Source: Panorpa germanica (Eukaryota; Arthropoda; Insecta; Mecoptera; Panorpidae). From it: a stretch of DNA of 64,000 nucleotides. The position numbers were made by a program, and so were the translations under genes. Each line of letters starts with the position of its first letter. Within the stretch, counting starts at the first letter, position 1. The stretch is taken from the NCBI GenBank assembly GCA_963678705.1, contig OY783220.1, forward strand, positions 1,943,001 through 2,007,000, written 5' to 3'. Positions 1 to 64,000 of this stretch are shown here, one piece after another. Under the pieces are notes generated by a model. That model did not search any database. It was not told the DNA's origin and saw only the letters and a program-made list of their open reading frames with translations.

Positions 1-933
1 CCTGTTGTTAAACGTGGAACGGTTGCGGATATAGTTTCAACATGCATGCAAAATAGCAGCTTATGGCCACTTTTCAAAATTAAGCATCTGACAATTAATA
101 TGAGAGTTGCGCAAGAAGAAATCGATTTCAAAACGTGGTTATTACAACTTGGAGATGGACTAATTAATGATAGTCCAGATAGTGTAGTAAACATGGTTAA
201 AATTCCAAATAAATTCATTTCTGACAAACCATTAGTCGATGAAATATACGGCGATATTAATTTAGTTAGTGTTGATGAATTAAAATCTCGCGTAATTTTA
301 TGTCCATTAAATGAAGACACATTACAGATTAATGAAAAAATTTTAAATTTATTGGATGGGGAACAATTTTGCTGTCTAAGTCATGACTCTGTTTCAACTG
401 ATTCTGATGCAGAACAAAATCATTTCCCAGTAGAATTTTTAAATAGTTTGACACCATCGGGTATGCCTCCACATAAATTAAATTTAAAAATAGGTGCAAT
501 TATTATGCTCTTAAGAAATATGAATGCTAATAGTGGACTTTGTAATGGAACCCGTTTAATTGTAAAACATATGTATACATCTGTAATAGATGCAGAAATA
601 ATTACTGGAAGTCACACTGGTGATCGCGCTCTTATTCCTAAAATAGTTTTAGCTCCTTCTGATATAAATCTTCCATTTATACTTAAAAGAGTTCAGTTTC
701 CTGTTCGATTAGCATTTGCTATGACAATAAATAAATCACAAGGTCAAACTTTTGAAAAAGTAGGTGTTTTATTACGGGAACCCGTTTTTACTCATGGCCA
801 ATTATATGTCGCGTTTTCAAGGGTTAAATCATCCAATAATTTAAAAATTGAAACATTAACTTCTGTTACTAAATCAAAGAAAGATATATTTACATCCAAT
901 GTTGTTTATAAAAATGTACTTCTATTAGAATAG
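1..933 (+). CDS. Helitron Rep/helicase, C-terminal part (5' end outside window)
   Basis: The frame is open from base 1 to the TAG at 931-933, about 310 codons. The first ATG at 46 is internal, because residues before it (PVVKRGTVADIV) already match the family. This is the C-terminal end of the PIF1-like SF1B helicase fused to the Rep nuclease in Helitrons. In the family it unwinds donor DNA during rolling-circle transposition. Visible motifs, numbered from base 1, are LCNGTRLIV near residue 180, FAMTINKSQGQTF near 239 (helicase motif V/VI region) and GQLYVAFSRV near 266. There is no internal stop or frameshift, so this copy may be young. The Rep domain and Walker motifs would lie to the left of the window. 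A cellular PIF1 helicase is unlikely given the Helitron-specific spacing and the tandem array downstream. Confidence 0.9.
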   Translation, partial: PVVKRGTVADIVSTCMQNSSLWPLFKIKHLTINMRVAQEEIDFKTWLLQLGDGLINDSPDSVVNMVKIPNKFISDKPLVDEIYGDINLVSVDELKSRVILCPLNEDTLQINEKILNLLDGEQFCCLSHDSVSTDSDAEQNHFPVEFLNSLTPSGMPPHKLNLKIGAIIMLLRNMNANSGLCNGTRLIVKHMYTSVIDAEIITGSHTGDRALIPKIVLAPSDINLPFILKRVQFPVRLAFAMTINKSQGQTFEKVGVLLREPVFTHGQLYVAFSRVKSSNNLKIETLTSVTKSKKDIFTSNVVYKNVLLLE

Positions 934-1026
934 ATACCTCCAATACCTTTTGCTATTTTATCTGCTATTCGAGTTTTATAAGTAATAATATTATAATTCA
1001 TCATGTTCAAGTCAAATAATAGTGTC

Positions 1027-2395
1027 CTTAAATTTTAGATTCTCTTTACGTATTTTTCTTTTAGCAGTCATTTGTTAAACAAATACTCTGATCGGGAGAG
1101 TGAGATTATCATTTAATTGCTTCTAGATAGATATAATTGAGATTTATTTTTTAAGTTCTCATTATTTTTTTATTATATAGTTCACATTAATTTTTACATA
1201 ATTAAACTATTAACCTTAAAACCTTTTATCGTCTTTACGGTTCGAAATTATTTACTCTTTGCGATTTCACCTGTTTTCCGTGTTTTATAAGTAATGATGT
1301 TTTATTTTATCATTTTTAACCCAAATAGTACTTTAAATTTTAGATTCTCTTTACGTATTTTTCTATTGGCTTTCATTTGTTAAACAAATACTCTGGTCGG
1401 GAGAGTGAGATTATCATTTGATTGCTTTTAGATTGGTATAATTGAGATTTATTATTTAAGTTCTTATTATTATTTTATTATTTACTCTTAAATTTTAGAT
1501 TCTCTTTACGTATTTTTCTATTGGCTTTCATTTGTTAAACAAATACTCTGGTCGGGAGAGTGAGATTATCATTTAATTGCTTTTAGATAGGTATAATTGA
1601 GATTTATTATTTAAGTTCTTATTATTATTTTATTATTTACTCTTAAATTTTAGATTCTCTTTACGTATTTTTCTATTGGCTTTTATTTGTTAAACAAATA
1701 CTCTGGTCGGGAGAGTGAGATTATCATTTAATTGCTTTTAGATAGGTATAATTGAGATTTATTATTTAAGTTCTTATTATTATTTTATTATTTACTCTTA
1801 AATTTTAGATTCTCTTTACGTATTTTTCTATTGGCTTTCATTTGTTAAACAAATACTCTGGTCGGGAGAGTGAGATTATCATTTGATTGCTTTTAGATAG
1901 GTATAATTGAGATTTATTATTTAAGTTTTTATTATTATTTTATTATTTACTCTTAAATTTTAGATTCTCTTTACGTATTTTTCTATTGGCTTTCATTTGT
2001 TAAACAAATACTCTGGTCGGGAGAGTGAGATTATCATTTGATTGCTTTTAGATAGGTATAATTGAGATTTATTATTTAAGTTCTCATTTTTATTTTATTA
2101 TTTACCCTTAGATGAAAGTGTTATATATATTATATTGTGTGTACGAAGCGATGTACTCTTTGCCATTTTACCTGCTTTTCGTGTTTTAAAAGTTATAGTG
2201 TTATATTTCATTGTTTTCAAGCCAAATAGTAGTGTTTTTAAATTTTAAATTCTCTTTCCGTATTTTTCTTTTAGCAGTAATTTGTTAAACAAATACTCTG
2301 ATCGGGAGAGTGAGATTATCATTTAATTGCTTTTAGATAGGTATAATTGAGATTTATTATTTAAGTACTTATTATTACTTTATTACTTACTTTTA
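1027..2395 (+). repeat. Tandem array with 155-bp core unit in Helitron tail
   Basis: Core copies start near 1027, 1332, 1487, 1642, 1797, 1952 and 2240. The four middle steps are almost exactly 155 bp and the copies nearly identical. Each core holds a TTTGTTAAACAAA palindrome and the motif TCGGGAGAGTGAG. The first and last copies are more diverged. A second block of about 130-150 bp (946-1026, 1183-1330, 2105-2239) precedes cores 1, 2 and 7, so the pattern is A-B-A-B-B-B-B-B-A-B. This suggests an older 300-bp unit whose core was later amplified. Confidence 0.9.
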
Positions 2396-2520
2396 GATGT
2401 AAGTGTTATATATATTATATATGTTATTGGCATTTTATTTGTTTTCAGATTAATACATATCCTTTTATGAATTCTTTCCTTTTTATAATCCTATGTTGGT
2501 CCTCTCCTCTCCCGACAACG

Positions 2521-3940
2521 AAGTTTCAAATTTATAAAATTCAGTCATATTCATATTGAAATAACTTCTACATAACTACATGCATGCTACATTATCATAT
2601 GAATAATATATTTTAAAAATTTGTTTCATATTCTTTACCTGCTCGCTGGTGTTGTCGCATGATTTATTTGATAACGTTTAGAAAAAATACTCTTATTTAC
2701 AAATCATTAATCATAATACATTTTTAAGTGTAGTCTAATGTGTAATAACTGTTACCAGATCAGTATTTTTATTACAACGTTTGCAGATAAATTAACTAAA
2801 AAGAATATTTCCTTTTTAAATTATAAATTATGCTTTCATATTATTAATTATTAATACGAATATTGCTATTACAAATAATTAACATTAAATATTAATCATT
2901 TGTCTGAAATACGGTAAAAAGTAACCTAAAATACCTTTACGACACAATAATATATAACAGCATGATGATACAATCATATCATTATGCTGAGATTCTTTAA
3001 AATAACATAACATTCTGAGGTATTATGCTTTTTAAATAGATTTTTAAACAAATGAATTAATGCTTTTGATGTTGAAAAACATTATTTTTGTGTTTAATTT
3101 TTGTGAAATAACTACTACAAATATTATTACTATTCTATATTATCCTTTTATTAAAAATAAATACAATATATTCTTCATGTTGTTTAAGACGATCATGCAA
3201 GTACGATGTAAATTAATGTTATTGTAATTTACAGAGCGAAAAAAGGGCCGTGGCAATAAGAAGTTCAGCAAATTGATCGTGTATATTTATAAAATGCAAC
3301 AAAGGCCCGGCTTACGGGAAATTCATTATCTATTATTCTGATAAACAATTCAATGAAGCAGATATTAGTGCTGTTCATCACATGTACAAACTGTAAGTGC
3401 ATAATTTATTTGTTTTGCATTCAGTATATTTGCTTTATTTATTTATGAAGAATGCTTCTTTTAGGAGGGGAATAATAAAGTGCTACTATTTAAATGCTAA
3501 ACCTGGAATAGTAATGAGATAATAACCGCCAACATCACAGAAGACTACTGTCCTACTATCACAGAAGATGTTATATCCACACCGATTAAGGCATGACAAT
3601 CTGAAACGACAGTGCGTTAATAGCTATACGTTTATGAAGAAACAACAAAAATGATAACAACATGAAAAATACAAAGAATACTATTTACTGGTCAATGAAG
3701 AAATAATTTTAATTATATATATTAAAGTGTACGAAAAATGAAGACGATATATATAAATTTATATTTAATATATTTAACAGAAATATTTAAATTTAATTAT
3801 GAAACATTTAAAAATTATTATAAAACTAGAATTTTAATTTTTTTTTTATATGATATAATAAGTAAATCCTGTAGAATATTTGTTCCAATAAGCAATTTTA
3901 AAGTAGTAGATCATATAAGATGAAATACAACATTTCCATT
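2521..3940. other. AT-rich stretch, no gene seen
   Basis: No coding region or recognisable family was found. The 61-codon frame at 3738-3923 is very AT-rich, resembles nothing and is probably chance. The right end may already belong to the Helitron that finishes at 4104. Confidence 0.5.
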
Positions 3941-3944
3941 TTAA

Positions 3945-4104
3945 AATATTTATTTATTTCATGTACGAGTATGATATCTAAAAAATAGCGACAGTGCTTT
4001 TCTAATTTTATTATGAAAAATTTGAAATGAAATTACGTATTACTTTATGAAATTCAAATAATATATATTAAACAGACGTCGCTTTGCGACGGGGTAAAAG
4101 CTAG
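3945..4104 (+). mobile_element. Helitron 3' terminus (non-autonomous copy)
   Basis: GTCGC (4078-4082), loop TTT and GCGAC (4086-4090) form the subterminal hairpin. It is followed by GGGGTAAAAG and CTAG at 4101-4104, then a T, as expected for Helitron insertion between A and T. The preceding 100 bp resemble the ends of the copies at 4770-4886 and 5000-5100. The 5' end was not located. Confidence 0.75.
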
Positions 4105-4129
4105 TATGTTTATATTCTTATATTCTTAT

Positions 4130-4886
4130 ATGTTTATATTCTTATATGTTTACGCGATTCGTATGGTAGCTCCTAAAACGGCTCCGTCAATGTTTCTGAA
4201 AATTTCCTATTTCGTAGAGAAACGGATTCTAAGACTTTTGGCGTCCCCGGATTTTTCCCTGAATTTCCTGAAAACTCGTAATTTTGGAAAAACTGGAAAA
4301 AAAGTGAGCCCTTTTTTGCTGTATTACTTTTAATTCGTAAAAGATAGAAAGTTGAAATTTTGCATGTGTATTAGGGTGTTTAATTCTGACATTTTTTAAA
4401 AACTAGAAATTCATAAATTGAAAAAGGGGGGGTTAAAGAAATTTGGGGGCCCGGTAGGGAACTTCAGAGAAAGTTCATATTCTGGATTCTAGAATAATTA
4501 AGTATATTATTAATAAAAAAAAATTCAAAATTTTAAAATTTTATTTGGGGGCACGGGGGCAGTATTTGCCGAGAGTAAAAATTGTGCTAGAAAGTTGAAA
4601 TTTTGTATATAGGCTAACCTTGGTAACTTATTTACGAATCGAAAAAAAAAATCCCAAATTTTGAAAAAAAGTTGCTCAAATAACGCATAAAATTAAAAAT
4701 ATTTTTTATTTTGATAAAAAAAAAATATTTTTTTAGTCAATTTATATGTGTCAATGTATTGTGCGCGAGTTTATTTATTATTTCAATTTAAAAATAGAAT
4801 TAAATATGAAATGTAATTACGAATTATTTTATTGGATTCAAATCATACACGACAAAAAGATAGCGCATTGCGACGGGGGTAAACTC
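4130..4886 (+). repeat. Left arm of large inverted repeat (Helitron-derived)
   Basis: This arm aligns over its whole length, with few differences, to the reverse complement of 4998-5741. It starts in repeats of TTCTTATATG and ends in a hairpin-like GCGCATTGCGACGGGGGTAAA followed by CTC instead of CTAG. Its 3' end is therefore a modified Helitron end. The frame at 4106-4333 and the minus frame at 5455-5805 are the same sequence read in the two arms and are not genes. Confidence 0.9.
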
Positions 4887-4932
4887 TATGGAAGTTAAAT
4901 TTGACATGAAATTAAAGCCACACACAAAAGAG

Positions 4933-4963
4933 AGACGTCGCTTGCGACGGGGGTAAAAGCTAG
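4933..4963 (+). mobile_element. Second Helitron 3' end, in the inverted-repeat spacer
   Basis: CGTCGC-TT-GCGACG is followed by GGGGTAAAAG and CTAG at 4960-4963, then T. It lies in the 111-bp spacer between the arms. Only about 75 bp separate it from the end of the left arm, so its own body must be very short or lost. Confidence 0.7.
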
Positions 4964-4997
4964 TATAAATATATACTTGGGACTTTATAATATACTT

Positions 4998-5741
4998 GAG
5001 TTTACCCCCTTCGCAATGCGACGTCTTTTTGGCGTGTATCATTTGAATCCAATAAAATAATTTGTAATTAAATTTCATATTTAACTGTTCTATTTTTAAA
5101 TTGAAATAATAAATAAACTCGCGCACATATACACACATATAAGTTGACTAAAAAAATATTATTTTTTTATCAAAATAAAAAATATTTTCAATTTATGCGT
5201 TATTTGACCAACTTTTTTTCAAAATTTGGGATTTTTTTTTTCGATTCGTAAATAAGTTACCAAGGTTAGCCTATATACAAAATTTCAACTTTCTAGCACA
5301 ATTTTTACTCTCGGAAAATACTGCCCCCAAATAAAATTTTGAAATTTTGAATTTTTTTTTATTAATAATATACTTAATTATTCTACAATCCAGAATATGA
5401 ACTTTCTCCAAAGTTCCCTACCGGGCCCCCGAATTTCTTCAACCCCCCCTTTTTCTATTTTTGAAATTCTAATTTTTGAGAAATGTCAGCATTAAATAGC
5501 TTAATACACATGCAAAATTTCAACTTTCTATCTTTTACGACTTGAAAGTAATACAGCAAAAAAGGGATCACTTTTTTTCCAGTTTTTCCAAAATTACGGG
5601 TTTCCAGGAAATTCAGGGGAAAATTCGGGGACGCCAAAAGTCTTAGAATTTTTTTCTCTACAAAATAGGAAATTTTTAAAAACTTCCATGGAGCCGTTTT
5701 CGAGCTACCATACGAATCGCGTAAACATATAAACATATAAG
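4998..5741 (-). repeat. Right arm of large inverted repeat (Helitron-derived)
   Basis: This is the reverse complement of 4130-4886, read from the Helitron-like end (GAGTTTACCCCC at 4998) out to CATATAAACATATAAG. Differences are scattered substitutions and small indels; the deepest stretches, near 5225-5345, are almost identical. Confidence 0.9.
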
Positions 5742-5814
5742 AAAACAAACATACACCTCGGACATTATAATATAGGATAAGAAAACAAACATACACCTCG
5801 GACATTATAATATA
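5736..5814. repeat. 41-bp direct repeat, two copies
   Basis: A unit starting GATAAGAAAACAAACATACA and ending in CTCGGACATTATAATATA occurs twice in tandem at the outer edge of the right arm. It may mark the original 5' terminus of that element. Confidence 0.85.
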
Positions 5815-5859
5815 AGATCTGACTTGAAAAATCTAAACAGTTTAGTTAGGGGCCAGATT

Positions 5860-5901
5860 TTTTTTTGCACCGGGGCCCTTGGTTACCTAGCTACGCCACT
5901 G
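5860..5901 (-). mobile_element. hAT-like terminal sequence, single end
   Basis: On the minus strand the end reads CAGTGGCGTAGCTAGG, the same style of terminus as the complete element at 48122-48433. No partner end was found, so this is a fragment. Confidence 0.5.
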
Positions 5902-5904
5902 ACT

Positions 5905-6255
5905 ATATGTAAACCAACATGTTTACAACATGTGTACCATAAAAAAAAATAGTTTATGCACAGTGTTCTCTCGCTCACAGTATCAAGTCACAATGTGCCA
6001 CTAGATATGTAAGGTATGTAAGGAAACGATCAAAAGTAGCTTACTTTCAACAAATTCTATAAAAAAAACAAATACTACTTGCTGTAATTTTCTTTGTAGA
6101 CAATATTTGTTATATTCCTAATCAATGATTTCAAAACAGTAGTAACAAAATTACCTTTTTATATCACAAAACACCCGTTTCAACATATATAGGTTTCGTA
6201 TGTTAAAAATGCAAATTTTAACACTAAAAATCTCAAAATTTAGTACATTTTTAAA
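5905..6255. other. AT-rich, nothing recognised
   Basis: No coding frame or repeat with a partner in the window was recognised. Confidence 0.5.
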
Positions 6256-6257
6256 TA

Positions 6258-6519
6258 CAGTGTTAAAGAATTGGTCGTTAAAATGCTTTAGACGCCTCTT
6301 TCTTAGATTAGAGCGACAGCGTGTAAAAAATCGGCACCGCCAATTTGTATGAAACTGCAGATTTTCCGCGCAACTTTTAAATAGCAGAAAACGTGTACAT
6401 TTATGTGATTGAATGTACTACTAAATTACGGATTCATTTCCGTGCAATTATTTTTTGCAGTGCAATCTTAGTTCCAGTAAGAGGGTCTAAAGCATTTTTT
6501 CGATCATTGTTTTACAGTG
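6258..6519. mobile_element. TIR element (MITE) with TA target duplication
   Basis: Left end CAGTGTTAAAGAATTGGTCG and right end (minus) CACTGTAAAACAATGATCG continue as about 58-bp imperfect inverted repeats, both containing ATGCTTTAGA. TA flanks both sides (6256-6257, 6520-6521). There is no coding capacity. A TA duplication suits Tc1/mariner-like mobilisation. A half copy lies at 26575-26682. Confidence 0.7.
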
Positions 6520-6529
6520 TAAGTATATA

Positions 6530-8000
6530 TTTGAATTTTAAGATAATCTAATGAAAACTGATTTTCAAGACTCTCGCCCACTGTGTCCTACGTTTATTAC
6601 TTGTTTAGAAAAATTAATTTTATTTCATACTACAGAACCGAAATTACTTTCGTGCCGATGCAATATTTAAGCCATTTACCAGTTTACCAAAAACAAAATA
6701 TTCATAAAATCTTCGGTAGTATCTAGCGTAATGTTCGCTAATATCAAAACAACTGGCTTGACATGTGGTGTTGTTACCAAGTGTAAAACATTCAAGTATG
6801 TCTCCCTATTACGCTCCGTACACTAAGTACAACTAGCGGTACTCCTCTGAGCCCCCTTGTCGAGACGAGTGTTCCCGGCATCCCCTTAAACCCCGAAGCG
6901 CCCCCAAATATTCCGGAGTGCCGACGAACCCTCCAGACTGCATAGTTCAGTGCTCGCTGCCAGTGCATTGATCTGACGCAGCCAACTCCCACTCTATGAG
7001 GGAGGCATCGCAGGGTGGCCGTCGTACTCCCAACAGGGTGGTCAAGCAAGCCATAAAAGTAAATGGAATATTTTAAAAATATGCTTTAGCTTTATGGTGA
7101 AGTTCGAGGATCATTCCGAAAAAGATGAATGGTGCATTTGCAATTTGTTTTCGGATTTGTAAAGAATACTTTATGGTGACGGAATGATCGATCTGTTCCT
7201 TGTTCCTTGGTTTATAGCCGTGTTGTAATGTTACATTGTAAACCTTGCCGAACATTCGACGAACTCCTCAACGTTTTACCGGAAATTCACTTAGCGTTCT
7301 GTGTGTGCTATGCCAGACAGAGACAGTTGTGTAAGTGCATATGAAAGAAGAGCTAACACGTCATATGCAGAGTTGAATATGGTTCCTAAATGTAACACTT
7401 ACGTATTATTTATCACCTGTTTAAATATCATTATTTATGATAAAAATTGTATCTATTCAACAATTAATATTCTTTAGTAAATCGAATTCGAATATTCTAC
7501 AAACAGACGAGCATGAATCTAAAAAATAAATTTTGCTCCAATCATTTAATATGAAAAAGGGGTAAATTTTGAAATGAAATTTAATACGCTAAAAACTTGT
7601 ATAAATCTTTAATTTGATATTTTATAAGTTCTCTCAAATATTTCAGATTCTGTGTTGTACTCATATTCATGTTTGTCAAAGATCAAAGGTTACAGAAATC
7701 TGTTTTTTGCAGATATCTTGTTTCCTACACCCTGAACGGCATTTATAGTTATTAGTAAAGCTGTAGAGCATAAAATTCTCTACAAATTTAATATTATGCA
7801 ATTTTTCGTATTATCAACCGTTCCCGATCAGTGTATTGGATAATACGACCTCGAGATATATTTTTGCTGCAAGGATATATTATATAGGTTAGGTGAAAAA
7901 TATTACGTTAAATACAACATAAGTTTATGTTTTGTTTATGTGAATGTCTATGTGAGAAGTAGTAAAATTACGTATGAACGAGCTTGTAGCAAGCTATCAC
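6530..8000. other. Intergenic, with a GC-rich islet at 6830-7045
   Basis: The islet (CCCGGCATCCCC, CCCCGAAGCGCCCCC) stands out from 70% AT surroundings. It has an open 85-codon minus frame (6792-7049) with no family I recognise. It may be a retroelement 5' region. The rest is AT-rich and unassigned. Confidence 0.4.
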
Positions 8001-8255
8001 AATTTGGTGGGCAAAAGCATTGATGCTTGATGCAGACTGCTTTGTGTTTGTGTTCATTCCAGGACCAGAGTTATATTTTCTGAATTTCGTTGTTATATAA
8101 TTAAATTGATTGTTATTAAACTTACAAGGCAGCGTTGTAGTGCACATATGAGGCCACGACACCATAAATACTTCCAACATATAATAGGAGAGCGTTGGTG
8201 ATATGACTTAGCATCGTAACTAGGCTGACTCAAAATAAATTAAATTAAAAAAAGA
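8000..8255. repeat. Dispersed repeat A, copy 1
   Basis: Same orientation as 40490-40725. Shared landmarks are AGACTGCT, AGGCCACGA, CGTTGGTGATA, TTAGCATCG and TAGGCTGAC, in order. About 250 bp, noncoding, class unknown. Confidence 0.75.
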
Positions 8256-8985
8256 TAGATTTCATTTTATGTGTCTTGCAGGCACCCGGTGTGAACGCAG
8301 CTACAAATCCACCACACTTTTGCAACATTTGCTTTATTTAATGAACATTTCTCTATGTAATTTAAGACAATGTAATACAAATTCTACATATAACTTTCTA
8401 CTTTTATTAGTTATTAAAATTATGATTAAAAAATATTACGAGTACCACTAAAATAAAACTGGTTGATTTTCAGTGAAGTAACGTAACGACCGTGAAACAA
8501 TGTTGTAAGTATTGAAAAGCAAATTGTAATTAGTAAATATTAATTAATACACTTTTGTATTGTCAAGTTGTGTTGGTGTGTGTAGTGGTTTGGTTATTCT
8601 AACTTGCTGCTTATTTTTTGGATATTGCAGGACTTTTCTTTTATTTCTTCCCGGATTTGACAAGATAGTTAAGTAGGAACAGAGCTTTCTATAATTAATG
8701 AATTTGATGTAGCAGCTATTTTTCAAAAGCTGCATAAACGCAAGATGATTTTTGGTGTAATTATTAGCTATTAAGCAAGAACTTTCGAAGCGCAATCAGG
8801 AGCCACGCAAACAAAGCAAATGTTTGACCGAATGAGCGTTATCTGGTACACGGATTCCCAAAATTTGAATTAGTTTATCATGTTTACAAAAGATATCGTT
8901 GACACGTATTTTATAAGTTTGATATCACCGAAAAATGCTATAAATTAGAGAAAAAAATAATAATAATAATGTGAATGTTTAAATG
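8256..8985. other. AT-rich, no gene seen
   Basis: Small frames only. There is an (AAT)n run near 8955-8970. Confidence 0.5.
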
Positions 8986-8989
8986 TTGT

Positions 8990-9150
8990 TTTTAATTTTC
9001 AATTTAATTTTAATTGTATAGCATATTCGTAGTCAATCCCTGTTCCATTTTTAATATAGAATTTAATTTACATTTTCTTTGATTTTTAGAACCTTACAAG
9101 GTCCAATCTTTCTGAATTAAAGAATACTACATTAAATATCATTACATTAC
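8990..9150. repeat. Dispersed repeat B, copy 1
   Basis: Shares GTATAGCATAT, TTACAAGGTCCAAT and AATACTACATTAAA in order with 40180-40315, same orientation. Confidence 0.65.
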
Positions 9151-9170
9151 ATTACATTACATTAATACAT
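9138..9170. repeat. (ATTAC)n microsatellite
   Basis: About five perfect ATTAC/CATTA units. Confidence 0.9.
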
Positions 9171-9340
9171 TAAATCAATTGTTACGTGGGTTCAGACAAA
9201 CTGCAAGTGCGACAAGACGAAGAACTGGAGTCCCTCGGCCCAGTAGATAACCTGAGAGCATTGAGAAGTGAGAGCTTCAATGTTGCAATCACCCCCCACG
9301 CGATTCTTTCCCCCCACGGCTAGAGGAGGTGGATTTAGGA

Positions 9341-9714
9341 GACACCTGGTTTCATCAAGACGGTACAACGTCACACACTTTAAGAGCATCAATGGCGGTT
9401 TTGAGAGAACGCTTCGCCTCATCTCAATAAGAGGCGATTTGGAGCGACTGGCCCGCTCTCCCGATTTGTCCCCTTGTGATTTTTTTCTATGGGGTTTTGC
9501 GAAATATCTTGTTTATGTGAATAACACATGCTCGAGTAATGGCACGAGTCATGACAAATACCAGAAATCGGTTTACTCAGTGTATGAAGAATGGGGAACG
9601 TCACTGAAACAAAACTTTATGTATGTGCCTACATTATAAAAAACAAATTAAAATTTTCTGATTCATACAATGGGTTTTATTAAGTTTTGAAAAAAGGAAG
9701 TTATGCTGCCGCAC
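9341..9714 (+). pseudogene. Mariner-like (IS630/Tc1 superfamily) transposase remnant, C-terminal half
   Basis: Frame 2 from 9341 reads DTWFHQDGTTSHTLRASM and then MAVLRERF before a stop. From about 9420 frame 1 continues GDLERLARSPDLSPCDFFLWG and on to the stop at 9637. Together these are the middle and end of a DDE transposase: the WFxQDGA-SH motif carries the second catalytic Asp, and SPDLSPCDFFLWG carries the third acidic region. The frame break near 9415-9420 makes it inactive. About 55 bp after the stop, GGAAGTTATGCTGCCGCAC (9696-9714) matches the terminus next to the transposase start at 17821-18030, so it is read as a terminal inverted repeat. The N-terminal half and left terminus were not found. 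Confidence 0.8.
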
Positions 9715-10915
9715 ATGCTATTATACTTAATTAGTACTATATAAGTTTTCGGCGGTCGTAATTTGAACTATATGTAACTTTTTTCTATTTCAGGTATAAT
9801 TAACGTTTATTTACAGTAACAAGAAATCGTACAATGTTATAAATAAACTACTTGTCGTGAGATACGGAATCCCGACACGCCGCGTTTATTGAAACCAGTG
9901 TGCCGGTTAGTACATGCTACATGGTCGTAACTGGTAACTGGCGCATATAGTCTCATATACAGTTGCTCTAATCTACTAACCTTGTAGATTATTTCAATGC
10001 CAGACAACACATGAAAGTTCACTGACCAAAATTTCATCATTATCAAACAGTAAGTCACCAGTTAGTGGATGGCAAGACACATAACACTCTAGTCAGTCAC
10101 TCTAAACACTCGACCTCAGCCCAACTCGGCCTGCCAAACAAATGTATGCACAATGAAACGAACTGTGTCTGGTAGCTAGTCCGGTGATCCGAAAGCGCTA
10201 ACCGCAAATGATAACGACTATAAGACATTTTATTTATCAACAACGGTCCTTATATTTGTGGAAAGAAACCAAAATGTTTGCTTGTGCGTCTATGAAGACG
10301 GAAACTGAATCAACAATACTATATGCATAGATTTATTTATGATAAGGAAAGTGCAATGCTTTCATTGACATAATGGATATATTGTTGTACGAATTTTGCA
10401 TAAATATGTTTTAATTATTAAAAACTCTACTATGTGGTTAACGAGATGTAAAGTAGCCGAGACCATTGTCAGGCAACGCTCGTTTTCAGCACCATATTTT
10501 CCAGGTTTGATTTTTATCAAAGTTGAATGGGCTTGTGTCCTCATTTCTTAGTGGTCGATTTTTAAATTGTTGATTGAAATTGATGTTAATAAATGTGTAT
10601 TAGCGTGTCTATTTTATTAAATATCTAAATATTGACGGAGATATAGCAATTTAAAGTTTGAATTGTAGTTTTACCGCTAGAAATGGTCGTTCATATTTGT
10701 ATGACGTGAAATGCATTTTAACGTCAGTTATTTGTTGAGTAGGTCAGTGCTGTGGTAATGTTCTGTAGCTGTTTGTAGTCGAAATAATCAAGTCAAGTCA
10801 AAGAATAATAAGTTTTTATTTTATTTAACCTGGTTACGGCAGACATAATATTGAAATTTGATTGTTCCTTGAAATAGCTGTAAATAATATTTGATATATA
10901 AATATATATAGCAGA
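9715..10915. other. No gene recognised
   Basis: A moderately GC stretch at 9860-10200 contains short frames on both strands, with no motif or repeat partner. The rest is AT-rich. Confidence 0.5.
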
Positions 10916-10919
10916 GATT

Positions 10920-11150
10920 TATGAGCTGTAAGGTTGGTAACCTTACACAAGGATTGTGATGTCACATGCATGCACTTGGAATGTGTACAACGTTGAATCC
11001 CTTTAATAATTAAAGAGACAAAATGACTTTTTTAATTGTTAATATCTCTTAACATATAAGAAGTTATTAAAAAATAATTGATCATTTGAGGTTCTAGTAA
11101 CCCACTTTATCAATATATAGTACACTTTTATAGAAATTAAGACATAGGAC
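10920..11150 (-). repeat. Dispersed repeat C, copy 1 (inverted)
   Basis: The minus strand reads CTATATATTGATAAAGTGGG, then AGAACCTCAAATGATC, a run of AATTAAAAAAGTCAT, and TTATTAAAGGGATTCAACGTT. The same landmarks in the same order are at 14075-14345. Noncoding, class unknown. Confidence 0.7.
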
Positions 11151-11885
11151 ACAAGCACATTGACTATATGCTAATAGAATCTGTTAAAGATATTTGGCTC
11201 TGTGAACGGCTTTAGAAGACCCCTGTTCTTTCCCTGTTGTACGTGGCAATATGAATGAAAAAAGTGTAAAGAATTTTTTTTAATACTTTTAACACGGCTG
11301 TGCTCGCAGTGAAGACACACTAATAATCTAGCAAAACAGATCTTTATGTAATATATCATAGACGCAAACCAAAATAGAAAATAATGATAATAACACTACT
11401 GATTTCATTAATAATACTTTAATAATACTTTATAAATAATTAAAATAATTAGAATAATTAATAATACTTTATTTGAATAGGTAAAGTTATAGATCATGTT
11501 TACGAATCTTAACTAATATTTACGTCGTTTAGTACATGTTAAAGTATATGTTAAAAATTAGTTAGGTTAGGTTTGAATCTTAACTAAATAGAATTACGGT
11601 TTCTCTTGTATTTTCACTGTAAATTTAAATATATGAATGCACGCAAAGAAGCAAACAATCTAGTTTTATCCCTAGTCAAAGATCTATATTTTCGTAATTA
11701 GGCTACTTATGTCCGCTCCAAGGTGTGGTATTTATTTTGCTCTTTATTTAAGATCGGTTAGATATTTGAAAGAAATAAAAATAAGTCAAAAACATTCGTA
11801 GGTTTCAGGTTTTCATGAAGTCTTTTGGATTGAAAAAGTTGATGTTTCACTACAAGCCTCAATAAATCGACCTTTTGAACGGTAA
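11151..11885. other. AT-rich, no gene seen
   Basis: Contains only short tandem-like AATAATACTTT runs near 11400-11475 and TTAGG twice at 11560. No coding signal. Confidence 0.5.
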
Positions 11886-11890
11886 TGCCT

Positions 11891-12425
11891 CGTACAGATT
11901 GGTGCGACATAAACATGCGACATCCAACATTTATATATTTTCATTCATATGTTGACGTTATTTAGACATGAGTGTACTAAATCTATTGTACTTTTAACGT
12001 ACAGACTAGTGCGACTTAAACATGCGACACTAATGAAACCCTTACTTATGCTACTAATATGTTTCAAAACGAAATTGGAACATTTAAAGAAAGTACGGTT
12101 TTGAATGTGCGGTTTTGATTTCGAACAAAAGGGTCGAGTACCTACTCAGTCTCCAGTATAATCTCATTGTGCGTTGACGTTTTTTTTTAGTTGTGTTTTG
12201 TCAAACTAGGTTTGACAAAGGTAATCACGAGTTAGCATACCCCTTGTTAAATAACGGAGTTTTATTACTTGTTTTTGTAAATATTTTTTTTCTAAAGCAG
12301 GTTGAAGAAATTTGTTCGAAATATGAAAGCGTCCGACGTATTAAGTTTCATGTCTCGCTAGTGTGGATGTGTTGTACAACATCTTGGATGTTTAAGTCGC
12401 ATGTATATGTCTTAAGGTTATTTAT
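11891..12425. mobile_element. Noncoding TIR-like element, family D, copy 1
   Basis: The left end CGTACAGATTGGTGCGAC is followed by ATAAACATGCGACATCCAAC. A second copy of this end lies 107 bp further on (11998). The right end, read on the minus strand, has ACATGCGACTTAAACATCCA. The internal part matches 45965-46345 in inverse orientation, including GTCTCCAGTA and CATTGTGCGTTGACG. The family resembles noncoding Harbinger-type elements only vaguely, and the class is not settled. Confidence 0.55.
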
Positions 12426-12429
12426 TTGA

Positions 12430-13415
12430 ACCTTTATAATTTTTTTTAAAATAACGTCGGCTTATTGTTAATACTAGTCCTTTATTTTTTATTATGTTTG
12501 AATGTTTATGCTGTATATACACAAAGGACTTGTAGTCCTCGCAGGATTATGTAAACATATACATAAACATAATATTTGACATTAACCAAACCCAAAAAGT
12601 ATAGCGCTTGTCTAGGAATATAAAACGCAGCAACCAAGTGTCATGCATTAACTCTTTCGGCTCTATGCCTTGTATACCTTCTTTTTTTTTAATTTAATAC
12701 TTTAATGAATATACGATTATACTACACTTGTACACAACTTGTAATTAGAAAGTAACATTGATAATTACTATTTACTTTCGATTTGAAACACATTTAATGT
12801 TAATTAATTATTTCTTGATGTGTTTTTCTTAATTAACATAGATACATACCTCTAATGACACGAGGAGCTTCATTAAACGCATAAGCCATAATATTTAGTG
12901 TTCATGAAACATCGATGTTGGCTGCGTTATACAGATTCCCAAGTCCCGTCGTATCGGTTGTGGCATCCCGGGGGATCGATATCGTCCTAGGCCACTGCCA
13001 GGGTTCGGGACCGTTTCCAAGGGCAAGGATAACGCTCATGCGCTCTAACTGAAGTCTCAAGTTCCCTTATAAATATTATATATGTACCACTATATAATGT
13101 GTATCACAACAGAGTGATGTCAACAAGAAAATATCAGTCTTAAGTCTAGGTCAACAACATTCGAAACGTTATCAGCATTCCAGAACAATATCGTTATTGT
13201 ATTGACGTCAGAGATTGTTATTAGAATGCTTGTTGCTTGTTATTATGGTACGAGTATCTTAAAGAGTAATGCATAAATGTATAAGATTGTTTTCATTTAT
13301 TTAATTAAATAATATACAGAAATATTTTTAATCACATAACTGGAATCTGGAAATAATTATTTTTTGCGAGAATAAATTTCCCGTTCTTCAGCTTTTATTT
13401 AAAAAGGCTTACCAG
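12430..13415. other. No gene; GC-rich islet 12925-13060
   Basis: The islet contains CATCCCGGGGGATCGATATC and neighbouring CG dinucleotides in an otherwise AT-rich stretch. No open frame supports a protein. Possibly a diverged repeat or a regulatory island. Confidence 0.4.
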
Positions 13416-13419
13416 TTAT

Positions 13420-13690
13420 AATGACGTGATTTCCACATAATATTAGATATTTTCCGTACATTGATATATGCTCTATAATGTGAAAATAATATCCTGTATA
13501 TATAATGTATATACATGAAATGAATAAGCATGATAGCATATACTATTAACATGTACCAATGTTTAAATATGGTCATACCTTTGCATTTGCACATACATAT
13601 GACATACAGGGTAGTTTTACATCACAAAGTATAAACATAGGATATGCAATATACATAAATGTATATACCTTGAATATAGTACGTATATGG
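13420..13690 (-). repeat. Dispersed repeat E, copy 1 (inverted)
   Basis: The reverse complement shares TATATTGCATATCCTATG, TGTATGTCATATGTATGTGC, TTCATTTCATGTATAT and GATATTATTTTCACATTA with 36385-36660 and with the interrupted copy at 29405-30320. Confidence 0.85.
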
Positions 13691-13699
13691 AAATGTTTT

Positions 13700-14070
13700 C
13701 TAAGAAATTTTGTAAACAGCTAATGAAACTAGAGACAGCAATCTAACAGAATTTGTTAAAATTGGCAAATCGAAATGGAATTGTGTTCCATTTTGGCCTG
13801 ATATAGTTTTGGTAACTCGTGGAAAATTATTAGAGCTTGGTTGGAAAGTAAAGTTGCATCTCTCATATAGTATTGACAGTGTACCATCCGATTTTCATTT
13901 ATTTCGAAGTTTGCAAAATTCTTTGAATGGTACAATTTTTACTATTGATAATTACTTGACTAAATCCTCTTTTGTTTTTCCAGTTTCAGTTATTTTTTGA
14001 TAAGTAATATTATGGATTACAACAAATGGTGATTTTCTTTTTAATAAATGGACTTATGATATCTATAAGA
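13700..14070 (+). pseudogene. Mariner transposase remnant, C-terminal end
   Basis: The frame at 13809-14000 gives LLELGWKVKLHLSYSID then VPSDFHLFRSLQNSLNG, the classic end of the mariner catalytic domain. In this family the Asp in PSDFHLF is the third residue of the DD34D triad, and here it is kept. A later frame reads NGDFLFNKW, corresponding to the usual C-terminal end. Most of the protein is missing and the frame shifts after about 13970, so it is dead. It is a different lineage from the remnants at 9.3 and 17.8 kb. Confidence 0.8.
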
Positions 14071-14074
14071 TGGA

Positions 14075-14345
14075 ACTATATATTGATAAAGTTGGGTACT
14101 TAAACCTCAAATATTCAATTATTTTTTAATTATGCCTTATATTTTAAACACAGTCACAATTAAAAAAGACATATTGTTTCTTCAATTATTAAAGGGATCC
14201 AACGTTATAGATAATAATGCATGGTACGTCACGTCCGCAGATTTGCCATCTTTTGTACAACAAAGGCGTGTGTGTGATACGTCATTTACTACGCGATTTA
14301 ATATGACACCGAGCTCAACATCATCGGTTTGTAAACCTTCTTAAT
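14075..14345 (+). repeat. Dispersed repeat C, copy 2
   Basis: Starts ACTATATATTGATAAAGTTG and continues with CAATTAAAAAAGACATATTG and ATTATTAAAGGGATCCAACG. A fresh start of the same repeat follows at 14360 (ACTATATATTGATAAAGTTG), so two copies lie head to tail. Confidence 0.75.
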
Positions 14346-14349
14346 TTCT

Positions 14350-15465
14350 ATAAAACTGAACTATATATTGATAAAGTTGGCTACCAGAACCTCAATTGTT
14401 AAACAAGCGGCAAAACTCATACTAAAATTTGATATAGCTATAACTCCGTAAACATTTGGATATTTATAAAAATAAAAACGCCATATTATTAAAAACAGTT
14501 ACTAATTATCAAATGGTTAAACCAGTTAGAACAAATACAGTAAAACAAAATATGCAATAACTCAAACCTAATTTATTTCTTAAAATATTAATTTCCGGAC
14601 TGATTAAAAAATAATTTGGTTGTACTTCACTACTCTCGTTATATGCATCTTCTATCTCTTTCACTTCCATCTGTCTCTCCATCCTCTTCTATCATTATTT
14701 GTATTTGGGTATCTATCCCTATTCTACCACAATGTATTATATGTTTCATCCATGGTGCGTCTCTAACATTGTATGTTGGATGTATGCGATGCGATGCGCT
14801 ACTGCGCATGTGTGCTGCGTTTATACACAACTCGACCTTTGTTGTGTGTGTTCGTGTTGAGTCGTAGAGAGTGGTGACGTAGAGGGGATAAAATGAACGT
14901 TCACTTGGTGGGGGTGCGCTGCAATGTCAAGATCCACGGCTCCCCACCTGCTGCCCGCACCCCGCATCCCGCATACGATGGTGCATTAAAACCATTCACG
15001 GTTTTGTTGCGAAGCGAGCGCATCTAGGTTCTAGGTTATAATTATTTAACCCAGAACTTGCATTTTATGAGCACACCATTTAAATTGTTTTTATTATTAT
15101 TCTAATGTTTTTTTGTATGTTTAACATTAAGGTATAATAATCCTAGATCAACGCTGACCATGACCTATGACTAGTTGCAATTATGACTTTTATCAACTAA
15201 TTGGAGTTTCTTATGACCAGTGGCGGCTGCTGGCTACGAGAATTTACCAGCTTATAAAGACTTATAAAACGACATTTTCTTATTAATAATTTTATTTTTT
15301 ATATAGTAAATCAATCCACCGGCTCAAATCGGTGCACGGTCAACGCCAGATTCTTTATATAGTTTGCACTGAATATCTTCAGTCTCACGCGATGTCTAGG
15401 CGATTTATCGCATATTCCATAGTAGTTATATTGAGCAGCTACGTGCATTGTGGAGAGCGCACAGT
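14350..15465. other. Second partial repeat C, then mostly single-copy DNA
   Basis: 14350-14415 repeats the head of family C. 14860-15015 is a GC-richer block (TGCTGCCCGCACCCCGCATC) without a supported frame. CAGTGGCGGCTGCTGGC at 15218 looks like a lone hAT-type end. No gene found. Confidence 0.4.
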
Positions 15466-15470
15466 GATAG

Positions 15471-16073
15471 GGCTTCACACGAGCACGAGAATTACTCGTC
15501 TCGACTCGGTTCTCGTCTCGCTAAATCGAGACGACACAAAACGAGTCATTTCTGAAAACTATTAAGACGGTAACGAGACCACATACGAGACCCGAGAATC
15601 TCGTTGAAGTTATTTAAAAAAAAAGTTGCTAGAAAAATAAACTAACAAGCAACATAAACGTTCAACGTTTTTTTTATTACAAAAAAAAAACATTTACGAA
15701 ATATAAAATCTGGTAAACAAACATCTGTTAAATATTTTATTTTATAATTTTGTCTTTTACAATATTTTGTAACCGAACGGAAACGAATGTTTTAGGGAAA
15801 ATAAATGTGAATACAAATTATTTACAATGCGATTGTTTGAAGACATTTGTCGCAAAAATTTCGTTGAGCTTAGCTGTTAGTAGTTTAATAGTGAGAAAAA
15901 AGTGATATGCTTAGTGTGTGAAATATTTAGAATAAAAAAATAACTAGCCGAAATAATATAATGAATTACTTTGTTTTGGACTATGATGTGACGAGACGAA
16001 ACGATACCTATTTTTTTCTAAACTAACGAGAACGAGGCGACATGTTTGAAATTCTCTCGTCTCGTGTGAAGCC
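15471..16073. mobile_element. TIR element with GGCTTCACACGAG ends
   Basis: GGCTTCACACGAG begins at 15471, and its exact reverse complement ends at 16073. Both ends are rich in CTCGTCTCG blocks, giving further inverted pairing (for example 15499-15507). The interior is AT-rich and noncoding, total about 600 bp. TA lies on both sides if one extra base is included in each end. Superfamily unknown. Confidence 0.7.
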
Positions 16074-16795
16074 GTATACGGGGAATATTTTTTCAAGTAT
16101 CAATTCGGCATAGACATTAAGTTGATTCTTTGCAACTTCCTAAGTATAAAATCAGTATGTAATTAAGGTATTGTATGATATTTTGTTTTATGATATTATT
16201 ATATGATATTCTCTTTTCTTTATCAAATTATAAATATTTGGTAGTGCAGTGCACGAGTGCACTTAAGGTACAGTCACCCCTGCTTATGACCAAATCAAAA
16301 TCATTGAATCGGAATCGTAAAATAATCGGCGACCATTTGTCAGGGACTGGTTTTTAACAAATTAAATTACCCTTTATCTTTACGGGCATTTCTAAAGTAT
16401 TCCCCATATTCAATTGTAGTTATTCAAGCCGTTCACCTAGACCTATTTAAACTTCAAATGTTTTATTTACAAAGGCAAGTTTAAAACCAATTTATATTTT
16501 AATTTTCATTTCCTGTGCATTTGTGGACTGTTCTAATACAAGGTTTAAGCATCCTATTTATTAATTGGTTAAAATTAATGTACAATCAGCAGACAACTTA
16601 AAGTAACGTTTATACTGATCTAACATTGGAACGCTACTTTAAAGTAAATGCTTTTATTTGATGGAGTATTGAACATGATAAAATCAGCTTGTCTGAGATT
16701 TTTTTTAAAAATATTTGTGGTTTGCGATTTTACCAAAAAATCTTCGGTGAAACCTAAAAAAATAAATTAATATCAGGATTAATTAGGAATTACTA
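16074..16795. other. AT-rich, no gene seen
   Basis: No family, motif or partner repeat recognised. Confidence 0.5.
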
Positions 16796-16799
16796 ATTA

Positions 16800-17115
16800 C
16801 AAATCATAAGCTGAACATAATAATGGTACAATAGTATTTATTAAAACATATAAGAACTGTATACAGGGCAAGATGTAGCTCAATCGCAACGATTATACAA
16901 CGAATGTCGTCTGCAGTGCCTTTCCCCCTTTCCCTGAACCCTTTCCAAGGTTCTCTGGAAGTGGTCTACGCCAGGCAGAGCAGACCAATCAATGTGCATT
17001 CCAGAGTCGTTTATGTTAAGATAAGACTGAAGCACGGCCAGAGTAATATCCATAGGCACGTGTCTATGTCCGGCCCTGCCCTGTTTTAATACAATATAGA
17101 ATCCTGATTCCCATA
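16800..17115 (+). repeat. Dispersed repeat F, copy 1
   Basis: Shares CAGAACATAATA-type start, GGTACAATA, ATATAAGAACTGTATACA, GTTTATGTTAAGA and AGACTGAAGC in order with the minus strand of 62085-62340. It is GC-richer at 16910-17080. A 79-codon minus frame (16880-17119) crosses it but is not kept in the other copy, so it is unlikely to be a host gene. It may be a non-LTR fragment. Confidence 0.65.
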
Positions 17116-17629
17116 ACACAAATACTTATATACTTGTGGTTAACAAGGCTGTCAAATGAATACATCATAATTCTGAGATAAAGGCACCATTTTGCGAAAT
17201 TCTACGCACAAGAGCGACTTCTAAATTATATCTGCAATCTAATAAGGTAATGCTTTCATAAAATGATAAATCTTTGCTTTTACTTTAGTTTTGTTTCGTT
17301 AAGGTGCTCGTATAGAAAGCCTTAAAATTAAATTTCCGTTTCGGACACAATTGTCATCCTTAATGTAACTTGTCTCATTATTGCATTGTACGTTAATTGC
17401 TTAATTACATTAATTATTACTTTTAAGATAATGAACTTGATAAAACAGATTCTCTAACTTGATTAAAATAAGTTTTAATTAATATATTTTAACGTACGGA
17501 AATGCGCGGGCTACAATTCTTAAGAGACATTTTTTCAGTAATTTATTCGATTAGCCCCACCTAAGCTTCTGCTTATATGTGCTGCTTTTGTCAACTTCTT
17601 TCAAGTTCAAAGATTTTTCTTAATCAAAT

Positions 17630-17785
17630 TTATAAATAACACAGACGACGATTAACTGGAAAGAAATGAATTAGATTTTTGAGAACACGTGCGTATTCGA
17701 ATGCAACGTTTAAGCCAATCAACCGACTAATTTTCGAGTTTTGCGAGCACAACATACGCACGCTGAATTTTTATATATAAAGAAG
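17630..17785 (+). repeat. Dispersed repeat G, copy 1
   Basis: ATTAACTGGAAAGAAATGAA, then a TTTTGCGAGCACAACATACG block and a TATATA tail. The same series is at 24780-24895. Confidence 0.6.
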
Positions 17786-17802
17786 AAATGTTTCCTTAGG
17801 TT

Positions 17803-18030
17803 TTATTTTCCTATTAATTTAATTGCGATCACAGAACATCCGCTCGAAAAGTAGGCCTCAACGGCAAACGCACGCTCCTTACTGTTCCAACGCATGATGG
17901 CGACTGAACTGTGTCGGGACAAAACTTTATTGTCCCGCCTCTCGAACGAGACCACAAGCGCTTCCCTACAACATCAACCAACTGAATGGCGCGCTTTTTA
18001 AAAAAGGAAGTTATGCTGCCGCACCCTGTA
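17803..18030 (-). pseudogene. Mariner-like transposase start and terminal repeat
   Basis: On the minus strand, the terminus TACAGGGTGCGGCAGCATAA (from 18030) is followed by an ATG at 17895-17893. This starts MRWNSKERAFAVEAYFSSGC and then SVIAI, before running into unrelated AT-rich sequence with a stop at 17805-17803. The peptide is the conserved start of the helix-turn-helix domain in the transposase family whose C-terminal half survives at 9341-9714. The terminus is the same sequence in opposite orientation relative to the gene, which confirms it as a terminal inverted repeat. The element is cut after 25 codons. Confidence 0.75.
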
Positions 18031-19325
18031 TTAGATATGATACAAAATAGACATGGTTGGAGTAATTTTACACATCACACCTACAAAAATATAATGAATG
18101 TAAACCTTATTTTAAATAAAACATAAAGCTATTTTCAATATACTTATAGTATAGTCGTACTATTATTAGTCATCATAAAAACTAACACTGTTACTTTCTA
18201 TAGAAGATATTTCTTCTACTTTTCCGAAGCAAAGTCCACATTCCGACTACGACAATCTAATTTCTAGTCTACGAGTATATATCTAAAACACAACACTGAA
18301 ACGCAACACATAGATATACTAAGGTACAGTTCGAGTGCATGTCGTCTATTTGGGTCTAGTTTACAGTGTGAGGTATAAAAAGAATTTTTATTTGTATACT
18401 ACAAACCATACGCCACAGGAAAAATAAAAACGATAAGTTATTTTTAGATTAGTAAAACTTGACACTGAATGACTTTAATTTATCTTTTAGAAAATAAAAA
18501 GAATAACATTAAACTTAACTGCTGTTATTCCGTATCTGTTACATTGATATTTGCATTCAAACCCTGTGGGCATTTACTTATTACCATATTTTGTACAAAA
18601 AGTTATAAAAGGGCGTCTTTATAAAGAAGCTAATTAATGTAAATACCTTTTAAATGAAGTTATCATACAATCATGTCAAAACATGTTTGGTTATATGGGC
18701 AAGTTTTACGAGGTTATATTTTACTTCTACGTAAATCTTTGTAGTACTCGTGCTACGTTACAGGTGCTGCCATCTTTCAATCAAATACAATACTGTTTTT
18801 TTTTATGTAAATACATACAAAAATTATGATTTTAAAAAATGAATAAAAAATATTATTTTATTCTTCCAGGATTAATTACTATACTAAATAGTTTATCCCG
18901 CGATTAATAAAAGATATTAATTGTATAATTGTTTCCTAGAGTATTATACCATTGTGGAATCTTGGATAGTTGCGGCTATTTTTAAAAAAAACTTGCCATA
19001 GTAGTGTTCATACTCTCTTTTTTACACCACGATGAGTGAAAATGGACTGAAAGGAAAAATCTTTCAAAATTTTAAGGAAAAAAATGATTTAGATTGATTT
19101 TTGTGTAAAAACAAGCATTCTGGGATTTTTAATTGTTGTGGTGAATAGCAGTGCTACTTAGGTTGTCGATACAAAAAAAGAAATCAGAAATATTTTAAAA
19201 ATTGTGGTCATGGTATTTAAAAATCTTTTTTTTTGTAAATTCTAAATAAAAATGAGATACATTTTTTCTCTCGACTAGTCATGAGCAGGTCCACCCTCTG
19301 GTGCCCGCTTATCGTTGAATTTTAG
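18031..19325. other. AT-rich, no gene seen
   Basis: No coding region. GTGCTGCCATCTTTCAATCA near 18772 has a transposon-like look but no partner here. Confidence 0.45.
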
Positions 19326-19329
19326 GGCA

Positions 19330-19570
19330 CGTTGTATATTGATAAAGTCGGCTATGAGGATTTCAAATTTCAAGTTCAAAATTTTAAGAGATATTAACAA
19401 TTATAATAGTAATGGTTTCCTTCCTTAATTAAAGGATTCTAAAATTGTGAATGGCTTGTGCGACACATACAGTTCGATATTATGAAAGTTGTAAACAAAG
19501 ATAAATAAAATCATAGTTGGGTTAAAAAAGTTATGAAATTCGTGTGACGTAATTTGTGGATAACCCTTTA
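19330..19570 (+). repeat. Dispersed repeat C, copy 3 (diverged)
   Basis: GTATATTGATAAAGTCGGCT, then AAGAGATATTAACAATTA and TTAATTAAAGGATTCTAAAA follow the order of copies 1 and 2. Confidence 0.6.
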
Positions 19571-19985
19571 TGTCAAATGGTAAAATTTAAAATTATTTAC
19601 ATTTTTATTAATTAATTTTCTTTTATTTATTAATTATGCAATAAACCCTAAAAATGTAGTGAAACAAAATACTCTCCATTGCGTAATCTCTCTGTCTTAG
19701 GTAAACTTAATATTTTTAAAAGTTTGAATTAAGTAATTCAAATTATTTGTCGCATTTTACGTAAATTTTTACCATTATATTATGTAACATTTATATTGTA
19801 CAATATTAATGTTAATTCAAACGTAATGCGTAAATTACCTTCAGAAGAAACGTTATTTACATTAACAACTTTAAATTTTTTATTTATCTTAACCTTGTTC
19901 ACGTATAAATAAATAAAAATATAATTTATATATATTTTTTTCATTTAAATATGCATATATTTATAGTGTAACATACTTATTAAAA
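19571..19985. other. AT-rich, nothing recognised
   Basis: Very AT-rich sequence upstream of the putative promoter region. Confidence 0.5.
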
Positions 19986-19999
19986 ACTTGCGAAAATTA

Positions 20000-20275
20000 A
20001 GTCAAATAGTGTATGCGCATGCTCGGCTATCATCCCACACATTGCATCGGCTCTACACGACACACACACCCATACACGCACGCAACACCACCACATGGTT
20101 AGAACGCAGTACACCGTCAGCGTCACACCGCTACGCCAAGCGAGGGCCACACTCAACACTCAACACAGAACACAGAACACAGATGCACCAGTTTCACTTT
20201 CATGCTAGAGCCAAGCAACAGTAAGCAGTAAGAGAAAGTTCGCGGCCGCGGATAGTCGCGGGGTATTAGATGTTC
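20000..20275 (+). promoter_or_regulatory. Putative promoter/5' UTR region of the downstream gene
   Basis: A block clearly richer in C and G than its flanks holds CA-rich runs (CGACACACACACCCATACAC), several CACCG/GTCGC words and GCGGCCGCGG at 20241-20250. It lies 0.6-0.85 kb before the first coding exon. The position and composition suggest a promoter or first untranslated exon. No TATA box or defined start site can be assigned. The 78-codon frame at 19988-20224 is probably not translated. Confidence 0.35.
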
Positions 20276-20872
20276 TATGCCACACACAATATACATTAGC
20301 CAAATAAACATAAACGACCCAGTGCAATTAAACGTTGCAATTTACTCGTATTTGATAAAAATATACAATTCCCGACTGAGTTAGAATTAGTGTAAAAGAC
20401 TATATTTAAAAATCAAATAAAATATAAATAAATAAATGAGACTTTTCTTAAAATGTTTTAAAAACGTGAATGTTATTTTAGGATGTTGACATTTTTTAAT
20501 AGTTCATGATCAAGGTCAACTTTTTATATAAATATTTAACTTTAAGTTAAAGTGATATTATCTCTCATGAGTGAAACTGTGCATTTTTATTATAAAGTAA
20601 AAGTTATAAAAGTGAAATTTTGCAGTTAAAAAAAAAAGATTTTTATTTTATATAAAAAATATTGTGGTTTGTAAAAGTTGTAATTGATATTGAATTGAAG
20701 TTTTAGAAAATAATATGCATAAACAAACATTTGTTTAGAAGTGCAGACAAATTGTAGCAAGTGACGTTTTAGGAGTTTAAGGATTAATTCACATGTGTTA
20801 TGGTATAATGTGACGTTTTGAATTAAGTTAAAGGATATTTTAGTAAATTAGTGCAGAAATATACGTATAAAT
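20276..20872 (+). other. Probable 5' untranslated region or intron upstream of the exon
   Basis: AT-rich, with multiple stops in all frames. An in-frame TAG lies 24 nt before the ATG, which fixes 20873 as the earliest start in its frame. Confidence 0.4.
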
Positions 20873-21443
20873 ATGGAGGCTAAAATAATTGAAGTGGATG
20901 CCCCAAATATTCACCAATTGCCACCGGAATCAAGAATCAAAAGTACAGAAAGAGTAATAATATCTCCCGGACGTTCAATACCGGAAAACCGGGTAATAAT
21001 AACTGAAGTTCCCAAATATCGTGAAGTTTACATAAAATCAGAAAATAACGAGAGACAATCCTCTGATTCAAGAACTAAAGCAAATGATAAATATGTGAGA
21101 GTTTTAGATTCGCGGGTAAATTTAAAATCGGAACATTCAGAAAGATTAGAAAATTATCATAAAGACATTCGGTCATTACCGAAAATTCAAATTTCGGAAC
21201 CGCGCGAATTCGTGGAACCTCGTGGGATAATTAAACGTGTGGAACCGGAGGAAATGATGCATCAGGAGAGAGTTATTGTGGCAGACAGTAGGTCAGACAG
21301 AGGATTTATGAGTGCCCCCGTGGTCTCCAGTACGTCGATTCATATGAGACCACCGCCACCTCCGCCTCCTCCGAAGCCACCGAGAATGTCTCAAGAAAGT
21401 TCAAGGCCTTTGGAAGAACCGTCGAGTTCAATTCCTGACTTAG
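20873..21443 (+). CDS. First coding exon of an unidentified host gene (190 residues)
   Basis: The ATG at 20873 has A at -3 and G at +4, and the frame stays open for 190 codons plus one base. It ends at CTTAG before GTAAGT, a consensus splice donor. The apparent GKFLL ending is read-through into the intron. The peptide is charged and probably disordered. It carries polyproline at about residues 160-170 (PPPPPPPPKPP, a likely SH3/WW/EVH1 ligand) and two psi-K-x-E SUMO-type sites, IKSE at 54-57 and LKSE at 84-87. RVII occurs at 27 and 40, and RVIV at 133. There is no signal peptide and no folded domain. Such N-termini are common in regulators and adaptors, but I do not recognise the gene. Codon usage is not transposon-like. 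The exon ends in phase 1, so the next exon must supply two bases. Confidence 0.8.
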
Positions 21444-21449
21444 GTAAGT
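21444..21449 (+). other. Splice donor GTAAGT
   Basis: A perfect donor hexamer directly follows the coding exon. No acceptor with a compatible phase and convincing coding sequence was found up to 64000, so the intron may exceed 42 kb. Confidence 0.75.
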
Positions 21450-22640
21450 TTCTACTTTAATATTTATGTTTATTACAAATTAATTCATAAGAAACAAAAA
21501 AAAAGTCACATATCGCATTAACTCGAAAGATGTTTTCGAAAAAAACCTTTTTTTTCATTAAATCCCAATAATAGTAAACTATTAATATTGTACATAGATC
21601 TTCTTTCTAAGTTAGTTTTATTACGTCGATTTGTTCCTATATAGATAGAATCACCATTTTTTTTGCATTTTTTCTGTTTAACCACTTTCACATCAAATTA
21701 ATCTGTCTGTAACTGTCTTGGAACTGGTAAAAACACGTAGTACGTCGTTCTGGCTTGCATAAGGTAGCTCTCAAATTGAAACTGACTACTTGTGACCGTT
21801 ATTTTCACCAAAAGGCTGTATTTGAGTTGTTTCACATTAGCATACTTTATCATCCAATGAAGTTTCTACTTTAATGTTTATCCATGCACCAATGTACCAC
21901 TAGTAAACTCAAAGAAGACAGCACTTGTTCTGTACGAAGGTATATGCTTCCCATGAAGATATTTTAGGTGGTACTTTGATATACATATGTAAGAACTATA
22001 TAATGAATACTCTTGTAGAAGACAAGTGAATTTTTAACATAAGAAAAAATCGAATGTAACCTTTCTTTCAGATGATGTAGCAATCTACTAGGGCTTGCAT
22101 AATGAACTCGATCATCCGTAATTTGAGTTGCTCAGAAGCCAATGCGATTCAGTTATTTTTTTCATATCCTCTATTTTTTGTAAATTTTAAAGACATAAAT
22201 AATATTCTTTTTAGTTATTAAAGGATTTGCTCTTTCTTTTTATAGCTCCTGAATATGATTATGTTCTTCAATATAACCCTATAAAAAAACACCAATTTTA
22301 AGACTCATATTGATGTTTGAGCGACTCATCCCTTTTTAATTTTTTATTGAAATATAGATTAATATACGTATATTGGTATTTTTTATTTTTTAAATTTTCA
22401 AAATATGACAGAGATATTTAAAATTTGAATTTCTATTTTGATGATTCTGTGTATTATGTCACAAAAGAAATAAGTAATGAAGATTATTTTTCTTTGTTCA
22501 CAACAATTATAATATAAAACTTTATGGGTTCCACGACCCAGCTGTAAGTAATAACTGTGGTTGTAGCAACTAGCCCTGAAAATGGATGGCGTTGAAGCGT
22601 TAGCACTATACTCAGCCGTTGGGGCAAGTGAAATATTTAT
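21450..22640. other. Intron, AT-rich, nothing recognised
   Basis: GAAGTTTCTACTTTAATGTT at 21858 echoes the sequence across the donor (AAGTTTCTACTTTAATATTT at 21446). Otherwise no structure was seen. Confidence 0.5.
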
Positions 22641-22644
22641 AACT

Positions 22645-22945
22645 TGCGTTTTAATTATTATAAAGCCTCCATGAGTAGGAGGGTAGCGGTGGTGTGCGCA
22701 GAAGGGTCTGATCGTGAGACTACCAGGAGCCGCCATCGGTGCAGATCTTGGTGGTAATAGCAAATTGCATGAGCTACATCTATTGACGTTGATATGCATC
22801 TCAACTCTGTTGTATACAGAACATGACAAATTATAGACGAGAAGAGGTTAAAAATTGGATGTGACATCACACGTAAACTTATTTTTTATAACTTTGGACC
22901 TGTTTAATGATTTAAGGTTCTAATAGCCAACATAATAGCTAATAC
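22645..22945 (-). repeat. Probable dispersed repeat C, copy 4 (diverged)
   Basis: The minus strand of 22840-22945 shows GTTGGCTATTAGAACCTTAA and GTGTGATGTCACATCC, landmarks of family C. The GC-richer part 22660-22760 is unexplained. Frames at 22398-22870 are chance. Confidence 0.45.
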
Positions 22946-24420
22946 GTAGTACATATTTATTTTTTGTTTATTTTAATTAACGACGGTTTATTTGCAGTCA
23001 CCGATGAACTCCTACTATGTTGACTTTATTTATGGTGTTACTGTCTCATATATGTGTAATACACCGTTGTCTAATAAATTTACGATTATTATAATAATCA
23101 TCCCTTAACAATAGAATCTATTTCTTACACCATCTTAGGTTTAAAAAAGGTTTACAGGGTTTGAATTACATATAAGACGATAGGATCATGACTTCGTTTA
23201 GGACCAAGGGAGGGTCATATAATAATGTTTAGGACTAGACGAGGTTTGCTTTACTGTATTTAGTATGAAAAGAGGAGTAAAGATCCCTTTTAGGATCGGG
23301 ATAGGTCTAAAATTTCGGCTCGGGGAAATTTCAGAACAACCAAACTCAAATAATGTCCGAGCATCGAACCTGAAGACACAACTGTCTAGTGTGAAGCATC
23401 AATGCTCTAGTAATAAATATCTAATAAAGTATATTCGTAGTTTATAGAAATTAAAAGAGGGTTTCTAATATATAAGACTGAACAGGGTTACTCATAAATT
23501 CTTCAAATAAAATCTAATCCTAACTAACGGCAGATCTCACGCATATAAACATAAATACACAAAAAAATATGTTTGTTTTTAATAATTATCTCGTATTTCG
23601 AATATTTTTTTATTTTATTAATGCACAGATGTTTTGAACCAGTTAAATGATAAATTTTGTTGAGGTTCAATAGATTACGATACGAATATATCATTTTTAT
23701 TTTTTCTATAAGAAAATTATTTATAATATTACTGATATGATACGACTAAGTAGCGAATGTTCGCTGAACTGCAATAAGTACGATTTACGTATTTTTATTT
23801 CATAAACAAATTCTTTATAAAAGAAAATAATAATACAGAAATCTTCACAGAACAATAAGCAGAATACCTGGTTTTGTGTTTCACTGTAACCAGACGCTTC
23901 TTGAGATATTTGCAATCAGTATGCAGCTGGTTTAGTGATAAGACTCACCTAATTCTAGAAGTGTTAACTATAAACAAAATTTTATGCATATTAATTATTA
24001 GCAGCTACTGATAAAGAAGAAACAAAAATTCAGAATCGGAGTAATGATGAGTTCTAAACTTCAGATGTAGGTTTTTTTTTATTCCTAATTTGCCGGGCTT
24101 CCTACGACCCCGGTCCATTTTTCGCCTTTAATATTACAGTAACAATATGTACAAAACGTTAAAATAAAATCTGATAGGTATTTTAAGATTTATATTTGTA
24201 AATATAACTACTAGTCGGTAAACATAGTTACTTACTTATTATATATATTAATTGTGTGTGCCTTTCGGCTTTACAATCTACAGTATTATATTTCTAATAC
24301 ATTTCATTCCTATATACATTCAAACTTAAAACTAAACTTAAAATCTTCTAGACTTTTACTACTTCCAAAAGTGCTTTCTGCTTCTTCTTCTTTTGACCCT
24401 CTCTATTATTCTCCACCAGC
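22946..24420. other. Intronic, no gene seen
   Basis: AT-rich. 24085-24130 has a CCCCGGTCC-containing islet next to a T-run (on the minus strand an A-rich tail), possibly the end of a small retroposon. Confidence 0.4.
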
Positions 24421-24424
24421 TTAT

Positions 24425-24562
24425 TTATTCTCCTGTTTTTCCTTTCCTTCTTACTATTTCCGCCATCCACCTCTTTCCTTCACTGCCTCCCTTTAATAGC
24501 TGGCCAATATTCCTTTCGCTCGCTACTTTTTCCTTACACTCAAACTTAATGTGCTCCAGTGT
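24425..24562 (-). pseudogene. Non-LTR retrotransposon C-terminal fragment
   Basis: The minus frame opens after a stop at 24563-24565 and reads TLEHIKFECKEKVASERNIG, QLLKGGSEGKRW and MAEIVRRKGKTGE, ending at 24425. LEHIxFEC resembles the last half of the Cys-Cys-His-Cys motif at the end of non-LTR ORF2 proteins. It is short, without the reverse transcriptase, and broken on both sides. The plus-strand frames at 24254-24605 are shadows. Confidence 0.5.
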
Positions 24563-24699
24563 TTACGTGGTTTACGTGTTACGCAACATAGTTACGTGTT
24601 TTTAAGTTTGTTTTACGTAAAAAATATTATCTAATTAACAACATTTTGTGAAATATTTTTTTCTTTTGGTTTAATAGAATCTTAAAATTTTTACAGACC

Positions 24700-24900
24700 T
24701 TTTCCAGAATTAAATGATTATAAAGTAGTAGGCTACACGGCCACGCATTGCTGTGGCTGAGTCTGATACAAAATGAATGGGATAGTCAATAAAAGTCACA
24801 AACACAGACAACATTAACTGGAAAGAAATGAATTTGAATTCGAAGTTTTGTGACCACAAACATACTCAGGCTGAAATTTGATATATTAAGATTGATTTCT
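24700..24900 (+). repeat. Dispersed repeat G, copy 2, next to a GGCCACGC repeat head
   Basis: CACGGCCACGCATTGCTGTG (24737) parallels the head of the repeat at 34668. ATTAACTGGAAAGAAATGAA and a TGATATATTAAGAT tail match family G. This links families G and 34664-34999 as one kind of element. Confidence 0.6.
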
Positions 24901-24904
24901 AGAA

Positions 24905-25255
24905 AAATTTAGACTTTTAAGATTTAGTTTCACAATAGTTTATTTAAGTAAAATATTACAGGTACGTATTTAAGGTAATTCCACGTTTTGTTGGTAATAG
25001 TTATTTTAAATATGAATAGTTTTGACAACATTATTAATAATAAAATCTACAATTTGTATAAATTTTAAAATAATTTAGATCTAATTCTGGGTCTAATTCA
25101 GATCCCAGAATATTAATTTTCATAAAATATACAGTGTATTTTCATAGAATTTTTTAACAAAATTCAGACCAAAATTCATCTTAAAAAAAAATTAATACCG
25201 GTTCCTAATTTTAATACGCATTTGTCTATTAAATTTGCATTAAAATTAAGAATAA
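24905..25255. other. AT-rich, nothing recognised
   Basis: No coding or repeat structure apart from short A/T runs. Confidence 0.5.
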
Positions 25256-25261
25256 TGTTAA

Positions 25262-25520
25262 CAGTGTATGAATACATTGCTCGTAACATGGCTAGTCGGG
25301 AATCAAATCCAGTCGCAGCATAGTCGAGAGTTCTAAACAATGATTTAGGTTTATGGTAATAAACTTTTTTTTATTTTTTATAACTGTTCTTATGATATTA
25401 GGTTTATGTAACAACACTGCTGCCTAGTTATTTATATTTTGGTTTGGGTATTGAACCATAAAATCATGGCAGTCTGACATTAACGTCTCAATCTTCTCGT
25501 CCACTATGCTATTACCTCTA
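25262..25520 (-). repeat. tRNA-derived SINE-like sequence(s)
   Basis: On the minus strand, TAGCATAGTGG (25511-25501) fits the pol III A-box TRGYNNANNGG at every position. GGTTCAATACC (25457-25447) fits the B-box GGTTCRANNCC at every position. They are about 43 bp apart, as in a tRNA. A second B-box-like stretch, GGATTTGATTCCCG, follows at 25310-25297 after GAACTCTCGACTATGCTGCG. No complete tRNA cloverleaf forms, so these look like two SINE heads or a dimeric SINE, not a tRNA gene. Confidence 0.5.
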
Positions 25521-26570
25521 ATTTATAAATATTACATATGCGGCTTCTAGATGCAAAGGGATGTAAGTGACAAAAGTATGTATAATTCTTCAGAAAACGA
25601 GTTTAAAGTTAAGATCGTATAGGCGTTTTCGTTCAATAGGTTTTGGAATTCACGCTATACCATATAGTAAAATCTGTCCAAGTTTTCGCTTACTATATAT
25701 CTCTGTGCTACTAAATAGTTTAGTACATCTTCTATCGTTTGCGCTGGTTATCCTATATTTTCAAAATTTGTCACTTGCATCCCATTGCTTCTATACACCT
25801 ATATGTATATTATTTAGCATATTTTTTTAAAAATAATATCGTATTTACCTATAAATAATTTATTATAAGAAAGTGATAATATTGAGATATCGTTTAGTAT
25901 TGATTTGGAACAATGATTCGTTTATAGTCATTTCAGTTTCATCGTACTACATAATTTTATAGGCATTTTCCTTATTTGACCAATATCTTTTTTTAAATAT
26001 TTTGATTAAACAATAACAGTGTTTTTGATTCTATGTAGTCATTCAATTTGTTATCTATCATAGAATTTTATTGCGGATATTACGAAACTTTGAACAGTAG
26101 AGACGTCGCTGAATTATGTAATCATGATATCAAATGTTACTTTACTTAGAAAGCATTACATAAGAAAAAATATTGTGTTTTGTTTTATATTTTTGTTACG
26201 TGAATTTATGGTTTACCTAACATAACAAATGTTACCTGTTACATAAACAAGGTTACCTAATGTACAACTTTTCAAATCAATTAAGTGGCCGGCCTATTTT
26301 ACAGTTTTAAAAAAAAAAAATTTCCTCTCTTAAGGATTAGCTAATCATAAAACTACCTAAGAACATCTTGATTTTGACCTTTTGGATTAAATATTACTAG
26401 GTTTTGCTTAAAATATGATATGAATGTAAGGTAACATCCATGTTTTGTCATTTGCGGAAAAGAATTTTATTCAAAATTGTACTAATTATAATATTTAATT
26501 TTATTTTTAACCACAAGTTAATTTATTTATCTCACATCAACGAACTCTGCTCTACATAATATTGTATTGT
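25521..26570. other. AT-rich; diverged repeat near 26210-26290
   Basis: ACATAAACAAGGTTACCTAA and TGTACAAC at 26241-26270 resemble 36719-36750 (ACATAAACAATGTTACCTAA, TATACAAC). Otherwise no gene or repeat. Confidence 0.45.
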
Positions 26571-26574
26571 AATG

Positions 26575-26682
26575 AATTACAAAATTATTTATTCCGCGCT
26601 ATTCTTTTTCCTAGTGCAGCCTTATTCTAAGAAAGAGGCGTCTAAACATTTTTTCGTCCAATATTTTTACAGTGTGGTTTGT
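26575..26682. mobile_element. Half of the 6258-type MITE
   Basis: AAGAGGCGTCTAAACATTTT and TTACAGTGT at the right edge match the right terminus of 6258-6519. The left terminus is absent. Confidence 0.55.
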
Positions 26683-26984
26683 GATTTGAAATATGCCCTT
26701 GTGTATTTGCGTTATGTACAATTCGGGTCGTTTTTTTGTGTTGTCTAAATTAAATTACTAAACACTTGTTTACTGTTTTATGTGGTATACTAATTTTAGG
26801 CTTATCTGATTTTGAAGGACACTTGCTTATATTTTACGCCCATTAAGAAGATCCTAGTACCAGCATAGTGTGAATAATTTCCGTAAAAATATTATATTAC
26901 TTATTACTTTTTTATGCATAATAAAAATGCTTAGGTAATACTACATTATAAATTAAAAAAAATGTAATTATTAAAAATTTATAA

Positions 26985-27500
26985 ACATTCAAGTGACTAA
27001 TACAATAAGGTAATTTAAATCGCTTGGGCAGATTTGGCAACATCACTAGAGTACATAACCTGAGACCTAATATCTTTTGAATATTCGCGGTCACTCATGC
27101 GGAGTCTAACTGCGCAAGCGACGTTGCCAAATCTTACATCGTGTTTGAACAGCAGAAATGACGGATGATTGTGATGATATCTTTTATAAAAATGTCAATT
27201 ATTTTTGTTATTTCTTCAGATACATATTATTTTTATTATTTTAATCGAAAGATTGATGTTTTCTGAACCATATTCAATTGAAATAATAATTATCTCCATT
27301 AGAAGCTTACGTGAAATTTTCAATCAAATGCACAAGTTAATGAATCCCCATATACTTGAAACGTGAGTTTTTAAAACTAATTATTTCCTTAAAAGTTTCA
27401 GAAACATACTCGTATTTAATTTTTTTATTAATTATTGACCATCGTAGAACAAATTTACAAAGTTTCAGCAAGTTCTCCATTATTTAATACTTTACAAGCG
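26985..27500 (+). repeat. Dispersed repeat H, copy 1
   Basis: Matches the reverse complement of about 57560-58010. Landmarks include TTTGGCAAC, ATATTCGCGGT, GACGTTGCCAAAT, TTCAATTGAAATAATAATTA, CATTTGATTG-type words and ACAAATTTACAAAGTTTCAG. About 450-500 bp, noncoding, class unknown. Confidence 0.75.
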
Positions 27501-28114
27501 ATGATTAGAAATATTATACAATCTGCGTAAATATACATGAACGTACAATATTTATTTTGAGTAGTGAAGGGGGAGGAGGTCAGTTTAGGTCAAGGTTAGA
27601 TCTGCGCACGCTTTTGCATAGCAACTGTTGCTAATATTCTTCGAAACACCGTCGTACTATGGTGGTGGTGGTAGTGTACATGATGCCCTCTTCCTAATTT
27701 AATTTATTTTGCTCTATTCGTCAACAATGGACACGTGTACAAACATGTTTTTGTTAAACAAAGAGATTTATTTATAATATTTTTATTATTTGAGATTTTA
27801 CAGGTTATTAAAACATAATTAATATGTTTGTTGATAAAAGACTCGGAATAAAACCTTTTAAGTTATTCCATGAATACGAAGTCGTACAATTGTTTAGTAA
27901 ATAATTGATTATTGGAGAGTCTTTTGTGAAATTATTGTTTAAATTAATAAAAAGTAAATCCATTGTGAATATAACAAAGATTTATGAGAATTCTTTCAAT
28001 CAGGAACTTTGTATTATTTGAATAAATCAAATAATACTTTTGAGATTTTATATCATAAAACAAAGAATCATATATATGTTATAGAGCCTTTATGTAACAC
28101 AAGTTTCAACTGCG
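27501..28114. other. AT-rich, no gene seen
   Basis: A short GGTGGTGGTGGTAGTG run is near 27661. No coding evidence. Confidence 0.5.
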
Positions 28115-28117
28115 TAA

Positions 28118-28513
28118 GGCCTGTCGCACACTGCAAGCGTATTTAGGCGAATTTTGACCGGACGAATACGCGCTACTCTGCTGTACCTATCCGAACACTG
28201 CACATGTTGTACGGCCTCGCACACTGCAAGCGACAAAGCGTAAGTCTCATACCGGAAATGTATTTAAGCGAATTTTTCACTGAATACACTGAAAGAGATT
28301 GAAAGAAGCTTGCTCTCATGAAAAATTATGTTAGTACAACACAACTCCAACACTCCCTACAATACACAAGTTGATTTGGCGTACTATTGTATCGGTACAA
28401 CACAAATACACAGGAGTCGGTTTGCTTTGAGAGTAGTAGCCGCTCAACAAAGCCCCGTCGATTTACGTCCGAATTCGCGGTCGCTTAAATATGCTTGCAG
28501 TGGAGGACAGGCC
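28118..28513. mobile_element. PIF/Harbinger-type MITE with TAA duplication
   Basis: The left end GGCCTGTCGCACACTGCAAG and the right end (minus) GGCCTGTCCTCCACTGCAAG start terminal inverted repeats of about 48 bp, both ending in GGACG. TAA flanks both sides (28115-28117 and 28514-28516), the usual PIF/Harbinger target duplication. An extra copy of the terminus (GGCCTCGCACACTGCAAGCG) lies inside at 28213. The 62-codon frame at 28328-28516 is a by-product. Confidence 0.85.
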
Positions 28514-29400
28514 TAATACGACATATTACAATATTTTTAAATTAAAATGACCTGTTTGAGATTTGACTCGAATAGGATGGTACAAGTATATTGACACAAT
28601 TTGTCATTTGACAAAACAATCCATCAGTAAATGTATAAATTACACGGTAAATTCAATGATACCACGTCGACCAATAACCCCGTCTAAAGTAATGTTTTCC
28701 GTTTTTAACCAGGTCAATCAATTTGTACGTTTTTGATGTTATTAATTATAAAGAAACTGGAATCCCAAACCCCAGTCCCCAGTCCCAGTTACAACTCTGT
28801 GGACAACGAAAATAAATGGTTAAAAATACACCATTGTCTGCGTAACATTCAGTATGGTATATTGGTCGACGACCTACGTCCGCTGACCGACGACGCGCGT
28901 CCGAATTGAACCCGACGCGTCGTGTCCTCCGATGGGATAATTGGGTTTGAATAAAACATCGTCTTGTGTTTGTTATATGGTTTAGTGGTTAATCCTGTCT
29001 GTACGCCCTCCCCTCGCCTTTCTTTTCTTCCCTGCTTTATTTAATAAAGTCTATGCATTTGATGCTAGCAATAATAACCTGTGGTCACTTACCTTATAGA
29101 TAAGACATCATACGCAGACATCAGTGCCAACACGGAACGATCAGTGACGTGCCGTTCAGTGCCAGTAAAAATTATATTGTCAGTGTCAGTGACGTGCAGT
29201 GATTGTCAAGTGTCAGCACTGATATGTATGTACATACTTTAAAGGCTACTTACACTTGAGCTAATGTCGGACTATAACTAATTTTCATTTCAATACAAAT
29301 TCCTTTGTGTTAATATTACAAAATATTATATAGAAAACACAATTATTTAGAAATTCATTTCGAAGTTATAACACTTTGATTTTACAAAGAAAATACTCGG
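28514..29400. other. Less AT-rich, apparently single-copy block
   Basis: 28640-28990 has many CG words (GACGACGCGCGTCCG). 29100-29215 carries repeated TCAGTG/GACGTGC words. No long frame. Candidate regulatory or untranslated exon sequence. Confidence 0.35.
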
Positions 29401-29404
29401 AAAA

Positions 29405-30320
29405 TATTTGGATATGCATACTATGTTCAAGGAATATACATTAATGTATATTGCATATACTATGTATTTGCGCTGTTGTGTTGTAAAACCTACACTGTAT
29501 GTCATATGTATGTGCATATTTAAACATTAATGTATGTACAAGTACATAGTATGTACAGTCATAATTATTCATTTTATACGGAGATGTGCGTTTTTCAAAT
29601 ATATGTACTCAAATTGCAAATACAAAATAGTAAATACCTATTTTCTATTTTGTATTTAAATATCTTTTAAGAGTATAGAATTTTATGTTTTATTTGAAAT
29701 TTTTTACAAACCTATATCCTATTTGGAAAATACAAAATACTTTTTTTTATTTTTGTTACTTCAAAGTGTTAATTAGTAAATATAATTTTTTGAATATAAA
29801 CTTAAAACCCCACCAACATTAGCACCATCTGTGATCTAAAAGTATCTGCACAATTGTCTTAATACCCCCTACTATCCTACCCCCTACATTATTTAGACGT
29901 GAGTATACTAAATGTGTTGTATTTTTATCGTACAGACTAGTGCGACATAAACATGCGACACTTATAAAACCCTTACTTTTGCTATTTTTTTAAATTCTAG
30001 GTAGTATTTTTATGAAACAAAAATTTTTTAAAACGAATGCGGTTTTTATCAAAGAGAATTCTCATAATTATTAAAAAAATAACATTTATATTAGTAACAT
30101 AAAGAGTATTCATATACGTATTTTGTATTTCGTATTTAAATACTAACATGAAATTTATATTTTTATTTTGTATTTGAAATAGAAAAATAACGAGGTATTT
30201 GCATTTTGTATTTAAATGCTTTTGAAAAGCATATGTGCACATCTCTGATTTTATGTATATGCAATGTATTTGCAAGATATTATTTTCACATTATTCACAT
30301 TTCAATTTTCATTCCATAGA
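29405..30320 (+). repeat. Dispersed repeat E, copy 2, split by a hAT-like insertion
   Basis: 29405-29578 and 30248-30320 together give one copy of family E. The interrupting DNA starts exactly where ATTTTATA is duplicated as ATTTTATG. Confidence 0.8.
29579..30247. mobile_element. hAT-like non-autonomous element with 8-bp duplication
   Basis: Ends are CGGAGATGTGC (left) and CAGAGATGTGC (right, minus strand). They are followed inside by inverted, AT-rich repeats of the ATTTTGTATTT type. Flanks are ATTTTATA (29571-29578) and ATTTTATG (30248-30255). Size 669 bp. Bases 29890-29990 are a fragment of family D (CAGACTAGTGCGACATAAAC). The minus frame 29997-30275 is not a gene. Confidence 0.8.
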
Positions 30321-30324
30321 GTAT

Positions 30325-32815
30325 TTTAGGCAACTTAGAGTAACCAAAGTAAAACATATCGTGACAATGGTAACACAGGAACTTTATGAATGAAAAACAA
30401 ATTCACAATTTTCTGATGTAACACTTAGTTTGCTTTGCATGCTATATTTGACAAAAGAAGAGAAAACTATTACATTTGTTTACATGTGTGTGACCTTCAC
30501 GTATTAATAGTTTTATGTTTACGTTTTCTGTAGTATTTTTTATTCTATTTTATTTAAATTTAGAATTTCATAGTAGCGAATATATAGGCTGCAACGACAA
30601 TACAAAAGAAGGCACCCTCTTCTCACCCTCACTACCATTGCATTGCCATTGCCACTACTATTACACATCAAATGTCGAGATATTTAATCGATAAAAATAG
30701 TATTAGGGTTGTTTTTTGATGTAACTGACTAATGGTAAAATTCAGAAAAGAAAATAGGGTGTTTTTGGTCCATCGATCGCATAACTACTACCCCTCTAAT
30801 ATATGAGTCTGCTATCGGGGCCACAGTCACTGGGGTTTATTATTGGGGTGCTAGGGCTAGTGCCACGTGATCAGTGATTCACTTGCTTAGTTTTTGGGGT
30901 TGGTGAATGGGAGTGGAGGTGGAGGGGGATATAGAATAGTTTAAACTGTATGATAGTGTGCTAGTGTGGTATGGCTCGAAAATGCATGCCACGTACAATG
31001 ATGTAACTCGACGAAGAATTTCTGATGTCTGTTTCCAGTGACGTGGCCGTGGACGAGGAGAATATAGAACAAGGGTAGTTATTTATTTAGCCATTGTTTG
31101 AAAAAACTGAATAAAGTTTTACTATATGAAGAACAAACATTTTCAGGAAGAACACAATGTTTTGTATTGAAAATATAATAGATTAAGTTAAGAAATAATT
31201 TCTCTAGTTAAGATTCAATTTTTATCACATTATTTATAACAGACGTTTCTGAATAGTTGAATTTCATGCAGAATGTACAAATACCCTATTACCGATTGGC
31301 ATTGCCATTTGCCACATTATTTAATAATTTATAATATAAAATTCTTGCAACTCAATACTAATTTCCACATATTTCTATTTCTACCATGAGTGTTCTCAAC
31401 TATTCGGATTACAGAAAAAACTAAACAACAACGCATAGACATAGCCACATAGCACATAGACATAGACATAGGCATAGGCATAGGCATAGACCGATACTTA
31501 AAGCTGGGGCAACGACTAGCAGAAGGCGAAGAAAACTTACTGAGTGAATAAACTTGGATGTTATTAACTTGCTAGAATGGCTACAGCTAGAGTTGCCAAC
31601 TGTATGATTGGGTTAATCTACACACTGTTATAGAAATACAAGTAATATGCGTCTTTCTTAATTTTGAGTAAATAATTACCAGTCTGTTCATTTACGCCAT
31701 GTACACATGCTAAAGTGATAGATCGACGCGAACCTGGCGGACGAGAATACACACTCCAAGATATACCAGTACTCCAAGAGGGACGTACGTCATGATTTTA
31801 ACGCCAACTGGTGGTAAAAATATGTACTTTATGGATAATTTATTAAACTGTCATCAACTGTCATTAATTCTTTAGTATTTATTGATTGAATAAATGTGTT
31901 GTGCTCGTTTCCTTTGGGCTATTTTCAAAGGCCTGTATTTTCTAAAGTAGGCTCCTTAACTTTGGCCGAGGCTATGACCCGATATTAAATAAAGTGCAAA
32001 ATAAGTCTAATAAATCACATACAAAATAAGGGTCTTACAAAGAGAATTAAATACTGGTTTCTGCTCAAATTGTTCGCTTTTGGATAAATCAAGAGTTGGC
32101 AACCCTAGAACAGATACTCATTACAGGGAATATAAGGACAAGCGTTCAACGATCCTAAACGTTAAACTATACGAATACGATAGCGAATAGGACAGGATAG
32201 GATAGAGTAGGTTTGTCTATTATGTTGTTGTCCCTAGAACAAGCCTAGAAATATAACGTATGTACGACTACTACCCGTTTCCCACCCCGCTAATCTAATC
32301 TGTAACTGTTCTCTTCTACTTTATGTTTTTGTCTCTTTTCCACCGGGCCAACGACCGAAGAGTGTCAAGGTCAGTGTATTGCAAAGCGCAAAGCCTCGAC
32401 AGCGTTGTGTATACCCAACGGAGAAAGTTTAGCTTGATATATTGAAAGTTATTATTGTATGGGACCCGCGCCGTGTGCCGTGCCGCGTTATAACGATGGG
32501 AACTGAGCCATAGGCATTGGGGAGGGGGTTGGGAGACGGGAGAGGCTGGGGGCATAAAATGGGAGAATATCTGCCTAACGAGAATCGTATTGGAGTTGGA
32601 ATTGTATTTCAATTTAATGGAGATAACAAAAGCTCATAATACTGTTATTGTAAATGGAACATTTCCATATGTTTTATTAATTATTTTAATTTGAATTATT
32701 TTAACTTTCAGATTTGCATACACTTTATTATTTGTAAGCAACCACCAATCAAATTATATGGATGTTACATTTATTTGAGGAAATCTACGAATGGTCAACA
32801 TTTTGAAATGATTTG
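30325..32815. other. Mostly single-copy DNA with G-rich islets
   Basis: Less AT-rich pieces lie at 30600-31050, 31690-31800 and 32320-32600, with G-runs such as GGGAGTGGAGGTGGAGGGGG. A hexanucleotide run (CATAGR)n is at 31433-31491. No frame with a recognisable product; the 98-codon minus frame at 32316-32612 has no motif. Confidence 0.4.
31433..31491. repeat. (CATAGA/CATAGG)n microsatellite
   Basis: About nine imperfect six-base units. Confidence 0.9.
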
Positions 32816-32820
32816 TTATG

Positions 32821-32965
32821 CCGGTTTCACACCAGAGAGACACCAGAAACACGAACAAAAACTTGCTTTTCTGAACAAAAACACTTAATTTTTTTTACAC
32901 CAAAGAGACAGTTCTTAAAACATTTTTGTCTTTTGTTGATGTTTTAGTAAACAAAACATATTCTC
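32821..32965. mobile_element. Family I TIR fragment, copy 1
   Basis: Begins CCGGTTTCACACCAGAGAGA. The continuation from 32890 is the reverse complement of the interior of the copies at 60940-60985 and 63770-63810. It therefore appears to be a head joined to an inverted piece. Confidence 0.6.
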
Positions 32966-32969
32966 ATCT

Positions 32970-33499
32970 AGGGTTGGTAAGATCAAAGCAAAGTTTATTT
33001 AGTTCAACCTAGGTGCTATTAATTATTAGGCTAGACTTAAACCTAGCGAAGAAGGTCATCTCTACTGGGGAGGGACAAACTTCCCAACAGGGGTCCGTTT
33101 CAATCTCCTGGCCTTTACTCATCTTCTTATCTTTCTTTTCTATTTTTCTGGATGTGTGGTCTTTGGTTCTGCCCTGTTCTTTTTAGAACTTCAGATTTCC
33201 TAATTTTTTGGAATTTGGAAGTCCGCGGTGCGCTCTAAGTTTTCATACAGTTGAATACTTAAAGTGTCATTTGCAAAATCTGTTTTAATTCTTTTTAAAA
33301 CTTATCTCGTATGTGGTTTTTAATTTTTGTATTAGGCTTGATAACTGTTGGTGGTTGGCGTACTCGGCTCCAACTTACACAGTGACAAGAAGGTAGTCTG
33401 TATAGGAAACAGACGCCACTTTGGACATAAGAAGCAAAGAGTACAGCAGCAAGCATATAAAAAGAAAGAGGTACAATGTATATATAAGACATTTTAAGA
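32970..33499. other. No gene recognised
   Basis: 33050-33230 is less AT-rich (GGGGAGGGACAAACTTCCCA) with a short open minus frame but no motif. Confidence 0.4.
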
Positions 33500-33860
33500 A
33501 TTGTAAATTTTTAATCAAACTTATGTGTTGCTTCAGAAATCAAAGACTTTTATTTTAGTAATTTACATACTTATTATAATAATTACACTGTTTAACTTAA
33601 ATCATACAATCTTAAATGAAATCAAAGAAACGACATTTAAAGTTTATTATTTAAATTATCAAATCCTTTTTATCTAATTTTATAATAACTTAACATTATG
33701 CACAGTGAGTTCTGTCGACTTCAAATATCAAATGTGTTAGCCTTTGGCACACACTCCAATGATAGTAGCTATAACTAATATATACCGTTAGCTCATCTGA
33801 CCAGAATGCAATTGTAATATCTCTGGTCTGTATTACTACCTAAGAAATGTAATTTTTTTA
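33500..33860 (+). repeat. Dispersed repeat J, copy 1
   Basis: About 360 bp, the same orientation and high identity as 58049-58410. It starts ATTGTAAATTTTTAATCAAA and includes CATTATGCACAGTGAGTTCT and ATATATACCGTTAGCTCA. The boundaries are sharp in both copies. Noncoding; TAGCTCATCTG resembles a pol III A-box but no B-box follows. Confidence 0.9.
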
Positions 33861-34660
33861 CATATACTTGAAGAAATTCATTCTTTTGCTGATGAAGAAT
33901 ACGTTATATACCTAGGTTATATACTTATATACCTATATATAAGTAATATATACCTTTTCACTTGATTTAATTTTTTCAAAGAAGGGTTGTTAAAAATGTT
34001 AACCGGAATTATTATTGTCTAAATCTTAAATAAGAAAAAAGAATTATTTTGGTTCTACATTGGTTCATGTCTCGTATATATAGTCTGAGAATTTGCTGTA
34101 CTCATTACACACGACCACACGACATATTTGTAAATACTTCGGCTTTGGCGTGATCTTCATTTTTGTTTACTGATTCTTGCTAAATTTGTATTGTCAGATT
34201 TTTAAATATAGTGTACTTATAAATATTTATTTTGCTATTTATGTTTAATGCAAATTATATTAAGATAAAGTCATAAGTATAGTAACATCGTATTCCACCT
34301 ATATATAGTACACTGTGAGAAATATACAGTAAAAATTACTATGTGACATAGTACCAGGGTGCTATAATAGTTTTATGACAAAAATTCCTATATATATATA
34401 TATATATTGTGCTTTATATGTCACCTAATAATGTTCATATTATGTGCACCACAGATGAAATTTGCATTCTAGACAAAACGTAAACAAAAATACACTTTAT
34501 TAGAGTTAGTTTAAGTGAACAAATATTGCTTTATGTTAATAAATATGCTACATAATGCCAATATCTTACAATAATATGTAGGTTTATAATTTTAGAATTA
34601 ATTATATATATTTCTTTAAAATTCGCTTAAAAGATTTGAATACAATAGGTTTTTATAATT
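33861..34660. other. AT-rich, no gene seen
   Basis: Includes an (AT)n run at 34389-34407. Nothing else recognised. Confidence 0.5.
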
Positions 34661-34663
34661 TAC

Positions 34664-35000
34664 TAGCTGTCCCGGCCACGCGTTGCTGTGACTAACGTTT
34701 AGCGCCATCTATTGAATATTTACTCAATCTAGTCAACAGAATATTTACTCAATCTAGTCAACAGAATATTTACTCAATCTAGTCAACAGATGTCGCCATC
34801 ATCGTCGCCCGATGTCATCGTTTGGAGCTAACAAATAATTTGCAATAAGATAATATTGCAATCATAAATTGAGATGTAAGCTATCCTATCTTTCAAGTTG
34901 GATCAAACTGCACACGGTGTACAAATTTGATTAAAATCGGTAAAGTAGTTTAGGAGTCCATCGCGGACAAACATGTGACACGTAATTTATATATATTAAG
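34664..35000 (+). repeat. Interspersed repeat, CTAGCTGTCCCGG head and ATATATTAAGAT tail
   Basis: The head CTAGCTGTCCCGGCCACGCG, the tail block TAGTTTAGGAGTCCATCGCG and then TTTATATATATTAAGATAT are hallmarks of a widespread insect repeat, probably RTE-like or derived from it. It is noncoding. It contains a local 25-bp tandem repeat and is directly followed by the mariner fragment at 35016. Confidence 0.7.
34715..34789. repeat. 25-bp unit, three perfect copies
   Basis: AATATTTACTCAATCTAGTC plus AACAG repeats exactly at 34715, 34740 and 34765. It has expanded inside the surrounding interspersed repeat, next to the GCGCCATCTATTG word. Confidence 0.95.
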
Positions 35001-35015
35001 ATATATAATTTAATA

Positions 35016-35458
35016 GGGTCGGCGCTCGAAGTGTTACTAATTTTACGCTGCTGTAGCAACCAAACGGCTAATGACAGCGCGCTCTTTTTTTGACAAGCGT
35101 CAGTGTATTATGTTGTTTACAAGCCTACAGAATATCGTTTACGTCGCAGTTAAAAAAAGTTATCGAAATGGAATTCAAACGCAACAGTGTTATTGTTTTG
35201 TATTTGGCTGGAAAATCGCAACCTGCCTTTATTAATGAGCTCCGACATTTACATGTGAAGAAAATGTTTGTGTATCGAACCATTACATATTACAGTAATA
35301 CTGGTAGCATCAAAAAACGCCATGGAAGTGGACATCCAAAAACAGCAACATCTCCAGAAATGGTTCAAAAGGTGAAGGATAAAATTTCAGTGTCTGCTCG
35401 TAGCATGGGCCGCATATTAAAAAATGAACTACGGTTAGTAGGTAGTAGGAGTATTTAG
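35016..35458 (+). pseudogene. Mariner-like transposase, 5' end and N-terminal domain
   Basis: After TA (35014-35015) a terminal-repeat-like GGGTCGGCGCTCGAAGTG opens the element. Translation most likely starts at the ATG at 35168. The peptide MEFKRNSVIVLYLAGKSQPA continues with LRHLHVKKMFVYRTITYY, GSIKKRHGSGHPKTATSPEM and VQKVKDKI, then ILKNELRL. This is the paired helix-turn-helix DNA-binding half of a Tc1/mariner-group transposase. Stretches before SARSMGRILKNEL are shorter than in the family, so some residues are deleted. The catalytic half is absent, and the frame ends at 35456-35458 in foreign sequence. The upstream ATG at 35090 lies in the untranslated leader. Confidence 0.8.
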
Positions 35459-35494
35459 CAAGTTAGAAATTAGTTTACAGCAAGAAATTAAACC

Positions 35495-35565
35495 TTGGAA
35501 TTAGTTTGAGGCAAGCTAGCAAGTGTCAAACTGCACTGCAAGACTTTTTGAGTTTACCGCAGTAT
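35495..35565 (+). repeat. Short dispersed repeat K, copy 1
   Basis: CTTGGAATTAGTTTGAGGCA then AGCTAGCAAGTGTCAAACT and CACTGCAAGA. Related copies are at 43823-43885 (plus), 53518-53550 (minus, partial) and 54437-54500 (plus). Confidence 0.65.
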
Positions 35566-35569
35566 TTAA

Positions 35570-36380
35570 ACAAAAATGTCTTATACTCGTAATAATTATG
35601 TCCATTAGAATATGTTTAATAAGACAAACACACTCTATTAACATCTCAATCCACAGATAAAACATGTCGCCCTTAATCTAAAAAATTTCAAGCACTGTAA
35701 ATGCCTAAACACATATCTTCGAAATGACAAATTCTGTACACATTCAAGTAAATTATTAAACGTTAAGAATTCATAAATATTCCCGTTTAGGCAGTGTCTG
35801 ATTAATGTATAAAATTTCCACATAATTAAGACATCATATTAAATATTTGAGTTATTACAGAAACGAATTTTTGCAATTCTAATTTATTTTTCGTAATTTA
35901 TGTGATTTAGTTCAACATTGTGTAAATGTTGATACACTAATTGCAGATAGTCTGCATCAGAATTAAATAAGAAATGAATAAATAAATATACATTAATAAG
36001 TAAGTACATATACATCTATTGACACAGTTTGCCAAGAAACATACCATATAGAGTACTGGATGCCCAAGTACACAGTACAGTCTTAATTAAATACATTTTT
36101 ATGATAAGAACTGATAACACAATGCAATGTATTATCACGTTAACATTGACCTTGAATTATTTTATTATGAGACTATTTTTAATATAATCGCATCTGAATA
36201 TTTGGAGTTCGAGTATACTTGTAATAGAAGCGTATGCCGCATATTTAAATTGGTTATTGTACTTTGGGTCCGTATCCGGTTATTTCTTAACCAATTAAAA
36301 TTACTCAGTGATATTCTGTGATTAACTCTTTTCTCTTATTTTAGAGGGACCCTGTTAAACACAGTTATGCCCCATAAAAC
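35570..36380. other. AT-rich, no gene seen
   Basis: No coding or repeat evidence. Confidence 0.5.
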
Positions 36381-36384
36381 ATAT

Positions 36385-36660
36385 AGATATACATACTATA
36401 TTCTAGGTATTAATATTCTTGTATATTGCATATCCTATGTATATGCTGTTGTGATGTAAAACCTACACTGTATGTCATATGTATGTGCAAATGTAAAAGT
36501 TTGACCATATTTAAACATTGTTGCATGTCATAGTATGTACTGTCTAGTATGTACTGTCTATTATTATTATTATTGTTATTCATTTCATGTATATATAATT
36601 TATATAGAGGATATTATTTTCACATTATAGAGCATATATGAATATACGGGGAATATGTAA
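36385..36660 (+). repeat. Dispersed repeat E, copy 3 (uninterrupted)
   Basis: The best uninterrupted copy. It holds CCTACACTGTATGTCATATG, a small (ATT)n run near 36560 and GATATTATTTTCACATTATA at the end. Confidence 0.85.
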
Positions 36661-37300
36661 TATTATTTGGTTGCATTTAGGGATCATCTAACAAACATAA
36701 TAATAATAGTTATCTTCTACATAAACAATGTTACCTAATATACAACGTTTTGTAATCAATTTTTCTGCTTTTTGTAAAATGACTCTACTTTTTTACGTGT
36801 CAACATACTCATAAAACTTTTTTAGTATTTTAGGTTTTTTTAATAATCAGTTTCGTTTAAAGAAAATTTTACCAATAGTTGAGGTAATACACAGATTTCG
36901 CGTTTTTGTATGTGATATTCAAATCTAATTAGAAATCTATCTTAGATCTTACTGCAAAAGTAAGAGGTGTCCTAGATTTCTTGTGGAAACTATTGTAAAT
37001 TTTCTTAAAATCTGGTGCTTCTATTCACGAGTATACGAGTATGTTGCGTTTATTCTTTGGGTTTATATAATATCATGTTAATAAAATTTCTTATGTAATA
37101 TTACATATTAAACTATAGTATATTTGTAATAAATTTTACTTAATATCTTTACTTAGTGAAGATGTAATATAATTATGTTAAACTTCGGTAAATAATAAAA
37201 TATAACGTTATATAAAAAATATTACATTAAATAATACACATCTCTATGTTTTGTTTTTAACGGAAGGTTAAATACAAAACTTTTTTGTGGGTTTTTACTT
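36661..37300. other. AT-rich, diverged repeat traces
   Basis: AATTATGTTAAACTTCGGTA at 37171 recurs as AATTATGTTAAACTTTGGTA at 39222, which suggests an old repeat. No gene. Confidence 0.45.
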
Positions 37301-37304
37301 ATAA

Positions 37305-37622
37305 ACTAGCTGACTCGACCACACTGTCCAAATTTCAATAATTTTTTCACAATTCAACTGAAAATAAACAACTGAATCAGATTTTCCTCACTATCAGCTT
37401 AATTCACAATTTGAAAATCAGCTGCCAAACGAATTTTGTGTACATAGTAATAAAAATTCCATATAAAAAGCACTTTTAGTTTTTTCTCTATTTTCAAAAC
37501 AAATTTTCCAATTTTTCTTTCTCTAAACTCATACATTTAAAGAAAATAGCTAAATTGGTCCAGTGGTTCTCAAGCGATGCGCTTACCAATGAACAGCATT
37601 TAATTTTTATTTATTTAGAAGA
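37305..37622 (+). repeat. Interspersed repeat, AACTAGCTGA head and TACCAATGAACAGCATTT tail
   Basis: The head ACTAGCTGACTCGACC and the tail TTGGTCCAGTGGTTCTCAAG, then GCGCTTACCAATGAACAGC, are typical of a widespread insect repeat related in type to 34664-35000. Noncoding. Confidence 0.6.
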
Positions 37623-40170
37623 AGAATAATAAAACTAAAAGCCAGAATAATTTCTTTTAATACCAATTTCTACAAACAGTTTAGAATATTTCGTTCAACA
37701 CGTAAACTATCCAAATGATTGATAAGTTCTTCTGCTGACTACTCTCCTTACAGCATCCCCAGCCGCTAGAGCTGAAGCTGCTCTGAATCACTTTGAGTAA
37801 ACAATATGATAATAATACGTGATAAATTTAGTCCGTTGTTTGTTATTATAATGTTATTTTTAAATAAACCTATTTTTAAGGCCATCTCTGTTGTATTCGT
37901 GTGATCTTCATGTGACTGTGATGTGTGTTCAACCCTTTTGAACATTTTAAAGTTATCTTATCCAAATAAACAACCTTACTCGTACTATGTATGGTTGCCA
38001 CTGAAAAAATATTCTTAAAATGTCTACAGAAATTAAGATATAAAAATGTTATAGTGCTTAACTGAAATTAGGGAGAAACGGGTGTATTAAGGAAAGGACG
38101 AAATTAAAGGCATCAGCAAGAAATATCCAGGAAAATTAAAAGATCATCCAAATGGACCAACAAGGAAGCTGAAACGCAAAAATCTAATGAACTTTTCAAC
38201 AACAACATAGAAGTAATTTCCTTAATACGTTAAGCTAAAGAGTACGTCATCGGTGGATAGCAAGCTCACATGTCATTTTCATGTATCACCAAAATTTGAA
38301 GAATGGCCTTTGGGACAAATTGTAAATTATGAATTAAAATAAATTTAAAAAAATAATAATAATTAGTCATTAGTTTGTTTTAAACATTCTTTCGTGTATT
38401 TAGGGTTTATCCAGCACAACAAAAGTAATCTGATAGGTAAACGATTTTATCTAATATACAATGTTTAGTGACGTATTTTACTGTTTTTTTTTTAAATAAA
38501 TCTACGCAAATGTTTTTAGAAATCAAGAGTGAATTATATTCAACGTTGGAAAAATTCTCGCAATCGAATACGACTATTTTCAACGTTGGGCGTATATAAT
38601 ATATATGTATATTTTATTTTATTTTAACACAATTATATTTTCTTATTGCTTACATTTTCTCATCATCAATCCTTAATTAATTCTTAGTAATAAAATTAGT
38701 GTGACATCCCATTCCGTTTGTTCAAATCTCGTGTATTTTAAAAATCAACCGAAAAAGTTCAAACTGAATTTTTAAATGAAAGGATATTACAACATTTAAA
38801 ATAAAACGTTATTTGATAAATGAAAAAGGCTTTGAATTTAAAATAAAACCCAATATTGCTCAGACATTTATAATTTTATTATAAATATATTTTCTTAATG
38901 TAAATTATACATGTAATAAACCCCACAAAACACAATTCCATGTATTTGCGTAACATAAAAAAAAACATTACATAAAAAACAAATCTTTTGATATAAATTT
39001 TCTGACGAAAATTAACCTTTCTTGCATGGTTATATAACTTTACATATTAAACTGATATATCAATAACAGATTTTAAATGTATTTTGCATTTTATCTATAA
39101 ACAATGTAGACAAGAATCGTATAACATTTAGACAAATCGAAAAGAATCGTACTAGAATCGTATAGGATACGTACGAGATTTAGAAATATTGTTTGCAGGG
39201 TATTTACTGACAATGTAACAAAATTATGTTAAACTTTGGTAAATAATAAACGTAATGTTAGGTATAAATTTATAATATATAATACGTGAAATATTAGTAA
39301 GTCTTGTCTAAATAAAATTTTGCGCGTATTAAAGATAATAATAGCGGGACGTAAAATTCTTAGCGTAGGTACAAATAAATAGAAGTAATATTTTTGCTCA
39401 GTCAGTATTATTTACCGGTCATCCTTTCATCAAAATTCAATTTATCCAGCATCCCAAACAAGTAATGAGATAACACCAACATAATAAAATCAATACCTCT
39501 TAATAAATCACATTAATTTTTATTTTGACAATACGGTACATTTTTGTTTCCTGTTTTCGCCTGTACCTACATTTACGTGAAACACACGCACTCGCTCCAA
39601 AATAAGCCGTCAAGGTTACGATATAGATCCGAAATGCCTTAGGGCTCAAGGGAATAGAAATGGTACAGTCACTGTCCTTTTTGGAAGGATTCAAGGACTC
39701 CAGGTTCCAGGATTCGTAGGATTCGGGAAAATCAAGTGAGGCAGGACAGCATTCACAGTATCCACATCCCTTATTACCCTTCGTTCTTCCGTTTAGCCTT
39801 CACCTTAGGAGCTACCCCAATCAAAAAACATTCCCTAGCACAAAAGGAAGGTGGTAACAGGATTATATATTGACTATACTTACTTATTTATTATTTGATT
39901 GGATCTCAGCTTCTGGATTATGATGTAATGTGATGTGTCGTTGAATGTTTGAAAGTGTTTTTATATACAGAAGTTGTTTTAGATCAACCTGCACGTAAAA
40001 TTAAAGCAACAATGCGAACAATTATATATTCTTCATTCTAAATTTAAGGAACTTTGTCCATTTATTCTACTTTTGAGTAAATGTGCTGTAATCAATGGTG
40101 CACTCTCTTTTAAATATAACAGTTATTTAATAAAAACACATTTGCGTTTTAGAAACCAAATATTTTTAAA
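37623..40170. other. No gene recognised; less AT-rich block 39540-39850
   Basis: 39650-39740 has a chain of GGATTC/AGGACTCC words. 38040-38330 has weak open stretches without motif. The remainder is AT-rich. Confidence 0.4.
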
Positions 40171-40179
40171 TTTAATTTA

Positions 40180-40315
40180 CTTTGAACTGTATAGCATATG
40201 GAATTATCATACTGGGCAACATTTTTAACTTAGCACTCAATTTATTTTTCTTTGTTTTTTTTTAGAATCTTACAAGATCCAATGTATCTAAATTAAAAAT
40301 ACTACATTAAAAAAA
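40180..40315. repeat. Dispersed repeat B, copy 2
   Basis: GTATAGCATATGG, TCTTACAAGATCCAATGTAT and AAATACTACATTAAA match 8990-9150. Confidence 0.6.
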
Positions 40316-40489
40316 ACTGTATTATATTATAACGCCCAAAATGTGACAATCTGTTAAAAAGGAAGTAGGATTAATTTTTAAAACAAGTTCAATGTCAGCT
40401 TGTTGAAAATATAGAAATAAAAACCATTTCTATTATTAATTGTTATTAAAAACTGCAATTTAAATTATTCCACATTCAATTTTGATACC

Positions 40490-40725
40490 AGACTGCTGTG
40501 TCTTTGAGTTGGATCACTGGACCAGATTTTTTCATCGGTGTGGTTGTTATTATATTAAATTGATTATGTACATACATAATCGTAAACCTAGTAAACAACA
40601 GCGTTGCTCACATATATGAGGCCACGAACATAAATAGTGCCAACATAGTAGAAGGTCGTTGGTGATAGAATTTAGCATCGGAATAGGCTGACACTAAATA
40701 AATTAAATAGAAAAAAATGTATATT
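40490..40725. repeat. Dispersed repeat A, copy 2
   Basis: Matches 8000-8255 in the same orientation. Here B precedes A, while at 8-9 kb A precedes B. Confidence 0.75.
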
Positions 40726-41700
40726 AGGAAAAAAACATTTTAGCCCGCCAAACATAGTTACTTGTATTAAGATTTTCCTACTTAAAGAGTTATCCACTAA
40801 TTACGTCATATGCAAAGTTGGAGAGGGAGTTCGTATAGTTGCTTTTGCATTAATTATATATGGGGTAGTATTTGGTTTCTATTAAACTAAGATCATACAA
40901 ATCTATATTTATATTAATACATTTTATATTAATTTTCATAATTAATTACACTGTAAACTAAATTCGAAGGGCAACGGCAATTTAAATGTTTGATGACCTA
41001 AATTCATGGTGATTGACCTCATTTTCCTCATTGATCTAACACTTTCTTGAATAGTAGATCATGGTCACATGGGTCCTTTTCTTATTTCTGTTGGATTCTA
41101 GTTCAGCGCTCTACGAATCTACGCTACATCACACTACACACGCTACGAACTTCACAACAAAGCTCTTCCTAAGTTTCCTCGTCTAGCGGCATGTTTTCCG
41201 TGTATCGGATAGTTCAAGGGCATTCAGCTCACTGAATATTTGACAACGACTTTACAAAGAACGAATACTTCAAAAATACAAAATAATTTGCCATTATTTT
41301 AAGTTTAATTATAATTTGCAATTTATAATTAAACAGGCTTTGTAATATTACATTATATTAACCTAAAGAAAATTATTTATGAGGTAAACTTTTGTATGTT
41401 AAATAAACCTTGTAATGCGCTCTTATCACAATAGAAATTAAAATAATTGCCATTCAAAGGGGCTATGGAATGAAGCACCCTTGTGAGGTGTCTTAATACT
41501 CTAATGCCAATACCATCCTGTATATGTAATAGTTTTAGAAAATTGAATATTGTGGTTTTTATGCCACATACAGTTTTCCCAAAGTTTTTCAAATTGGTAC
41601 ACTTGGTTCTTTACTACTTCAGGAAACGTAATTTTCTACTATATTAACTTACAATTCTATATATAAGGTACCTGTGTATAACTGGATATTATAATTTCCA
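40726..41700. other. No gene recognised
   Basis: 40980-41270 is less AT-rich and apparently single-copy. The 71-codon minus frame at 41377-41592 has no recognisable motif. Confidence 0.4.
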
Positions 41701-41703
41701 AGA

Positions 41704-41834
41704 AAAGGTCAGTTATTAGTATATTTTAAATATAGCACGAGTATATATATACAAAAAAAAATTGAATATATTTTTATAGAAATATATATGTATATATTGG
41801 CACTATATTTAAAATATACTGATAACTGACCTTT
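41704..41834. repeat. Foldback element with 35-bp arms
   Basis: 41704-41738 (AAAGGTCAGTTATTAGTATA and onward to ATAGCAC) pairs with 41800-41834, with only two mismatches. The AT-rich loop is 61 nt. Too short to code. It could be a tiny MITE or, if transcribed, a stem-loop RNA. Confidence 0.85.
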
Positions 41835-42167
41835 CATTAAATAACTTTGTTTTGTCAGTTCTAATTTTGTTTTTATTTTGATGAATGTCGAGCATTTTGA
41901 CAGTAGAATAGAATATCTGTTGAAAACATTTGTTTATGTTGTTTACAAGATAGTTGCTAAAATGTAAACAACAGAACATACTTAGCGTGGTGTTTGTGTA
42001 TCAACTATGAAATATGCTGAGAAAATGCTTTATAAATATCTCAATTTTAAATCTATAACAGAAATATTATCATGACATCTACAATGTAATAAATATATAC
42101 TCTTTTCTGAAAATGTTGAACGCGTAGTACTTTACAATAAGCTTTCATTATGTTATAAATACAGCTA

Positions 42168-43167
42168 CAGTAGACCTCTCTATAACGCGGATAATGTATT
42201 AGCTATCAGGAAATAGCGATAAAGCAAAAGATTTTTGACTAGAGCTAACTACACTGTACACATTTTTGTGAAATTTAACACTGTTAAATATTTTCTTCAA
42301 TTTTCTACAGATTTAACAGAATGAGTATAGAAAAAGGATTGTAAATCAAATAACATAATAATACAATAATTAATACCTAGGTTTTAATTATCATTATTTC
42401 ACCATATGTGAAATTTTAAAATATTTTTAATAGATATTGAAATACAAAATACCTAGGAAAGACGCATGTCAAAACGAAAAAAGAGGAACTGAACATAAAA
42501 TACAGGAATATGTATTGGCTAATTGGGCGACGCTCTGAACTAAACATTGAAAACAAGTTGGTTATATATAAACAAGTGCTAAAGCCACGTGTGGACGTAT
42601 GGAGTGCAACTCTGGGGTTGCACCAAGAAATGGAACATTAAAGAAATACGAAAAACGTTCCAAAATAAAGTTCTGCGAGGAATAGTTGATGCACCGTGGT
42701 ATATCCGCAATGACGACATACATAGAGACCTGAAGATTTACACAGTCGGAGAAGAAATCAAATCTATAGCAGCAAAGCACGAATTCTAACCACGAAAACA
42801 TCGCCGTGACGCAAATGTTGCTTGATAGTAATGATGTTCTAAGACTTCGCAGGACTAAATCCTTGGACTTAGTGATCTAATCATGTAGAATTGTTTATTG
42901 GAGCAATATCTACCACACCGTGTAATTATTGAAATGTAAGCTACTATATAAGTATAGTAAGTAGGTATAGATACTTAGTTGTAGTAAAAAGAAAGTAGAT
43001 CTGGATATGAATAAAACAAAATCAATTTTCTCTTTAGAATATTGTTAATATTTTTAACAGTGTGGTGTTGCATGAGGGACAGCTTTGAAGAAAATAGACG
43101 TGTAATATTTTTGTCGAATTGAAGGAACGCACACTATAAGGAATTTGCGTTATACGGGTATCTACTG
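42168..43167. mobile_element. pogo/Tigger-like MITE carrying a nested retrotransposon
   Basis: The left end is CAGTAGACCTCTCTATAACG and the right end (minus) CAGTAGATACCCGTATAACG, with TA on both sides (42166-42167, 43168-43169). TA duplication and CAGT-RGA ends suit the pogo/Tigger group. TCAATTTTCT occurs at 42297-42306 and 43022-43031 and may be the target duplication of the retrotransposon. Without that insert the element would be about 275 bp. Confidence 0.75.
42441..42890 (+). pseudogene. Jockey-type non-LTR reverse transcriptase, C-terminal end
   Basis: One frame reads NTKYLGKTHVKTKKEELN, KYRNMYWLIGRRSELNIENK and LVIYKQVLKP. After a frameshift near 42586, the next frame (42589-42789) reads VWTYGVQLWGCTKK, FQNKVLRGIVDAPWYIRND and IHRDLKIYTVGEEI. 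These are the thumb and C-terminal signatures of Jockey ORF2. Degraded coding may extend to about 42890, and AATAAA at 43011 could be its polyadenylation signal. The fingers/palm with the catalytic YxDD are missing (5' truncation), as is common for LINE copies. Confidence 0.85.
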
Positions 43168-43169
43168 TA

Positions 43170-45960
43170 TAAAACAAAAGGTGACCCTTTAATTTACCTC
43201 TTGTGAGCCACAAAATTAGCAAATACATTTCAAATGAGGATTATTTCCAAATAGTGGTGTATTGACAACCATTAAAGTGTGAGAGAAGCCTAAGGTAACA
43301 TGAATGTCTTGTGCTTAGCTTAGACTTACTCCATCTTCGTTCCAAAATTTTATTGTATGATTTACCTAAAATACATCTTTAAAAAGTTTTTCCAGACTTC
43401 TGTAAAGGTTTACCTGTATTTTCACAAATGATACTTCAGAGATATCAAAATATATTGTTAAAGAATGCGTAAGGATTTAGAGAATTCGATTCCTCGAATT
43501 GTAATCATTGGTATTGGGTGTGGCGTTATAAAGCTTCACGCACAAGAGCTTAAAATTCTCTCATTTTTGCAATGCGAAACAGGTTTATCAGTATTTCTAT
43601 ATAATAATAACTACTGGAATATGTTAAATATTTCCAAGAAAACTTTTTGAAAGAAGTGTTACTTAATGTAGTCGATATTTCTATAGCTCCTTCGCATGAT
43701 AGTGAATTGCAATGTGATCTTATGACGCGTATAGCATGTATAACGTGCTTCAGGTAGATTTTCTATAGCAAGTTCAATCCACTATACTTTCCTATATGTA
43801 CATCTCAGATACAAAATAATCCTTGGAATTAGCTTGTGGCAAGATAGTAAGTGCGAAACTCGCATTCCAAGATAATTTTTTATCTGGGATGTTTACAATG
43901 TAAAAGGTAGAGTGTAATACAGAACATGTGGTAGTACTATTAATTGAGCATATTCTTACTTACCCAAATAGATTGTCCGTTAGTAGTACTATCACGACTC
44001 CATCAATACTCAGTGCCGGCTCGAGGCACAAGCGAAAGAACATTGTGCGCCAAACTGAGGTGCTCTGACAAGTTGCGTTTCACTGTAAGGGCGGAGGCCT
44101 TAAATATTTTTTTCGTTCGTTCCATAAGGAACTTGTTATATATAAAAAATATAATATTTAATAATACTAAATACATGTTGAATATATTTAAATATTTTAT
44201 ATTACTATTTAAATTATGTTGAAAATGATCAAATGTCCCTTAGAGTTTATTTGCCTAGTTTATTTGCATTATATACAGTAGGTAATAAACCTTGTTTCCG
44301 GATTATTAAATATATTTAATTATAGGCCGCCCGGCCTATATTTGTAGATTTTTGTTATCCTAAAAAACTTTTGAGGACACATTTTTGGAAAATAAGTCTT
44401 TTTGTTTTCATTGCCGAAAGTGTTCACATATAAGCGTGCATTAATTTAGATTACTGAACAAACTAAATTTAATTAATCGAGTGATTCGTCTAAAACACAT
44501 AGGTAAGTTGAAATATGAAGGAAAGGAGAACCGATTAAAATGCCTTCCATTCAAAGAGACTACCAAATGGATCCCCTACATCGGGTGCTTTTGTCAATGA
44601 AATGAGGACTACTTTGCTCCCATTCATTTATTATCATTGTTTTATTATCATTATTAAAGTTGTAAAAGTGAAATTTGTTCAAAATTTTGTCCTCTTTAAA
44701 ATGGATCATAACAACTAAAGCTATAGAACCATATAGTATGGAGATATTTGAACGAAACCAAAAGAAGTCTATAAAAATTTTCTATACTCTAAGCTGCAGA
44801 ATGTTTGCTGAGGTCTGTCGAATTGGAAAACTTGATATGTTAAAACTAGTTTCATATTCAATACATGCAAGATGAAAAGAAAAAATTTATGACCAGTTCT
44901 TTTTTGCGGTAATGCCATTTTTTTTTTTTTTCTCTTACCCAATCTCGATATTACACTCTGCACTTCGTTCCAATTCGTAATAATCAAAATTTCAGCTTCT
45001 TGTTGGACATACACATTTATTATAGTATCGTCATTTTTCTGCTTTTGTTTCTATTACTACTTTCGAATTCTTCGAAAAGAAGTAGGCCATTATTTGAACT
45101 CATATTAGCGTGAATAAATGCTTTGTTAATAGAGCCGCTATTCTTTGTTTTTGGAATTTTCTCTTCTATAAAAGATGTATACGAAATGGCCCGGTTCCCA
45201 ATTAATTCGGAAATCATACACTTCTCTCTGGTGATTTTTATTTTTACAAATTCAAATAAAACTCACACAAATACATATATTCCTATGTATTGAATGTTAG
45301 TAGTAGTACTTGAATATAAATATTGAATAAATATACAATCAATATCAATTTAACTGTCAAAGAATCTGTATTATGTATTTCTGAGTACACCGTCTATGAA
45401 GATGTATTTACGAAAAGTACTTACACCAGGACTCGATGGCTCGGCTATGGGTACGGGAACGGGAACGGGAACGGTTTGCGGGTTGGTGGTTTGGTGTGGT
45501 GGCACTGGCAGCCGGTGAATAACCTTGTTGAAGATAAGTAACACAGAATATGGAGACATGTAAAGCTACAGCTAGATACATTGTGGGCGTAACAGCCCCG
45601 TGTGCTGTATGTCGTGTGCCATCGTTAGTAACTGAAACTGGGTGGGTTACAGGGAGGGCTGGAGTAGAGGAACGGGGGTTGTGTTGTGTTGGGAAAATGA
45701 TATGATGTGAGTTATATACCTATAACAGGTATTGTAGAATAACCGGGACAATAAGAAAACAAGGTAAACACATTAGATGATGTCAAAATAAATGAAAAGG
45801 ACAAATTACCCACTGAAATTAGAAAGTGATGATGCGCTAATTATATCAGGGAATCAATTAAACGGAATATTTATTCATGAAATGAACATTTTCTAGTTTC
45901 CTATATAATATTACCTATATATATTATTACATTATGCATTTCACATACAGGTTTTTCGTG
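43170..45960. other. Mixed: repeat K copy, hAT-like end, single-copy block
   Basis: 43823-43885 is repeat K copy 2. CAGTGCCGGCTCGAGGCA at 44011 looks like one hAT-type terminus. 45400-45720 is GC-richer and single-copy, with GTGTAAGTACTT on the minus strand at 45426-45415 as a possible splice donor. None of the small frames carries a known motif. Confidence 0.35.
45453..45474. repeat. (GGGAAC)n microsatellite
   Basis: Three to four perfect hexamers. On the minus strand they give a Val-Pro run in the 62-codon frame 45371-45559. Confidence 0.9.
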
Positions 45961-45964
45961 TATG

Positions 45965-46345
45965 ATGTTACCTTAAGTATGGTACACATACATGTGACAT
46001 CCAACGTTTGTTGTAAGAAGTTATACAACACGTCCACACTAGTGCAACATGCAATTTAATACGTCGGACGCTTTCATATTTCGAACGTATTCCTTCAACC
46101 TGCTTTTGAAAAGAAAATGCTTACCAAAAAAATGTAATATAACTCAGTTATTTAACAAGGTCTCTGTTAACTCGCGATTACCCTAGTCAAAGACAGGTTA
46201 GGTCTATTTCATTCGTCCATTTAAACACCATTATCAATAATTTTTATTTATTTATTCAACACAACTTAAAAAAACGTCAACGCACAATGAGATTCTACTG
46301 GAGACTAAGTAAGTACTCGATCCTTTTGACATTCACATTCAAAAC
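45965..46345 (-). repeat. Family D element, copy 2 (inverted)
   Basis: The reverse complement of about 12050-12425. It has CGACGCTTTCATATTTCGAA, GACGTCAACGCACAATGAGA-type words and AGTACTCGATCCTTTTG in the same order. Confidence 0.7.
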
Positions 46346-46349
46346 CGTA

Positions 46350-48113
46350 ATTTCTTTAGATGTTCCGACTTAGGTCTTTAAACAATACCTGGTAATATTT
46401 ATTGTAAAAGTATTTTATTTTAAAGCAATTCTAAAAGCCTTTAATTCTTATTAAAGACTTAACATTAAATCTTTGTATTCTAAAGTTTATTTAAATTGTC
46501 GATAATCAATCACTATTTTTATATTTATTTGAACAAGTGCTATTTTCTCATCCCTGTAATACCTGCTAAGCTTTAACCGTGTTTTTTTCATTATCAATTT
46601 TATATATGTTTTTATAAAAAACTGTCAACTCTTATGAGTGACAACACTCTATTTTAGTGTAACCATATTATTTATTTAACCCTTTAGCACTTGAATTGCC
46701 CTCGAAGCAACCATATTTATTAATAAAATAACTGTTTTTAATTGTCAATATTTTGAGAGCACTGGACGACGCTGACTGCGTCAATATTAAAAATATTTCA
46801 TAATGGTATTCATACGAGTATATCGTATAGTATAATAAAATAAAATAATAAAAGTAATAATGTATTAATATTACAAGTAGATGATAGCTATTATTAACTT
46901 TATTTTAATCTTAAGTAAAAGATAGTTTATGTAAGATAGTAGATGATTTTTTTTTAATTTAGCCCTCTTAATTTAGTTGCATAACCGTCTCACAAACCCT
47001 GAACCTTTATTATAAATAGAAGTAAGATTAATCATACATAATTTGTTATAATTTAATCAACCAATTATTATTTTTAATCATCTATGTTGTTAGAGTAATT
47101 GGCAATTTGTCTCACCCTTTGATTCATCTTAGTCTAATAACATATTTACTGTAAAATGATATCAACATAAGTCTTGTGTCCCTTATCGTCCTTTGAACCT
47201 GACACCCCTTGACGTTCGATCAAACTTATATAACTTATATTTCCCATAAGTCATTAATCGTGTTTGATCAATGGTAAACTAATAGATCAATAAGAACATC
47301 ATTATTTTGTAATAATTTTATTTATAATCGAATTTCTCTATAAATTTGCTTAATATTTGACCCTGTTTTGTTTACTAATAAACCTTTGTAAACCTAATTA
47401 TAACATCAAAACACAAAAACGAAACATTTGCATTCGTACATCAAATAAATTGGCCACATCAAACATTTACTACAATGATCATACGCGAGAGTCGCTACTC
47501 TCTATGTCTATGATACTAGGCGACTACACATTGTAAGCTCCGAGTAGCGAGCTTGCGTTAGTTGGGGTCAACTGGGAACTCTGTAGGCGTTGTGGAGGGG
47601 ATAGAGACATGCGGCATGATAAGAAAAGAGTGGGGATATAATCCCTTCCCCCTCTCTTCGTCCTTCGTACTGTACATCTTATATCTGTATTATAAGAGAG
47701 GGAGAGTAATGACCTAGTGCACTGAACTTGTGCGAGTGCTACGTCTGGTATGAAGAGTAGTGGGGATGGTTCGGGTTCGGGTTTGGGTTTGGGTTTGAGT
47801 CTGGGGTTTGAGTTAAGCTCCCATTCCATTCTACTCTATTCTAGTACAACTCAAACGATATAGAGTTTTTATATTATATGTAGTAATGCCAGTTGGGACT
47901 TGTATGTTTTGTGAGTGTGTGTGTGTTTGTTACTACGCCTGCAGGATAGGGATAGTTTTACTATAATGCATTTGTGTAGATTTTATGGGAGGGAGCTGCA
48001 TACAACTATTCTCAAAATGTTTCAAAAATCTTTTAACATTTTATTCAAAATTATAATTTGTGTATACTGTTGTTTTGTAACTTGATTTGGTTGTATTTCA
48101 ATAAGTTCTTTTA
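46350..48113. other. No gene recognised; single-copy block 47480-47830
   Basis: A (GGGTTY)n-like run lies at 47770-47812. The 101-codon minus frame 47524-47829 translates this run as Pro-Lys/Pro-Glu repeats and is doubtful. The rest is AT-rich. Confidence 0.4.
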
Positions 48114-48121
48114 ACTTAACT

Positions 48122-48433
48122 CAGGGGCGTAGCTAGCCGTATCAGCCCCGGGCTACAGGGGCAGAAAATTTAGAGAAACTGAAATCGTCTTCAACTAGGA
48201 ATAATTTATTAAATAAGTTCGCCGAATAAAAGACTAGAAAAGTGTATATTTGATTTGAATTGTTTTGGCTAGCTTAGCTCCTAGGTGTATTATTTGTAAG
48301 TAATAACGTATAATCAATATATAATTATTTTAATTCAATGCGAGCGTTTTTGTTCCTTTTGTGAAACATTTTTACCTTCATTTGGCCCGCCAACAAATTT
48401 TGATACAGTGCCCGTGATACTAAGGCACTACTG
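48122..48433. mobile_element. hAT-type MITE with perfect 8-bp target duplication
   Basis: ACTTAACT stands immediately left (48114-48121) and right (48434-48441). The ends are CAGGGGCGTAGCTAGCCG (left) and CAGTAGTGCCTTAGTATC (right, minus). They are only partly inverted-complementary, but both start CAG, the usual hAT form. 312 bp, noncoding. Confidence 0.85.
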
Positions 48434-48441
48434 ACTTAACT

Positions 48442-50650
48442 CCAATTCTTCTACTATCATATTAACAAGCTGTATTTTAAGAATGTTAAAGAAAATGTTC
48501 TTAAATTTTATTAACTTTGTTATATAGTTTGAGAACCAGAGTCAATGAACTCTACATTGAACTTGCAATACTAAAAAGAGGAAATGTAAATCGATAATGT
48601 TGTATAGTGGTGAGTCGCCTGGAACAATCACCTGAAGAATAGCGAAACGAGTATCGAACCTCGAACCTCGAACCACTGAACCACCCACCTATAAAAATTT
48701 AGGGCAGGGACTCCTAGTTCCATAACTGCATTGTTGCGTGGGACGCACAGGTGAGGTGGGGAGAGCCTACAGCACTCAAACAATGAAACCGACGAAAATT
48801 GTATGAAAAATCCGATTAAATAATCAATACTCATTTATATTAATTTAATCAAAAACGAATCGCTTTGTAGAATTAATTTATTTAAATTGGTGAACACAGT
48901 ATTTATTTAAGCTAAGAATTAAATGGTAATTCTAAACCAAAGTCACAGTCGACTATTTCACAGGTTAACTCATAACGTAATGTTTAATCACATTTAATAT
49001 TTGGTACTTAATTCGGCGTTAGTATGCTAGAAAATTTGTACAAAAAAATGATTTCTCCAGAAAAATGTAACTTTTACACATCCACCATTTTCAGCGGATA
49101 TTTGTTATTTTAATGCGATTTTCAAGCGAAATTGAATTGTAACAATTGCCAAAGCATCTACTACTGATATGTCAAAAAACTAATAGTCAAAACTGTCACG
49201 TTGTTGGTGTTGCCCCTATTGCAAAAACAAAGTTCTTTTGAAATACCCTATATAATAATAACAATGGTTTATATGAAAATACGCGTATAGATTTAAGACA
49301 TAATATTGATGGGCTTATTTAGGACGAAAACAACCACTCCACATATCACCACATGAAATAGATTGGGTCCTTCAGAGAGAAACAGTTTAGGAGATTTCCA
49401 ACTATGTAAACTGTAACTTTATAGGATTAAATTTGAATGAATGTTAAATTGACCTAATAAGTTTGATTGAATATGTTTAATTAGCCTACTTTTTAATTTT
49501 TAAGGGGCCTCAAAAATGCGTCACGGTTCATGCTTACTCTGAGAGTCCTTCGACTTAGGGGAATAGTGTAGTAATCTCTATCATGGACAGGAATTAATTG
49601 ACTGCTGACTCAGACACCATTGTTTCTATAATATACCATACTTCCCTCTTTTAGTTTGAGCTAAATAACAGTGAACAACTTTTTGTAGGAAACATAGGCG
49701 TCCACATAATTTGATGTGGGAGTGTGAGTTAAGATATACTTCGAATTTCATTTTATCTAGTGTAAATTAGTTACAGATTCCATTATGTCTATTGGAAAAG
49801 TGGATTCTTTTACATGCAGGTTATTGTACTTAACTCAACTCTATTACTGCTTACCAACGAGACGTGGAACAATAAGTAATACCACATAATATCAGTTAAA
49901 AATTACGAAATGCCGGTTAGTTATTTATCAATGTATACATGTGATCAAAATACTAATTTTTGAACGTTTATTGTTCTGTGCAACTTCCACGCTGTTATTT
50001 AATTATTCTTTTATGGTGGTCGTTTTAGGCATGAGCGGGGGCGCGGGGGCGAGGGCGACGCAAGGTATTTAATATTCAATGCAGGCAACTTGCGCAAGTA
50101 CGGAAATACTCTATAACCTATTATATAAGAATGGAAATTGCAAACAGGAAATATGTTTACTTTAAAAATGGTAGGTAGGTAGGTAGCTACGAGGAAAGGA
50201 AATTATCCTTCATTGTTTTAGTCAATTGTCTTGTTCAAGGAGGTCGTGCGGTCGTCCATAAACTATTTGGGTACATTTTGGCTTCATTAGAACCTACTGG
50301 TGCAGTCCACTGAAATAATTTTTGTGTCTACATCTCTATTAATGATAGATGGCCAGAGTTTCCAAAAAGATTATTATGAATTCGGGAAATTATATTCTTT
50401 ACTTGCACGGTTAGAACCCTTCAGGGTTTTGCGTTACATCTCTATTGGAATAATTCATACCCTACTGGGTTTACAAAAAGATTTCTCTTCAGTATGTGTT
50501 AATGTTATGAGTAAAGTTATTGTAAAATAATTTATTTTGTATTTTTGTCATTGGTCGAAATACTAACTTCTATGCCAATTACCCATCTAACAATACCATG
50601 TCACTTTTTTTATCTAAAATTGTCTTGTAGATATTAGTTCTTTATATTTG
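48442..50650. other. No gene; small repeats
   Basis: (TCGAACC)3 at 48654-48674, a G-rich tract near 50036-50056 and (GGTA)4 at 50170-50186. No coding region found. Confidence 0.45.
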
Positions 50651-50662
50651 TACTGGTATAAA

Positions 50663-50874
50663 CAACGGCGTAACTAGGCTAGGGCAGACAGTGGGTAAAA
50701 AATGAAGTCGTAATATTTCATTTGGTTTACAGTAAATAGAATATATAAATCGAATATCTTACTGTTTTATTGGGAACATATTTATGAAACGTAGGAGAGA
50801 AGGCTTTAGAAAAATGTGTTTCATTATTTACTCAGGGAGCCCAATCTGTGTCCTAATTCCTAGTTACACCTCTG
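50663..50874. mobile_element. hAT-type MITE, 212 bp
   Basis: Ends CAACGGCGTAACTAGG and (minus) CAGAGGTGTAACTAGG. Flanks GGTATAAA and CCTATAAA agree at six of eight positions. Noncoding. Related in terminus style to 48122-48433 and 5860-5901. Confidence 0.75.
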
Positions 50875-50882
50875 CCTATAAA

Positions 50883-52070
50883 TAAATATAGGCAACCATT
50901 AATTAATTATCTATATATTTGTAAAAATTTAATTTAATACTGCTTACACAGTATAATTTTTTTAGAATATCTTCAACAGTTTTCCTTATAATTTCCACAA
51001 TTTTTTCACAAAGATTTCCACTCTATATTTCTCCACAACAATTACACTTTTCTATTGGCGTCTCAAGTGCAGTGTAGAGTGTACTTCTTACCGCTCAAGT
51101 TCACTACACTGAGCCCTAGGTCAATACACTGTGATGCATCAATTGCACTTCTCCATATTCACAAACTGCACTACGCTTAACATTCACTAAGTGCATACCA
51201 ACCACCATGTGTGATAAATTTAACACACACACACACACACACATACACATACTAACATTGCCACTTGATTCTTGTCGTATTGTTAATATAATTAATATGT
51301 CAAATAATCTTTTAATTCTTAAATAGGTTCGGTTAATAATCGTAACTGTACTCGAGGTTTTCTTTGTCTTCAGCTTCTTCTGGTCGAATACATAACTTCA
51401 ATGACCTCAAACAAATAATGAAATTAAGTGTAAAATTAATTAAACTAACATTAAGCTAACATTCAAAGCTACGATATCGTATATTACATATTTATCATCA
51501 CCATGGGTCTACTGCCCTTGTGTAGCATTGACGATCTTTAAGTTTTTCTACTTTCCTCTTCTGCCGACAGTTTCCTCTCGGCAAGACATTTGTCAAAACA
51601 TTGGTCTATGTGCCGAGAATGAACATGGCTATTGATGTCACCTCTGGTTTCCTTTGACTTGTGTCAAAAAACCAACGCTCGAGAACTCTCGAAACAGTCC
51701 AAAACGTGACGATCTCACCAGTCTTGAGGAGAATTTACTGTCGGCATTGCAATTCACAATAGCCATCTTTCTCCACTTCCTCTTTACATTTCTTCCTTAT
51801 AACTTTCCCTCACTTCTGCCACTTTTATTCATGCAGTTCTTAGACATTCTGCACATTAGACATTAAGTAGGCAACAACATAAGAAGTCTTCTGTTAAGTC
51901 GTCGTTTGAATTCTAAAAGATGAAATGTTTCGTCATTTCTAGTCCCTAACTTTTTTTCTTATTTTAAAATTCGAGGCGATGTTCGCTTATCAAGTTATTT
52001 TATTTTAGTTCAATTTGATTTAATAAGTTTATATCAGTTACGAATTCGGGCACTTTTTTAATTTCTTCTG
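50883..52070. other. No gene recognised
   Basis: (CA)n at 51223-51243. 51490-51860 is less AT-rich with no supported frame. 51860-52070 may be the 3' untranslated tail of the retrotransposon fragment on the minus strand. Confidence 0.4.
51223..51243. repeat. (CA)n microsatellite
   Basis: About ten perfect CA units. Confidence 0.95.
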
Positions 52071-52077
52071 GATTGTC

Positions 52078-52290
52078 TTAAAGCATGTCCTTTAGTTCAC
52101 CACTGATGTTGTGTTTTGTTCGTTGAGTTTGATATTGTGGGCAGGTTACTAGTAGATGATGGACTGTTATTTGCGTCTGACAGTTGCTGCACCGCGGAAC
52201 TGTTGTTTTACTAATTAAGTGTTGATGCGTCAACCTCGTATGTCCTGTTCGTAGTTTGAAGATGATTTTCCTTATAATTGATTTTAATAA
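52078..52290 (-). pseudogene. Non-LTR retrotransposon ORF2, C-terminal end
   Basis: The minus frame is open from 52290 to the TAA at 52078. It reads FKLRTGHTRLTHQHLISK, then CSNCQTQITVHHLLVTCPQY and QTQRTKHNISGELKDML. The GHTRLTH word, usual just after the RNase H domain, and the C-x2-C-x7-H-x4-C zinc-knuckle-like ending are characteristic of the Jockey/I/R1 groups. No reverse transcriptase or RNase H part is present upstream, so it is a 5'-truncated copy. The natural end of the protein appears kept. Confidence 0.85.
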
Positions 52291-54430
52291 TTATAATATT
52301 GAATGAAGTCCAAATTGTTTATTGGGTCTTTCTATTCTCAGTTATTTTTGTTAGAAAATCTACCGATTTTTTTGTTTGTTAAAAATGAAAGCAATGATCT
52401 AAGTACACATAAAATATATTTTCCTCTAAATCACTCGCCATCTAAATATTTCGAGCTTAGATTAAATTTAACTCGGCTCTTGAAAAGACAATTGACGGAA
52501 TTGAATTTTCGGAATAATAAGATAATTTATCTTTTATAGTTATACAAAAAATTATCAATGACACTCTGCCAGTCCAACCAACCTTTAGGCTTCTTCAATA
52601 CAAATTACATACATTGTTAACTCCTTGAATCACGTTCCAAATATTTAGCCGCCAATAATAATTTCCTTGTTAACCCAAAACATATATTTATTAACAGATA
52701 GTATTCCAGTCGACCACATGATACTTGTGAGACTGGATGTACTCAATGGAAAATGTGTGAAAGTAGGGAAACTCACCTTATTGTAAACCCGGAACTGTGT
52801 GGGCGACAGCTGTAGCTATCTATAGAACGGGTTATGCTCCCAGGCCGTCTGCTTAACAACTATAAGTGTTTACTCAAAGGGAAAATTCTTCCGGAAGCCC
52901 TTTATTATATATTGTTACTTTAATTGTTTATTAACCAAGCGATGTTTTATACCTTTTAGACCTTAGACAGTTCGACCTTTAGCATTTGTGCATCACTTGT
53001 TTTATTATTCTCGTTTTACCGTAATAAGTACCAAACAATTAATCTTTAACATAGTTCACTTGAAGTACTTTGTTTACATCTCTCTAAGTTTTGCGTAATG
53101 TGAAGTGTACTAATCTTCTTATTGACGTTAGATTCTATTGTGAAATAGAACACTTGCTTGAAAGAATCTCGCTAAAATTACTTTATGAATATTAAAGTGA
53201 AACTTCTGGTAATAATATCAATTTAATGAACTACTACAAACTATATGAAATGAATATTCGTAAGGAGCGTACGGTATGCCGCTTATTGTGTTTGTATGGG
53301 ATTACAATACGTAATATCCCATTCAAAGTTATTTATATTCGTAGGTGCAGAAGGTTTGAAAATGTCGCTGCCGTAGTATACATTACATCGTTGAATTGGT
53401 AACAACTAAGGGATCTCTTTATTATGAAAGAATTTTGTACTTTAATGTATATCAATACACCACTGTATTAAAGTTAATAAAAGTTCCCAGTTAGAATATT
53501 GTCCAGCAGTATTCACTCTAGCTTACCAAAAGCTAATTCCAAGTTTTCTACCTAGTTTCATGTACTAGGAGTATATACTTGTATTGTTTTACCCTTTGAA
53601 CAATCCGTTGTCTAAGATATCGTTAACATTAAAAAAACCGTAGTAAAATATAGAGCGGAACTTTGATCTAAGACACGTGAACTACAGATTTTTGATAGAG
53701 AGTGGTGTAGTTATAAACATTGAAGTAAAAACTTTCTCTCTTAATAAAGTACGTTTAAGAGAAAAAACTCCAATACACCCTGTTCCGCTCTAACTCATCT
53801 CAAATATTCCTTCCTATGAGCAACTATCAAAGGAATACTAAATATGTAAAATACAATTAAGTACCAGGAGTATGTCCTCGTATATTATATGATATGGTAT
53901 TTAATCTTGATTTCGAAAACCCGACTCTCATACAACCACTCTTTCTCAGTTACATTGAGAATTTTTCGTACAGTTTCTGTGACAGAAACAGCAAGTTAAG
54001 GTTCAAGTTATTGCAGATGACCGAACAAAAAATAAATGTTACATCACCTACACTGCGTCGTGACAATGACGTGGCATTGATATTACAAAGCCATCGACCA
54101 TCATTGTGCAGTGATTGACATCAGAGTATCCTGATACACCAGATGTTAGTGACATTGTCGATACCATCCCACGACATTTCTATCACACGCCACGCTTTTC
54201 TTGTTCAAACTTTCAGATTACGAATGTAAGTGTACTTGACAGTTGATATTTTGTGTAACTAAACAACACTTGAATTTTGTAAGTAATGCTTCTTCTAAGG
54301 AAGGAAACTTTGGATAAATCATGGATTTGGCGGTCATAAGGGTTATTACTTCTGCTTCTTTGATGCATTCAAAATGGCGTTGGATGTAGTAGATCGGTAT
54401 TCAACCAGAGCATCGTATCACAACCTAGGC
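52291..54430. other. AT-rich, no gene seen
   Basis: Partial repeat K on the minus strand at 53518-53550. Frames at 52303-52539 and 53894-54118 have no recognisable motif. Confidence 0.45.
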
Positions 54431-54436
54431 AATGAA

Positions 54437-54500
54437 TGTGACACTTTAGTTAGCTTATAGTAAGCTAGAAAGTGTGAAATTTCACTGCAATCTTGAGTTC
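54437..54500 (+). repeat. Short dispersed repeat K, diverged copy
   Basis: TTAGCTTATAGTAAGCTAGA, then AAGTGTGAAATTTCACTGCA and ATCTTGAG. Confidence 0.5.
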
Positions 54501-54509
54501 TTCGTGACT

Positions 54510-55830
54510 CGAAGGTTTATGCATAGCAACTTTCTTTAACTCATGAAAAATATTTGGCTAGGACCATCAAAAGCCGTGGCCACGAGCAACGATTTTACTC
54601 ACCATAAAACGATAAATCACACCGGTTAGTAAGTATATGGCAATACTAACCTCAAAAAATTCCTTACAAATAATAAATAGTTTTTGGTGTTCTCACAAAA
54701 TTAACTTTCTCCCCCCTCTCCCGAATGTCTGCTTAGGTTATTACCGATACCTTCTCCTCCCTAATCAAGCCACGTAGTTCGTGGACAATTCCTTTCCTAA
54801 TACTGATATAATTTGACTATGTGATAAAATTAATTTTCATATTTTAATACATTCCTTATATGGGACCCGTAAATTTTCTCGTTTATGTTTCGGAAAACTC
54901 TCACTAATAAACTGAAAAATAAACTTTCATTCTTAGAAATTCAAACGTTCTTAGCATATTTTACTTTTAAAACTTTCTCTATCAAGTTTTCCGTTTAAAC
55001 GACATGAATATGAAAACATAACCTGTTTTTATTGTCTGTTAATAATTCAGTGGTAAGTTCCTCACCATCATACGATGGTTCAGCAACCCGCTAATAGTAA
55101 GAGCACCAGCAGTAAGCAAGCAAACCATCCACCATGCACGTAAGGTGTATTTATTTCTGAATCATTCACTTTTATTGATTATCGTGAATGTGAATGTCGC
55201 GTCGTCTGTCTCACTGTCTGTTTCACCACGCGGCTCTTCCGTGCATTTGTTAGCGGTGGTTACTACTGGGTCTACCCTTTCTTCAGTGTCTGCCGTCGAC
55301 GGCACTGATGTTTCGGCTACCCCAACACAAAACACCCGGAACAGACGACTACGCGCCCCTCTGCATTAATAATAAAACAGAGACGGCAAGACGGGACAGA
55401 ATCGTGGTGCAAGCCGTATACATTTATGCATTTTCGTCTTTGAAAGAAGTTTTGAAAGTAATATTTTCGATATTCCTGTTTTTCGAAATTAAAAAGGACG
55501 CTGGTTGATGTTTACAACTTTCTCAAAAATTGGTTTGCTATTTCAAGATATATAGTTGACAACTTTACAGCAAAATAAGAGACAGAAATATAAATATGGC
55601 GGGAAATACTCGTAATATGAAAAAAAAAGTTTTAAGGAGATCTGTGAATCATATAGGGTACATCAGTTAGACATCTAACATTTGTTGGAAGACGTTGCTC
55701 AACACGTCTAAACCGAAGTAACATTTTTGGTTATACATCGGCATCGTTTGACGATACTATGGTTTCATTCTAGTCTACAACAGATTGTGCGATTACCGAC
55801 AAACATTCGGTCAAGCAGAATATAATAAAA
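54510..55830. other. Single-copy block 55080-55400; otherwise no gene
   Basis: 55145-55369 holds a 74-codon frame beginning MYLFLNHSLLLIIVNVNVAS (hydrophobic start), then Ser/Thr/Val-rich sequence. The base composition is unlike the flanks. No family is recognised and no splice-compatible link to the 20.9-kb exon is evident. 55655-55750 contains diverged family D words. Confidence 0.35.
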
Positions 55831-55834
55831 ATAG

Positions 55835-56062
55835 CCACCAGAACCAATATGTAAACAGTGTAATAGTCCACTAACAGTAAAGCATATTATTCTTCGATGC
55901 CCTTCAAGGTACTCGTCGCACAAGCAACGCTGTAATATGACTAAGGAATATAGGCAGATATTTGAAAGCAGAGAAAGTCTGAAAACCCCTATTAAGAGGT
56001 CGAGAGGTCTAGAGCTCGAAAATTTAATAGTTGCTCAAAATTTGAGGAATGTATTTTTATAA
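55835..56062 (+). pseudogene. Non-LTR retrotransposon ORF2, C-terminal end
   Basis: An open frame from just after a stop at 55832 to the TAA at 56060 reads PPEPICKQCNSPLTVKHIIL, RCPSRYSSHKQRC and on to IVAQNLRNVFL. The C-x2-C-x7-H-x4-C pattern is visible (CKQC, H, C). This is the same protein end as at 52078-52290, on the other strand and clearly diverged. The upstream part is frame-broken. An A-run at 56130-56138 may mark its 3' end. Confidence 0.8.
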
Positions 56063-56064
56063 TA

Positions 56065-57555
56065 CAATTAATGAAAAACGATAATTTATAACTGTTTAGG
56101 CTATTATTATTACACTTATTATACATACAAAAAAAAACTTTATTTAAATTTAAAAATATTGTTAAATATGTTAAAAATGGCGCTTAAGTAGACTCTGTCA
56201 AAAAATTGGAACTGGACGGTGTTGCCGATTTTGACTCTTCTATTTATCTGAATAAAAACCAAGAAAATTATTAATTAGTGAGTTATAGTCGGAATTAATG
56301 AGTACAGTTATGGTCGGAACTAAAGAAAAAAAAAATATTGAAAATTGACAAAATGGCGCGCTTTTGAAATTGAAATTCTAAAAACTGGGTTTTTTACCAG
56401 TTATTTAATGAAAAAAATATGGAATTATTGAAATAAAAAAATGATTCTAGTTCCAACGATAGCTATTGATGTTGTGAATAACATATTAAAATTTCAGACG
56501 ATTCGGTTGAATAGTTTTTTTTTTCTACAACACCATGCCGAAAAAAGTAGTTTTGAAATAAATGAGATTAAAGTTTTAAGTATGCTATGGCTATAGGGCT
56601 ATTGATATATGCTAAAATGGCTATAGAAACGAAACTATTGGCTATGTCCTTACAAAAATTTAAGAATATATTCTTAAAAGCCACTCAAATAATAAATGAA
56701 CATCGCATTGGATTAGACCGAAGAAGTTCAACCAATTTAGTACACTCACGTTTAAAAAACGTCAACTATAAATGATAATATATATTGAATGGTGAATATC
56801 GCACTAATGTGGATATTAGTACTTAAGATATTATTTCTCTACTAATGACGGATCTTGAAAGCAATTTTCATAATAGACCAACAATCTTCCATTCAAAAAA
56901 TAAGTTGATAATGCACGAAAACACATTATATTCAAAAACACTCCTAAAATAAATGACTAAAATCAAAAAGCTTTCAAATATAAATAAGTTTAAGGCAGCA
57001 ATAACCATTAGGCATTAAGCAGCCACAAACAAGCGTTCCATAGAAAAACCCAACACAAGTTAGTATTAGGAACCCTCCTGTAGTCACTCGTAGTCGTAGC
57101 ATAGCTGAAATATTCAACATGATATTGTTTTTCTATATTTATCTCTTTCTATATAAATAGATGCAGGTTTGATACAGTCTAACCCTGTCCCTGTCTCGCT
57201 TCATTGCACTACACTAGACATTCGTACTCGTAGCTGGCACTAGCACTAGAGTACACTAGCCATCATCGTAACCATGGCAACGCCCTTCATTTCATCGTGT
57301 GCAAGTGCAACGATCGGGCTCGTATTCAAAGTCATTGCATTGAAAATTATTTTAGATAATTTATGTGATGTAAAACAGCTACGAGTAGTAGCTACTACTA
57401 AAATTAACAAACATGTAGTAATTTTAAGTATAATTTAAACTACATAGAAAGTATCAAATAGGCCATATGGGATTTACTTAAATTCCGTTACTATCTATCG
57501 TACCAAATTTGGCTACAGAATTTTCTTTTTGTTTTTAAATCAGAGCATATTATTA
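56065..57555. other. No gene recognised
   Basis: 56200-56600 has ATGGCG words and A/T runs of an untranslated-region type. 57050-57350 is less AT-rich and apparently single-copy. Confidence 0.4.
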
Positions 57556-57559
57556 TATA

Positions 57560-58010
57560 ACAGTTTTGCTGAATTATAGAACAGTTATAAAGAATGCAGA
57601 TCTTGCTGAAACTTTGTAAATTTGTTCTACGATAGTCAATAATTTATTAAAAAAATTAAATAAGGGTTGGTTTCCGAAACTTTTAAGGAAATAATTAGAT
57701 TTAAATAATGCATATTTCACGTACAAGCATATTTGTGCATTTGATTGAAAATTGCATGTAAGTATCTAATAGAAAAAATTATTATTTCAATTGAATATGT
57801 TTCAGAAAACATCTAGCTTTCGAATAAAATAATAAAAATAGTATCTTTCCGAAGAAATAACGCTTTTGAAAACACGATGTAAAATTTGGCAACGTCGCTT
57901 GTGCAATTAGTAGATTAGCGCACGAGTAACCGCGAATATTCGAAAGCCATTAGATCTAAATTTTCAGGTTATGTACTATAGCGCTGTTGTCAAATGTGTT
58001 CAACCGATTT
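57560..58010 (-). repeat. Dispersed repeat H, copy 2 (inverted)
   Basis: Reverse complement of 26985-27500. Landmarks are CTGAAACTTTGTAAATTTGT, TTCAATTGAATATGTTTCAG, TTTGGCAACGTCGCTTG and CCGCGAATATTCGAA. Confidence 0.75.
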
Positions 58011-58048
58011 ATAGTACGTTATTTTTTTTAGTTAATTGAATGATGGAA

Positions 58049-58410
58049 ATTGTAAATTTTTAATCAAACTTATGTATTGCTTCTGAAGTCAAAGACTTTT
58101 ATTTAAAGTAATTTATATACACATTATAATAATTACACTGTTCAACTTAAATCATACTATCCTACCTGAAATCAAAGAAATGACATTTAAAGTTTATTAT
58201 TTAAATTGTAAATTCCTTTTTATCTAATTTTATAATAACTTAACATTATGCACAGTGAGTTCTGTCAGTTTCAAATATCAACTGTGTTGGCCGTTGGCAC
58301 ACACTACAATGAAAGTAGCTGTAACTAATATATACCGTTAGCTCACCTGACCAGAATGCAATAGTAATATCTTTGGTCAGTGTTACTAACTAAAGAAATA
58401 TTCTTTCTTC
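58049..58410 (+). repeat. Dispersed repeat J, copy 2
   Basis: Same orientation as 33500-33860, about 85-90% identical by eye, with small indels. Confidence 0.9.
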
Positions 58411-58414
58411 ACAT

Positions 58415-59645
58415 ATATTTTAGTAATAACATTTTTAAATCTATAGTAATCTATTCACAGCGATGCACTGAAAGTATTCATAGGGCCAAATAGCTCTAAC
58501 AATATGTAGAAGTTATAAAAAAATAGGCGATACAATGCCTAAAATGGCCTGTGTCAAAATAATTGAGTTAATATTTATTTACACTGAAAATATTTCCTTA
58601 AAAGGGGTTTTTACGCAATGTAATACGATTCGATTCCGATAAAGAGTTCCGGAATCGTATTTGTCGTGTCAAAACCATTTAATAAACTCAGTAACTTACA
58701 AATTGCAGCAGTCTAACCATTTGATTGATTTAAAATAATAAATCATATTTTTTGTTATTTGCGTCATTCTTTGCATTTCATTAATTATCTAAATCCCGTT
58801 CGACCTTTACACAAACACAAAATGTCATTCGGCGCAGCAATGTTTGCATAACTGACTGATAAACCATTCGGCTGCCATTAACATGCGGCGACTACCGCCA
58901 CCTAGCATCTATTAATAACATTAAATATAAAAAAAACAATGTAAATAGTAAATTTCATGCCATTAATGATTCACCTTATATTGACATATCGTCTGTGTGT
59001 GCCTGGTATAACCTAACCCAACAAAAAATATATTGAAAATAGCATTATCAGCATAAGGTCCTGGCGCAATCGACGGCAGCCATGTTACCATGTGTTCCAC
59101 CTAGTTAACAACGCACGGGGGCTAAAGTGTCACGAATTGCGACGAAATTTTAATATTTACAGTTTTCATCTTTAAAGGACGACCTAATGTTTAAATCAGC
59201 TTAACTGATACCGTAAAAGAAAGGCCAATAACCGAGCATGTTTTGAAAAAGTTTTAAACAATCGAAGCGTTTTTATTTATTATTTTATATATTATATTTT
59301 ATTTTCCAAATGCCATAAACTGAGCAGTTTTTTTTAATTTTAAAAGTTTTTACGACTTCAAAAGCGTCTAGTATTTTTTTAAATAACACAGATCCTTGGA
59401 ACGTGGCATATTAGATTAGGTACACATCTGACAAACGCCAAGAAATAAATCAATTAACATACCAACTTAATTGAGCCACTGTTGGCAGAAATTGTGTTTT
59501 TATAAAAAAACATAAAAATAGCAGTAAAAATAAATAATCAGACTTCGGCTAAGACATGTATGGCTCAAAATGTATGGCTCAAACTGTTCCAAATGGTGTC
59601 AACTATTATCCCCTTAAGGCTTTGCACCTTGCTTCCAAACACCCT
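58415..59645. other. AT-rich, no gene seen
   Basis: GCCGCATGTTAATGGC-type words near 58870-58905 and a GC-richer bit at 59050-59150. Nothing assigned. Confidence 0.45.
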
Positions 59646-59648
59646 CTA

Positions 59649-59912
59649 TAGTGGTACCTCGAGTTACGAACACAATTTCCGAAAAAGATTTAACTCTTTA
59701 ACTTAAACTTTAACTTAAATCTACTATTTTAAAGAAAAAAGATGCGCTAAGGACGATTGAATTGAATTGCTGAAGTACGAGTATGTTATTCAAGCAAAGA
59801 TCTCCAGTGTTAGAAGAAGTAGACAAATTATTGTTAGTTTGAATTAATGAAAAGCAAATGAGAAAAACTTTATCGGGTTACTAACTCAAGTTCGTAACTC
59901 GAGGTACCACTA
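59649..59912. mobile_element. Tigger/pogo-type MITE with perfect ends
   Basis: TAGTGGTACCTCGAGTTACG plus AAC at the left is matched exactly by its reverse complement at the right, and TA flanks both sides (59647-59648, 59913-59914). 264 bp, noncoding. A CAGTGGTACCTCG-like terminus is known from Tigger relatives; here the first base is T. Confidence 0.85.
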
Positions 59913-59914
59913 TA

Positions 59915-60770
59915 TATCACATACTCATACATTGGGCAACAAAGAAAAAACAGTATGATTCAGAAATTGGTCCTGTGTCACCTTAAATAAACATTTTTAT
60001 GTACATAGCATATTTGGGACGCATTGTCCTGATAAGATAAAAATAATAAATTTCATTCCGCGCAATAAAAAATGTTCATATGAATGTACTTATCCATACT
60101 TAGTAATGTCTGCTGTCCGTGACATTAAATTCAATGTCAAACTGATTACCTGGTGCAAACATGGACACATAACCTTGAAACTGTTACCAAAATAATTACG
60201 CAATACTTTTTAGTATGCTAAAGTGATTGTAATTGATTATGACTGGTATATATTATACGTATCCATACAAACTACACATCACACATGAGTGTGTGTGTGT
60301 GTATGTTTAGAAGTATTTGTAAGCTCATAACAATAATGGAAAATTAACACATTCAAATATGCCATACCAAATGAGTACTTAACCTAAAAATCTAAATTTA
60401 GATTATCATAAATATTCATTTCAAGTTCAGTGTATGATTTTATGACATAATCTAGGCACAAAATCAATAATTGGGGCTGAATGCGGCGAATTGGCAGAGA
60501 AGCTGGTAAATAAACTTGTCTTGACTAATTTCCGATTCTTTATATTTTATTTACCAACTTAAATTTTGATGATTTAGACCTCCATCTTGAAGAAATGGCG
60601 GCTAAAACTTCTTTTTTTTTTGATAATATCAAGTCCCCAGGTAGAAAATTGCTTTTCAGTACAAGATTTATAATTGCTGGCCATTGTCTTACTTGAACGG
60701 TATTTCTTCCCAATAAAAATCAATGCTTTATAGACACACGAAATTCATTTTTTTCCATTGTCACTAAAGC
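59915..60770. other. AT-rich, no gene seen
   Basis: (GT)n at 60289-60302. No other structure. Confidence 0.5.
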
Positions 60771-60774
60771 CACT

Positions 60775-61048
60775 GTAATTTTACACTATAAACAAAATGT
60801 TGTTTTGTTTTATTTTAAAACAGTTCTGTTTTTCGAAAACTGTTCACACTGGACAGACTGGTTTTGTTTTTAGTGTTTTTCTGTGTGTATCATAAAAATT
60901 ATAAACATGATAAACAAAACTGCGTCTTCAAATCAAGCAAGAAAAGAAATAAATGTTTTAAGAACTGTCTCTTTGGTGTTTTTGTTCAGAAAAACAAGTT
61001 TTTGTTCGTGTTTTATTGAACAGTCTCTCTGGGGTGAAACCGGCATTA
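60775..61048. mobile_element. Family I TIR element, copy 2 (right half clear)
   Basis: Ends GTCTCTCTGGGGTGAAACCG at 61024-61043, the reverse complement of the head at 32821. The interior TTTTAAAACAGTTCTGTTTT and TTATAAACATGATAAACAA are shared with 63473-63830. The 65-codon frame is incidental. Confidence 0.65.
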
Positions 61049-61192
61049 TGGATATTGAGCAGCATACCACTGTAAAGTGAGCAGTCTATTGAAAATTATT
61101 AACTATTCAAAATTGACATTCACAAATTACAAATATGCCTGTACTTCTTTCGAATAATTGGTCGAAGGATGTAAAAAATTAGTTACGAAGCT

Positions 61193-61316
61193 TGTTTCAA
61201 TAAGAGCGCCGGATATAGTACCATCTCATAAAAAACAAACACCCCGTATATCCATATAAGTTGTATTAAGGTGTTTTATATGAGATGATACCAAATCTGA
61301 CACTCTTCTTGAAACA
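61193..61316. repeat. Foldback element with about 50-bp imperfect arms
   Basis: TGTTTCAATAAGAGCGCC and ACCATCTCATAAAAAAC pair with TGAGATGATACC and CTCTTCTTGAAACA. The loop contains CACCCCGTATATCCATATAA. Noncoding; probably a small MITE. Confidence 0.75.
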
Positions 61317-61319
61317 CAA

Positions 61320-62080
61320 CTATACAATCCGTAAACCTACTATTAGAAAAATAATTTCTCCTATTAAAAGTTTTAATTCTTCTATGCCAAAATATATTTA
61401 AATTGCAAGTACAATAGTTTTCATTTGATCAAAACACGAACAAAAAGTTCGAGCAACTTAAAAGTATAGATTTCTTTTTACTGTATGTATTCGCTTTTCT
61501 GCTAGTTCTTTGCGACTCAGTTACAGACAGGATTCGAGGCTACACTTAGACAATGTAACTAAAACCTCTGCAAGGGGTGAGTAAACAATATTTTGAAAGT
61601 ACTCGTACAACCAGTAATCCATCCACCCTTGTTTGTTAAATGCTTCGTCTAGCCAAACTAAAGCCATAGTAAAATATTCTCTAATAGAAATTGTAATTTT
61701 ATTTCCTAAATTACGCGTCAACATCGAAGGAGAATTCTTAAAATAAATGTTATATATAAAATAGAAAGATAAACATAGTTATAAAAATAAAATTGCAATA
61801 ATTTTTGTTGGTTTGTTATCACATTAAAAATTCCTTCCTAATCAAAACTGCATTCACTGCAATGCACATTCAATCTAAGAAAATCTATCTAAGAAAGTCA
61901 ATCTATGAAACAGTACTATACTTTATAGGAAGTTTCACTTACTAGACTACGGCCTGGTTGCTGAACTCATACTTATCGCAAAAGTGAGTTAATATGGCCG
62001 GTAGTGCAGTGACACAAAATTTACTTAATACCATTAGATTAAATTCTAATAGTTAAATAAAAAATTGCCAGTTAAATAAA
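61320..62080. other. AT-rich, no gene seen
   Basis: The 67-codon minus frame at 61521-61724 has no motif. Confidence 0.5.
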
Positions 62081-62084
62081 AATA

Positions 62085-62340
62085 ATAGAAGTGTTAGCGA
62101 TATTGCACTCTAAGACTCCCAGTACAACCCTGGTGCTATTCTGGCTTCAGTCTTTTCTTAACATAAACAACTCTGGACTGCTCATTAGTCTGCTCTACAT
62201 GCGAGAGTGACGTAATCTGATCCTTGATAGGGGTGAGACCCTTTTGCATCAATCTAAGACTTGCATTGTATACAGTTCTTATATTTGTTAATAAATATTA
62301 TTGTACCAATATTATGTTCTGATTCTAATTATTGAATCAA
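62085..62340 (-). repeat. Dispersed repeat F, copy 2 (inverted)
   Basis: Minus strand matches 16800-17115 (CAGAACATAATATTGGTACA, ATATAAGAACTGTATACA, GTTGTTTATGTTAAGAAAAG), with internal deletion of the GC-rich part. Confidence 0.65.
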
Positions 62341-62344
62341 AAGT

Positions 62345-63465
62345 ATAGCCTACGGATATAAAATAGCCAAAGCGATTAGTGAAAACTTTTGTGGAAGTAC
62401 AGCGTCACTGCTCTCATACACAACCAAATAGCAATACGTATAGTTCACACACACCCATAGTAATACAGAAGTAATCGTGGCAACAGCGCTGACTGTTAAT
62501 CGTCGTAACACATTGCAGACATAATCTAATACCCCGCTTATTTCGTAGTAATATGAAAGCGCTGTTGCCACGTCACTACTACTGTTCAATGCATCCCTCG
62601 TCTTAATTGAAAAATTTACATTTTAAATAATAATATCTCGATAACGACGTGATCAATGATTTTACGTTTGCATTACGTTTGGAATTTAAACACATATATT
62701 TATAAAACTTTATATTTTTATCTTGTTATGGGAATAGGAATTGATAGTCATGATAGTTATAGTAGAATAAGTGGCAGTGCCGACTATATGGCGAAAAAGG
62801 GACTCTGGTCCTAGGAAGCCATTTAAAATAAATTTAAAAAAATGCATTTTGCAAAGTTTAACGGAACGCCTCTGAAGACTTTAATAAAACATGAGCCGAG
62901 CCGTTCGTAGGACTTTAAAACGATAAAAATTATTTTTGTTTTGAAATAATATATAGCGATTAAAGTAACATAGATAAAGAATTCTTAATCTGTGTGCACC
63001 ACAGACATGTTTATTATCTTAAGGGAATGGCATTGCTATTTTATTTTGATAACAATGATAAGCAGCTGCAAAACATTGGCGGTTGTCCCGCCAATGTCTA
63101 GAAGATATGTCATAGGCTCACATAGTGCTTTGACGTCCGTTCGGCGAAAGTACGAACCGCAACCCCGCGATAGGCTTTCCGATGTCCCATCGAGGTCAAA
63201 AAGAACTATACAACACATTTATAAAAACTGCAACATACGTCAGAAATAATCAGGCATGTGACGTCAGACATATGAAAAAAAATTCTCTTGTCTTCTTTTG
63301 GTTTTTGGTTTTAATATTATTAATTTTTTAAGTTTAATTTTAGATCACAAATTCAATGACTCCTTCTCGCCCATGTCACATCTTGTCACACTCTAAATAA
63401 CACACACCCCCTGATGGCCAACAAAATTATTTATTAACAAATATAGAAACTGTACACAATTCAAG
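62345..63465. other. No gene; short hairpins
   Basis: CGTGGCAACAGCGCT at 62478-62492 is repeated inverted near 62557. ACATTGGCGG/CCGCCAATGT at 63073-63098 forms a perfect 10-bp hairpin. 63060-63200 is GC-richer and open on both strands but unrecognised. Confidence 0.4.
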
Positions 63466-63472
63466 ACCAGCT

Positions 63473-63830
63473 GGTTTCACACCAGAGAGACAGTTTTGTT
63501 GTCAAAAAACAAAACAAAAACATGTTTTGTTTATTTTAAAACAGTTCTGTTTTTCGAAAACAGACTCTTTACACTGAACAGACTGGTTTTGTTTTAAGTG
63601 TCTATTTCTGTGTTTCCCATAAAAGTTATAAACATGATAAACAACAACTGACAAGCACAAATGTTCACAAAAAAACAAAACTGCGCGTTCAAACCAAGCA
63701 GACTAAACAAAACAACAAACGTGTTTTCTTTTGATCCTAAAGACTCCAGAGGGGAATGTGTTTTGTTTACTAAAATAGTTTTTAAAGACAAAAATGTTTT
63801 AAGAACTGTGCACTCTATTCTTATATCTCT
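63473..63830. mobile_element. Family I TIR element, copy 3 (left part)
   Basis: Starts CTGGTTTCACACCAGAGAGA and contains TTTTAAAACAGTTCTGTTTT, TTATAAACATGATAAACAA and AAAAATGTTTTAAGAACTGT. The right terminus is lost. The two frames at 63594-63899 are shadows of this repeat. Confidence 0.65.
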
Positions 63831-64000
63831 ATGGTTGTCCGACCCTGACATAAACAATAGATGATATAAATGTTGCTTGTTATCAGTGTGTGCCTGCATA
63901 GTTTACTGAACTAATAACCTTAATAATAACTTGCTTATTATTGTTTATACGTTTACATAACTTTTCCATTATAGAAATGTTTATTGGAAGTTTATTTTCT

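Follow-up and report, generated by a model that had tools for sequence, protein, structure and literature searches.

An inverted repeat in Panorpa germanica most likely formed by two separately inserted copies of a high-copy Helitron family

Anatomy of the inverted repeat and its neighbours

The window, by which we mean the whole 64,000-nucleotide stretch analyzed here (C17:1943001-2007000 of a genome searched as 464 Mb in 249 contigs), contains two long arms facing each other, the left one at 4142-4886 on the forward strand and the right one at 4998-5732 on the reverse strand. Aligned to one another, the arms agree at 91.3% of 749 aligned positions, a similarity far above chance (printed E of 0.0), and their ungapped blocks of 379, 179, 87, 62 and 40 nt are 91-100% complementary. 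An initial annotation had described a 750-bp near-perfect inverted repeat; the repeat is indeed present near the coordinates given for it, yet "near-perfect" is too strong a term at 91.3% identity. The left arm terminates with an internal hairpin and the motif AAACTC (4881-4886), and the same motif closes the right arm on the reverse strand (5003-4998), in agreement with the annotated arm ends. The 111 bp reported to lie between the arms are likewise confirmed as a spacer at 4887-4997, composed of the 3' tail of the left element (4887-4963) and the 34 nt that remain of the right element's second module (4964-4997). A hairpin followed by CTAG is found inside the spacer, at 4934-4963.

The left arm is part of a single non-autonomous Helitron on the forward strand (4105-4963), which lacks its 5' TC end and retains a complete 3' CTAG. 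A genome search with this element returned 74 matches from the best 40 of 4334 candidates, and among the matches listed at least 45 copies outside the window span 4105-4963 at 91-93% identity, a full-span copy being one that starts within the first 30 bases of the query and reaches its last base (859). The match stops at CTAG in all 30 extracted loci, one of which is that of the window itself. Because full-span copies terminate there, the hairpin and CTAG at 4934-4963, previously read as a third, canonical Helitron end, are present as described and represent the canonical 3' end of the left element itself, while AAACTC is internal. A second query centred on the spacer (4850-5030; best 40 of 2416 candidates scored) matched 38 of 39 places outside the window from query base 1 or 5 to at least base 115, that is from 4854 to at least 4964, at 89-97% identity, locus L062 being the exception.

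Directly adjoining the left element is a further Helitron 3' end, again a hairpin with CTAG (4075-4104, forward strand), which was absent from the initial annotation. It closes the 3' part of another high-copy Helitron (3000-4104) that was matched at all 40 scored places (best 40 of 1600 candidates), with 37 of the 39 matches outside the window reaching the last base and two of them printed as 100% identical. The 5' end of the Helitron ending at 4104 was not found. Upstream of this left Helitron end stands a tandem array with a 155-bp unit, present in 5.1 copies at 98% (1329-2110) and in weaker copies within 873-2537.

The right arm belongs to an element on the reverse strand (4964-5777) that has a 5' TCC end and a complete first module and ends abruptly after the initial 34 nt of its second one. 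It is 98.8% identical to positions 1-822 of a reference dimer and has dozens of relatives at 97-100% identity among the best 38 of 5446 candidates; judged by its sequence, it is a young copy. The two-module form, from A|TCC to CTAG|T, measures 1579-1624 nt in the five loci examined for length (L007, L009, L018, L020 and L024), with the first module closing with AAACTC and the second opening with AAGTATATTATAA. A search of the 9.1 kb leftward (5 kb left of the window plus window positions 1-6500) did not recover the remainder of the right element's second module. Directly upstream of the right element, at 5778-5817 on the reverse strand, a further family member has left a remnant of 40 nt from its 5' end. 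The right arm is hence bordered by two successive 5' ends, at 5777 and 5817 on the reverse strand, a feature also missing from the initial annotation. The double 5' end reads as two 40-nt copies with 97% matches, and the genome matches at C13:14518332, C13:10695891, C7:1740277 and C7:1737078 also extend through 5778-5817.

Four open reading frames of the window were compared with Pfam, yielding one match below the cut-off: a paired-box match (E 0.00066) in a 127-aa frame at 35075-35458 on the forward strand, which we take to resemble a mariner-type DNA-binding domain.

Family membership and relationship of the two arms

Copies of the family start with TCC, TCT or TCA and finish with CTAG, consistent with the 5' TC and 3' CTRR ends of Helitrons; in the window, the left element is without the TC end and the right element without the CTAG end. 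The hairpin GTCGC-TT-GCGAC precedes GGGGGTAAAAGCTAG, as is characteristic of Helitron1 3' ends, and the flanks A|TC and CTAG|T (e.g. in L032, L047 and L060) point to insertion between A and T without target-site duplication. The genome is rich in Helitron Rep domains, which may mark candidate autonomous partners of the family: PF14214 scored above the cut-off at 150 places (best 150 of 893 candidates), and some of these matches lie in open frames of 1119-1489 aa, which suggests recent Helitron activity. The Helitron origin proposed for the arms is well founded on these grounds. Canonical non-autonomous Helitron1 elements share the 5' TC, the 3' CTAG, the 3' hairpin and the A|T insertion without duplication, but here full elements consist of two modules (internal AAACTC, then CTAG) and occur alongside shorter one-module forms. 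The lepidopteran Hel-2, in the portions of its description available to us (PMC4344730), is also similar in its 5' TCC, 3' CTAG, A/T flanks, 3' stem-loop and a microsatellite near the 5' end, a likeness of description rather than of alignment.

For a phylogeny of the arms, 94 of 195 BLAST rows with near-whole arm coverage were kept, resulting in a tree of 61 distinct copies from loci picked by their similarity to the window. The left arm groups with L043 and L060 (support 95/98), and the right arm falls in a separate clade of 39 rows (support 100/99). An AU test on the 61 copies rejects the arms as sisters (p = 7.3e-6). The nearest of these copies to the right arm are L026, L030, L028 and L004, identical or nearly so over compared columns, with L026 identical over 735 columns (gaps ignored), and the best relative of the left arm reaches about 94% identity in BLAST and 95% once the alignment is trimmed. 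The terminal branch of the left arm is 0.039 and that of the right arm 0, in a tree whose bootstrap correlation of 0.984 was not fully settled; owing to this longer private branch, the left copy looks older than the right one. In addition, 8 nt found in the left arm and in most close relatives of the right arm are absent from the right arm itself (735 vs 743 nt of alignment length). Going by these sequence comparisons, the arms represent two distinct members of a single non-autonomous Helitron family with a high copy number.

The AAACTC terminus shared by both arms had been taken as an argument for an inverted duplication or a composite element. This argument finds no support, since the motif is internal and common, being present in 69 of 109 sampled modules, and since the arms are rejected as sisters. 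The fraction describes the sample rather than a genome-wide share, because the loci are similar to the window and L061-L075 were found with a query containing AAACTC; positions were moreover binned by 30 bases, so that a few copies were perhaps counted twice. AAACTC is followed by the second-module start in 47 modules and by a TATGGAA-type tail in 12. The other 40 of the 109 modules have different ends, 32 of them AAACGTT by our own count. The closest tree neighbours of the left arm, L043 and L060, carry AAACGTT instead of AAACTC, so it is possible that copies have exchanged some sequence near their 3' ends. More generally, an odd terminus common to facing transposon copies is no evidence of duplication if it is common in the family.

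Origin of the tail-to-tail arrangement

The inverted repeat is most likely made of two separately inserted high-copy Helitron copies, rather than being an inverted duplication or a new kind of element. We hold with good confidence, tempered a little by the AAACGTT ends of L043 and L060 and by the likeness of up to 97% between a right-hand arm on C1 and that of the window, that two copies of one high-copy non-autonomous family inserted independently and came to stand tail to tail on opposite strands within a Helitron cluster. This reading draws directly on the observed element boundaries, the copy numbers, the separate branches of the arms and the other tail-to-tail cases. The initial annotation had itself named numerous single-arm copies with the same boundaries as the sign of two chance insertions, and many such copies exist elsewhere in the genome. 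The arrangement can be explained without assuming that the pair serves any function as a unit.

On this view, the Rep/helicase of autonomous Helitrons would have produced the copies, which would have entered between A and T, the putative favoured target being the AT-rich beginning of elements or modules already in place. At the junction (4963/4964), the CTAG of the left element is followed by a T within the AT-rich start of the reversed second module, as would be expected of a Helitron 3' end at an A^T target. That the left element simply inserted into the right one is disfavoured, as the inserter should be the younger of the two, yet the left branch is longer (0.039 vs 0). Nested insertion in this form was rejected also on the missing second-module part, which did not appear in the 9.1 kb leftward. 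Given the apparently greater age of the left copy and the absence of the remaining second module from those 9.1 kb, an extra step is needed; later deletion, inversion or array recombination may account for the order of events and for the loss of that part.

One version of the two-copy explanation specifies this step: the 5' region of an older Helitron received a young one, head to tail, and recombination among family copies subsequently inverted part of the pair. In the genome, the head-to-tail orientation greatly outnumbers the others, and the 40-nt 5' remnant at the right arm and the 5'-truncated left arm resemble the two sides of a nested insertion. On the other hand, what adjoins on the left is another Helitron's end and not the missing second-module part, and we rate this version as rather improbable.

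Independent insertion of two copies also has parallels at other loci. A CTAG end with a reversed AAACTC end behind it, searched as an exact pattern, occurred at three places with a gap of 5-35 and at two with a gap of 36-66. At three of these five places, namely the window, C1:14901651 and C2:2871515, the CTAG end is joined to a reversed second-module start; the remaining two (on C6 and C7) have different short gaps. Over the main aligned piece, the left-hand arms of the three units are 84.6-91.3% alike and the right-hand arms 90.5-97.2%, the highest value being that of the C1 and window right-hand arms. The C1 and C2 units have the same junction position and the window junction is 8 nt away. 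We infer from these comparisons that the three units arose in independent events. Among distinct CTAG ends in the fetched loci, which were likewise picked by their similarity to the window (86 of 87 ends examined, one being too close to a locus edge), 41 have a same-orientation member within 25 nt downstream, 3 face a member in the opposite orientation (in the window, L062 and L010) and 42 have neither.

A composite Helitron moving as an arm-spacer-arm unit would explain why the junction is almost the same in two further tail-to-tail units, identical in position between C1 and C2, and why the C1 right-hand arm is so close to that of the window. This is very unlikely in view of the divergence among the three left-hand arms, the differing left neighbours and the 8-nt offset of the window junction. 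Nor was a second full-length arm-spacer-arm match found by genome search among the best 38 of 5446 candidates.

Comparably unlikely is a functional hairpin locus that would provide dsRNA for siRNA or piRNA production. In the predicted RNA fold of 4105-5780 (-1040.9 kcal/mol; a single sequence, unshuffled), 735 of 747 pairs join the two arms, and formation of dsRNA from the arms is accordingly possible in the model; any facing pair of copies would fold likewise. Least probable of all is an inverted duplication of one copy on site (foldback or palindromic) with later divergence, which could account for arms of the same family that both carry AAACTC and align over 749 positions, but which would survive only with later gene conversion of one arm, as the right arm is identical to L026 and 91% identical to the left arm, sister arms are rejected by the AU test, and the 8 nt shared by the left arm and most close right-arm relatives are missing from the right arm.

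The C1 locus itself lies in a palindromic array whose Helitron units occupy both strands (C1:14898600-14904600, comprising L078, L062 and L079). A 5.8-kb stretch of it is 88.4% identical to its own reverse complement over 5906 columns, which corresponds to two arms, each about 2.9 kb long. Similarity to the reference dimer is 94.3% and 94.8% for the two dimers of the array, and this higher similarity was taken as speaking against an inverted duplication as the source of the C1 array.

One-way arrays and scars at 5' ends

Helitrons are known to insert at A/T without duplication, and joined-end circles and tandem arrays have been reported for them in the sections available of one study (PMC5876387). 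Both rolling-circle products and self-insertion are offered as the origin of Helitron arrays in the literature, as far as it was accessible. Head-to-tail junctions (CTAG, 0-30 nt, then TTATAATGTCC) are found 483 times genome-wide, 252 in forward and 231 in reverse orientation. Head-to-head junctions within 30 nt were found at one place, counted once per strand, and a genome pattern search for strict CTAG-to-CTAG tail-to-tail junctions within 30 nt returned none; the junction patterns are exact and unequally permissive, which makes the orientation ratio a rough one. Inspected by eye, the 100 listed head-to-tail junctions comprise 70 of the form CTAG|TATATTATAATG, 24 CTAG|TC and 6 others. The head-to-tail junctions and arrays are thus similar to those of the reported circles and arrays, but about 70 of the 100 listed junctions differ, by eye, from the exact CTAG|TC circle junction in that account (PMC5876387).

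A second signature was seen at the 5' ends. TC precedes 105 of 401 exact 5' ends, giving TCA|TC, against the roughly 5% that we estimate from base composition. A same-strand junction lies 200-3000 bases downstream of 14 of 24 ends with such a scar and of 6 of 37 without it (Fisher p = 9e-4), and up to 1.2 kb downstream the counts are 8 of 24 and 0 of 37 (p = 2.5e-4). Of the 100 listed 5' ends, the comparison takes in the 61 on C1 and on C2 as far as 16.1 Mb, with the 24 scarred ends from the same stretch; junctions at less than 200 bases are ignored, and the arrays cannot be treated as independent units. The other 10 of the 24 scarred ends are without a same-strand junction within 3 kb. As a sequence pattern, the scars suggest repeated self-insertion at the 5' end, at TCA^TATATT.

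We tentatively propose, at somewhat less than even confidence, that self-insertion in one orientation at A^T inside resident 5' ends (TCA^TATATT) builds the arrays, leaving a TCA scar upstream and CTAG|TATATT downstream, and that rare wrong-strand events at the second-module start give rise to tail-to-tail repeats. If so, each Helitron array would record its own insertion history; in any case, the one-way orientation and the scars bear on how Helitron arrays form. Self-insertion, multiple 5' ends and insertion in opposite orientation have been described or proposed for fungal Helitrons, and insertion into the 5' end of another copy is one reading of a fungal three-copy tandem, according to the available parts of that report (PMC5148889). 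Its FoHeli elements of Fusarium oxysporum, as far as they are described there, resemble the present family in their double 5' ends and in the insertion of one copy into or close to another's 5' end, and opposite-orientation insertion is proposed as a source of composites. In contrast, FoHeli is Helitron2-like with other termini, whereas the family studied here has Helitron1-like termini and junctions in the hundreds (PMC5148889).

Two individual arrays stood out. At C1:4073371-4086531, six junctions are spaced alternately by 2570 and 2711 bases in a long regular array. Three head-to-tail first modules are present at C3:25512499-25514938, with a period of 812 bp and matches that overlap by 3 bp.
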